Positions 1-37,073 of a stretch of DNA of 37,073 nucleotides are shown in pieces (within the stretch, counting starts at the first letter, position 1; every line of letters begins with the position of its first letter). The position numbers and the translations under genes were made by a program. The stretch comes from a virus. The notes beneath the pieces were generated by a model, which did no database searches, was not told the origin of the DNA, and saw only the letters and a program-made list of their open reading frames with translations. Location: the IMG/VR virus record IMGVR_UViG_3300030116_005821, positions 1 through 37,073 of that record; one strand, 5' to 3'.

Positions 1-224
1 AAAAAGAAATGCCTAAAGAAACTGAAATAACATTATTTGATAAGACTTATAAAGAGTCTGAATTAAATGATGAGCAAAAGGTTATGATTAATCATGTTGC
101 TGACTTAGATAGAAAGATTGGTTCTAGTGAATTTAATCTTCAACAACTAAGGTTTGGCAAACAAGCCTTTGTAGATGCTTTAAGAGTTAGCTTGGAAAAA
201 GATGAAAAAGAAGAAAAAAAATAA
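1..224 (+). CDS. Small acidic phage protein, copy A (5' partial)
   Basis: Hypothetical protein cut by the left edge. The in-frame ATG at 9 would give 71 aa, but the copy at 34734-34964 begins seven codons earlier (MAKKEKE then MPKE), and bases 3-8 here still read K-E in frame, so the true start probably lies outside the window. The core is LFDKTYKESELNDEQ followed by a helical region ending in a charged Lys/Glu tail. It resembles short phage proteins I recall as DUF6447, which is uncertain. The 3' end overlaps the start of the lipoprotein gene in another frame. Function unknown. Confidence 0.75.
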   Translation, partial: KEMPKETEITLFDKTYKESELNDEQKVMINHVADLDRKIGSSEFNLQQLRFGKQAFVDALRVSLEKDEKEEKK

Positions 225-357
225 TTGGGTTACAACAACATCTTACAACATCCCCATAAAGTTTATCTTTGTGGGGTGTTTGCTTTTCACTAGTTGTAGT
301 GGCTGGTCTGTAATGGGTTATTCACTAGATCAAGAATGTACTGAGGTAAAAGAATAA
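202..357 (+). CDS. Small lipoprotein-like membrane protein, copy A
   Basis: A 51-aa protein starting at ATG 202 inside the end of the previous gene. The N-terminus is strongly basic (MKKKKK), followed by a hydrophobic stretch at residues 19-31 that ends in F-T-S-C, a relaxed lipobox. The mature part would be about 20 residues. The stop overlaps the next start (TAATG). The copy at 34948-35088 keeps the basic start, the NWVT.TSYNIPIKF core and a terminal Cys after a hydrophobic run, which supports coding. Beside coiled-coil membrane proteins and an endolysin, an outer-membrane spanin-like lysis role is plausible but unproven. Confidence 0.6.
   Translation: MKKKKKNNWVTTTSYNIPIKFIFVGCLLFTSCSGWSVMGYSLDQECTEVKE
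252..276 (+). ncRNA. Hairpin inside the lipoprotein gene, copy A
   Basis: CCCCATAAAG (252-261) pairs with CTTTGTGGGG (267-276) across a 5-nt loop: a 10-bp stem with one G-U pair, followed by a T-rich stretch. The second copy at 34998-35022 forms an uninterrupted 10-bp stem in the same place. One C-G pair becomes T-A and the G-U pair becomes A-U. It could be a transcription attenuator or processing site. Confidence 0.5.
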
Positions 358-674
358 TGGATTTTATGGCTATATATAGTGAGGCTGGAATGATTGGCGT
401 GGTTGGAGCAATGTTCGTATATCTAGTGGTTTCTCTATCTAATAAATCAGCCAAACAACAAGAACAATTAGAAGATTTAAAAGTAGAAAATAAAGGACAA
501 TCTGAAACATTAGAAAATATGGAGGGTATGATCATAAAATTAATTAACAGATGGAATACTTCTGATGACAAGTTAGATAGAAAGTTTGATGCATTAACAA
601 AAGATGTAAATTCAGTAGATAATCAAATTTCAGAAGTTAAAGGGAGTTTAAGTAGAATTAATGGAAGGCACTAA
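357..674 (+). CDS. Membrane-anchored coiled-coil protein, copy A
   Basis: A 105-aa protein with one predicted membrane segment (residues 11-27, GMIGVVGAMFVYLVVSL) and a charged helical remainder with heptad-like spacing up to the C-terminus. ATG 357 overlaps the lipoprotein stop and the stop overlaps the next ATG at 674. It differs from the copy at 35411-35728 at 8 of 105 positions. A short TM anchor plus coiled coil beside a lipoprotein and an endolysin fits an inner-membrane spanin or a BhlA-like holin. I cannot tell which. Confidence 0.75.
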   Translation: MDFMAIYSEAGMIGVVGAMFVYLVVSLSNKSAKQQEQLEDLKVENKGQSETLENMEGMIIKLINRWNTSDDKLDRKFDALTKDVNSVDNQISEVKGSLSRINGRH

Positions 675-820
675 TGGATAGTTTAAAGGTATCAGGAACA
701 AGTTTTGCAAGTCAAGTAATTGTCTTTATGGATATGCTTCCTTACTTTTTAGGAATAGCTATAGCTGTAATGAATATTATTTATCTGTATTATAAAATAA
801 AAAATGAGAAGGAGTCTTAA
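674..820 (+). CDS. 48-aa single-TM protein, holin candidate, copy A
   Basis: A 48-aa protein. Residues 14-40 form one long hydrophobic segment (IVFMDMLPYFLGIAIAVMN...), followed by a short basic tail KIKNEKES. ATG 674 overlaps the preceding stop and the gene ends directly before the next ATG at 821. The right-end copy (35728-35874) differs at 5 of 48 residues, all conservative or in the tail. Size, topology and position in the lysis-type cluster suggest a pinholin- or holin-like protein. This is inference, with no family motif. Confidence 0.7.
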   Translation: MDSLKVSGTSFASQVIVFMDMLPYFLGIAIAVMNIIYLYYKIKNEKES

Positions 821-997
821 ATGCTTGGAAAAGTAGTAGCAGAATATTTACTAGACGATGAAGTTAAAGCTGATTTAATTGCATCAGTTAATAAGTCTGT
901 TAATGTGCCAATGATCAATGAAAAAACAGAAGCTAAAATCTTAGAAGCTATATGGGAATTATTTGAAATGGCAATTAAAAAAAAGTTGGGGTTATAG
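821..997 (+). CDS. Conserved 58-aa protein, copy A
   Basis: A soluble-looking 58-aa protein (MLGKVVAEYLLDDEV...), mostly alpha-helical by composition and ending in a basic-hydrophobic tail (MAIKKKLGL). It abuts the 48-aa membrane protein and its TAG is followed at once by the next ATG. The copy at 35875-36051 differs at four positions (L2V, V5I, V6I, L10I), so it is under clear constraint. I do not recognise the family. The context suggests an accessory of the lysis cassette or a virion protein. Confidence 0.7.
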   Translation: MLGKVVAEYLLDDEVKADLIASVNKSVNVPMINEKTEAKILEAIWELFEMAIKKKLGL

Positions 998-1207
998 ATG
1001 ACGAATATAATAGTAGCCTTACTCACAACCTCATGTTTGCATGGATCAATCCCAGACATGGTCCAATATCCTGAAAGATACTCTGATGTTTCTTACTCTT
1101 TATATGGTGATGTTAAAAAGAAAAAAAAGAAGGGTAAGAAGATTGGTGGATCGAAAGGTAAAAAGTCTAAGAAAGGTTTTTTCTCTAAGATATTTGGCTC
1201 TAAGTAA
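998..1207 (+). CDS. 69-aa protein with hydrophobic N-terminus and Lys-rich tail, copy A
   Basis: Residues 3-12 are hydrophobic and end in T-T-S-C. A Tyr-rich middle (YPERYSDVSYSLYGDV) leads into a run of lysines and a FFSKIFGSK end. The start follows the preceding TAG and the stop overlaps ATG 1207 (TAATG). The copy at 36052-36261 differs at 6 of 69 positions. The hydrophobic start lacks positive charges, so a lipoprotein assignment is weak. The Lys-rich tail suggests nucleic acid or membrane-surface binding. Function unknown. Confidence 0.7.
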   Translation: MTNIIVALLTTSCLHGSIPDMVQYPERYSDVSYSLYGDVKKKKKKGKKIGGSKGKKSKKGFFSKIFGSK

Positions 1208-1491
1208 TGGCTAAAGATCCTAGACTTAAAAGATTTGGTCTAAGAGGATTTAATAAACCAAAGCGAACTCCTGGACACAAAACTAAAAGCCATATGGTGT
1301 TAGCTAAAGTAGGTAGTAAAGTAAAGTTAATACGCTTTGGTCAACAAGGAGCAAAAACCGCTGGCAAACCTAAAAAGGGAGAGTCAGCAAGGATGAAAGC
1401 TAAACGTAAGTCTTTTAAAGCAAGGCATAGAAAGAACATTGCTAGAGGAAGAATGTCTGCTGCTTATTGGGCTGATAAGGTAAAATGGTAG
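1207..1491 (+). CDS. Small highly basic protein (PRLKRFGLRGFNKPKRTPGH type)
   Basis: A 94-aa protein rich in Lys and Arg, with a recognisable mid region (KVGSKVKLIRFGQQGA, then KPKKGESARMKAKRKSFKAR) and an AAYWADKVKW end. Short basic proteins of this kind are common in marine phages. Their role is not established to my knowledge, though DNA condensation in the head is a common guess. The right-end copy lacks this gene: a 42-aa and a 112-aa basic gene (36261-36731) occupy the equivalent slot, so this is a cassette-swap position. Confidence 0.75.
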   Translation: MAKDPRLKRFGLRGFNKPKRTPGHKTKSHMVLAKVGSKVKLIRFGQQGAKTAGKPKKGESARMKAKRKSFKARHRKNIARGRMSAAYWADKVKW

Positions 1492-1495
1492 AGTT

Positions 1496-1639
1496 ATGAA
1501 AGTAAAAGCACCAAAAGGTTATCATTGGATGAAGAAAGGAAAAAGTTATCGTTTAATGAAGAATCCTAGAAGTGGATATAAAAAACACAAAGGAGCTTCT
1601 TTATACGCTAATTTTAGTGTACAAAAAAGACATGGCTAA
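1496..1639 (+). CDS. Small basic protein (KAPKGYHWMK), 47 aa, copy A
   Basis: Starts at ATG 1496 and ends at TAA 1637-1639. Translation begins MKVKAPKGYHWMKKGKSYRL and contains YKKHKGASLYANFSVQ. The gene at 36728-36892 encodes the same architecture (VKAP.GYHWMK.G.SY.LMK ... HRGAS..ANF.VQ), which proves this short ORF is real. It is strongly basic. Its last 8 bases overlap the next gene. It is probably a DNA-binding or packaged basic protein, with unknown role. Confidence 0.75.
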   Translation: MKVKAPKGYHWMKKGKSYRLMKNPRSGYKKHKGASLYANFSVQKRHG

Positions 1640-1814
1640 ACGTAAAAAATCAACTGTAAATAAAGCTGGTAATTATACAAAACCAGCATTAAGAAAAAGA
1701 TTATTCTATAGAATTAAAGCTGGTAGTAAGGGGGGTAGGGCTGGACAATGGTCTGCAAGAAAAGCCCAGATGTTAGCTCGTGCTTATAAAAAAGCTGGGG
1801 GTGGATATAGATAA
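1632..1814 (+). CDS. Small basic protein (KAGNYTKPALRKRLF family)
   Basis: A 60-aa protein starting at ATG 1632 (MAKRKKSTV), preferred over the in-frame ATG 60 bases upstream because that extension reads across the previous gene. The body KAGNYTKPALRKRLF, GSKGGRAGQWSARKAQMLA and the GGGYR end resemble a family often seen in marine phage genomes, which I recall as DUF5872 without certainty. It is very basic and compact. The stop overlaps the next ATG (TAATG). A structural or DNA-binding role is guessed from charge alone. Confidence 0.75.
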   Translation: MAKRKKSTVNKAGNYTKPALRKRLFYRIKAGSKGGRAGQWSARKAQMLARAYKKAGGGYR

Positions 1815-2062
1815 TGGCACTTAAAAAATCACAGAAAAGCTTAAAAAGATGGACCGCTCAAAAGTGGGATTACATTACCAAGTCTGATAAGAAAAAACCT
1901 CGTAGAAAAAGAGGACGTTACTTACCAGCTAGTGTAAGAAAATCACTTACCGCCAGTCAAAAAGCTTACGAAAACAGACGTAAAAGAAGAGCAAGTAAAG
2001 CTGGAAAGCAATTTGCTAAATATAGTAAATCAACTGCAAGGAAAGTTAGGAGGGCTAGATAA
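1814..2062 (+). CDS. Small basic protein, 82 aa
   Basis: A Lys/Arg-rich protein with many basic pairs and triplets (KKPRRKRGRY, ENRRKRRASK, ARKVRRAR) and few acidic residues. TAATG overlaps couple it to the genes on both sides. I recognise no family. It lies between other basic mini-genes and the endolysin, so it belongs to the same late cluster. The charge pattern fits a histone- or protamine-like packaged protein, which is inference only. Confidence 0.65.
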   Translation: MALKKSQKSLKRWTAQKWDYITKSDKKKPRRKRGRYLPASVRKSLTASQKAYENRRKRRASKAGKQFAKYSKSTARKVRRAR

Positions 2063-2145
2063 TGCCATATCATCACGGGGGAAAGGGTATGAAGAAAAAA
2101 GGGAAGAAGAAGAAAAATATGTTTAAAAGAAAGAAGAAAAGATAA
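2062..2145 (+). CDS. 27-aa Lys-rich miniprotein
   Basis: A tiny ORF reading MPYHHGGKGMKKKG... and ending in a run of Lys/Arg. Both its start (TAATG with the previous gene) and its stop (TAATG with the endolysin) use the overlap coupling found throughout this cluster, and this is the main reason to call it. The MPYH.GKGM opening resembles short marine-phage proteins I have seen. At least 14 of its 27 residues are basic. Function unknown. Confidence 0.6.
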   Translation: MPYHHGGKGMKKKGKKKKNMFKRKKKR

Positions 2146-2522
2146 TGTATAAGTTTGGCAAGCGGAGTCGAGAAAGACTCAGAGGGGTGGATGCAAGACT
2201 AATAAACGTATTAAATGAACTCATTAAAATGATGGATGTGACAGTTATTGAAGGGCTTCGCTCTGCTGAACGTCAAAAAGAATTATTAGCTAAGGGAGCT
2301 ACAAAAGTAAAGTATTCTAAACATATGGAGGGTAAGGCTGTCGATATTGCTCCCTATCCAATAGATTGGGAAGACAGAGATCGTTTTTATTATATGGGAG
2401 GAATGGTAAGAGGTATAGGAAAACAACTAGGAATTGATATAAGGTTTGGCGGAGACTGGGATAGTGATGGAGAAACCAAAGACAATAATTTCGATGATTT
2501 AGTTCATATAGAGCTAAGATAG
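2145..2522 (+). CDS. Endolysin, M15-family peptidase (VanY/L-Ala-D-Glu type)
   Basis: A 125-aa zinc peptidase that cleaves peptide cross-links of peptidoglycan to release progeny. The M15 signature is complete: E36GLRS, then S-K-H60-M-E-G-K-A-V-D67 (first zinc ligands), and D-D-L-V-H121-I-E near the C-terminus (third ligand). Length is typical for single-domain phage M15 endolysins, and there is no cell-wall-binding domain or signal peptide, so release would need a holin. The small membrane proteins at 357-820 are candidates. ATG 2145 overlaps the preceding stop. Confidence 0.9.
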   Translation: MYKFGKRSRERLRGVDARLINVLNELIKMMDVTVIEGLRSAERQKELLAKGATKVKYSKHMEGKAVDIAPYPIDWEDRDRFYYMGGMVRGIGKQLGIDIRFGGDWDSDGETKDNNFDDLVHIELR

Positions 2523-2562
2523 TATTGTCTAAGAAGCCTTTTATCTGTAAATTAGGAACAAT

Positions 2563-3510
2563 ATGACTTATTGCACACACAGAGACTTAAAAGACATATA
2601 CCCAGCAATAGATGAGTTTGATACTAAGACTCCTTTGTATGGGTTTGTTGTACATAGTGGTAGTTTATATAGAGCAGATAATACAGGTTTAGTAACTCAG
2701 TTATTTGCAAATGGTCAAGATTTAGGATCTGCTCAAGCAAATAGTGGAGCAGTTACTGCAAATGGACATTGGTTTTATGAATCATCACTAGATGCAACCT
2801 ATTACTATAATAGCACCACAAATCCAAATGATATGCTTATTGAATCTGGAGATGATTGGGCTACTGTTATAACACGATACATATCTAATGCAACTAAGTA
2901 TTTAGATTCTAGATTAGATGGCAAACTTCCTAGAAAACAATTTAAAGACCAAGATGGTAATTACGATTATATACTCGTAAGAACTACAGCACTATTAGCA
3001 TGTACTTTTTTAATTCGTGCATCTCAACCTACTTCTGAAGTAGCAGAGGCTTTATTCAATGAGGCTGAAACAAACATTCAATCTCTTAATTTAGGCACAA
3101 CTAAACTATCTTGGCAAACAACTGGTGATGCATCTCAAGGTGTAGTAAGAGAACAAACAGTAAATGGAAACATTCGTATTGTGGACACTAGAGGTGAGTA
3201 TTCAGGTGTATATGATAGGATAGGTGTAAAAATAACAACTGCTGGGGCATTAGGTACTGCAAAGTATTCATTCTGGGAATCTGACTCTAATAATTTAGGT
3301 GCAGAAAGAATGAATAATGGAGAAAGTGCTAACTATAGTGATTTTATCAAAGGAGACTATCAACCAGTAGGAAGAGGTTTATATGCTCGTTTTGCTGGAG
3401 ATACAGGAGACACCGCAACATTAAATGATTTTTGGGAGATTGAAGTTCATGGTAGAAATGAAACAACTGATATGGGGATACCAGCTTCAATTAGAATGAC
3501 AAGGCGATGA
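2563..3510 (+). CDS. Head-tail connector, Mu gp36-like (DUF1320) with extra domains
   Basis: The N-terminus MTYCTHRDLKDIYPAI and a later segment WATVITRYISNATKYLDSRL match the two halves of the DUF1320/gp36 connector fold, which bridges portal and tail. Between them (about residues 18-100) lies an inserted Ser/Asn/Tyr-rich stretch. After about residue 190 a beta-rich extension of some 120 residues ends in PASIRMTRR. Family members are usually nearer 140 aa, so this 315-aa version is enlarged. It is the first gene of the tail run. Confidence 0.75.
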   Translation: MTYCTHRDLKDIYPAIDEFDTKTPLYGFVVHSGSLYRADNTGLVTQLFANGQDLGSAQANSGAVTANGHWFYESSLDATYYYNSTTNPNDMLIESGDDWATVITRYISNATKYLDSRLDGKLPRKQFKDQDGNYDYILVRTTALLACTFLIRASQPTSEVAEALFNEAETNIQSLNLGTTKLSWQTTGDASQGVVREQTVNGNIRIVDTRGEYSGVYDRIGVKITTAGALGTAKYSFWESDSNNLGAERMNNGESANYSDFIKGDYQPVGRGLYARFAGDTGDTATLNDFWEIEVHGRNETTDMGIPASIRMTRR

Positions 3511-3519
3511 TAATAACCA

Positions 3520-4017
3520 ATGGCAAATTCATGGAATTTTATAAATTCAAATTTTGAAGATGAAACTCGTGTTTATAATAGATTACCAAGAGTAGTTGTG
3601 AATATTTGGGATGATAAGATTTTAGATACAATCAGAACTTTTTTAAGAACTGATTTTGCTGGTAATATGGCTATATATACTGGCAACTTTAAAGATATGG
3701 GTAATCAATCTATTCGATTAAATCCAGTTAGATGTGAGTTAATACAACAGCTTTCTGCTGGAGAAATAAGGGAATATGAATTGGATATATCCTATACTTT
3801 TAAAGAAAATAATGTTAAAAGAGATGCTTGGGAACATATACTTCGACAAGTATCTACAATAGAGGCTGTATTCCATGAAAACAGAAATAACACCTTCTTT
3901 AATGGCAGACTAGAAGAATGTCGCATTAATGAAAAAGAAACTGCTGAAGAGGCAGTAGAAGGTTTAAATGTTATGAGATGGACATGGAAAGGCATGTTTT
4001 TAGGAAACATATCATAA
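3520..4017 (+). CDS. Tail terminator/completion protein
   Basis: A 165-aa protein with alternating beta and helix character (RLPRVVVNIW, REYELDISYTFK) and a W-rich end. Size and position, directly after the connector and before the tail tube, match the phage tail terminator that caps the tube and joins it to the head. No catalytic motif is expected. The assignment rests on order and length rather than a diagnostic motif. HK97 gp10- or Mu gpG-like roles are less likely because a gpG-like gene lies at 26250. Confidence 0.6.
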   Translation: MANSWNFINSNFEDETRVYNRLPRVVVNIWDDKILDTIRTFLRTDFAGNMAIYTGNFKDMGNQSIRLNPVRCELIQQLSAGEIREYELDISYTFKENNVKRDAWEHILRQVSTIEAVFHENRNNTFFNGRLEECRINEKETAEEAVEGLNVMRWTWKGMFLGNIS

Positions 4018-4035
4018 AGTAATAAGGAATAGGAT

Positions 4036-4209
4036 ATGAAAATTAAACTCAAAGATGCAGATACAATACTTCCTAATTGTTGGAAGTCTTGTGGAGCAAC
4101 CCATGAAGAGTGGCAGAGTTTACAAAGTGGAAAAGCCATTGAAGTAAATAATGTTGCTGAATCAATAGAAAACTTAGTAACAATAATAAAATCCAAAGGA
4201 GCTAAATAA
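4036..4209 (+). CDS. 57-aa hypothetical protein between terminator and tail tube
   Basis: ATG 4036 is preceded by AAGGAATAGGAT and the stop overlaps the tail-tube start (TAATG at 4207-4211). Translation begins MKIKLKDADTILPNCWKSCG and continues with a mixed-charge helical part. It carries two cysteines close together (NCWKSC). It occupies the only gap between two structural genes and has the right coupling, so I regard it as real. Function unknown. Confidence 0.65.
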   Translation: MKIKLKDADTILPNCWKSCGATHEEWQSLQSGKAIEVNNVAESIENLVTIIKSKGAK

Positions 4210-5201
4210 TGGCTGTATCAGCAAAAGTTTTTTCACCAAAAGAATGGAAAGTAGCACTTATTTCAGATGCAACAAACGCTGGAGATACTGGAATAGGATC
4301 AACTATGCTACAATTAGATGTTGACTCTATAGGAATGCCTTCTTTAAATCCCAATCAAGTTTTAGATGTAAGAAGTGGAGCTGGGAGGACATTTAAAGAT
4401 GAAGATTTTTTTCAAGATAATGTTTTAAGAGTAGCTGAAATTTCATTATCAGGAACATTACATAGTGATGCAGCACATAAACAATTATTACGAAATATAA
4501 CAAATAATACAAACACACAAGATGGAGTGGTAGATTCAAACCATACAGGAACAGATCAAAGATATGGAGCAGCAGTTACCAATAACTGTTCTTCTCTAAC
4601 ATTAGTTATGCAACCCTCTGACGTAACTAATCAAAGAGGTTTAGAATTTTTTGGATGTGTTGTTACTAGCTTTTCTATATCAGCAGATGCTAATACAGAG
4701 GGTGGTAGATATAAGTTTTCTGCTACATTGCAAACAGGTAAAAAACCAGACTTAGCTTCAACCGCAGAACCGACAATTACCCCATATCTAAACACAGATA
4801 TTCCTGTGCTTTCAAATGGTAGTGGTATTAAAGTTATGAATAAAGAAGTTGTACTAAGTACATTTACAACAACTATAGAACACCCAGCGGTGTTTTCTGG
4901 AATTACAACAACAGGTTATGAGGTTGTAGGAAGAGGTCCAGAAATAGCAGTTACTACTGAAGCTCAAGTTAAGTATGATGCAGAAACTAAAACGATGATA
5001 AATGATTATGATACTCAAACAGGAGCAAACACATCTAATTCTTTTGTTATTACAAATAATAATGCTTTTGGAGTTATGATTCATAATGCAGTATATACAA
5101 ATGTTGCTTTATCTGAAGGCGATATGATGATGTTAGATGTTGCTATGAAAGCAGTAGATGACGGAACTGATGCTCTCGTCACAGTTGATGTAACATCATA
5201 A
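4209..5201 (+). CDS. Major tail (tube) protein
   Basis: A 330-aa beta-rich protein with Thr/Ser/Asn-rich loops, typical of tail tube subunits. Segments such as ISADANTEGGRYKFSATLQTG and a C-terminal MMMLDVAMKAVDDG repeat the strand-turn pattern of tube folds. It sits between the terminator and the tail assembly chaperones, the canonical location for this gene. The start overlaps the preceding stop and its own stop overlaps the chaperone start at 5201. Confidence 0.7.
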   Translation: MAVSAKVFSPKEWKVALISDATNAGDTGIGSTMLQLDVDSIGMPSLNPNQVLDVRSGAGRTFKDEDFFQDNVLRVAEISLSGTLHSDAAHKQLLRNITNNTNTQDGVVDSNHTGTDQRYGAAVTNNCSSLTLVMQPSDVTNQRGLEFFGCVVTSFSISADANTEGGRYKFSATLQTGKKPDLASTAEPTITPYLNTDIPVLSNGSGIKVMNKEVVLSTFTTTIEHPAVFSGITTTGYEVVGRGPEIAVTTEAQVKYDAETKTMINDYDTQTGANTSNSFVITNNNAFGVMIHNAVYTNVALSEGDMMMLDVAMKAVDDGTDALVTVDVTS

Positions 5202-5464
5202 TGAAGACTCATAAATTGTCTACTAATAAAGAAGTCAAGCTAAAAGAAATGTCTGTAGACGACATGGACTACTGTAATGACTTACCTCAAATGAGATATG
5301 AGAACGATCAGATTGTTGCAATTACAAACCTAGCAAAAGCAAGAACTGCTTGGATTCGTAAAGGTGTAGAAGGTGCTGATGATGCTTTTATCAAATCATT
5401 AACAGACGAAGAGAAAAATGAGTTATCATTGGCAATCCAAGAGTATCAACGCTTGGGGGAGTAG
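5201..5464 (+). CDS. Tail assembly chaperone, gpG-like (zero frame)
   Basis: An 87-aa acidic helical protein just upstream of the tape measure gene, the hallmark position of lambda gpG-type chaperones that coat the tape measure during tail assembly. It ends ...EYQRLGE followed by TAG 5462-5464. Just before the stop the message has five Gs (5455-5459), and the -1 frame is open from 5422 to 5898. It therefore probably yields both this short form and a longer gpGT-like fusion. Confidence 0.75.
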   Translation: MKTHKLSTNKEVKLKEMSVDDMDYCNDLPQMRYENDQIVAITNLAKARTAWIRKGVEGADDAFIKSLTDEEKNELSLAIQEYQRLGE

Positions 5465-5898
5465 AAGCCCTCACATTAGAGTACAATCTTTTAATCAAAG
5501 AAAGATGTGAGGGATGTATGTATCATACATACCCTTATAAGGCTCAAATTCCTGTCTTAATCGATGGATCGTATCAAAAGCGTACCTTTACATCAAATGA
5601 TGATGTTTGGGCTGTTATTGACTTAATTATAGCAGAAACAAAACAAGCAAATTTAGAGGGCGGTAGCTTTAGTATCGGTTCATCGGTAATGGCTCAACTG
5701 CCCTTTTTTGCATGCTCTAATATTATGGCAGATGCTCAATCTCAAAAAGATATATCTAGATATGTATACTGTAGAGATAATAATGTAGCTCCTTATCCTG
5801 GTACTTATGGAGAGCAACCACATAAATGGATAGAAAAAAGCTTTGTAATCAATAATATTATACAGAAAGAAAAAGCAAAGGCGATGAAAAATGGCTGA
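5422..5898 (+). CDS. gpT-like chaperone extension, made by -1 frameshift
   Basis: The open frame runs from just after a stop at 5419-5421 to TGA 5896-5898. Its useful part begins at the G-run, reading VEALTLEYNLLIKERCEGC before the first ATG at 5518. This protein-like extension without its own start argues for expression as a fusion with the preceding ORF, about 232 aa in total. An independent start at ATG 5518 is possible, since GAGGG lies close upstream. Two Cys pairs (ERCEGC) are notable. It overlaps the tape measure start by 8 bases. Confidence 0.65.
   Translation, partial: VIIGNPRVSTLGGVEALTLEYNLLIKERCEGCMYHTYPYKAQIPVLIDGSYQKRTFTSNDDVWAVIDLIIAETKQANLEGGSFSIGSSVMAQLPFFACSNIMADAQSQKDISRYVYCRDNNVAPYPGTYGEQPHKWIEKSFVINNIIQKEKAKAMKNG
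5453..5464 (+). other. Probable -1 ribosomal frameshift site
   Basis: Zero-frame codons read TTG GGG GAG TAG. A ribosome holding GGG in the P site can slip back one base and still pair with GGG, then continue GGA GTA GAA GCC. The stop codon directly downstream is typical of such sites. The run is not a perfect X-XXY-YYZ heptamer, so efficiency cannot be judged from sequence. Position and phase match the conserved frameshift of dsDNA phage tail chaperones. Confidence 0.6.
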
Positions 5899-7705
5899 AA
5901 ATAAAAATACAATAACTGTAAAATTTAAACCAGAAGGTGACAAGGATTTAGTTAATGCTATTAAAACATTAGGTAGAGAAACACGTAAACTTGTTCAAAC
6001 ACAAGCTAGTTTAGCTAGAGAAGGTAAAAAAGTAAAAAACACTCAAGATAAACTTACCGATTCACAAAAAAAAGCAGCAACACAAACTCGAATTTTAGGA
6101 GGTACTTTTGCTGTTTTACGTTCTAAAATGTTATTATTTAATTTTGCTATGGGATTAGGTATTAGGCAAGTTGTTCTTTTTGCAAAAGAAGCTTCTAGAG
6201 TAGAATCAATGGAAAGAGCTTTTAATACGTTAAGTGGAGGAATAGAAGACTCTTCATTTGCTTTAAAACAATTAAAAGAAGCTACAAATAACACCATGAG
6301 CGAGTTTGATTTATTTAGGCAAGCCAACAATGCTATGATTCTTGGAGTTACTAAAAACTCAGATGAAATGGCTGAAATGTTTGATATTGCTCAAAGATTA
6401 GGTCGAGCATTAGGTAGAGATACTGCATCTTCTGTAGAATCTTTAATTACAGGTATTGGTAGGCAATCAAGGTTGATGTTAGATAATATTGGTATTATAG
6501 TAAAATCAGAAGAAGCTTATGAGGCTTATGCAAAAAAACTAGGTATTACTACAAAAGAATTAACCGATACAGATAAAAAAACAGCTTTTCTTGAGGCTAC
6601 AATGGAATCTGCTAGAGAAAAAGTAGCTACTTTAGGAAAAGAATCACTAACAACTCAAGATAATTTTGATCAGCTAAGTACATCATTTACAAATTTTACA
6701 ACAGCATTAACAAGGGATAGTGTAGTATTAAAAAGCACATCTAATTTGTTATCAAATATATTGGATACAGTTACAGAAAGGCTACTAACTAAACCTGAGG
6801 GAATTGATGCATTATTGCAAAATTTAAACTCTCAAAAAGCTGTTCTAGAATCAGCTAATAAAATGTTAAATGATCTAAATCCAGTTAATAATCAAGGTGC
6901 TAGCGTTCAAGCAGCTTTGGCAAAAAATCGTATTAGTCAAATAGAAGCCGAGCTACAAGCTCTAGCTGAAATAGCTTTTGCAAATAAAAAAATTGAAGAC
7001 TCTAAAAAGAAAATTGCAGAAGCAACACGAATACAAGCTTTAGCAGAAGAATTTCTTTCAGAGATGTTAAAGAAAAACTATGCATTAGAAATAAGAAGAG
7101 CAGAATTATCAGATCCAGAGAGTGTAAAAAGTGTTGATCTTATAGAAAAAAATGCTTTAGCTTTAGATTTTTTAAATACTGAACAAAAATTTGCAGTTGA
7201 TAGTATAAATCAATTAGGAGGGGCTTTTGCTCAAGCAGCTGTAAATGGACAAAATATGGGAGAGGCTGTTACATCTAGTTTAAAAGCAATTGCTGCTCAA
7301 TTAATAGCTCAAGCTGGAACTTATGCTTTATTAAACATATTTACTGGAGGAGCTTTTGCAACTGGATTAGGAGGTGGGTTAGGAGGATTTTTAAGATTTG
7401 CTGTAGGTCATACGGGTGGATTAATAAAACAAAATGGAGATATTCAAAGATTTGCTACTGGAGGACAAGTGCAAGGGCAAGACAATGTTCCAATACTTGC
7501 ACAAGCTGGAGAATTTATTATGTCTAAAAAAGCAGTTGAATCTGTTGGTTTAGAAACAATGAATCAGATTAATCAAAGTGGTAATGCATCTCCCACAGTA
7601 AATGTTAATATTAGTGGCGGTGTTGTTGATGAAAGTTATGTTAATAATGAGTTAATACCAGCATTAAATAAAGCAACATCAATGGGAAATAGAATAAATG
7701 CTTAG
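5891..7705 (+). CDS. Tail tape measure protein
   Basis: A 604-aa protein: charged helical N-terminal third with Lys/Gln-rich repeats, a hydrophobic segment about residues 75-100 (LRSKMLLFNFAMGLGIRQVVLF), long coiled-coil stretches, and a Gly/Ala-rich hydrophobic segment about residues 455-505 (LGGGLGGFLRF) before a LAQAGEFIMSKKAVE module common at tape measure C-termini. It sets tail length and forms the channel during ejection. From the usual rough rule of 0.15 nm per residue, a tail near 90 nm is expected (inference). It is preceded by its chaperones. Confidence 0.85.
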   Translation: MAENKNTITVKFKPEGDKDLVNAIKTLGRETRKLVQTQASLAREGKKVKNTQDKLTDSQKKAATQTRILGGTFAVLRSKMLLFNFAMGLGIRQVVLFAKEASRVESMERAFNTLSGGIEDSSFALKQLKEATNNTMSEFDLFRQANNAMILGVTKNSDEMAEMFDIAQRLGRALGRDTASSVESLITGIGRQSRLMLDNIGIIVKSEEAYEAYAKKLGITTKELTDTDKKTAFLEATMESAREKVATLGKESLTTQDNFDQLSTSFTNFTTALTRDSVVLKSTSNLLSNILDTVTERLLTKPEGIDALLQNLNSQKAVLESANKMLNDLNPVNNQGASVQAALAKNRISQIEAELQALAEIAFANKKIEDSKKKIAEATRIQALAEEFLSEMLKKNYALEIRRAELSDPESVKSVDLIEKNALALDFLNTEQKFAVDSINQLGGAFAQAAVNGQNMGEAVTSSLKAIAAQLIAQAGTYALLNIFTGGAFATGLGGGLGGFLRFAVGHTGGLIKQNGDIQRFATGGQVQGQDNVPILAQAGEFIMSKKAVESVGLETMNQINQSGNASPTVNVNISGGVVDESYVNNELIPALNKATSMGNRINA

Positions 7706-9998
7706 TTTTGATTCTAGTTTAAGTAATGCCCTAGCAATAAAAAACACTACTGCTTTTTGGGTGCTAAAATTATATTACAATGATGAATCTAATTTTATAG
7801 GCGTATCTGACGTCCATAGACAAGATGGATCAGATATTTATTATGGAATTGTTTCTTCTTGGGGTCAATATACTCAATCACTAGACTTTTTTAATTTTAC
7901 TACTTCAACTGGTAATATGACAGTAAAATTAATTAATACAGAAGATGCTATTAAAGGCGGAAGATTTAGTGATCTATTATCATCCAATAACTTTGCTAAT
8001 CGAAAATGGGAATTATTTTTAAATACTAGTCAAGCTGGAACCTTTGATACTGCTGCAAGAATGATTGGCACAGGAGTTATTTCTGGAGATATAAAATATA
8101 ATATAAATTCTGTATCGTTGGTTTTATTAGATAAAAGTAGTGTTTATCATAAAGAAGTACCTAGTGCAACTGTAACAAGTACAACATATCCATCTGCTCC
8201 TGAAAAAAATCTTAATAAGCCAATACCAATGTCTTATGGAGATTTTAGTAGAAATACAGATGATACTTATTATAAACAATTTGACATAAAAGGTGCTTTT
8301 CCAGCAATTATAGTAGATAGATGTGACTCAAGTGGCAATGTAGTTGCTTTGCCTGACAACGATCAATCTGGCGGTGTACTATTAAATGAATTAAAAGCAC
8401 ACAATGTTTATATGGCAACAAGTGGTGAATTATTAAATGCACCAGATGGTAATGTGACTATAACAGAAAATCCTAGTAGTGTTGGTCAAAATATTATAAA
8501 GGTAAAAGGTACTAACTACTTTTATAGACATCTCTTAGAAGATTCATTTACCTCTTCTACTAATTTTAACGGAACTGCAAATATTGTAGATGCAGACAAT
8601 ACTACCTCTCAAGTATATGATACAGGCGTGTTAATAGAAGATTCTAATTCAGGATTGCTAACTGATAATTTAACATTTAATATGCCTACAGTTCCAAAGC
8701 TAGGTGAGGTTTATGAAAATAATGATATCTTTTTAATTTTTAAAACGTCTGGATTTAATGCAGATGATGCTAGTGGAGTAGAAGTTACTTTATCAAGTGG
8801 CACTACAGCAAGTCCAGCAATTACAACTGATGGCATACACATTTCTAACTTAACAAGTAGGTACACAGCTAATGAATTAAGCTCTGTTTCGCTAGATGAT
8901 AAAACTATTACTTTGCAAAGTAAAACTGCTACAGATCAAAATGACAATAGATTAAGATATAGTTTATTAGATATGTGGATGATGATTGAATTTAGACCTA
9001 GTCAGATATTTACTAAACAAATTGAAGAAGAATATGAGAAAATAGTAGGCTACTCTGTTTCAACTCAATTTGAACAAGAAGATTCAGTTTCAGAAAAGAT
9101 TATTGCTACTAGAACAAAAACCTTAAGAACACCAGCAGAAATAGAATATTTATATTTTTCTGGTAAAGGTCGTGAATATGGTGCTTTTATAGATGCTGAT
9201 TCAAGAAATAATGGATATAATGCAACTAATTTTATTAAAAATCCAATTTATCAAATTGAAGATATTTTAAGAACAGAACTAGACTTAACTTCTTCTAATA
9301 TAGATTTTAGTTTATTTGATAGCTCTGGAAATAAAAATGGTACTGGAATATTAGGCGATATTTATAATGATACAGTTACAGATGTATTAATTGCTTTTTC
9401 ACAATATAAATTTATTGATTCCAAAGATTTAATTGAAAGATTATGCAAGCAATGCTTTTCTTATGTTTTTATAAGTGGCGATGGTAAAGTGAATATAAGA
9501 ACATTGAGAAGAAATGGTAACTATAGTAGTGCTGATAAGACAGTTGATTATCGAGATATTAATTTAAAAAATATATCTAAAACAAAACTAAATTCTGTTA
9601 GAAACGACATTACAATAAACTACGCTCAAGATTATGTTCAAGATCAATTTAAAAAAACAGTTAATGTTACAGATTCAACATCTGCTGGTACTACTGTTAA
9701 TGGTAATAATCAATCATTGAAATTAGAACTTGATGCAGATACCTTAGATGATACAACAGCAACAGCTATGGCAAATGCATACTTGCATATTTTTAAAGAT
9801 AGAAAAAATATTGTTGAATTTAATACACTTACTCCTAAATATAATGATTTAGAAATCGCAGATATAATTCAATTTAGTAATTGGGATTCTAAAATAAAAA
9901 TATTTGGAGCATCTATGACAGGATATTGGATGGTTACATCTATATCTAAACAAGTCAATGGAGCTAGTATATCTTGCATACAAGTAGATACAAATTAA
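7698..9998 (+). CDS. Tail-tip hub / host-specificity type protein
   Basis: A 766-aa protein whose start overlaps the tape measure stop. The N-terminal 200 residues are beta-rich (STGNMTVKLIN, WELFLNTSQAG, KPIPMSYGDF). The middle is Ser/Thr-rich, and the end contains AFSQYKFIDSKDLIERLCKQ and NVRT-like strands that fit baseplate hub folds. The order tape measure - hub - receptor binder supports a tail-tip role similar to gp27/gpJ-type proteins. No enzymatic motif is visible. Confidence 0.65.
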   Translation: MLSFDSSLSNALAIKNTTAFWVLKLYYNDESNFIGVSDVHRQDGSDIYYGIVSSWGQYTQSLDFFNFTTSTGNMTVKLINTEDAIKGGRFSDLLSSNNFANRKWELFLNTSQAGTFDTAARMIGTGVISGDIKYNINSVSLVLLDKSSVYHKEVPSATVTSTTYPSAPEKNLNKPIPMSYGDFSRNTDDTYYKQFDIKGAFPAIIVDRCDSSGNVVALPDNDQSGGVLLNELKAHNVYMATSGELLNAPDGNVTITENPSSVGQNIIKVKGTNYFYRHLLEDSFTSSTNFNGTANIVDADNTTSQVYDTGVLIEDSNSGLLTDNLTFNMPTVPKLGEVYENNDIFLIFKTSGFNADDASGVEVTLSSGTTASPAITTDGIHISNLTSRYTANELSSVSLDDKTITLQSKTATDQNDNRLRYSLLDMWMMIEFRPSQIFTKQIEEEYEKIVGYSVSTQFEQEDSVSEKIIATRTKTLRTPAEIEYLYFSGKGREYGAFIDADSRNNGYNATNFIKNPIYQIEDILRTELDLTSSNIDFSLFDSSGNKNGTGILGDIYNDTVTDVLIAFSQYKFIDSKDLIERLCKQCFSYVFISGDGKVNIRTLRRNGNYSSADKTVDYRDINLKNISKTKLNSVRNDITINYAQDYVQDQFKKTVNVTDSTSAGTTVNGNNQSLKLELDADTLDDTTATAMANAYLHIFKDRKNIVEFNTLTPKYNDLEIADIIQFSNWDSKIKIFGASMTGYWMVTSISKQVNGASISCIQVDTN

Positions 9999-10013
9999 TT
10001 TGGAGATTTATAA

Positions 10014-11153
10014 ATGGCAAATATGAATATAAGAACACCTCGATTTTACACAGATTATATTAGTTATCTTCTTTCAAGAGGTGTAACGCAAGATGGAAAT
10101 TTTGATATAAAGTCAACTAACTCTAGTAATAACACATTAGGAACATTTACTACAGGTTCAGAAGCTGAGTTATTTGATTTAAATCCATTAAACTTAAATA
10201 CTATTGATACTAGTTCAACATCTGCCGTTCGAGATGATCATGTTTTAATAAATATTGATAAGCAAGACACAACTCAAAAGATAAGTTATATTGCTATTTT
10301 AAATCATAATTTAGTTGCATCTCATGGTAAAATAAGAATATTTGCTGGAAATGAATCAACTGATGTTGGTGCTGTTGATGGTACATTAGCAGATACAAGT
10401 GATATAGATTGGAGTGGTGTAACTGTAACAGATGTAATTAATGCAGATAACAGAAATGTTACTGCTACTGGATCTTCAACTTATGATGATAAAAGCGTTG
10501 TAGTCAGACCGATTGCTAATGGCAGTACGATTATTACTTTTCCAGAAACTACTTTACGATATTGGGGTATACAATTTGAAGGTAGTGGAGGAACAGATTC
10601 TAATGGAAACTTATTAAGTGGAGCAGAAACATCTATAAATGGCGATTGGAGTTCAAGCACTAATTTTTCTGTTGGATGTATAATGATAGGTGAGTTTTTT
10701 GATATGCCACAATCTCCAGAACTTGCAGTAAAGAGATCTATTCAATTTGATAATGTAACTACTCAGCAAAGTATTGGAGGGCAAAGATTTTCTAATATGA
10801 CAAATATTGGAAAATTAGCAAGTTCAACCTCTAAATCTCCTTTTGTTGGATCTTCGTTTTCTCAGAATATTTATGGTGGTAGAATTGCCTATGATATGAA
10901 CTTTAATTACTTGTCTAGTGATAAAATAATGCCAACAAGAAGTAATGCAGTTCAACCAGCAGATGATGTAGTTATTGAAGATGTCTGGAACAAGGTTAAT
11001 GGTAATCACTTACCTTTTATTTTTAGCATTGATAAAGATAATGGGGAAGAATCAGAACATATGTTTGCAAGATTTGCACAAAATTCACTTGATATGACTC
11101 AAGTAGCTCCAGATGTATTTAATATAAGTATGAGAATAGAAGAAGAGTTTTAG
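10014..11153 (+). CDS. Tail protein, receptor-binding candidate
   Basis: A 379-aa beta-rich protein with Asn/Ser/Thr-rich loops, last of the tail run. Features include HVLINIDKQDTTQKISYIAILNHNL and TLRYWGIQFEGSGG, a pattern seen in discoidin- or jelly-roll-type phage tail proteins. AGGAGATTT-like sequence precedes the start. It ends converging with an early gene, the stop codons overlapping by 4 bases. Binding to a host surface sugar or protein is inferred from position. Confidence 0.55.
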   Translation: MANMNIRTPRFYTDYISYLLSRGVTQDGNFDIKSTNSSNNTLGTFTTGSEAELFDLNPLNLNTIDTSSTSAVRDDHVLINIDKQDTTQKISYIAILNHNLVASHGKIRIFAGNESTDVGAVDGTLADTSDIDWSGVTVTDVINADNRNVTATGSSTYDDKSVVVRPIANGSTIITFPETTLRYWGIQFEGSGGTDSNGNLLSGAETSINGDWSSSTNFSVGCIMIGEFFDMPQSPELAVKRSIQFDNVTTQQSIGGQRFSNMTNIGKLASSTSKSPFVGSSFSQNIYGGRIAYDMNFNYLSSDKIMPTRSNAVQPADDVVIEDVWNKVNGNHLPFIFSIDKDNGEESEHMFARFAQNSLDMTQVAPDVFNISMRIEEEF

Positions 11154-11491
11154 GGGTCAGGAATTACAACATTAAAATCTATAGCTGCCCAACGTATTAA
11201 CTTTTCAATAAACTTAGAAAACTCAGAGGTTGATAAATGTTTAGTGCTTTTGATTTCAAAGTGATCTTTAATAGCCTGATGCATTTCTTTATCAGTATAT
11301 CCAATATCATCTGCCAACAGATTAACAATTTTCCAATAGTAGTTATTTTGTTGAGTGGACCTAACCCCACTTTCTTTTAGCTCTATATAGTAGTTGCCAT
11401 CTAGCTTTTCTATTGCAGAGTCAAAACTTTCTCTGTCAATTATAAACATTTTACCATTTTCTACTTTACAACTGAATCGCAATCTCTGCAT
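11150..11491 (-). CDS. NinB-like recombination protein
   Basis: 113 aa from ATG 11489-11491, chosen over an upstream TTG because GGAAGGAGAAAAT lies at ideal distance. The key segment is QQNNYYWKIVNLLADDIGYTDKEMHQAIKDHF, then STSEFSKFIEKLIRWAA and a terminal IPDP, matching the pattern of phage NinB/Orf-type proteins that bind ssDNA and help RecA-like recombination. It is the last gene of the early operon. Its start lies 31 bases inside the upstream gene. Homology is judged by eye. Confidence 0.7.
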   Translation of the reverse strand: MQRLRFSCKVENGKMFIIDRESFDSAIEKLDGNYYIELKESGVRSTQQNNYYWKIVNLLADDIGYTDKEMHQAIKDHFEIKSTKHLSTSEFSKFIEKLIRWAAIDFNVVIPDP

Positions 11492-11724
11492 ATTTTCTCC
11501 TTCCAAAGTTTTCTATCTGGTGAAGCCCATAATCTTTTCTCAAAGATATTCCATTTTCTTCTACATTTAGGACACCAAAAGGTATTTTTATCAGCCCTAC
11601 TAGAATCAGTTCTCCAATAACCATCTGCATTCCAAACAGGCTTTCTAACTTCGGTGCTTAGTTTATCTATTACCCATTGAATAGATCCAAACTTATCCTT
11701 GCTTTTCTTCTTCAATAACCCCAC
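11461..11724 (-). CDS. Small zinc-ribbon protein (CPKC...CRDC)
   Basis: Up to 87 aa, basic, with C-P-K-C near the middle and C-R-D-C near the end, spaced as in a zinc ribbon, and several Trp (TFWCPKCRRKWNIFEKRLW). The GTG start at 11724 gives MGLLKKK. A TTG four codons downstream sits at a better distance from AGGTGG, so the true start is unsettled. It overlaps both neighbours. Probably a nucleic-acid-binding accessory. No specific function recognised. Confidence 0.65.
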   Translation of the reverse strand: MGLLKKKSKDKFGSIQWVIDKLSTEVRKPVWNADGYWRTDSSRADKNTFWCPKCRRKWNIFEKRLWASPDRKLWKEKICRDCDSVVK

Positions 11725-12007
11725 CTAATAATAATAAATAGTTTCTTGCATCTTGGATTCTTCCCATAATAGTCTCTGTGCTTGATTCTTTGCCTGTTAA
11801 AACGTAGTTTCTTATGCTATCCATATGTTTAAGTAAATAAATCATTACGACCATTTTAGGGGCTAAATTAAGCCTCTCACCGATACTCTTAAAGTTTTTA
11901 AATTTATCTGTATCCGAAACAGTATATTCTTTTCCTTTATCAAGCATAATTCTATGCTCTTCTTTTTGCATAGATTCAGCCCATTTTATAAAATCTTTTA
12001 CTAACAT
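11693..12007 (-). CDS. DUF1599/Nmad1-like nucleotide-modification-associated protein
   Basis: A 104-aa helical protein with KGKEYTVSDTDKFKNF, then APKMVVMIYLLKHMDSI and RIQDARNYLLLL, which resemble the short phage proteins grouped as nucleotide modification associated domain 1 (PF07659). That family often sits near DNA-modifying enzymes, and here it is immediately downstream of a C5-methyltransferase. The biochemical role is not established. It may help channel modified nucleotides. A ribosome site AAGGAT lies before the ATG. Confidence 0.65.
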   Translation of the reverse strand: MLVKDFIKWAESMQKEEHRIMLDKGKEYTVSDTDKFKNFKSIGERLNLAPKMVVMIYLLKHMDSIRNYVLTGKESSTETIMGRIQDARNYLLLLGGVIEEEKQG

Positions 12008-12020
12008 AAATATCCTTAAT

Positions 12021-12680
12021 TTAATCTAAAAATGAAATTTGATCTTCATTGGCTTTTTTAACAATGCCTATTGCTGCATCTAATATAATTTTTCCAACTT
12101 CATAATCCACCATATTTCTTACTAACTTTCTCTTGTCTTGCTTTCCCTTATAAGATTCTAAAAAGTTAATATCTATATCGTGAAATTCACATAGCTTTAC
12201 TTTTTCTTGATTTTTTTGTCCACACATAAATCCTTTTGATTCTTTTCTATCAATACTAGGTGGCAATATAAAATTTGCCCAATAAAGATGTCTTCCTCTT
12301 TCTTGTGCTTCAATTAGCGGTTTGTAATAAGGAATTACATTTTCCACTACATATTTACCTTCAAAGTGTTCTTGTAAAAATATAACTTCTTGATAAAGAT
12401 TCATGTCTGGGTATTTAGGATTGTAAAAATCTCTATTTTTTTGTGTAACTCTTACCTTACTATGAGTTGGACATGGTGGAGATGACCAAATAAAATCAAA
12501 TTCTTTATAATGATCCAATAAATACTGATGAGCATCTGATACTATTACTTTATCATTTGGAAATCTTTCTTGATATAAATTAGCCAAGTCTTCATCCCAT
12601 TCAACAGCAGTTATGTTATGATCATTTCCCCATTTATACCTATTGCCACCCAAACAAGCATATAGATTTAATATATTCAC
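12021..12680 (-). CDS. Compact DNA cytosine-5 methyltransferase
   Basis: A 219-aa enzyme predicted to move a methyl group from AdoMet to cytosine C5. Motif I is LYACLGGNRY (residues 6-15), motif IV is S-S-P-P-C70 with the catalytic cysteine, motif VI is E113-N-V, and a QERGRHLYW segment recalls motif VIII. It is shorter than typical enzymes (over 300 aa) with little room for a target-recognition domain, as often in phages. The GTG start at 12680 overlaps the stop of a 41-aa gene (GTGA). Likely protects phage DNA from host restriction. Confidence 0.8.
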   Translation of the reverse strand: MNILNLYACLGGNRYKWGNDHNITAVEWDEDLANLYQERFPNDKVIVSDAHQYLLDHYKEFDFIWSSPPCPTHSKVRVTQKNRDFYNPKYPDMNLYQEVIFLQEHFEGKYVVENVIPYYKPLIEAQERGRHLYWANFILPPSIDRKESKGFMCGQKNQEKVKLCEFHDIDINFLESYKGKQDKRKLVRNMVDYEVGKIILDAAIGIVKKANEDQISFLD

Positions 12681-12802
12681 TTTAACTTTTGCTCTATCCT
12701 ATGTAATCTGATTATAACAAAAACCCATAGTGAAATCCACATAATAGTTTGAATAAGCGTATCAAACGCTTGGGTTTGTAATACCTCTTGTATGTAAAAC
12801 AT
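12677..12802 (-). CDS. 41-aa single-TM miniprotein
   Basis: ATG 12800-12802 is preceded by AAGGAGATGATT, a strong ribosome site. The product MFYIQEVLQTQAFDTLIQTI... has one hydrophobic segment (WISLWVFVII, about residues 22-31) and a basic RLHRIEQKLK tail. TGA overlaps the methyltransferase GTG, so translation is coupled. Unknown function. It is one of several tiny membrane proteins in this genome. Confidence 0.65.
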   Translation of the reverse strand: MFYIQEVLQTQAFDTLIQTIMWISLWVFVIIRLHRIEQKLK

Positions 12803-12820
12803 AATCATCTCCTTATTTTA

Positions 12821-12975
12821 TTAAATTTTTACTCCAATTAGGTTATTGAAATTAATTTGGCAGCCAACCATGTTTGTCATTTCGCATTCCCCACAGTAAA
12901 TAATTAATATCTCTGCAAAATGTTTATCCCTTTATGTTTTCCAGGACAAACGTATTTAATTGGAGTAATTGTCAT
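12821..12975 (-). pseudogene. Mini zinc-ribbon gene with a 1-base frameshift
   Basis: From ATG 12973-12975 the frame reads MTITPIKYVCPGKHKG and then soon stops. In the -1 frame a Cys-pair sequence follows (DKHFAEILIIYCGECEMTN then MVGCQ) up to TAA 12821-12823. Adding one base in the G-run (plus-strand C-run 12928-12930) joins them into a 51-aa protein with cysteines at 10, 28, 31 and 39. Without the shift only fragments of 23 and 19 aa are encoded. This may be a sequencing error, a real mutation or a programmed shift. Confidence 0.55.
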
Positions 12976-13255
12976 ATTGCTTTGCCATGTCATTCATACA
13001 AGGCTCACAAATGTAAATTTTATTAGATTCACAATGAGAACAAACATGCTTATCAAAAAACTTAGCATCCTTTTCTTTAACTTTGTCCTCTTCTTTTTGA
13101 ATTTGATTGATAGTATTTCTTAACATCGTCATATAAAAACCCATCTCACTATCATTAGAGTGATTAACCTTCGTCATTAATCTCAGTATATCAGTTACTG
13201 AACCTTTTATATCATTAAGAGTTTGTTGCTCTTTACTTTTCCATGAAAAACACAT
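12956..13255 (-). CDS. Coiled-coil protein with C-terminal zinc knuckle
   Basis: 99 aa: a helical N-terminal two thirds (EQQTLNDIKGSVTDILRLM, QIQKEEDKVKEKDAKF) followed by C-S-H-C and C-E-P-C pairs about residues 72-87, ending NYSN. AAGGAGAT precedes the start. The frameshifted zinc-ribbon gene starts inside its last codons. Probably a nucleic-acid- or protein-binding accessory of the early operon. No family recognised. Confidence 0.65.
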   Translation of the reverse strand: MCFSWKSKEQQTLNDIKGSVTDILRLMTKVNHSNDSEMGFYMTMLRNTINQIQKEEDKVKEKDAKFFDKHVCSHCESNKIYICEPCMNDMAKQYDNYSN

Positions 13256-13305
13256 ATTAATCTCCTTTTTAATGTATTAAAAATTATGATAAATATTTGA
13301 AAATA

Positions 13306-13662
13306 TCAAATACCTTGATTATTTATTTTATCTATTAAATCTTGATAGTCTGCATCTATAAACTTTACTGTAGCATTTTTACGCTCTTTTAAATCTTCAT
13401 ACCACTCTAATCCCCTTTTTTCAATTGCCCATTCAACAAATTCTGCTGGAGTCTTATGAGCAGAAAACTTAGAAGAAAATACATGGCAACCTACACATAA
13501 ACAAAAGCCATTAGGTATATCCCACCTAACAGCCCTTATTGATCTAGAATAAAAATGATGAGCATTTAAATGTGTAGTTTTACGACATGATTCACACATG
13601 CCATATTCTTTTATTTTATTTGCCCAAGCATTGTCTAGTTTTTTTATTAATGTTCTCTTCAT
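13306..13662 (-). CDS. NinG/HNH-like recombination nuclease
   Basis: 118 aa. C23-E-S-C26, then H35-H36-FYSRS, a N51 and C56-V-G-C59-H60 give the CxxC-HH-N-CxxCH pattern of HNH-type treble-clef nucleases, with the HHFYSR.S.R.VRW.IPN element typical of NinG (Rap), which cuts recombination intermediates in lambda. A helical C-terminus follows. No clear ribosome site lies before ATG 13660-13662. The upstream 58 bases form a large hairpin. It sits after the SSB gene, consistent with recombination or replication. Confidence 0.75.
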   Translation of the reverse strand: MKRTLIKKLDNAWANKIKEYGMCESCRKTTHLNAHHFYSRSIRAVRWDIPNGFCLCVGCHVFSSKFSAHKTPAEFVEWAIEKRGLEWYEDLKERKNATVKFIDADYQDLIDKINNQGI

Positions 13663-13666
13663 AGGC

Positions 13667-13714
13667 TTAACAGGGCTTTCAGGGAAACCAAGAAAACCTT
13701 ACTCACCCTGTTAA
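13667..13714 (-). promoter_or_regulatory. Long hairpin before the NinG-like gene
   Basis: TTAACAGGG (13667-13675) and CCCTGTTAA (13706-13714) form a perfect 9-bp inverted repeat spanning almost the whole gap between the SSB and NinG-like genes. On the transcribed strand the 3' arm ends 4 bases before ATG 13660-13662, and no Shine-Dalgarno is visible. It could block or tune translation, or be an RNase processing site. Confidence 0.5.
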
Positions 13715-13720
13715 TTTAAT

Positions 13721-14233
13721 TTAGAATGGCATTTCCTTTGTATCAAATACCTCTTTAACCTTTTCTGCAATATTGTTTGGTCTAGATCCATGCAATACAT
13801 CTAATAGCTGATAGGTTCTTTCTTCAACAGCTTTGATATCAAATTCAAGATGCTCTAAGCTTTGTACAGCTAATTTAAGACATACTTGTTTATGTATATC
13901 TAGTGTTCTAGCATCCAAAACAGGTGAGCTATCTAAGGTTTTTTCTTGTGATTTTGATGGAACAGTACCTTCTAAGGCATGAACTTCCCAAGCGTATTTT
14001 CCTGGAGCATACTCTTCTTTTTTGATATTTAATTTAGCACCCTTCCCATACTCACCTAGCTTCTTATGTAAACTAGCTGAATTAGTAAAAAAGGATGTTT
14101 CACGACCTTCTTTATTTACTCCATATAAAAACCATCTGCCAAAATTATTTGTACCGCTTTTAGGTTCATCAAATGCCAACTCTACAATATTATCTGATGA
14201 AGGGTTTAATTTAAATGAATCATTGTTTTCCAT
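13721..14233 (-). CDS. Single-stranded DNA-binding protein (SSB) candidate
   Basis: 170 aa. The N-terminal half is OB-fold-like (IVELAFDEPKSGTNNFGRWF, LGEYGKGAKLNIKKEEY, KYAWEVHAL). The C-terminus ends F-D-T-K-E-M-P-F, close to the acidic SSB tip (D-D-I-P-F) that recruits replication partners. The middle is Ser/Lys-rich with a helical part. It lies in the replication block. AAGGAGAAAAA precedes the start. The fold is judged by eye, and the tail is the best evidence. Confidence 0.65.
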   Translation of the reverse strand: MENNDSFKLNPSSDNIVELAFDEPKSGTNNFGRWFLYGVNKEGRETSFFTNSASLHKKLGEYGKGAKLNIKKEEYAPGKYAWEVHALEGTVPSKSQEKTLDSSPVLDARTLDIHKQVCLKLAVQSLEHLEFDIKAVEERTYQLLDVLHGSRPNNIAEKVKEVFDTKEMPF

Positions 14234-14477
14234 TTTTTCTCCTTGCTTTTAGTTGTTTTTTAATTAAATCTGTTATTTCTTTATAACCTCTATGAAATGT
14301 ATTGGATTCAATAGAAGCACACTCGAAATAAGCACCTCTTTTCTTATGATCTTCTAAGCTTAGTTCAATACCTTCAACTAAAGATCTTACACTATCAGCT
14401 ACAGTAGTTTCTTCTCCATCCTTAGAATCTTTATACCCATCCCAACATACTGTACCATAATATCGTCTATTACTCAT
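14220..14477 (-). CDS. 85-aa hypothetical protein
   Basis: Start taken at ATG 14475-14477, preceded by GAGGAGGTATGCA, rather than ten codons upstream. Translation begins MSNRRYYGTVCWDGYKDSKD, is acidic in the middle (VEGIELSLEDHKKRG) and basic at the end (KKQLKARRKNGKQ). Both ends overlap neighbouring genes. No known family recognised. The location suggests a small replication-associated or regulatory protein. Confidence 0.6.
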   Translation of the reverse strand: MSNRRYYGTVCWDGYKDSKDGEETTVADSVRSLVEGIELSLEDHKKRGAYFECASIESNTFHRGYKEITDLIKKQLKARRKNGKQ

Positions 14478-14580
14478 TGCATACCTCCTCTTCAATCCAA
14501 ATATCACAATGCTCTAAACATTTTGAGCAAATATCTGTATCATCATATACAATTGCTCCGCAACATTCTGATCTACCCAT
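14470..14580 (-). CDS. 36-aa Cys-rich mini zinc-binding protein
   Basis: ATG 14578-14580 to TAA 14470-14472, with GGAGTTGCAA upstream. The product starts MGRSECCGAIVYDDTDICSK and has a C-C pair, then C-S-K-C and another Cys shortly after, so four or five cysteines can form a zinc ribbon. Its end contains the ribosome site and start of the next gene. The spacing looks like a rubredoxin-type ribbon with no other domain. Function unknown. Confidence 0.6.
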   Translation of the reverse strand: MGRSECCGAIVYDDTDICSKCLEHCDIWIEEEVCNE

Positions 14581-14779
14581 TTGCAACTCCTTGATCTTCT
14601 TTTTCTAGCATATCCTCATAGATCTTTTCAAAATCCTTCAATAATTTATAATATCCTTCTTTATCTGGATTTTTTAGATCATCAGCACTATCACTAGCAA
14701 ATAAAAACTCTTTTAAAGCATTAATACATTTTAAAACTTCTTTTGTATTAAACTTAATTGTCGCTGTACATATTGCCAT
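14573..14779 (-). CDS. 68-aa hypothetical protein
   Basis: Begins MAICTATIKFNTKEVLKCIN and is helical and acidic afterwards (DKEGYYKLLKDFEKIYEDML). AAGGAGAGATAA precedes the ATG. It overlaps the Cys-rich mini-gene by 8 bases at its 3' end. No family recognised. The compact alpha/beta look could fit a small inhibitor or adaptor, but nothing in the sequence decides this. Confidence 0.6.
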   Translation of the reverse strand: MAICTATIKFNTKEVLKCINALKEFLFASDSADDLKNPDKEGYYKLLKDFEKIYEDMLEKEDQGVANG

Positions 14780-14837
14780 TTATCTCTCCTTTTTGGTTGT
14801 GGAAAATATAACTTTTATTTATAAGTATCAAGTTATT

Positions 14838-15605
14838 TTATCCTGTTATTAGTTCTCCCCATAATGAGGTTTTACCATTAATTACTTGGACCACATGAAC
14901 TGTAAATAATCCACTATGATAAAAATCTACTATTGCAAAAGCTTGACCCCAATTGGTGGATCTTCCACCTAGCCAATCGTTTTTTTCTGCACTCATATCT
15001 TTTAGGCAGCCAATACTCCAAGCTGATTTAGTTCCATCTATATGAGTTATAGATGATTGTTGTACATCGTGATGATGTCCATACATTACATTACCACCTA
15101 GTCTAAGTAAATGATTTCTAGTGTGTTGAATTCCAGCATAATGATGCCCATGATAAAAATTTAATTTACCAATCTTTAAATACCTACCTATTGGCATATA
15201 TTTATAACCACGCTCTTTTAACTTAACTGCATTTTTAAATTTATAAACTTGAAATACCTTATGTTCATTTTCTTCATAAAATCTATTCATCCAATCATCG
15301 TGATTACCTTCAATCATGTATTTTTCTTTGACATTTGCTTTGTCTAAAGATTCATCAATTTGGTCCATACCTTTATTAACATCAATAACATCTTGATCTA
15401 TTCTAGGCATTTGTACTTCTAATGGTGGTCGTTTCTTTTTCTTCCATTGCCAATGAGAACAACCAAACCATTCTCCCACATCCCCTAAGTCAATATAGCC
15501 ATCAGGTTTAACAATTTCGATTGCTTTACATAAAACATTAATTGCTCTTTGATCATGCAATGGAAAATGTTTATCAGGTGTTACTATATATCGTTTGACT
15601 TTCAT
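14838..15605 (-). CDS. Calcineurin-like metallophosphoesterase
   Basis: A 255-aa enzyme with the full two-metal motif set: D11-x-H13, G-D42-V-G-E, G-N101-H102-D103-D, H152-G-H154 and G-H177-H-H-D. Such proteins hydrolyse phosphodiesters or phosphomonoesters. The substrate cannot be told from sequence; DNA-end, nucleotide or tRNA-related substrates are known in the superfamily. Its ATG overlaps the stop of the PP-loop gene (ATGA), so the two are translationally coupled, suggesting a shared pathway. Confidence 0.8.
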   Translation of the reverse strand: MKVKRYIVTPDKHFPLHDQRAINVLCKAIEIVKPDGYIDLGDVGEWFGCSHWQWKKKKRPPLEVQMPRIDQDVIDVNKGMDQIDESLDKANVKEKYMIEGNHDDWMNRFYEENEHKVFQVYKFKNAVKLKERGYKYMPIGRYLKIGKLNFYHGHHYAGIQHTRNHLLRLGGNVMYGHHHDVQQSSITHIDGTKSAWSIGCLKDMSAEKNDWLGGRSTNWGQAFAIVDFYHSGLFTVHVVQVINGKTSLWGELITG

Positions 15606-16483
15606 GTTTCCTCCTTAAATAATTCGTGCTGATAATATAATTCTTCTTCTGTTTCATTTGGTTTATTAAAATCATTTGTTCCGCAAAATCCATTACATTC
15701 CATTAGTGGCTTTACCTCCCTTGCTTTCATATCTTCAATTGTTTTTAAATGAGGATAATCAGGATGTTTTTTTAAAAAAACTAGTTGAGAGTTATTTTTC
15801 TTTGCTGCTTTAGATTGATCTTTTAACATTGTTATTGGTTGTTTTTTTAAATTAGTTAACTGATGTTCAACTTTTGCCATTTTATTAAATTTATCTGGAA
15901 ACTCTTTTTTAATCTTCTGCCAATATCCAATACCACCTTGAACACAGCCAGTTTTAAAGCAATTATTATTTCTAAAACCATATTTATACATCACAGGAAC
16001 ATTTATATTGTTCTGTTCTAAAATCTGAATACATTTTTTTTTATTATATCCATACATCAATAATGGAAAAATTGCGTTAGCTTTATGATGATTTAATTTT
16101 AAAGACATTGCTCTATTAAACTCTTTAGATTCAAACTCAAAACCAAATACTTGGTGAGTAAAAAAATTATTTTTTTGCCATTTTTCCCTAGCTATTCTTT
16201 TTAGTTTATAAGAACAAATTGCTCCATGAGCAACATTTAATGACAAATGTTTTTTCCAAACATCTTGGATGGAATCATATTTATCACCGATCTCACTTAT
16301 AGTTTTTATTTTTTTCTTATATAATTTTTCACAATCTTTTTTAAATCTATAAGTATCATCGTGTTCATTTTTTGTGTCAATCATCACAAATAAACATCTA
16401 TCTAAACCAAAAAGATCTATTGATAAATAACAAGCAACAGCAGATGTAACTCCACCACTCCACCAACAAACAATATCATTCAC
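15602..16483 (-). CDS. PP-loop ATPase / PAPS reductase-like protein
   Basis: A 293-aa member of the adenine nucleotide alpha hydrolase superfamily. The PP-loop is S9-G-G-V-T-S-A, C90-SYKLKR matches the PAPS-reductase-type position, and further cysteines at 175, 180, 263 and 267 could bind metal or an Fe-S cluster. Relatives include PAPS reductase, DndC and tRNA thiolation enzymes. Here there is no Dnd operon. GTG start 16483 is coupled to the upstream stop. A nucleotide- or DNA-modifying role is plausible, as is a metabolic one. Confidence 0.75.
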   Translation of the reverse strand: MNDIVCWWSGGVTSAVACYLSIDLFGLDRCLFVMIDTKNEHDDTYRFKKDCEKLYKKKIKTISEIGDKYDSIQDVWKKHLSLNVAHGAICSYKLKRIAREKWQKNNFFTHQVFGFEFESKEFNRAMSLKLNHHKANAIFPLLMYGYNKKKCIQILEQNNINVPVMYKYGFRNNNCFKTGCVQGGIGYWQKIKKEFPDKFNKMAKVEHQLTNLKKQPITMLKDQSKAAKKNNSQLVFLKKHPDYPHLKTIEDMKAREVKPLMECNGFCGTNDFNKPNETEEELYYQHELFKEET

Positions 16484-16695
16484 TACATGCTCTCAAGTCT
16501 AAGCCACTTTTCTAATGCATATTCCCATTCTTTAAATGTAGCTTCATTATTATTATAGCGTATCCAAGTTTTATCAAACTCATCCCATAAAACTTGTCGC
16601 ATATGTCTTTTATTATAATCATACTCTTCTGTAAAATTAAAATCTTTAATTCTAGTCAAAAAGTGCTTCTTTAGGTTCTTCTTGGTATTCGACAT
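16483..16695 (-). CDS. 70-aa hypothetical protein
   Basis: Start at ATG 16693-16695, preceded by AAAGGAGGAGGTAGGT, rather than eight codons upstream. The product MSNTKKNLKKHFLTRIKDFN... is basic at the N-terminus and rich in Tyr/Trp/Glu later (WEYALEKWLRLESM). It lies between the primase-helicase (43-base overlap) and the PP-loop enzyme, with coupled stop and start. No family recognised. Confidence 0.6.
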   Translation of the reverse strand: MSNTKKNLKKHFLTRIKDFNFTEEYDYNKRHMRQVLWDEFDKTWIRYNNNEATFKEWEYALEKWLRLESM

Positions 16696-18328
16696 ACCTA
16701 CCTCCTCCTTTAATATCATAACTTAATTTACCCATTCCAGGACGTCCATTTTTGTACTGAAATCTTATTTTATGAACATGAATACCAACATAATCTTCAT
16801 CTTCACTTCTATGTCTATGAACTGTAATTGCATTATCGCATTTATTAAACCAATTTGCTGATCCAGATATATCATAAGGCGTTGGTACAATCGGTCTTCT
16901 ATTATTGTCATTTTCCATTTTCTTTGGATGTGCTACAACCCATATATGCATTTCATTAATTTTGGCAAAGGCATTTAGTTCTGCAAGAACTCTAGAAATA
17001 TACAAGGTTTCATTTTCGCCACTTCCAAATTTATGTTCTAATGTATTCCAAGGATCAACAATTAATCCATTTAATCCATGCCTATAATTTAACAATTTTG
17101 CGGTATCCATAATAGATTTAATACTAACTGAATCTTCTTGAGTACCTATAAACTTAATATGATCGTTTAATATAAACATAGAATCTCTAGCAGTTTGTTC
17201 AGACATTTTATGCTCTCCATAAAAAGGTTTTCCAGCAAACTTGCCCACTAATTTAAGTAGATGATGTTTTATAGGAAAATTCTCTGCTGAAAATATACCA
17301 AACTTCCAACCATGATTTTGGATCATATTTATCATAAGGGCATCCATCCATTCAGATTTACCCATATTAGGAACTCCAGTTACAACAGTTACTTCACTAT
17401 GACTAACACGATAATGATCATCTACAGACATCCATCCCGTACTTAACCCTTTATGTTCTGGAGCATTCATTAGTTCAATAGCTTCATCAGTTATATCTTC
17501 AATTAATACCACTCCCTCTATTGGATAAGGATGAGCATTACTTATAATGTCAACAATCTTATCTTTACCATGCTTTACAAGAACTTCATTTAAATCTTTG
17601 CAGCCTTCAGGATATGTAACTTTAAAACACTTTTCCCTTCCAATCCTTCTCGATAGTTCACTTTGTAATGCATTACCATTTGGGTCGTTATCAGTACATA
17701 ATATAACTGTTTTAGCATTCATTAGATGTTCTTCAGCACTAAGCAAGTATGAAAACTTTTTATCTGTAGGCGTTGAATTTGGAGCAATAGCACCATCAGG
17801 AACTGATACCGCATTAGTAAATCCACTCTCAACTAAAGATAAAGCATCCATTTCACCTTCAGTTATAATGATGGTCTCCATCCCAACCATATGATCAAAT
17901 CGATAAAAACATTTTTCAGCATTTTTACATTGCTTAAACTGTTTATCTGCTGTTCTAGATTTAATGTTGACAACCTCCCCACCTTTATAAAATGGAAACT
18001 GTATCCATCGATCTTTAAAACCAATCTTCTCAGATATAAGCGTGTTTTCAGAAAGCCCCCTCTCAGAAAACCATTTAACAACTTTTCCAGGAAGATCACT
18101 TATAACTTCTTCTTTAGGTTTTTCTATCGGAGGGATATATTCTTTTTTAGATTTTTTATTCAAGCTACCCCTCCACCCACAATGATGACATAGCCAAACA
18201 CCTTCATCAATATTAACTGCCAAGCATGGGTCATAAGATTTTTTTCTAGTAGATGAACATTTAGGACATACAACCTTTTGCTCACCAAACCCATTACTGA
18301 TATATATTCCATGATCTTCAAAATTCAT
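16652..18328 (-). CDS. Bifunctional primase-helicase, T7 gp4 / Twinkle type
   Basis: 558 aa from the second ATG, chosen for GGAG spacing and the ATGA overlap with the upstream gene. It makes primers and unwinds DNA at the fork. Domains in order: zinc ribbon (C21, C24, C47, C50), TOPRIM (E157-G-E with D213-N-D215), linker, and RecA-like helicase with Walker A T-G-V-P-N-M-G-K324-S, Walker B L-I-V-D425 and a VAHPKK segment. The primase zinc, TOPRIM and helicase motifs all look intact. It lies beside the initiator. No phage DNA polymerase is present, so the host polymerase is probably used. Confidence 0.9.
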   Translation of the reverse strand: MNFEDHGIYISNGFGEQKVVCPKCSSTRKKSYDPCLAVNIDEGVWLCHHCGWRGSLNKKSKKEYIPPIEKPKEEVISDLPGKVVKWFSERGLSENTLISEKIGFKDRWIQFPFYKGGEVVNIKSRTADKQFKQCKNAEKCFYRFDHMVGMETIIITEGEMDALSLVESGFTNAVSVPDGAIAPNSTPTDKKFSYLLSAEEHLMNAKTVILCTDNDPNGNALQSELSRRIGREKCFKVTYPEGCKDLNEVLVKHGKDKIVDIISNAHPYPIEGVVLIEDITDEAIELMNAPEHKGLSTGWMSVDDHYRVSHSEVTVVTGVPNMGKSEWMDALMINMIQNHGWKFGIFSAENFPIKHHLLKLVGKFAGKPFYGEHKMSEQTARDSMFILNDHIKFIGTQEDSVSIKSIMDTAKLLNYRHGLNGLIVDPWNTLEHKFGSGENETLYISRVLAELNAFAKINEMHIWVVAHPKKMENDNNRRPIVPTPYDISGSANWFNKCDNAITVHRHRSEDEDYVGIHVHKIRFQYKNGRPGMGKLSYDIKGGGRYVEYQEEPKEALFD

Positions 18329-19128
18329 TCTGAACTCCATTTGCTATAAATATTAGCAAACTTCGTCAGCCCATTTTTTGATTTCTTTCTTAATGAACGA
18401 AGGGATAATAAGTTTTTACTCCAAAAATCATTGTAAGTAGCCCATTCAATTACGGACCAAACTTCAGTATCTTCAAACTTATCAACCTTAATTAATTTAA
18501 AAAGATTGTTAATTGATTCATTAACTAAGTTTTTATCTTGACTCCAATACTTAGATACTAACTTACTATGCACCTTAGATTGTTTGTTATAAAATTGACG
18601 AACAATTCTATATAAATATTCATACTGCTTTTCATTAATATCTCTTAAAAGCTTTATCTCCAGAGGATTCTTATTAGACTTACTGTGTATAATATTATTA
18701 GTATAATAATATATATCGTGGGGGGCGGTAGTGGAAATAGGGCTTTGATCGTGATTAAACACAACAGAACGCTTCTTTTTATCTTGATCCACTTCTGTCT
18801 GTGGCGTAGTGGTATCATTGATTTTGTTCTTTTCCACTTCTTCGTAGCGAGGAGTGGTTAACCATATTAATCTACTTTTATATTTCATCGTAACTTCATC
18901 TCTTATAAGGTTAAGATTGATATGTCCACACTCCCTTAGTGTGCCTAAATATTTTGATACTGATGATTGACTATAACCTAAAGCTTTTGAAAAATAAAGA
19001 TTGGTTTTAGTGCAATAACCATTATCTAAAGTTGCAGTTATTTCACAGTACAATAATTTTTCTCTACAAGATAAAAGATTATCATACCTAACATTTGAAG
19101 GGATGTACCCTATGTATGCATGTTTCAT
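18325..19128 (-). CDS. Replication initiator with N-terminal winged helix
   Basis: 267 aa from ATG 19126-19128, preceded by AAAGGAGAAACA. A longer frame upstream lacks a ribosome site. Residues 20-75 look like a winged helix (CREKLLYCEITATL, SKALGYSQSSVSKYLGTLRE). A Thr/Lys-rich linker and a C-terminal helical domain (residues about 170-265) follow, as in phage replisome organizers that load the helicase. The stop overlaps the primase-helicase ATG. Around 18691-18715 the coding DNA is very AT-rich, which could serve as an unwinding element. Origin function is speculative. Confidence 0.65.
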   Translation of the reverse strand: MKHAYIGYIPSNVRYDNLLSCREKLLYCEITATLDNGYCTKTNLYFSKALGYSQSSVSKYLGTLRECGHINLNLIRDEVTMKYKSRLIWLTTPRYEEVEKNKINDTTTPQTEVDQDKKKRSVVFNHDQSPISTTAPHDIYYYTNNIIHSKSNKNPLEIKLLRDINEKQYEYLYRIVRQFYNKQSKVHSKLVSKYWSQDKNLVNESINNLFKLIKVDKFEDTEVWSVIEWATYNDFWSKNLLSLRSLRKKSKNGLTKFANIYSKWSSE

Positions 19129-19136
19129 TGTTTCTC

Positions 19137-19296
19137 CTTTTTGGTGGTTGGGGGAAGAAAAAGGAGTAACTCCCCCCGAGTCGTTGGTATGACACATTTG
19201 GGTATATAGTAACCACCATCACTAAAACTTTTTCCTTTTTTATACCCAACAAATATAACCATAATATACTTTTTATACTAGTATTATATAAACCAA
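19137..19296 (-). promoter_or_regulatory. Leader region before the initiator gene
   Basis: About 160 bases without a convincing gene. It holds a perfect 10-bp palindrome ATACTAGTAT (19275-19284) in AT-rich DNA with TATAAT-like matches, and a G/C-rich hairpin segment with GGAGTAACTCC inside opposed G and C runs (about 19150-19178) upstream of the initiator ribosome site. It could carry a promoter and a translation-control hairpin for replication. No single element is proven. Confidence 0.4.
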
Positions 19297-19434
19297 CTAT
19301 TTTGTTCCCCATATTCTTTCTACCCATTTCCTGGCGAACCAATCAAATACGATCAAGGCGGCAAGAATCAAACAACAAGATAAACTGAATAAAAAGAACG
19401 ATACAAGCCATTCGGCACAGTTTAATATAATCAT
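19297..19434 (-). CDS. 45-aa single-TM miniprotein
   Basis: ATG 19432-19434 overlaps the preceding stop (ATGA), with GAGGGGGAAGA as ribosome site. The product MIILNCAEWLVSFFLFSLSC... has a hydrophobic stretch about residues 9-30, then a basic/aromatic tail WFARKWVERIWGTK. No signal cleavage is evident. Function unknown. Coupling and composition support a genuine gene rather than chance. Confidence 0.65.
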   Translation of the reverse strand: MIILNCAEWLVSFFLFSLSCCLILAALIVFDWFARKWVERIWGTK

Positions 19435-19775
19435 TCTTCCCCCTCATATATTTCTAGTTTAGAAAGTGAATCCTCGCCTATTTCAATATAAGTTCTTATA
19501 TGTCTGTAATCGAAAGGAACATATTCATACTTTTTCTGACCTTCCTTTTTACGCTTTACAAAAAGCCCTTCAACATTATATTTTGCATCAATAATAAACT
19601 TCCTCTCATCCTCATCAAAGTGTTCATCTGTTTTATAAGCATTTAAGTTTACAAGGTCATCTTCGTAGTTTCTAATATACATTTCAGGATATTCATCTTC
19701 CCAATTAACACCTCTAGCTTTAAGATACATTTTTATTGCTTTGGTGATCTCATAACTATCTAGATTGATTTCCAT
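19431..19775 (-). CDS. 114-aa acidic hypothetical protein
   Basis: Starts MEINLDSYEITKAI after AAAAGGAGTAAAAA. It is rich in Asp/Glu/Tyr (WEDEYPEMYIRNYEDD, DEHFDEDERKF) with an internal basic KRKKEGQKK, and ends KLEIYEGEE. Strand-like stretches at FIIDAKYNVEGLF suggest a compact alpha/beta fold. No family recognised. Acidic DNA-mimic or inhibitor roles are possible only as speculation. It is coupled to the TM gene downstream. Confidence 0.65.
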   Translation of the reverse strand: MEINLDSYEITKAIKMYLKARGVNWEDEYPEMYIRNYEDDLVNLNAYKTDEHFDEDERKFIIDAKYNVEGLFVKRKKEGQKKYEYVPFDYRHIRTYIEIGEDSLSKLEIYEGEE

Positions 19776-19878
19776 TTTTTACTCCTTTTTTACTTTTGAT
19801 TTCTTCTCTTATTTCTTGAAGATACTTTTTAGCACCTTCATATCCTAACTCGATTACTAGGTTTTTTATTTTACCCAT
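19756..19878 (-). CDS. 40-aa hypothetical miniprotein
   Basis: ATG 19876-19878 preceded by AAAGGAGATGAC. The product MGKIKNLVIELGYEGAKKYL... is a short amphipathic helix-rich peptide with a basic tail. It overlaps the upstream zincin end by 13 bases and the downstream start by 20, the usual packing of this operon. I see no family. The strong ribosome site is the main reason to annotate it. Confidence 0.55.
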   Translation of the reverse strand: MGKIKNLVIELGYEGAKKYLQEIREEIKSKKGVKNGNQSR

Positions 19879-20213
19879 GTCATCTCCTTTGTTTTTTGTT
19901 TAGCATATTTCTCAGCTTGGACCTCATAAAAATTACATTCATAAGGATCAAGGTCTGAAATTATACATCTTTCCATTTCTAATTCATAGTCATTTTTATA
20001 AGCATCCAATCCCATTTCTTTACAATACATGGCGTGATTGATTTCGTGAAATAAAGTCATTAGAAACTCTTTTTCAGAAAGGCTTTTATGAATATAAATC
20101 GTGTTTGAATCTGCATCGTACTTGCCATTAAAATTTAAACTATCAAATATAAGAGTGCAGTTTAAATTATGCTTTTGTAGTTCGTGCATTGCAAATGTCT
20201 CTTTATTAATCAT
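19866..20213 (-). CDS. Zincin metallopeptidase, ImmA/IrrE-like
   Basis: 115 aa with H56-E-I-N-H60 as zinc/catalytic motif preceded by FLMTLF, and a later E97/E101 (FYEVQAEKYA) in the position where gluzincins supply the third ligand. This matches small phage ImmA/IrrE-type proteases, some of which cleave repressors or host regulators. The substrate here is unknown, and no repressor gene is seen. A second possibility is an SprT-like peptidase. AGGAGGT precedes the start. Confidence 0.7.
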   Translation of the reverse strand: MINKETFAMHELQKHNLNCTLIFDSLNFNGKYDADSNTIYIHKSLSEKEFLMTLFHEINHAMYCKEMGLDAYKNDYELEMERCIISDLDPYECNFYEVQAEKYAKQKTKEMTWVK

Positions 20214-20404
20214 ACCTCCTTAACTCCTATGGTTTTTATAAAGACTCCATCTTTATATTTAGAAGGATCGATTTCTAGCATTTTACATAAATAATTCCAA
20301 GCATATTCGCTCTCCATTAATTTAGGGTAAATTGCTATTAACTTACTTTGCGGCGTAAAGCCACTTACTTGTAATTGATACTGTTGTTTTTTTGGAATGT
20401 CCAT
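20210..20404 (-). CDS. 64-aa hypothetical protein
   Basis: Begins MDIPKKQQYQLQVSGFTPQS and is mixed alpha/beta in look, ending VFIKTIGVKEV. The start follows AAAAGGAGAATCA. Its end overlaps the zincin start and its start touches the upstream stop, so it is coupled on both sides. No family recognised and no catalytic motif visible. Confidence 0.6.
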   Translation of the reverse strand: MDIPKKQQYQLQVSGFTPQSKLIAIYPKLMESEYAWNYLCKMLEIDPSKYKDGVFIKTIGVKEV

Positions 20405-20664
20405 TATTGATTCTCCTTTTTACATCTAGGGCATTGTTTTCTTTGTTTACCATATGTTGGGAAATTAACATAATAAGATATAAAATCCTCAATGTTTCTT
20501 TTCCCATTCTTTTTATTGACTCTAAATGCAGAACTTAATTCCCAACATCTTTTGCATTGCAAACAATACTTGATATATTGATCTGCTAATTTAGAATCAA
20601 AATTCACATGTTTTTTTTCTTGTATAGGTTTAGTTGTATCATAATCAAAAAAATCAAAACTCAT
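20404..20664 (-). CDS. 86-aa zinc-ribbon protein
   Basis: Start at ATG 20662-20664 (MSFDFFDYDTTK), since GGAG lies 7 bases upstream and TAATG overlaps the methyltransferase stop. The longer reading from 20676 lacks a site. Cysteines are C-L-Q-C-K-R-C in the middle and C-P-R-C at the C-terminus, so one ribbon may form across about 30 residues. DNA- or RNA-binding is plausible. Specific role unknown. Confidence 0.65.
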   Translation of the reverse strand: MSFDFFDYDTTKPIQEKKHVNFDSKLADQYIKYCLQCKRCWELSSAFRVNKKNGKRNIEDFISYYVNFPTYGKQRKQCPRCKKENQ

Positions 20665-21302
20665 TATATACTCCATTGTTGTGCCATAGCATCTGCAATC
20701 CCTTGATATGTCTTGGATCTTAACTTTTGGCGTTCTGCTTTTGTTTTTGCTTTACTCAATACATCTAAATACCACTTAGCTTGTCTTTTTTTCTTGCCAT
20801 TTTTATCAATCCACTCAACAAACTCACCTTTATTTACAATCTTGGTAGGTTTTAGCTTTGGTAGATTCTTTAACCATAAACAAGTTTTTTTAGCTTCTGA
20901 ATGTCCATATTCATAAGGTTGTATTATTTGATCGGGTTTTCTAATTGCACTAGATATAACCGAAACGGGATTTTCTAATGCTATCTTTTCAATAGGTGCA
21001 TCAAGTAATTTCTTTACAAAATCAAGTGCTTTATTTCTATTCTTTAACCTTTCTAAACAAATTGAACCATCGTTGTTATACATCCATCTAGCACCACTAA
21101 CTGCTAAATAAGTGCAAGGTGGATGGGCAATCATTAAATCATATTTACCACTATATGCTTCTTTTAATGCATCACCTTTTATATGCCATTGAGGTTCACC
21201 ACCACTACAATCTTGAATATCACAAGAATACGCTTCGTGACCTAGTTTTCTAAAAGCCTTTGCAACTGCTTGACTCTCTTCACACGCTACTAATACCTTC
21301 AT
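20664..21302 (-). CDS. Second compact DNA methyltransferase-like protein
   Basis: 212 aa from ATG 21300-21302, preceded by AAAGGAGTTATTATA. AdoMet-binding start VLVACEESQAVAKAFRK, acidic residue D28, then H-P-P-C63-T-Y-L as catalytic loop and E110-N-P where C5 enzymes have E-N-V. A YGHSEAKKTCLWLKNLP segment follows, typical of small phage C5-methyltransferase-like proteins. No target-recognition domain is evident. Along with the gene at 12021 it suggests that phage DNA is modified, or that one paralogue has a different base or role. Confidence 0.75.
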   Translation of the reverse strand: MKVLVACEESQAVAKAFRKLGHEAYSCDIQDCSGGEPQWHIKGDALKEAYSGKYDLMIAHPPCTYLAVSGARWMYNNDGSICLERLKNRNKALDFVKKLLDAPIEKIALENPVSVISSAIRKPDQIIQPYEYGHSEAKKTCLWLKNLPKLKPTKIVNKGEFVEWIDKNGKKKRQAKWYLDVLSKAKTKAERQKLRSKTYQGIADAMAQQWSI

Positions 21303-21730
21303 TATAATAACTCCTTTATTTTTTGATTTATTGCTTCTTTTTCTCTTATTAATTGCTTCAAGCCTAAATACTTTCGCCAAAGTTTATTATTTTTTTCTTT
21401 TTCATCATTTAAGTCTTGTTGTAATGCCCAAAAACGAGCATTTAATTTATCGATTTCTTCTTTTGCTTCAGAATAACTAGCACCTTGAATATATAAACCG
21501 AGTCCATCTGCATTATCTTTTGCTACTTCTCCACCATTACCATATTTACCCTCTTTTGGACATCTATATCGATATGAAAAACGATATTCTGAATGTTGCT
21601 CTTTTGCAAGAGTGTTTAAATGCTTTATAGCTTTTCGGTTTTCTTCTGAGTTAGGAATTACACAAACTTGTCTAGTCAAGCTATTATAATTCTTTTTAGT
21701 CATATTCTTTTTTGGTAGTGTCAATTTCAT
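21302..21730 (-). CDS. 142-aa protein with C-terminal coiled coil
   Basis: Starts MKLTLPKKNMTKKNYNSLTR, with ATTGGAGAAATATA upstream and coupled overlap at both ends. The first half is basic, with a Tyr/Arg-rich segment RFSYRYRCPKEGKYGNG. From about residue 85 a long coiled coil (EEIDKLNARFWALQQDLNDE and beyond) runs to the end. No family recognised. The architecture suggests an oligomeric DNA-associated or scaffold-like role. Confidence 0.6.
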   Translation of the reverse strand: MKLTLPKKNMTKKNYNSLTRQVCVIPNSEENRKAIKHLNTLAKEQHSEYRFSYRYRCPKEGKYGNGGEVAKDNADGLGLYIQGASYSEAKEEIDKLNARFWALQQDLNDEKEKNNKLWRKYLGLKQLIREKEAINQKIKELL

Positions 21731-21966
21731 TATATTTCTCCAATTATAGGTTTAACAAAATTATTATAATAGGAACATTCTTTATCATTTATAACTTGAC
21801 AAGGTTTGTTCGCAATTTTAGAATCAATAACTTGATTTATAATAACTTTATTTAATGTAGGTTGTTTTTTAAATACTATTCCTAAACATTTTAAGTTAGT
21901 CTCACAATTAGCACAACTAGACTTAATACGCCCTTTTAAGGTGTTACCTTGTCTATTCATTCTCAT
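21730..21966 (-). CDS. 78-aa Cys-containing protein
   Basis: MRMNRQGNTLKGRIKSSCAN with cysteines at C-A-N-C and further single Cys at NLKC, PC and EC. Basic N-terminus. GGGGAGGGTTCAGA precedes ATG 21964-21966, which overlaps the upstream stop (ATGA). Five cysteines without tight CxxC pairs at the end suggest metal binding, but the fold is unclear. No family recognised. Confidence 0.6.
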   Translation of the reverse strand: MRMNRQGNTLKGRIKSSCANCETNLKCLGIVFKKQPTLNKVIINQVIDSKIANKPCQVINDKECSYYNNFVKPIIGEI

Positions 21967-22127
21967 TCTGAACCCTCCCCTAATTTGATATTATATAAAT
22001 TAGCTACCTTCTTTAAAAGTATTTCAGTATAATACTTTTTATCGGATGTCATTTCTAAGGTGTATCCCATACCCCAAAGATATTTGATTGCATCGAGACA
22101 TTCTTTTTTAGTGACTTTATTTAACAT
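21963..22127 (-). CDS. 54-aa hypothetical protein, first gene of the early operon
   Basis: ATG 22125-22127 with AAAAAAGGAGTTTTAAA as ribosome site. Product MLNKVTKKECLDAIKYLWGM... ending KLGEGSE. It is the first gene after the promoter at 22155-22183, so it would be the earliest expressed of the large minus-strand operon. First genes of such operons often encode small host-takeover proteins. Here that is only context. Helical, soluble, no motif recognised. Confidence 0.65.
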   Translation of the reverse strand: MLNKVTKKECLDAIKYLWGMGYTLEMTSDKKYYTEILLKKVANLYNIKLGEGSE

Positions 22128-22154
22128 TTTAAAACTCCTTTTTTAGTGTACAAA

Positions 22155-22183
22155 AAATTATGGTGAATTATAAATAGAGTCAA
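22155..22183 (-). promoter_or_regulatory. Sigma70-like early promoter (minus strand)
   Basis: On the minus strand TTGACT (22178-22183) is followed after exactly 17 bases by TAATTT (22155-22160). The -35 matches consensus at 5 of 6 positions. Transcription would start about 10 bases further and reach the first early gene at 22127 with a short leader. This is the best promoter match in the window for the operon down to 11150. Confidence 0.65.
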
Positions 22184-22462
22184 GAAAAACTTTGTTAAAT
22201 GTTAATATTATTTGATTTACCGAGGAGAAAATATAAATCCAATCCAAAAATATAAACCAAAATTATAAATAAGAATTATAAATTTAGGACCAAAATTATT
22301 TAATATTTTCAATATTTCAAATTTTCGATTTAAGGCTACAAAATCTTTTAGGTGAACTCAGTATTGACTCAACCTATTTAACGAGGTTTTAGAGCTATTT
22401 TTGAGCCTTATTTGGACCTATTTCGACACCTTTTTAACTCCATTATTGAGGGTAAGGGATAC
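22184..22462. other. AT-rich intergenic region with phased repeats
   Basis: No ORF of note. 22230-22300 holds near-repeats around ATAAAYCCAA and AATTATAAAT. From 22374 a CTATTT/CTTATTT motif recurs at 22374, 22395, 22407 and 22418, with a related CTTTTT at 22430: spacings near one or two helical turns, which suggests bent DNA. A TTGACT also occurs on the plus strand at 22364-22369. It could be an origin or promoter-control region. Confidence 0.4.
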
Positions 22463-22489
22463 AAAAAAGCCCTCTAAAAAAAGGGCTTT
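22463..22489 (-). terminator. Rho-independent terminator
   Basis: AAAGCCCT (22466-22473) pairs with AGGGCTTT (22482-22489), loop 8 nt. On the minus strand the stem is followed by a run of six T. It lies just downstream of the 22516-24011 genes and upstream of the early promoter at 22155, so it separates two minus-strand units. Read on the plus strand the tail is TTTGTTTG, weaker. Confidence 0.75.
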
Positions 22490-22515
22490 GTTTGTTTGGT
22501 ATGTTAAAAGGGTTT

Positions 22516-22665
22516 TTAATATGGCTTTTTTAAATTTACTAGCCATTTATTTTTTAGCCTTAATGAGTTAACTTTCCTTTTTAATTTGTTGATCTTATGA
22601 CTTTTAAAAAGATTTAAAGCCACTAAAAAAACAATTAAAAAAACTATTAATATTTCATTATTCAT
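22516..22665 (-). CDS. 49-aa single-TM miniprotein
   Basis: ATG 22663-22665, with GAGGGGGTTACAAA upstream. MNNEILIVFLIVFLVALNLF then a very basic tail (KSHKINKLKRKVNSLRLKNK...). One N-terminal membrane segment about residues 5-20, Nout/Cin orientation likely. Last gene before the terminator at 22463. Unknown function. Phages often use such proteins for superinfection exclusion, but nothing here proves it. Confidence 0.65.
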   Translation of the reverse strand: MNNEILIVFLIVFLVALNLFKSHKINKLKRKVNSLRLKNKWLVNLKKPY

Positions 22666-22680
22666 TTTGTAACCCCCTCA

Positions 22681-22884
22681 TTAGTATTTAATTAGTTTTA
22701 AGATTCTAGGTATTTGATCGTAATTACTATTTAAATTCAATTCGTAAACATGATTTATCAAAATGTCATTTATTGAATCTTTTGTAAAAATAGATATTTT
22801 ATCTAAATAGTATTTTTCAATTTCATCTTCTGAAGGGTTACCTTCTAAAAATTCAATTAATAGATTTATTTTATTTAAATTCAT
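22681..22884 (-). CDS. 67-aa acidic hypothetical protein
   Basis: MNLNKINLLIEFLEGNPSED..., helical, acidic, ending RILKLIKY. It follows the DUF7227-like gene by one base, so the two are probably co-translated, although the site before its ATG (AAAATTTTTGGTAAGG) is only moderate. No family recognised. The small acidic partner of a larger basic protein suggests a binding partner or regulator, as inference. Confidence 0.6.
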   Translation of the reverse strand: MNLNKINLLIEFLEGNPSEDEIEKYYLDKISIFTKDSINDILINHVYELNLNSNYDQIPRILKLIKY

Positions 22885-22885
22885 T

Positions 22886-23647
22886 TTAAGACCTTACCAA
22901 AAATTTTAATCCATCTTTTTTTGTTAATTCATTATTCATATTCTTTTTTGACATTTTCGCCCTTAAACCTACAATAATATTTTTTCCATCGTTTTTAATT
23001 GTTCTTAAATCTGTTTTATCTCCATCAACTACAATTTGACTATTAAATGTTTTTGGCAAGTCTTGATTTTTATTTTTATTAAATACCATTGCTACATTGT
23101 AACCTTGTTTAATTTGTTCCTTTGTAACTTCATCGAGTCCAAAATGTGAATAAGTTAACTCATAATTAAAAAGGGTTTTTCTATTTGCTATTTTGGAGTA
23201 ATCGTAAAAAGTAACAAACGGGAACAATTCAAAAATTGTAGAATCATATTTTTTTACTTTGATATTCTCCCATTTAATATCACTATAAGCATTAAGCCTA
23301 AATGTAGGCTCAAAGCCTCTCTTTGTAGAATAGTTTATAGCCTTAAAAATGTCATGTACTAGATCGTTTAAAAAGTTTTGCCTATCCTCAAAAAATCTAA
23401 TCGTTTTATTTATTCTAGATTTTTTAACATTTGGAAAATTCCCGTTCCCGTTTTTTGCTACACATACAAAAGAACAATTTGATTTTTTTGGGTTTTGCTC
23501 GTTTATTGTTATTCTGTTTGCACTTGGGCAAGTATTATATCCCGATGTATCAGAATGAGCAAGACTTAAAAAGTATGTATGAACTTTTAAATCTAAGTTC
23601 TTTTTAGCTTTTTGATTTGTAATTGGTGATGATAATAATTTAAACAT
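22886..23647 (-). CDS. DUF7227-like protein
   Basis: 253 aa. The pattern YFLSLAHSDTSGYNTCPSA, then C-S-F-V-C-VAKNG, TIRFFEDRQNFLNDLVHDIF, FRLNAYSDIKWENI, VTFYDYSKIANR and a C-terminal VVDGDKTDLRT followed by NIIVGLRAK matches a family found on phages and plasmids that I recall as DUF7227. Its activity is unknown to me. The conserved Cys cluster near the N-terminus may bind metal. It is the centre of a small transcription unit of its own. Confidence 0.7.
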   Translation of the reverse strand: MFKLLSSPITNQKAKKNLDLKVHTYFLSLAHSDTSGYNTCPSANRITINEQNPKKSNCSFVCVAKNGNGNFPNVKKSRINKTIRFFEDRQNFLNDLVHDIFKAINYSTKRGFEPTFRLNAYSDIKWENIKVKKYDSTIFELFPFVTFYDYSKIANRKTLFNYELTYSHFGLDEVTKEQIKQGYNVAMVFNKNKNQDLPKTFNSQIVVDGDKTDLRTIKNDGKNIIVGLRAKMSKKNMNNELTKKDGLKFLVRS

Positions 23648-23660
23648 ATTTAACTCCCTT

Positions 23661-24011
23661 CTATATTAATGAACTTGTTTTATTTAATTCTGTTAAAAGA
23701 TCCATATAATTTTCTAATTGACATAAAATAGATTGATTATTTTGTAATAAAAAATTTAATGCTTTATAGTTTTCTAAATTATTACAAGATTCAGATAATG
23801 AACAATTAAACTCAGATTCATTAAAACAATTTTTATCAATTCTAATTGTTAAGGTGTGAGTCACTCCTCTATTTGAATAATTTAAATCAAATTCAATCTT
23901 TTTATTATTGACATAATTTTCTGAGTTTGTTTTTGTTCTTGGGTAAAGTTCAATATCTTTAAACGTTGTTAATGGGTTAATTTGTTTGTTTACTGTGCCT
24001 AGAGTATCCAT
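23661..24011 (-). CDS. 116-aa hypothetical protein
   Basis: First gene of the second minus unit. MDTLGTVNKQINPLTTFKDI, a basic-Tyr stretch YPRTKTNSENYVNNKK, then beta strands (THTLTIRIDKNCF) and a helical Leu/Asn-rich end. AAAAGGAAAAACAAATC precedes the ATG. The SSB-like length and strand pattern could be an OB-type fold, but I do not claim it. It is followed by the DUF7227-like gene. Confidence 0.6.
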   Translation of the reverse strand: MDTLGTVNKQINPLTTFKDIELYPRTKTNSENYVNNKKIEFDLNYSNRGVTHTLTIRIDKNCFNESEFNCSLSESCNNLENYKALNFLLQNNQSILCQLENYMDLLTELNKTSSLI

Positions 24012-24052
24012 GATTTGTTTTTCCTTTTATTTAATTAATTAGTGATAGTTTT

Positions 24053-24082
24053 AATGTAATGTTAAAAACAAATATGAGTCAA
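24053..24082 (-). promoter_or_regulatory. Promoter candidate for the 22516-24011 unit
   Basis: On the minus strand TTGACTC begins at 24082 (TTGACT, 24077-24082), followed at 17-18 bases by TTACAT/TACATT. The -35 and following C are identical to the early promoter at 22178-22183. The -10 is weaker, so transcription may be moderate or helped by an activator. The gene start is 42 bases downstream of the -10. Confidence 0.5.
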
Positions 24083-24285
24083 ATTTTTTTTGTATTTTAA
24101 GCAAAAAAAACTTGTAAAAAACTTTATCAAAGCCCAAAGCATCCAATCAATTTTAAGCCACCTAAAACCCACCTAAAACAAGAGATTACTACCTAAAGCT
24201 ATAACAACACTAAAAACTTTTTTTATGGCGTTTAAAGTGGTAATTTGGGATTCTATCGAGGGTAGAAAATAGAGTAAAAAAACTA

Positions 24286-24353
24286 TTGACATTTGATTGG
24301 TTTTAACAGTACAAAAATTAGCTATTGACATTGTCAATTATTGGAGTTATTAG
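24286..24353 (+). promoter_or_regulatory. Tandem TTGACA promoters with a palindromic operator-like site
   Basis: CTATTGACATT occurs twice, giving consensus -35 boxes at 24286-24291 and 24325-24330. The second has TATTAG (24348-24353) at 17 bases. That -35 is embedded in the palindrome TTGACATTGTCAA (24325-24337), a classic overlap of operator and promoter. Transcription would run toward the repeats and the small terminase gene. Confidence 0.5.
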
Positions 24354-24469
24354 TACATACTAAATCCTTCGTTTTATCTTTTTAAGGTAGGTTACTACCT
24401 ATAAAACAAGATCGTTTATTTTTGCTATTAAATTGGGCTTATTTGGACAATTGTATATTTTTTATGTAA

Positions 24470-24608
24470 ACTTGTAACACTCTGTTATACTTGTAACAAT
24501 GTGCAACGTCTCAACCTGGGGCGTCTCAACCCGTTACAACTACCATGGTAGCTGCTTAAATTATGGTAGCTGTATGGTAGTTAAATGGTAGCTGTTGCAA
24601 CGACTACC
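24470..24608. repeat. Cluster of direct and inverted repeats (iteron-like)
   Basis: Three repeat types follow one another: ACTTGTAACA at 24470 and 24489 (19-bp period), with an imperfect inverted copy CGTTACAACT at 24532; CGTCTCAACC at 24507 and 24522 (15-bp period); ATGGTAGCTG at 24545, 24563 and 24585, plus ATGGTAG at 24574 (periods 18, 11, 11). CTACCATGGTAG (24540-24551) is a perfect 12-bp palindrome. GCAACG occurs on both sides. The position just upstream of the small terminase favours a pac/cos or origin site. Confidence 0.65.
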
Positions 24609-24841
24609 CTATAGGCGTATGACTTTTTTTGTATTGTGGTCTACCCTCATTCCCCACAAAATAACATATAAGAAACCCTCAATCTAAATTTTAAAAAAAA
24701 TCTCAAAAGAAAGACCTTGTTGTTATTACTGTATAGGGGTATTGGTATCTTTGGAGGATTCAGGTCGCACAATTTTAAATAGGTATTGTATTAGAGTATA
24801 AAACCTCTGTAAAATATACTATAACGACAAAAAGGTCTTGT

Positions 24842-25477
24842 ATGAGTATAAATTTACCTGATAAATGGAAACCAGAGAAAGTAAGAGCTATTGAAGTGTT
24901 AGTTTCTAATCCAGGAGCTAAGATAGTTGATGTTGCTAAAGAGGCTGGAGTAACAAGAAATACTGTATTTTTATGGTTGAAAGATCCAGAGTTTGTAGAA
25001 GTATTTTATCAAAGATATATGGTGTCATTTGGGTCTAAATTGCCCTCAGTTTTAGAGTCTATGATACGAGAGGCAGAGGCGGGTAATGTACAAGCTGGTA
25101 GACTTGTTTTAGAACACTCTGGAAAGTTAATAAAGCGTGTAGAAGTAGCCAATCACCAAAGCCCATTTGAGAAGTTTTTAAACTCTAACAATAGTGAAGT
25201 AGAAGCTGACTATGAAGAAATTTCTGAAGATAATATACAAGTCCTACCACAACGACCTATTGTTCCTAAAAAAGTAAAGCACCCTACTAAAAAAGAAGCA
25301 CTAAAAAATCTAAGAGCTAAACAGATAAAACTGAAGAAAAGAAGAGAGGCTTTACGATGGAAAAAAAGAGCAAAAGCAGTTGGAATACCTCTACTTGGAA
25401 AAGGAAGACCTACTCCAGCACAAAAGAAAGCTTGGCAAGACAAAGTTATAGCAAAAGAGAAGTCCACTAATCCCTAG
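24842..25477 (+). CDS. terS: Terminase small subunit
   Basis: 211 aa. The N-terminal DNA-binding domain reads VDVAKEAGVTRNTVFLWLKD (helix-turn-helix, about residues 33-52), followed by a helical oligomerisation part (LESMIREAEAGNVQAGRLVL) and a basic C-terminal third rich in Lys/Arg. It recognises the packaging site and feeds DNA to the large subunit. The gene is alone on the plus strand while the large terminase is on the minus strand 2.7 kb away, an unusual split. The repeat region directly upstream may be its target. Confidence 0.75.
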   Translation: MSINLPDKWKPEKVRAIEVLVSNPGAKIVDVAKEAGVTRNTVFLWLKDPEFVEVFYQRYMVSFGSKLPSVLESMIREAEAGNVQAGRLVLEHSGKLIKRVEVANHQSPFEKFLNSNNSEVEADYEEISEDNIQVLPQRPIVPKKVKHPTKKEALKNLRAKQIKLKKRREALRWKKRAKAVGIPLLGKGRPTPAQKKAWQDKVIAKEKSTNP

Positions 25478-25561
25478 CGAGTAGTGGTTTTAGGGTAAAA
25501 ACACCCTTCTAGTGTGTTTAAATGCACTTTGATTTGCTTAGGTATGTCCTGTAGCGAGGTC

Positions 25562-25588
25562 CATATATATATTAACATATATATATTA
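25562..25588. repeat. Tandem 13-bp AT repeat
   Basis: CATATATATATTA occurs twice, at 25562-25574 and 25576-25588, in the gap between the small terminase and the convergent zinc-ribbon gene. It is also self-complementary over the ATATATAT core. Possible DNA-bending or unwinding element, or an mRNA end structure. No gene overlaps it. Confidence 0.5.
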
Positions 25589-25608
25589 TATACAGAGTAA
25601 TAGGATTC

Positions 25609-25637
25609 CTCCAGTGAGAAGTGGAGTTATTTTTTTA
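25609..25637 (+). terminator. Terminator candidate after the small terminase gene
   Basis: CTCCA (25609-25613) pairs with TGGAG (25622-25626), loop 8, followed by TTATTTTTTTATT on the plus strand. The stem is short but the T-run is good. It lies 130 bases after the small terminase stop and overlaps the 3' end of the convergent zinc-ribbon gene. Confidence 0.5.
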
Positions 25638-25770
25638 TTCGTTTAATTCTGGTGGTATAATAAGATTTACAGTTAGGACATTGATCATGCTTTTCTAACG
25701 ACGTACTTAACGTAGTCCATGTCCATCCACAATCTGTACAGAACCAAGGAGTAATAGTGAATTTTTTCAC
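25627..25770 (-). CDS. 47-aa zinc-ribbon miniprotein
   Basis: GTG 25768-25770 overlaps the upstream stop (GTGA). The product (M)KKFTITPWFCTDCGWTWTT..., later C-P-N-C, ends RIKRIKK. Two CxxC pairs about 20 residues apart make a textbook zinc ribbon, with Trp-rich surface and basic tail. It is the last gene of the terminase-portal operon. It might be a packaging accessory or regulator. No family identified. Confidence 0.7.
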   Translation of the reverse strand: MKKFTITPWFCTDCGWTWTTLSTSLEKHDQCPNCKSYYTTRIKRIKK

Positions 25771-26237
25771 AGTTTTAGTTTATCACTAACATCCACATCA
25801 ACAGGAAGTAACTGACAATAACAATATTCCTTACAAACGCTAAAACCTGATCCAGGCATACCTCTTACTGTCCAATTATCCCAAGTATCTATTTCACCAG
25901 CCCTTTCTTTACAATCAGGACATATATTTTTAGATATGGCGACCCACCTTAACTTTCCCCCCATGTCTCCAAATCTCCGAAACGCTTGATTAATTGCACC
26001 AATAGTTCCTCGTTTAATTGAGTTCCGCAATTCTCCAAAAATTCGTCCTTTGGTGGCAAGATCGGATTCAAGAGTTCTAATAATCGATTGTTCACTAACA
26101 CCATTTCTTCTAAGACGTTCAATCTCTTGATTAAGTCGTTCATTGAAGACTCTGATGTCGAAAGATAATCCAAGAGCAGCGAGTAGTAATATTTCTCTGT
26201 CTTTGTCATCTAATTCCCTAATAGTATGTTCTGCCAT
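25767..26237 (-). CDS. Head morphogenesis protein, Mu gpF-like (C-terminal type)
   Basis: 156 aa. The C-terminal part has C106-P-D-C109-KERAGEIDTWDNW, G-M-P-G-S-G and C135-KEYC139-Y-C141, the Cys/His-like motif of Mu gpF family minor head proteins. The N-terminal part is a helical bundle. The family is usually longer (over 250 aa), so this is a short form. AAAGGATATTTT precedes the ATG. It lies downstream of the portal as is usual. Confidence 0.75.
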   Translation of the reverse strand: MAEHTIRELDDKDREILLLAALGLSFDIRVFNERLNQEIERLRRNGVSEQSIIRTLESDLATKGRIFGELRNSIKRGTIGAINQAFRRFGDMGGKLRWVAISKNICPDCKERAGEIDTWDNWTVRGMPGSGFSVCKEYCYCQLLPVDVDVSDKLKL

Positions 26238-26249
26238 AAAATATCCTTT

Positions 26250-26699
26250 TTAAGTTTCTAATACAAGAGGAGTTTTTCTTCTTAATGCTTGTTTTGATCT
26301 TCTATAAAAGCTATTCATAATTTTTTTAAAACCATCTTTGGTAGCAGATATAAAAGGTCTAGCATCTACTTTTTTATTAGGAATCATAGATTTAGGTGCT
26401 GTAATAAAACCTTTTTCATGCAAAAACCCATAACTTAACATCTGAACTCCTTTGTTAGTAGCTTTTATACTATTGTATAAAGCACCAGTTGCTTTTAAAG
26501 GAGGGCTAGTAGGTTGTGTTCTGCTTTCTCTAATTTCCTTAGTAACTTTTCCCAAAGGAGGTTTTACACCTTTATCGATGTTTTCTCTAGATCCTTTTGC
26601 AGAATCCTTGGCATAATCTAGTAAAGTGGTTTCAATAAGCTTTGGCATTTCATTTGCCAATTTATTAAAATCAACTGCTACGGATATTTTCAATTTCAT
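26250..26699 (-). CDS. Virion morphogenesis protein, Mu gpG / HK97 gp10-like
   Basis: 149 aa from ATG 26697-26699 with GGAG upstream. The earlier TTG is less likely. Key segments: VKPPLGKVTKEIRESRTQPT, SPPLKATGALYNSIKA, YGFLHEKGF and MIPNKKVDARPFIS, a pattern of phage virion morphogenesis proteins involved in tail or head completion. A basic C-terminus (RRSKQALRRK) follows. In most genomes this gene lies near the tail terminator; here it is in the inverted head block. Confidence 0.7.
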   Translation of the reverse strand: MKLKISVAVDFNKLANEMPKLIETTLLDYAKDSAKGSRENIDKGVKPPLGKVTKEIRESRTQPTSPPLKATGALYNSIKATNKGVQMLSYGFLHEKGFITAPKSMIPNKKVDARPFISATKDGFKKIMNSFYRRSKQALRRKTPLVLET

Positions 26700-26904
26700 C
26701 AAAAAACTCCTTGCCTAGTCTTTTAGCTTCTAGGTATTTATCTTGATTATTTATAATATATTCTTCTGCTTGAGCAGTTGCCCAAGAGATTGGATCTTTG
26801 AGTATTTCTTTTATATCGCCTTTTAGATCAACATCAAGATTGTTGATTTTGTCTAGGCGTTTGACGAAACTGAGTAAAGATTGATTGTTGTCGTGTTTGC
26901 TCAT
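26671..26904 (-). CDS. 77-aa hypothetical protein overlapping the portal gene
   Basis: Start at ATG 26902-26904 (MSKHDNNQSLLSFVKRLDKI), preceded by CAGAGGCTTTA. It is helical and acidic. Its first 71 bases overlap the portal 3' end in another frame. The 3' end overlaps the gpG-like gene by 29. Such a long overlap is unusual here, but the frame stays open and the ribosome site fits. Possibly a head accessory. Function unknown. Confidence 0.55.
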   Translation of the reverse strand: MSKHDNNQSLLSFVKRLDKINNLDVDLKGDIKEILKDPISWATAQAEEYIINNQDKYLEAKRLGKEFFDEIENIRSS

Positions 26905-28147
26905 TAAAGCCTCTGTTATTATCAATAATGGCTTGAGCTTGCTCTAGTGTTAAGTCTTTATTTTCACGAACCATTATTTTTGCTTGAGTAGTTAGATTAT
27001 TTTGTAAATCAAAGTTATCTTTTAAGATTTGATCTTGAACTGTTTTAGGATATTCTACTTCATAGAAGTCTATCCCAAATTCTTCAGAAAGATTAATATT
27101 ATTATAAGCTGCAATGGTTCTTTCTATTTCATAAAGATCTTTTTCATATAATCTCCATAGAGCAATATCATCATAGTAATCTTCTTTTCTTTCCATGTCT
27201 TTAACCATCAATGAAATACCACTAGGTACTTCTCCACCAGACTCAGCCCATTGTATCCATAAATGATTATTGGTGGCTACTAATTCCATTTGAAATTTTA
27301 TGTTGTCAATTGCCTCTGTAATATTTCCACCAGGGCTAGTAATATTATACTTCCCTTCTTCTCCCATGTCTAAAATAGTATTAGATCCAGCACGAATCAT
27401 ATTTTGATCTGCTTGAAGTCCATTAACCCAAGGCTGACCAAACATGTTATAGCGTAATCCTAAATTCATTTCTGTCATTGATATGTTAACTTGCTCATTG
27501 CAGTTAATAATATCATTTGCACCCTCTACATAAAAAGAGTCAATTTGATCTTCTCGGTGAGTAAATGAAAAAGGTAATATACCATAAGGATTTTCTTCTT
27601 CAAAAATAATAGCTCCTTCTTCATTCATAATTACATTCTTTTCTGAATCCCAATATTCCCATTGAAGTTCAGTTGTATTACTAAGGTCTGCAACTTGATT
27701 AAGTAATGGATATGTAATTGCAATAGGTGTAAAAGGATCATCATTAAAATAGGATTCAAAATAATAAATTGGTCTGTATTCAAAGCGACCATTCTTCCAA
27801 AACACTCTGTTAGCAATTGTTCCTAGCAAACGAGTCATACGCTCTGAATGTTTTAATCTAACATCTTTTGTTGGCGTTAAGCTTTCATATAGGTCTGAGG
27901 TATTGCCAGTGTTTCTTTTTGCACCAAGCGTATAAATACCACTTATTTTATTTATAAACTTTCTAGTAAAATTAGTTAACGTAGGAGGTATCTCATTAAA
28001 AGCATCTCCTGTAAAATAATTTTTAATATACTGTTCAGTTGATGTTCCTGAATAGTAGTCTAGATGCTTTCTGATTTCAAACCTTCTTTGTTGAGCCATC
28101 ATCATCTTTGCTTCTGTTAGTTTATCCTTTATAACTTTATCTATCAT
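26834..28147 (-). CDS. Portal protein
   Basis: 437 aa with typical portal content: N-terminal helix (MIDKVIKDKLTEAKMMM), DYYSG and NEIPPTLTNFTRKFINKISG, a beta wing with QWEYWDSEKNVIM and GILPFSFTHRED, the long channel helix region (NEQVNISMTEMNLGL, later VKDMERKEDYYDDIALWRLY), and a Gln-rich C-terminus. It forms the dodecameric ring at one head vertex. Directly downstream of the large terminase (ATGA overlap) on the same strand, as in nearly all tailed phages. Confidence 0.85.
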   Translation of the reverse strand: MIDKVIKDKLTEAKMMMAQQRRFEIRKHLDYYSGTSTEQYIKNYFTGDAFNEIPPTLTNFTRKFINKISGIYTLGAKRNTGNTSDLYESLTPTKDVRLKHSERMTRLLGTIANRVFWKNGRFEYRPIYYFESYFNDDPFTPIAITYPLLNQVADLSNTTELQWEYWDSEKNVIMNEEGAIIFEEENPYGILPFSFTHREDQIDSFYVEGANDIINCNEQVNISMTEMNLGLRYNMFGQPWVNGLQADQNMIRAGSNTILDMGEEGKYNITSPGGNITEAIDNIKFQMELVATNNHLWIQWAESGGEVPSGISLMVKDMERKEDYYDDIALWRLYEKDLYEIERTIAAYNNINLSEEFGIDFYEVEYPKTVQDQILKDNFDLQNNLTTQAKIMVRENKDLTLEQAQAIIDNNRGFNEQTRQQSIFTQFRQTPRQNQQS

Positions 28148-29457
28148 CTTTGAATCCTCTTCATTTCCCTATTTCTCATTGGAAATCTGTTTATTATGAA
28201 ATACCTAAAAGCATCATTTCCATGATCGTGATAACCATCTTTTATAGGTTCTTCCTTTATCGGCTTACCATCTTCAGACTCAGGATACCTATACTCTTCA
28301 AAATCTTCAATTACATCAACACATTTTCTGTCAACATGTATTCTTCTTATGCCCTCTGCACTTTCAAAAAACCCTCTTGTATAAGCCACACTATTTATAA
28401 TATTTCTACTTTTTCTGTCTCTAGTGTAAAGTATTCTCATACCGCTTCTTCTAAAAATCTCTGTATCGGCTGCTCCACTTTGTCCTTGAATATTACTACC
28501 AGCTGGATCTCCATAATAGCTTACAATAGGATAACCTTTTACTTTAATCATTTTAATTAGATCTTCTGTTCTGATATTTTTCTTATGCAGAATACAATCA
28601 AAAATTCTAATATGATCAAACTCTCCATCAAAGTATGTCTGCATAAATAAAACCGCTGGCATCCTATAGCCAAAGTCAATTGAGCAATAAGTAGGAAGAT
28701 TAGGGTCATATGGAAAGTTTCCTGTATCTAACTCACGATTAAAATCCCAAACCTTGCCTTCAAATACAGAAAATTCTGCTCCGAATTCTTGACCAAAAAG
28801 TTCTTTAGACATATTTCGTTTTCTTTCAATAATAGCTGGATCATTCAATCCTAGTGGAAACTCGTATTGGTTTTTCCAAGAAGGTGATGAATAGTTGGAC
28901 CACATATCATCTATTTCGCCTAACTTATACAGATCATAAATCCAATTTCTTCCTTCTGGTGTAGTAATAAAAATTACTTTACCTTTTCTACCAGCTACTG
29001 TAGGAGATAAATACATATCCCAAATCTTTTTATTCATCTTGGCTACCTCATCAATAACCAAAAGATCTAAACCCTCTCCCACAAGACTTGATGGATTATC
29101 TGCTGACATACCCTCTACTATTGTTCCCCATTTAAAACGAATATACATATCTTTTTCAGAAGCTTTATCAATATCATCTCCATGCCCAACTACCATTCTC
29201 TGCCATATCTCTCTGAAAATTAATCTTGCTTTTTTATAAGACATCCCAACAACCCATATACGTTTATTGGGTTGTGAAGCTACATAGGTTGCCTCCATAG
29301 CACTAGCCCAAGTCTTTCCAAATCTCCTGCCACACACAATAACATTAAACCTCGCATTGTACTTTTTTGGATAGTGAAGAGCTAGCTGACCATCATGCGG
29401 TTTGTATCCTAAATATTCAAACCATTTTTTTTTAAATTCGTAATTTTTCTCTTGCAT
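28144..29457 (-). CDS. terL: Terminase large subunit (packaging ATPase/nuclease)
   Basis: 437 aa. Walker A G43-R-R-F-G-K-T49, Walker B L-L-V-I-D136-E137, coupling motif T-T-P-E-G. The C-terminal nuclease domain keeps its metal residues D261 (SIDFGYR), D317 (YYGDPAGS) and the DGYH-D411-HGN-D415-AFRYF motif. It translocates DNA into the procapsid and cuts concatemers. The start is at 29457 after AT-rich promoter-like DNA. It reads opposite to both the small terminase and the scaffold/capsid genes. Confidence 0.9.
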   Translation of the reverse strand: MQEKNYEFKKKWFEYLGYKPHDGQLALHYPKKYNARFNVIVCGRRFGKTWASAMEATYVASQPNKRIWVVGMSYKKARLIFREIWQRMVVGHGDDIDKASEKDMYIRFKWGTIVEGMSADNPSSLVGEGLDLLVIDEVAKMNKKIWDMYLSPTVAGRKGKVIFITTPEGRNWIYDLYKLGEIDDMWSNYSSPSWKNQYEFPLGLNDPAIIERKRNMSKELFGQEFGAEFSVFEGKVWDFNRELDTGNFPYDPNLPTYCSIDFGYRMPAVLFMQTYFDGEFDHIRIFDCILHKKNIRTEDLIKMIKVKGYPIVSYYGDPAGSNIQGQSGAADTEIFRRSGMRILYTRDRKSRNIINSVAYTRGFFESAEGIRRIHVDRKCVDVIEDFEEYRYPESEDGKPIKEEPIKDGYHDHGNDAFRYFIINRFPMRNREMKRIQR

Positions 29458-29542
29458 TAGAATACTTCTATAAGTTACATTATACTATACTTTTAATGCA
29501 AGGGATATTCTTGCAAAATAACTACTCACTTAAGAGGTAAAA
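29458..29542. promoter_or_regulatory. Divergent control region between terL and scaffold
   Basis: 85 bases between divergent operons. On the minus strand a TATAAT (29479-29484) precedes the large terminase gene but no good -35 is seen. TGCAAG (29497-29502) and CTTGCA (29510-29515) form an inverted repeat with a 7-base spacer, a possible operator. The scaffold gene has AAGAGGTAAAA as ribosome site. Two late promoters must lie here or further inside. Confidence 0.45.
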
Positions 29543-30040
29543 ATGTCAGAAGAAAAAGTCATCGAAACAGATGTAAAACAGGAAAACGTCACTAAAGACG
29601 AAAACAATGTACCTATTTCAAGGCTAAACGAAGTAATCTCTGAAAGAAATGATCTCAGAGATAAAATGAAAGCTTTTGAACAACAACAGGAAGAACAGAA
29701 GAGAGCTAAGTTAAAAGAAGAAGAAAAGTGGCAAGAATTAAATGTCGAGCTTAATAAAGAAATTGAAACCTATAAACCTTATAAAGAGAAGTGGGAATCA
29801 ATGGATTTAAAACTTCGGAAAGATGCTTTAGCTAAACTTCCTGAATCTAAACGAGAAAAATTTTCCAATGTGGATACGGAAACGCTACTTAATATCGTAA
29901 GTGAATTTGGCGAGTCAAAGGAAAATCCTCCTGATAGAAAGGGAACTGTTCCTACACAAAGACTTGGCAAAATAACCGATATGAGTCCTGAAGAACGTAA
30001 ACGCAATTGGAGTCAAATATTAGAATCTTATAGGAGATAA
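29543..30040 (+). CDS. Scaffolding protein
   Basis: A 165-aa, highly charged protein: acidic N-terminus, a long coiled coil (SERNDLRDKMKAFEQQQEEQ and beyond), and a Lys/Arg-rich C-terminus (MSPEERKRNWSQILESYRR) that may bind capsid. No structural globular domain. Position immediately before the major capsid gene is canonical for an HK97-type scaffold. Size is typical. Confidence 0.8.
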   Translation: MSEEKVIETDVKQENVTKDENNVPISRLNEVISERNDLRDKMKAFEQQQEEQKRAKLKEEEKWQELNVELNKEIETYKPYKEKWESMDLKLRKDALAKLPESKREKFSNVDTETLLNIVSEFGESKENPPDRKGTVPTQRLGKITDMSPEERKRNWSQILESYRR

Positions 30041-30042
30041 TA

Positions 30043-30906
30043 ATGAGTTATGCAGCAATAGGTGATGGAAATACAGGTCTAGCAGAGGTTAATGTATTTA
30101 TTCCAGAACTATGGAGTGAATATGTATATGATTATTTGCAAAGAAAGTTGGTTTTTAGACCACTTGTAGATGATTATAGTGATATGGTTCAAGGTAAGGG
30201 GGATGTTATTCATGTACCTTTAATTTCAGAGCTAACAGTACAAACAAAAGATCAAAATACAGCAATTCAGTATGATATAGATGCTGGTGCTACTTCTGAT
30301 ATTACAATTAATCAACATAAATATGCTTCAAAGTTATTTGAAGATATAGCAGTTATTCAAGCTAATCCAGGTATGGTTGAGAAATATTCTCAAGCTTTTG
30401 GATATTCTTTGGCTAAAGAAATAGATGGTCATATAGCTAGTAAGTTAATTACTGTATCATCAGGAGCTACTTTAGCAACTGACGATATTATCACACAAGC
30501 AGAATTTCAAGCAGCACTTGTTTCATTAGGTGAAGCTGACCTTGATTATCGTGATGGTGAGCTTATGATGGCTGTTAATCCAACAGTTTATGCAGATTTA
30601 CTGCAAGAAGATCGTCTAGTAAGGTATGATTCAACTGGTAATGCTAATGGTGGTCTTATTACTGGAATGGTAGACAGTATGTATGGTATGCCAGTAATGA
30701 TGACTAATGCTTTAGGAACAGGCGGTACTAATGTTAGTGGAGTTATTTTTCACAAAACAACAGTTGGATTTGCAATGCAACAAGAAGTCAGAATGCAATC
30801 AGACTACTCGATTGATCACTTAGGTACTAAAGTGGTTGCTGACGCTCTTTATGGGTGTGCATTAATACATGCAACTCGTGGATATAAATTCACAAACGCT
30901 TCTTAA
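30043..30906 (+). CDS. Major capsid protein (HK97 fold)
   Basis: 287 aa. N-arm region with NVFIPELWSEYVYDYL, an E-loop-like GKGDVIHVPLISELTVQ, a spine helix (YSQAFGYSLAKEIDGHIASKL), A-domain strands (YRDGELMMAVNPTVYADLL, GMPVMMTNAL) and an end strand VIFHKTTVGFAMQQEV, all typical for short HK97-type capsid proteins. No fused protease or long delta domain; a separate scaffold precedes it. Forms the icosahedral shell. Confidence 0.85.
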   Translation: MSYAAIGDGNTGLAEVNVFIPELWSEYVYDYLQRKLVFRPLVDDYSDMVQGKGDVIHVPLISELTVQTKDQNTAIQYDIDAGATSDITINQHKYASKLFEDIAVIQANPGMVEKYSQAFGYSLAKEIDGHIASKLITVSSGATLATDDIITQAEFQAALVSLGEADLDYRDGELMMAVNPTVYADLLQEDRLVRYDSTGNANGGLITGMVDSMYGMPVMMTNALGTGGTNVSGVIFHKTTVGFAMQQEVRMQSDYSIDHLGTKVVADALYGCALIHATRGYKFTNAS

Positions 30907-30922
30907 TAGAAGTTAATTACTT

Positions 30923-30950
30923 AATGGGGGTGGTTTACTCTGCCCCCATT
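30923..30950 (+). terminator. Strong hairpin after the capsid gene
   Basis: AATGGGGG (30923-30930) and CCCCCATT (30943-30950) pair perfectly over 8 bp with a 12-base loop, just 17 bases after the capsid stop. The following bases TAACC lack a T-run, so it may act as an mRNA 3'-stabilising structure or partial terminator that lets capsid mRNA exceed downstream genes. Confidence 0.6.
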
Positions 30951-31013
30951 TAACCAAGATACCCATGAGAGTTTGTCAAGCTCGGTAAGGTATCGTATCA
31001 CAGGAGAAAGAAG

Positions 31014-31289
31014 ATGGCAAGTTCAAGAAAATACTCTGTAGTAGAATCTCTGAATCAAATGGTTTATGAGAATGCTGTAGCAGTATCTCCAAACGATAGT
31101 GCAGATGTAACAGGGTCTCCATATTCAGCTTTATATGTTGGTGTAGGTGGAGATGTTGCATTGGATGCTCATGGATCAGGAGAAGCTATCGTATTTAAAA
31201 ATTTAGCCTCAGGGCAATTACTTCCAGTAAAATTTGATAGGGTGGATGCCACCAATACAACTGCAACAAATTTAGTTGCCTTAAAATAA
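31014..31289 (+). CDS. Head spike base protein (RCAP_Rcc01079-like)
   Basis: 91 aa: SPYSALYVGVGGDVALDAHG, then AIVFKNLASGQLLPVKFDRV and TNTTATNLVAL match the spike base family named after RcGTA Rcc01079, which anchors fibers at capsid vertices. AGGAGAAAGAAG precedes the ATG. The stop overlaps the next start (TAATG). Its place directly after the capsid gene agrees with a head decoration role, and the fiber that follows at 31435 fits the spike pair. Confidence 0.75.
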   Translation: MASSRKYSVVESLNQMVYENAVAVSPNDSADVTGSPYSALYVGVGGDVALDAHGSGEAIVFKNLASGQLLPVKFDRVDATNTTATNLVALK

Positions 31290-31423
31290 TGCTTACTGCA
31301 TTAAGAATAGTAGCGACCACATTCATGCAAGCAATCTATGACATAGGTTGGAGTGGGTCTGAGGGTTCGCTTTTAAAATGGGAAGAACAAACACAACAAT
31401 GGGATGACCCAGAACCAAGTTAA
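31289..31423 (+). CDS. 44-aa hypothetical protein
   Basis: ATG 31289 overlaps the spike base stop (TAATG). MLTALRIVATTFMQAIYDIG..., ending QQWDDPEPS. A hydrophobic/amphipathic start and acidic Trp-containing tail. It is followed by the fiber gene after 11 bases. It could be a linker or chaperone for the spike. Function unknown, though coupling supports it as real. Confidence 0.6.
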   Translation: MLTALRIVATTFMQAIYDIGWSGSEGSLLKWEEQTQQWDDPEPS

Positions 31424-31434
31424 AGGGAAAAATT

Positions 31435-34089
31435 ATGGCAACATTAACCAATAAAACAATTGCAAGTTCATATCCTCAACTTTTATCACTACCTGATGGT
31501 GGTGGAAATGGAACAACTTTAGTAGCGATTACAGATGGAGATGCTGGAACTACATTTGCATTAAAACTAGCAACAGATAAAGTAAGGATAGAAAAATTAG
31601 GAATCTTAACAGATTCTCCAGAAGCATCTTTAGATGTAAACACAAGTATTACTGCTGGGGGTGGAATCGCCTATGGTGCAATTATAAGAGGTTCTGAAGC
31701 AGCAGATGGAGATAATTTAGATACTGGAGATGGTATTGGTTTAAAATTTGAGATTCCAATAGATACAGCAACAAGTAACATTGGTGCAAGTATTGAAGCT
31801 ATTAAGTCAAGTAATTTAGATAGCAATTCTGAAACCAAAATGATTTTGAAAACATCTGGTAATGATGAGACATTAGATACAGCATTTACTATATTTTCAA
31901 ATCAAAATGTTGCGATTGAAGCGGCTAAAAACTTTTATTTAGATGGTGGTGGTAACACTTTTATATCAGAAGTGTCAGCAGATACAATTCAATTTACTAC
32001 TGGAGGCTCTGAAAGACTTAGAATAGATAGTTCTGGAAATGTAAACATTGGTGGTACTACTGCTTTTGGATTTACTCCGGGTTTAAGTGTAGAAGGAACT
32101 CAACCATCTTTAATACTTCAAAAAGATGCTAGTAATTTTTTTAATACTAATGTTGCAGATGGCTTTGTATATGTGATGTTTGACCATGCAGCTCAAATAC
32201 AATTTGGAAATGCTACAAATGTAGGTGGAACAGGGTTTGCAAGAAATTTTATTTTAGATACCAACTCTCGAATTTCATTATCTAATAATGATACAAGTGG
32301 TACTGGTGGTGGAGATTCATCTTCTGGAAATACAATTCTAGGATATTTAGCAGGAAATGCTTTAGTAGGTTCTTCAAATACTGGTTATCAATCAGTAATT
32401 ATAGGACATAGAGCTGGGGAAGCAGTAACCACAGGAGATAACAATTTAATTATTGGTAATCAAACAGGTAAAACAATTACTACTTCTGGTTCTAATGTTT
32501 TTCTGGGAACTCATGCAGGAGGTAGTATTCCCGCTGGGCAAACCACAACTGATGGTACAGTTGCTATTGGGTATTTTGCTGGAAATCAACTTAGTGGAGA
32601 AAAAAATGTTGCTATCGGGTTTGAGGCACAGATGTCTCAAACTACTGGAAATAGGAATACTGTAATTGGTCATAGTGCTATGAGAACTGCTGATGGTGGA
32701 GAAGATTTTAACACCATAATCGGAAGTGAGGCAGGATACTACATAAACAATGATGCCTCTCATGATAATGTTATCATTGGTGTGAACGCACTACAAGGTG
32801 GAACTGGAACAATTCTTGGTAATATAGCCATAGGTACAAGAGCTATGGATGCTGTAAGTAATAATAGCCAAACTGGAACAATCGCTATTGGAACAGATTC
32901 TTTAGGAGCATTAACGAGTGGTGGTGAAAACATGGCTATTGGATACCAAGCTATGGGAAGCATGACTACTGGAGCGGCTAATATTGCTATTGGTTATCAA
33001 ACAATGGATGGTTTAAATCATGCTGATGCAGATGCAAATATAGCTATAGGAAACGGGGCTTTAGGTGGAGCTGCTGCAGTTGGTTTACATTCTTGTGTCG
33101 CTATTGGTCATAATGCTTTAGACGCTGCATCAATGACAGATGGTGCAAATGGTACTGTTGCGATAGGTAGAGATGCTTTGGGAGCTTTAACAAGTGGTCA
33201 AGGAAATACAGCTATTGGTTATCAAGCTATGGATGCAAATACTACTGGAAATCAAAATACAGCAGTTGGTTATGGTGCGGCTGGGTCAATACCCGGAGGT
33301 GCATTAGGAAACACAGCCATAGGTTATAATGCCCTTGCAAATGGCAACAATGAGGCTACTGATGAAAATACTTGTATCGGGCATCTTGCGGGTGATTTAA
33401 TAACCTCTGGTGAGAATAATGTTATTATAGGTGCTGGTGCAGATGTTGGAACAAATACAGATAGCAACTCTATTGTAATTGGTAGAGAGGCAATAGGGCA
33501 AGGGTCTAATAAAATTGTTTTAGGAAATTCTGCTCATACAGATGTTTATATGTCACAAGATAGTGGAGCAACAGTTCATTGTGCTGGAATTGATTTTTCA
33601 GCTACTCAACCCGCCCCAGATGCGGGTTCATCCTCATCTGAAGTTCTTGATTCTTATGAAGAAGGTACATGGACACCAGTATTAAATGGTGCTACAAATG
33701 GAGCAGCGGCTAATTATGACACTCAATTTGGTGCATATACAAAAATTGGTAGAATGGTTCATGTAACTTGTCATATTGCTATGACAAATTTTAATAATAG
33801 TGGTGGTGCGGCAATAAGTGGTAATCTTACAATAACTGGGTTGCCATTTACATCTAATAATACTAATGCTGCTTATACAAATGGTATAGTTAGATATGGA
33901 GATTTTGCATTGCCTACAAGTACAGATAATAGTGCAACAGTAGCTCCAACTGTTTTTGCATCAACAAATAAAAATTCAGCATCTATATCTTTAGCACTTT
34001 ATGATAATTCAAGTGGTAGTACAAGTTTACAAGCTAGTGAGGTGTCATCTGATGGAGATATATTATTTGATGTTACATATTTTGTTTAA
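31435..34089 (+). CDS. Large repeat-rich fiber, probably head spike fiber
   Basis: 884 aa. The N-terminal quarter resembles phage fiber attachment parts with SDTIQFTTGGSERLRID and NVNIGGTTAFGF. Residues about 295-695 are roughly 20 repeats of 20-25 aa with a core N-x-A-I-G-Y/H-x-A and T-x-G turns, as in trimeric beta-roll (YadA-head-like) stalks. A conserved DSYEEGTWTPVL hinge (about residue 740) precedes a beta-rich C-terminal domain. No S74 chaperone peptidase. Next to the spike base gene and far from the tail genes, it is more likely on the head. Confidence 0.7.
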   Translation: MATLTNKTIASSYPQLLSLPDGGGNGTTLVAITDGDAGTTFALKLATDKVRIEKLGILTDSPEASLDVNTSITAGGGIAYGAIIRGSEAADGDNLDTGDGIGLKFEIPIDTATSNIGASIEAIKSSNLDSNSETKMILKTSGNDETLDTAFTIFSNQNVAIEAAKNFYLDGGGNTFISEVSADTIQFTTGGSERLRIDSSGNVNIGGTTAFGFTPGLSVEGTQPSLILQKDASNFFNTNVADGFVYVMFDHAAQIQFGNATNVGGTGFARNFILDTNSRISLSNNDTSGTGGGDSSSGNTILGYLAGNALVGSSNTGYQSVIIGHRAGEAVTTGDNNLIIGNQTGKTITTSGSNVFLGTHAGGSIPAGQTTTDGTVAIGYFAGNQLSGEKNVAIGFEAQMSQTTGNRNTVIGHSAMRTADGGEDFNTIIGSEAGYYINNDASHDNVIIGVNALQGGTGTILGNIAIGTRAMDAVSNNSQTGTIAIGTDSLGALTSGGENMAIGYQAMGSMTTGAANIAIGYQTMDGLNHADADANIAIGNGALGGAAAVGLHSCVAIGHNALDAASMTDGANGTVAIGRDALGALTSGQGNTAIGYQAMDANTTGNQNTAVGYGAAGSIPGGALGNTAIGYNALANGNNEATDENTCIGHLAGDLITSGENNVIIGAGADVGTNTDSNSIVIGREAIGQGSNKIVLGNSAHTDVYMSQDSGATVHCAGIDFSATQPAPDAGSSSSEVLDSYEEGTWTPVLNGATNGAAANYDTQFGAYTKIGRMVHVTCHIAMTNFNNSGGAAISGNLTITGLPFTSNNTNAAYTNGIVRYGDFALPTSTDNSATVAPTVFASTNKNSASISLALYDNSSGSTSLQASEVSSDGDILFDVTYFV

Positions 34090-34091
34090 TT

Positions 34092-34109
34092 CTTAATTGG
34101 ATAATTAAG
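34092..34109 (+). other. Small hairpin after the fiber gene
   Basis: CTTAATT (34092-34098) and AATTAAG (34103-34109) are perfectly complementary around GGAT. AT pairs dominate and no T-run follows, so a real terminator is doubtful. It may only mark the boundary to the following small genes. Confidence 0.35.
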
Positions 34110-34133
34110 TGGAAATAATAACAAGGAGTTAAA

Positions 34134-34382
34134 ATGGCTTTAGAAAAACAAATAAAAGATGATTATGAAGTTCGTGGAGAACATAAGCATATTAATGTTC
34201 GCACTAAAACTTCAATAATAGAGGATGGTAAGGAAATATCATATTCTTATCATAGAAAAGTATTAACACCAGATATGGATATTTCTTCTGAGTCAGATGA
34301 AATCAAGGCTCTAGCTGGTGCAATTTGGACTGATGCTGTTAAAAAAGCGTGGTCAGATAAACTAAAAGCAGACGAGGAATAA
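34134..34382 (+). CDS. 82-aa hypothetical protein
   Basis: MALEKQIKDDYEVRGEHKHI then VRTKTSIIEDGKEISYSYHR, a beta-hairpin-like pattern, and a helical end with KKAWSDKLKADEE. ACAAGGAGTTAAA is a strong ribosome site. It resembles short proteins seen near tail fibers in marine phages, without known function. Possibly a fiber chaperone. Confidence 0.65.
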   Translation: MALEKQIKDDYEVRGEHKHINVRTKTSIIEDGKEISYSYHRKVLTPDMDISSESDEIKALAGAIWTDAVKKAWSDKLKADEE

Positions 34383-34384
34383 AA

Positions 34385-34711
34385 ATGAATTGGTCAAAAT
34401 ACGCAGAAAAGAAAGGCAAAACAGCAGATTTTGCTAAAAAAGAAAGAGAAATCTCTCCAGCTAAAAAAGAAATTAAGAATGAAGCTGGTGAAATAGTACA
34501 AGCTAAACAAGATGCAGTTAAGCAAGAATATATTGCTTGTGTGTGCAAGCGTTGGGATTCTGAAACTGGTGAAGCTATGCCAGATAATGAAAGAGAATGG
34601 TCACTAGCACAATTAGAATCTGAAAAGAAAAGATGGGATGATGAAATGGCAAAAGCCAAAGCATATAGTGATGGTCTTGCACTAGCGATAGAAGATTACA
34701 AAAAACTTTAA
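34385..34711 (+). CDS. 108-aa charged helical protein
   Basis: Starts 3 bases after the previous stop. MNWSKYAEKKGKTADFAKKE and further Lys/Glu-rich helices, with VCKRWDSETGEAMPDNE in the middle. Charged, soluble, no motif. It lies between the fiber genes and copy B of the lysis-type cluster. It might serve fiber assembly or be a small virion protein. Confidence 0.6.
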   Translation: MNWSKYAEKKGKTADFAKKEREISPAKKEIKNEAGEIVQAKQDAVKQEYIACVCKRWDSETGEAMPDNEREWSLAQLESEKKRWDDEMAKAKAYSDGLALAIEDYKKL

Positions 34712-34733
34712 ACAATAACAATAGGAGTTAATA

Positions 34734-34964
34734 ATGGCAAAAAAAGAAAAAGAAATGCCTAAAGAAGCTGAAATAAAATTATTTGATAAGACTTATAAAG
34801 AGTCTGAATTAAATGATGAGCAAAAGGTTATGATTAATCATGTTGCTGACTTAGATAGAAAGATTGGTTCTAGTGAATTTAATCTTCAACAATTAAGGTT
34901 TGGCAAACAAGCCTTTGTAGATGCATTAAAAGTAAGTTTAGAGAAGAATGAAGAAGAAGAATAA
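34734..34964 (+). CDS. Small acidic phage protein, copy B (complete)
   Basis: 76 aa and complete: MAKKEKEMPKEAEIKLFDKT onward, with AATAGGAGTTAATA as ribosome site. It shows where the truncated copy at the left edge should start. The core is almost unchanged (T5A, T8K and R59K in copy A numbering). It may match DUF6447, which is a recollection. The stretch before the stop holds the start of the lipoprotein gene. Confidence 0.75.
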   Translation: MAKKEKEMPKEAEIKLFDKTYKESELNDEQKVMINHVADLDRKIGSSEFNLQQLRFGKQAFVDALKVSLEKNEEEE

Positions 34965-35088
34965 GAGTAACTGGGTTACATCAACATCCTACAATATCCC
35001 TATAAAGTTCGTCTTTATAGGGGTGTTGTTAATATTTTGTATTGCTTGTGATGGTGGTTGGTCTATTGCAGGCTGGGAGGTGAAGTGA
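34948..35088 (+). CDS. Small lipoprotein-like membrane protein, copy B
   Basis: 46 aa. MKKKNKSNWVTSTSYNIPIK, hydrophobic residues 20-33, then C-I-A-C as relaxed lipobox. The mature tail is short (DGGWSIAGWEVK) and differs from copy A, whose tail is longer and has another Cys. TGA overlaps GTG of the following gene. Conservation of the membrane part and Cys supports a real lipoprotein, possibly an outer spanin. Confidence 0.6.
   Translation: MKKKNKSNWVTSTSYNIPIKFVFIGVLLIFCIACDGGWSIAGWEVK
34998..35022 (+). ncRNA. Hairpin inside the lipoprotein gene, copy B
   Basis: CCCTATAAAG (34998-35007) and CTTTATAGGG (35013-35022), a perfect 10-bp stem around TTCGT. It corresponds base for base to 252-276, with a C-G to T-A pair change and G-U to A-U repair. 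The loop length is the same, 5 bases. Confidence 0.55.
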
Positions 35089-35411
35089 ATGAAAAACCTC
35101 AAACTGCTAGGTCTTACAGGACTAATGTTATTGATGATAACGCTGTTATTAGCATCAACCTTAAATGGATGGCTCAAATTATCGTATTGTGTTCTTGTCT
35201 TGTATGGGGTTATTACCGCATTGAAACAAGAATTAAAAAGCTTGAAGAAGGAATGTTGGATGCAAATGCAGAGATTAGGAACTTACTTGCTAAACACCAG
35301 TTGGAGGAAACTAAATCCAGAAAAGAACTGGAGGAGAAGTTATCCTTCTATGAAAAAGAATTACAAATCAATTTAAACCCTATGAGCTGGGGTAAAAGGA
35401 AAAAGAAATAA
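35085..35411 (+). CDS. 108-aa single-TM coiled-coil protein, only in copy B
   Basis: GTG 35085-35087 chosen (MNEKPQTARSYRTNVIDDNA...) since GGGAGGTGAA lies just before and GTGA couples it to the lipoprotein stop. A membrane segment at about residues 29-43 (AQIIVLCSCLVWGYY) is followed by a long coiled coil and a basic end KRKKK. No counterpart exists in copy A, where the two flanking genes abut. Topology is like an i-spanin, so with the lipoprotein it could form a two-part spanin. Confidence 0.7.
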   Translation: MNEKPQTARSYRTNVIDDNAVISINLKWMAQIIVLCSCLVWGYYRIETRIKKLEEGMLDANAEIRNLLAKHQLEETKSRKELEEKLSFYEKELQINLNPMSWGKRKKK

Positions 35412-35728
35412 TGGATTTTATGGCTATATATGGTGAGGCAGGGATGATAGGTGTCGTAGGTGCTATGTTTGTATACCTAGTAGTGTCCTTGTCAAATAAG
35501 TCAGCCAAACAGCAAGAGGTTTTAGAAAATTTAAAAGTAGAAAATAAAGGTCAATCTGAAACTTTAGAAAATATGGAGGGTATGATTATAAAGTTAATTA
35601 ACAGATGGAATCAATCTGATGATAAGTTAGATAGAAAGTTTGACGCATTGACAAAAGAAGTAAATGACTTAGATAACCAAGTATCAGAAGTTAAAGGTTC
35701 TCTAAGTAGAATTAATGGGAGACATTAA
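35411..35728 (+). CDS. Membrane-anchored coiled-coil protein, copy B
   Basis: 105 aa, 97 identical with the left copy. MDFMAIYGEAGMIGVVGAMF, TM helix, then heptad-rich helix ending LSRINGRH. TAATG joins it to the genes on both sides. Most changes lie in the coiled-coil surface (Q37V, D40N, T68Q, S86D), none in the TM segment. Holin- or spanin-like role as for copy A. Confidence 0.75.
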   Translation: MDFMAIYGEAGMIGVVGAMFVYLVVSLSNKSAKQQEVLENLKVENKGQSETLENMEGMIIKLINRWNQSDDKLDRKFDALTKEVNDLDNQVSEVKGSLSRINGRH

Positions 35729-35874
35729 TGGATAGTTTAAAAGTATCTGGTACAAGTTTTGCAAGTCAAGCAATAGTTTTTATGGACATGCTACCTTATT
35801 TTTTAGGTGTAGCTATAGCTATAATGAATATTATTTACCTGTATTATAAAATAAAAAAAGTAAAGGAGTCTTAA
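35728..35874 (+). CDS. 48-aa single-TM protein, holin candidate, copy B
   Basis: MDSLKVSGTSFASQAIVFMD with one long membrane helix and basic tail KIKKVKES. Five changes from copy A (V15A, I28V, V32I, N44K, E45V). Same TAATG coupling. Candidate holin by size and position. The endolysin that would follow in copy B lies beyond the window. Confidence 0.7.
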   Translation: MDSLKVSGTSFASQAIVFMDMLPYFLGVAIAIMNIIYLYYKIKKVKES

Positions 35875-36051
35875 ATGGTCGGCAAGATAATAGCTGAATA
35901 CATATTAGATGATGAGGTCAAAGCAGATTTGATTGCATCAGTTAATAAATCCGTTAATGTGCCCATGATAAATGAGAAGACAGAAGCTAAGATTTTAGAA
36001 GCTATCTGGGAATTATTTGAAATGGCAATTAAAAAAAAGTTGGGGTTATAA
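35875..36051 (+). CDS. Conserved 58-aa protein, copy B
   Basis: MVGKIIAEYILDDEVKADLI..., differing from copy A at four conservative positions near the N-terminus and identical through the remaining 48 residues. That degree of constraint in so small a protein suggests a tight interaction, perhaps with the membrane proteins beside it. AAAGGAGTCTTAA precedes the start. Confidence 0.7.
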   Translation: MVGKIIAEYILDDEVKADLIASVNKSVNVPMINEKTEAKILEAIWELFEMAIKKKLGL

Positions 36052-36261
36052 ATGATGAATGTAATAATTACCTTACTCACAACCTCATGTTTGCATGGGT
36101 CAATCCCAGACATGATTCAATATCCAGAGAGATACTCTGATGTATCATACTCTTTATATGGTGATGTAAAAAAGAAAAAGAAGAAAGGTAAAAAGATTGG
36201 TGGTGCAAAAGGAAAGAAGTCTAAGAAAGGTTTCTTCTCAAAGATATTTGGTAGTAAGTAA
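36052..36261 (+). CDS. 69-aa protein with Lys-rich tail, copy B
   Basis: MMNVIITLLTTSCLHGSIPD..., same Tyr-rich middle and FFSKIFGSK end as copy A, six changes. The Cys after T-T-S is kept. The stop overlaps the next ATG (TAATG). After this gene the two copies stop being alike: copy A continues with a 94-aa basic gene, copy B with two other basic genes. Confidence 0.7.
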   Translation: MMNVIITLLTTSCLHGSIPDMIQYPERYSDVSYSLYGDVKKKKKKGKKIGGAKGKKSKKGFFSKIFGSK

Positions 36262-36389
36262 TGGCAAGGGTTAGCTGGATGTGGGGTGGTAAAAAGCATT
36301 ATGGTACATTGATTCGTGAAACTAAGACTCATAAGTTTGCCAGAACAAAAAATGGTAAGATTAAAAAAATAGTAAAAAAGAAAAAGTAG
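36261..36389 (+). CDS. 42-aa basic miniprotein, only in copy B
   Basis: MARVSWMWGGKKHYGTLIRE, then a Lys-rich end (KIKKIVKKKK). TAATG start coupling. Looks like a small beta-hairpin with a basic tail. No counterpart in copy A. Likely a DNA-binding or packaged peptide of the basic-gene cassette, function unknown. Confidence 0.6.
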   Translation: MARVSWMWGGKKHYGTLIRETKTHKFARTKNGKIKKIVKKKK

Positions 36390-36392
36390 ATT

Positions 36393-36731
36393 ATGCCTAG
36401 AAGAAAAACATCCGGTAGAAAAAAATCTCCAGCTTGGCAAAGAAAAGCTGGTAAGAATCCTAAAGGTGGTTTAAATGCTAAAGGTAGAGCAAGTTACAAA
36501 AGACAAACAGGTGGTACATTAAAAGCTCCTGTCAAGTCTGGAGATAACCCTAGAAGAGCTAGCTTTCTTGCTAGAATGGGTGGTATGCCCGGCCCAGAAA
36601 GAAAAAATGGTAAGCCAACTAGATTGCTATTATCATTAAGAGCTTGGGGAGCAAGTTCTAAAGCAGATGCAAAAAGAAAAGCAGCAGCAATTAGTAAAAG
36701 AAATAAAGCTAAAAAGAAGAGGAAGAAATGA
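36393..36731 (+). CDS. Basic protein of the KGGLNAKGRASY family, only in copy B
   Basis: 112 aa: SPAWQRKAGKNPKGGLNAKG, then LKAPVKSGDNPRRASFLARM, PGPERKNGKPTRLLLSLRAW and a Lys/Arg tail. This family recurs in marine phages and I recall it as DUF6321, uncertain. Role unproven; because it is basic and late it may bind packaged DNA. It overlaps the next gene by 4 bases. Confidence 0.75.
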   Translation: MPRRKTSGRKKSPAWQRKAGKNPKGGLNAKGRASYKRQTGGTLKAPVKSGDNPRRASFLARMGGMPGPERKNGKPTRLLLSLRAWGASSKADAKRKAAAISKRNKAKKKRKK

Positions 36732-36892
36732 ATAAAAAAGTAAAAGCTCCAGCTGGATATCATTGGATGAAATCTGGTAGTAGTTATAAACTTATGAAGC
36801 ATAGTGGTAAATTCAAACCTCATAGAGGTGCAAGTATGATGGCTAATTTTAAGGTTCAAATGAAACACTCGTCACCTAAAAAGAAGAAGTAA
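36728..36892 (+). CDS. Small basic protein (KAPAGYHWMK), copy B
   Basis: 54 aa: MNKKVKAPAGYHWMKSGSSY, then KPHRGASMMANFKVQMKH and a KKKK end. Homologous to the 47-aa gene at 1496-1639 though more diverged than the other pairs. Its return after the swapped genes shows that the cassette exchange has a conserved right border. Confidence 0.75.
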   Translation: MNKKVKAPAGYHWMKSGSSYKLMKHSGKFKPHRGASMMANFKVQMKHSSPKKKK

Positions 36893-36894
36893 CT

Positions 36895-37073
36895 GTGAGA
36901 AAATTTAAAAAAGTACCAAAGACTAAAAAAGGTGTACCTAAGAAATATGTCAAAGGTTCAAAGAATAAAAAGAAGAGTGAATCTGAAATACTTAGAACTA
37001 GAAAGCTTTACAAGTCTGGTAAGCTAACTCCAGCTATGATGGATAAAATATCAAAACAAAGGAGCAAAAGTGG
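36895..37073 (+). CDS. Small basic protein (KVPKTKKGVPKKYV type), 3' partial
   Basis: GTG 36895-36897 begins (M)RKFKKVPKTKKGVPKKYVKG, then SESEILRTRKLYKSGKLTPA. The frame is open to the window end, so the gene is cut. Such KKGVPKKYV...LTPAMMD.ISKQR proteins are frequent in marine phage genomes, role unknown. No counterpart at the equivalent place in copy A, where the KAGNYTKP gene follows. Confidence 0.7.
   Translation, partial: MRKFKKVPKTKKGVPKKYVKGSKNKKKSESEILRTRKLYKSGKLTPAMMDKISKQRSKS

Follow-up and report, generated by a model that had tools for sequence, protein, structure and literature searches.

We propose that the region 24467-24665 of the window (the whole 37,073-base stretch of DNA analysed, an IMG/VR record of a marine-type tailed phage) is on balance probably the packaging-initiation site, pac- or cos-like, of a phage lineage, as judged from sequence comparison and from its likeness to known terminase sites. 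Two observations underlie this proposal: a conserved bipartite signal, consisting of a short core and a downstream block, is found, in most of the family, directly ahead of the small terminase gene (terS) and at no other place in the examined genomes, and around this signal the sequence of a dense repeat array changes between lineages. The features of the site and the relevant genes are collected in Table 1.

Table 1. Features of the candidate packaging site and of its gene context, in window coordinates
Feature	Position	Strand	Remarks
Primase/helicase	16652-18340		encoded in the record
Replication initiator (HTH_36)	18325-19197	-	5.3 kb from the site
Promoter-like TTGGAC-18-TAAACT	24443-24472	+	left edge of the array; consensus scan gave TGGACA-17-TAAACT
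Repeat set 1	24467-24503	+	two units, each with TTGTAACA, at a period of 19 bp
Repeat set 2	24507-24531	+	CGTCTCAACC exact at 24507 and 24522, 15 bp apart; half-site GTCTCA
GTTACAACT	24533-24541	no strand	inverted partner of set 1 (TTGTAAC/GTTACAA); kept in L004/L005
Repeat set 3, CTACCAT/ATGGTAG array	24537-24595	both orientations	includes the palindrome CTACCATGGTAG
Lead-in CTACCCTATA	24604-24613	+	CCCTATAGG; in relatives CCCCTAGGGG or G-rich
Core GGCGTATGA (GGCGKATGA)	24614-24622	+	once in the record
Block CCCCACAAAAT, CC(C/T)C..AAAAT	24652-24662	+	37-40 bp after the core
Probable terS promoter TTGTAT-18-TAAAAT	24786-24815	+	TTGTAT...TATAATATACC in relatives; strongly conserved before the terS start
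Small terminase gene terS	24842-25477	+	211 aa, N-terminal helix-turn-helix, putative ring-type fold
Gene adjoining terL	26834-28147	-	no functional family match; probably portal, by position
Large terminase gene terL	28144-29457	-	opposite strand to terS

The site lies in the gap 24012-24841, which divides leftward early genes from the rightward 211-aa gene and which, at 830 bp, is the longest stretch of the record lacking an ORF of at least 60 aa, as an earlier note on this DNA had held; the runner-up, 21967-22680 (714 bp), is very AT-rich (24% GC in the surrounding kilobase) and would be an alternative place for an origin. The three direct repeats with periods of 19, 15 and 18/11/11 that the same note had described were recovered as claimed and were not matched in any of 1000 shuffles of the intergenic region made with dinucleotide composition preserved. 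The 19-bp period is formed by TAAACTTGTAACACTCTG at 24467 and TATACTTGTAACAATGTG at 24486, which share 83% identity; in the third set CTACCAT stands at 24540 on the plus strand and ATGGTAG, on the minus strand, at 24545, 24563, 24574 and 24585, in steps of 18/11/11. The 12-bp palindrome that had been reported is present at 24540-24551, and the recurrence of GGTAG/CTACC in both orientations over about 450 bp was likewise confirmed, with 11 copies in 24189-24645; since all 37,073 bases of the record hold 56, about 0.7 would be expected in that interval. The region contains one 7-mer five times in 70 bp, with seven exact pairs of 10-mers no more than 30 bp apart and 20 of 8-mers no more than 25 bp apart, and each of these counts was reached by 0 of the 1000 shuffles; every other 830-bp stretch of the 37-kb record has at most three copies. 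Promoter-like hits in the region were not more numerous than in shuffles, A-tract phasing (a proxy for bent DNA, as proposed for SPP1) was not unusual there, and Rfam and tRNA searches gave no match. The extent that had been assigned to the element, 24470-24608, holds for the repeats but stops short of the most conserved part, which lies just to the right, at 24604-24665.

This conserved part was delineated by comparison with relatives gathered in TerS searches (10, 80 and 80 loci; 118 distinct contigs overall). Two relatives are 95% identical to the window over the gap, and two others (L004/L005) about 75% identical in parts, whereas more distant relatives are unalignable over most of the gap and yet have both islands, the core and the block, in common. 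In the comparison with the approximately 118 related contigs the core-block pair always lay 140-260 bp upstream of terS (the core 228 bp upstream in the window), and in all 16 relatives having both elements their spacing is 37-40 bp, with unalignable flanks. The pair was found in 16 of 22 dereplicated upstream regions; the other six representatives are without it as searched, some of them carrying near-variants (L141, L146, L147). The core was searched with a simple pattern that misses variants such as GGGCGTACC (L146) and GGGGGGATGG (L147). In seven of 12 long contigs the exact 9-mer GGCGKATGA is present as a single copy, at this site; it was found nowhere else in the 12, and the other five are without it, most of them having variants. 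Furthermore, a scan of 2.9 million viral contigs that used DNA only (the core plus two copies of GAGCG) and made no use of the TerS protein returned 34 contigs, with the start of terS 144-252 bp downstream in 33 of the 33 loci checked. As terS is constant in these 33 loci and the gene flanking the site on its other side varies with the lineage (c0/c1, GP88 and others), the core-block signal belongs to terS. An exact scan for the motif GACTACCCTATAGG returned 61 contigs and was set aside, the region being common only to near relatives already known. The core was not found in HTVC026P, a distant TerL relative, and no named phage was matched either by 20-32 kb of the window as a DNA query or by TerS and the putative portal in tblastn.

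The gene downstream of the site is, by sequence families and a structural model, a small terminase. All 24 aligned TerS relatives matched PHROG small-terminase families, and the best Foldseek match of the TerS model is 2ao9, a protein of phage phBC6A51 (probability 1.00), a likeness in fold that constitutes moderate evidence because the E-value is 0.03 and the pLDDT 73. The probable terS promoter was not picked by the consensus scan. Between the block and this promoter some relatives have, at the equivalent of 24715-24800, a hairpin-like element (TAGTAGTA...TGCC, with the loop WWTWGGATTYA and GGCA/GGTGC) with apparent compensatory changes in its stem, which is possibly a small RNA or leader structure. 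Downstream of terS an AT-rich tandem, CATATATATATTA, occupies 25562-25588 and is followed by a terminator-like stem at 25609-25626 (+). As the first 1.2 kb of the record (1-1211) recurs near its end, at 34747-36265, with 86-91% identity, the record seems to consist of a genome unit of about 34.75 kb and 2.3 kb of a second strain, not of a tandem duplication or a true terminal repeat. The only contig from a cellular genome with a TerS relative in a search of genome contigs, L237, comes from a Flavobacterium MAG (JALRGT010000068.1); being a 3.3-kb contig at a coverage of 2.4 in a metagenome bin, it is weak as evidence of a host.

The array turns over around the fixed signal. Its motif is CTACCAT in the window clade, GAGCGTT in the largest group, TACGCCA in L088 and L142, and GCACGTTT in L141. 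In L004/L005 CTACCAT is kept with a different copy number, order and orientation; a stretch of 60 bp around the CGTCTCAACC pair is well conserved, set 2 surviving there as TCTCAA at the 15-bp spacing, and of set 1 only the second copy is found. In a near relative of the window (L002/L083) and in the GAGCG group, copies of the motif flank the core on both sides. We saw no co-variation of the array motif with the recognition helix of TerS: GAGCG arrays occur with several helices, the helix TRATIHNW is accompanied by GAGCG in L087 but not in L151, and of the close TerS relatives L158 and L159 only the former has an array. Co-variation with the helix of the initiator was likewise not seen among the approximately 13 relatives compared.

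This independence from TerS could also be accommodated if the array were a set of sites for a phage or host regulator of the divergent early and terS transcripts, with the core and block as parts of the same control region, an explanation that we regard as rather unlikely. It is consistent with the position of the region between divergent genes, with a promoter-like pair that overlaps the array, and with dyads typical of dimeric regulators, namely CTACCATGGTAG in the window and, in other relatives, the repressor-operator-like palindrome TGAGACTnAGTCTCA formed by GTCTCA near terS; clusters of GTCTCA also occur away from terS, at 5509-5619 in L103/G011 and 5138-5411 in L158/G018. However, some 175 bp separate the end of the array from the probable terS promoter downstream and about 450 bp separate it from the leftward gene, long distances for a simple operator; no regulator was identified, and the core-block pair with its fixed spacing stays with terS and not with the early genes. 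The last point also bears on the suggestion of the earlier note that the repeats are iterons of a replication origin, in this case bound by the HTH_36 initiator. Regularly spaced short repeats in the longest gene-free, divergent stretch of a record that encodes a replication initiator and a primase/helicase would fit such an origin, but we judge it improbable, given that the core is linked to terS, that the initiator gene lies 5.3 kb away and its product is 33-46% identical between most relatives, and that differences in the repeat motif are not paralleled in its recognition helix. Moreover, 24012-24841 has no DnaA box (TTWTNCACA), the eight in the record being at chance level, and the GC-skew test that had been recommended, once run, gave a coding-strand third-position skew of 0.15-0.28 in all four gene blocks, on either side and strand; since the skew follows gene direction, there is no switch at the site beyond gene orientation. 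An alternative origin inside the initiator gene was considered and dropped, there being no repeats of note there. Of the two functions originally offered, packaging has therefore gained ground, from the identity of terS and from a core tied to terS only, and the origin has lost it.

A neutral explanation, by which the array copies arose through local duplication beside a functional core and have no function, is possible for the array but not for the core, and we consider it quite improbable. In its favor, the array motif of several lineages is identical to what directly follows the core (ACTACCAT, GAGCG), some close relatives have no array (L159, L120, L151), and the window has lost one copy, with GACTTTTTTTG where L002/L083 has GACTACCATTTG. 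On the other hand, the copies stand in both orientations at non-tandem spacings, and the motif is kept in L004/L005 while order and flanks change, which together suggest selection on the motif.

We also took the ends of contigs to stand in for virion ends. Within 600 bp upstream of terS they are about five times as frequent as at greater distances. Of 76 contig breaks placed relative to the core, nine are right-hand contig starts located 11-40 bp past the beginning of the core; few such starts occur in the 60 bp that precede it, and left-hand contig ends lie at about +28 (G036), +32 (G046) and +34 (G037); in G036 an N-gap sits exactly in the core-block interval, its two sides nearly abutting with an overlap of about 2 nt. 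Another cluster of breaks lies 60-160 bp before the core, with breaks gathering at 100-150 bp, and in several relatives contig starts cluster at the place equivalent to the promoter-like pair at 24443-24472. Contig ends in the core-block interval are weakly above expectation. A cut between core and block would produce this pattern, and so would transitions from variable to conserved sequence in a mixture of strains: because breaks are raised across the whole 600-bp non-coding stretch, the signal is weak for the core, and this together with the cluster upstream of the core means that strain variation could explain the breaks. Near-full-length contigs end elsewhere in 16 of 18 cases and within 300 bp of the terS start in two, one of which is a closed circle; several relatives close as circles, with overlaps of 99 bp (G030), 98 bp (G001) and 87 bp (G004), an outcome that headful packaging of a circularly permuted genome and replicating DNA would both give.

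Returning to packaging initiation, the anatomy of the site resembles that of the SPP1/SF6 pac, and by this analogy we posit that a TerS ring would assemble on the array and its flanks, that TerL would introduce the first cut within or next to the core-block interval, in or near 24614-24655, and that packaging would then run along a concatemer. The helix-turn-helix of TerS would not read the repeats singly; these would, as in SPP1/SF6, give the nucleoprotein complex its shape. It is conceivable, though very improbable, that neither TerS nor the initiator but a third protein, a phage accessory or a host factor, reads the array as a swappable address tag; related phages in one cell could in that event keep their packaging apart despite near-identical TerS. 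If the packaging-site proposal is right, an uncultivated marine phage family has gained, from comparison alone, a candidate packaging signal defined by its sequence. It would also follow that the repeats of such sites evolve separately from the small terminase around an unchanging short core, which bears on how ring terminases find their site.

Among known systems, the iteron origins of plasmids and phages resemble the window site in their clustered short repeats and their non-coding, moderately AT-rich setting. Instead of direct iterons of about 17-22 bp, however, the window has spacings of 19, 15 and 18/11/11 in mixed orientation, with no adjacent initiator gene, no DnaA box and no skew switch. 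The lambda-like cos (cosQ-cosN-cosB) is closer, as it too lies just upstream of terS, comprises several recognition subsites and combines a G-rich core with repeated elements within about 200 bp; unlike at such a cos, most near-complete contigs of this family end elsewhere and no overhang is known. In lambda-like phages the repeat motif is thought to follow the TerS helix, whereas at the window site the repeats do not co-vary with the TerS recognition helix. In the pac of SPP1, the terS promoters and the beginning of the gene are covered by direct repeats in three sets; boxA is swapped for other repeats in SF6, boxB around the cut is 90% identical, and the DNA-binding domain of the SPP1/SF6 TerS has little sequence preference (PMC4737164). 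In the model proposed for SPP1, TerS binds both pacL and pacR and loops the DNA, upon which TerL cuts pacC (PMC7617512). The window site departs from SPP1/SF6 in the 37-40 bp spacing of core and block, in the partial inversion of its array and in repeats that change wholly between lineages. It shares with them a position upstream of or over the terS start (228 bp for the window core, in agreement with all 33 scan loci), the close packing of repeat sets and promoters, with three direct-repeat sets in 24467-24595 and hence within about 200 bp, and the combination of one phage-specific repeat set with sequence that is conserved, at the cut in SPP1/SF6 and at the core in the window.
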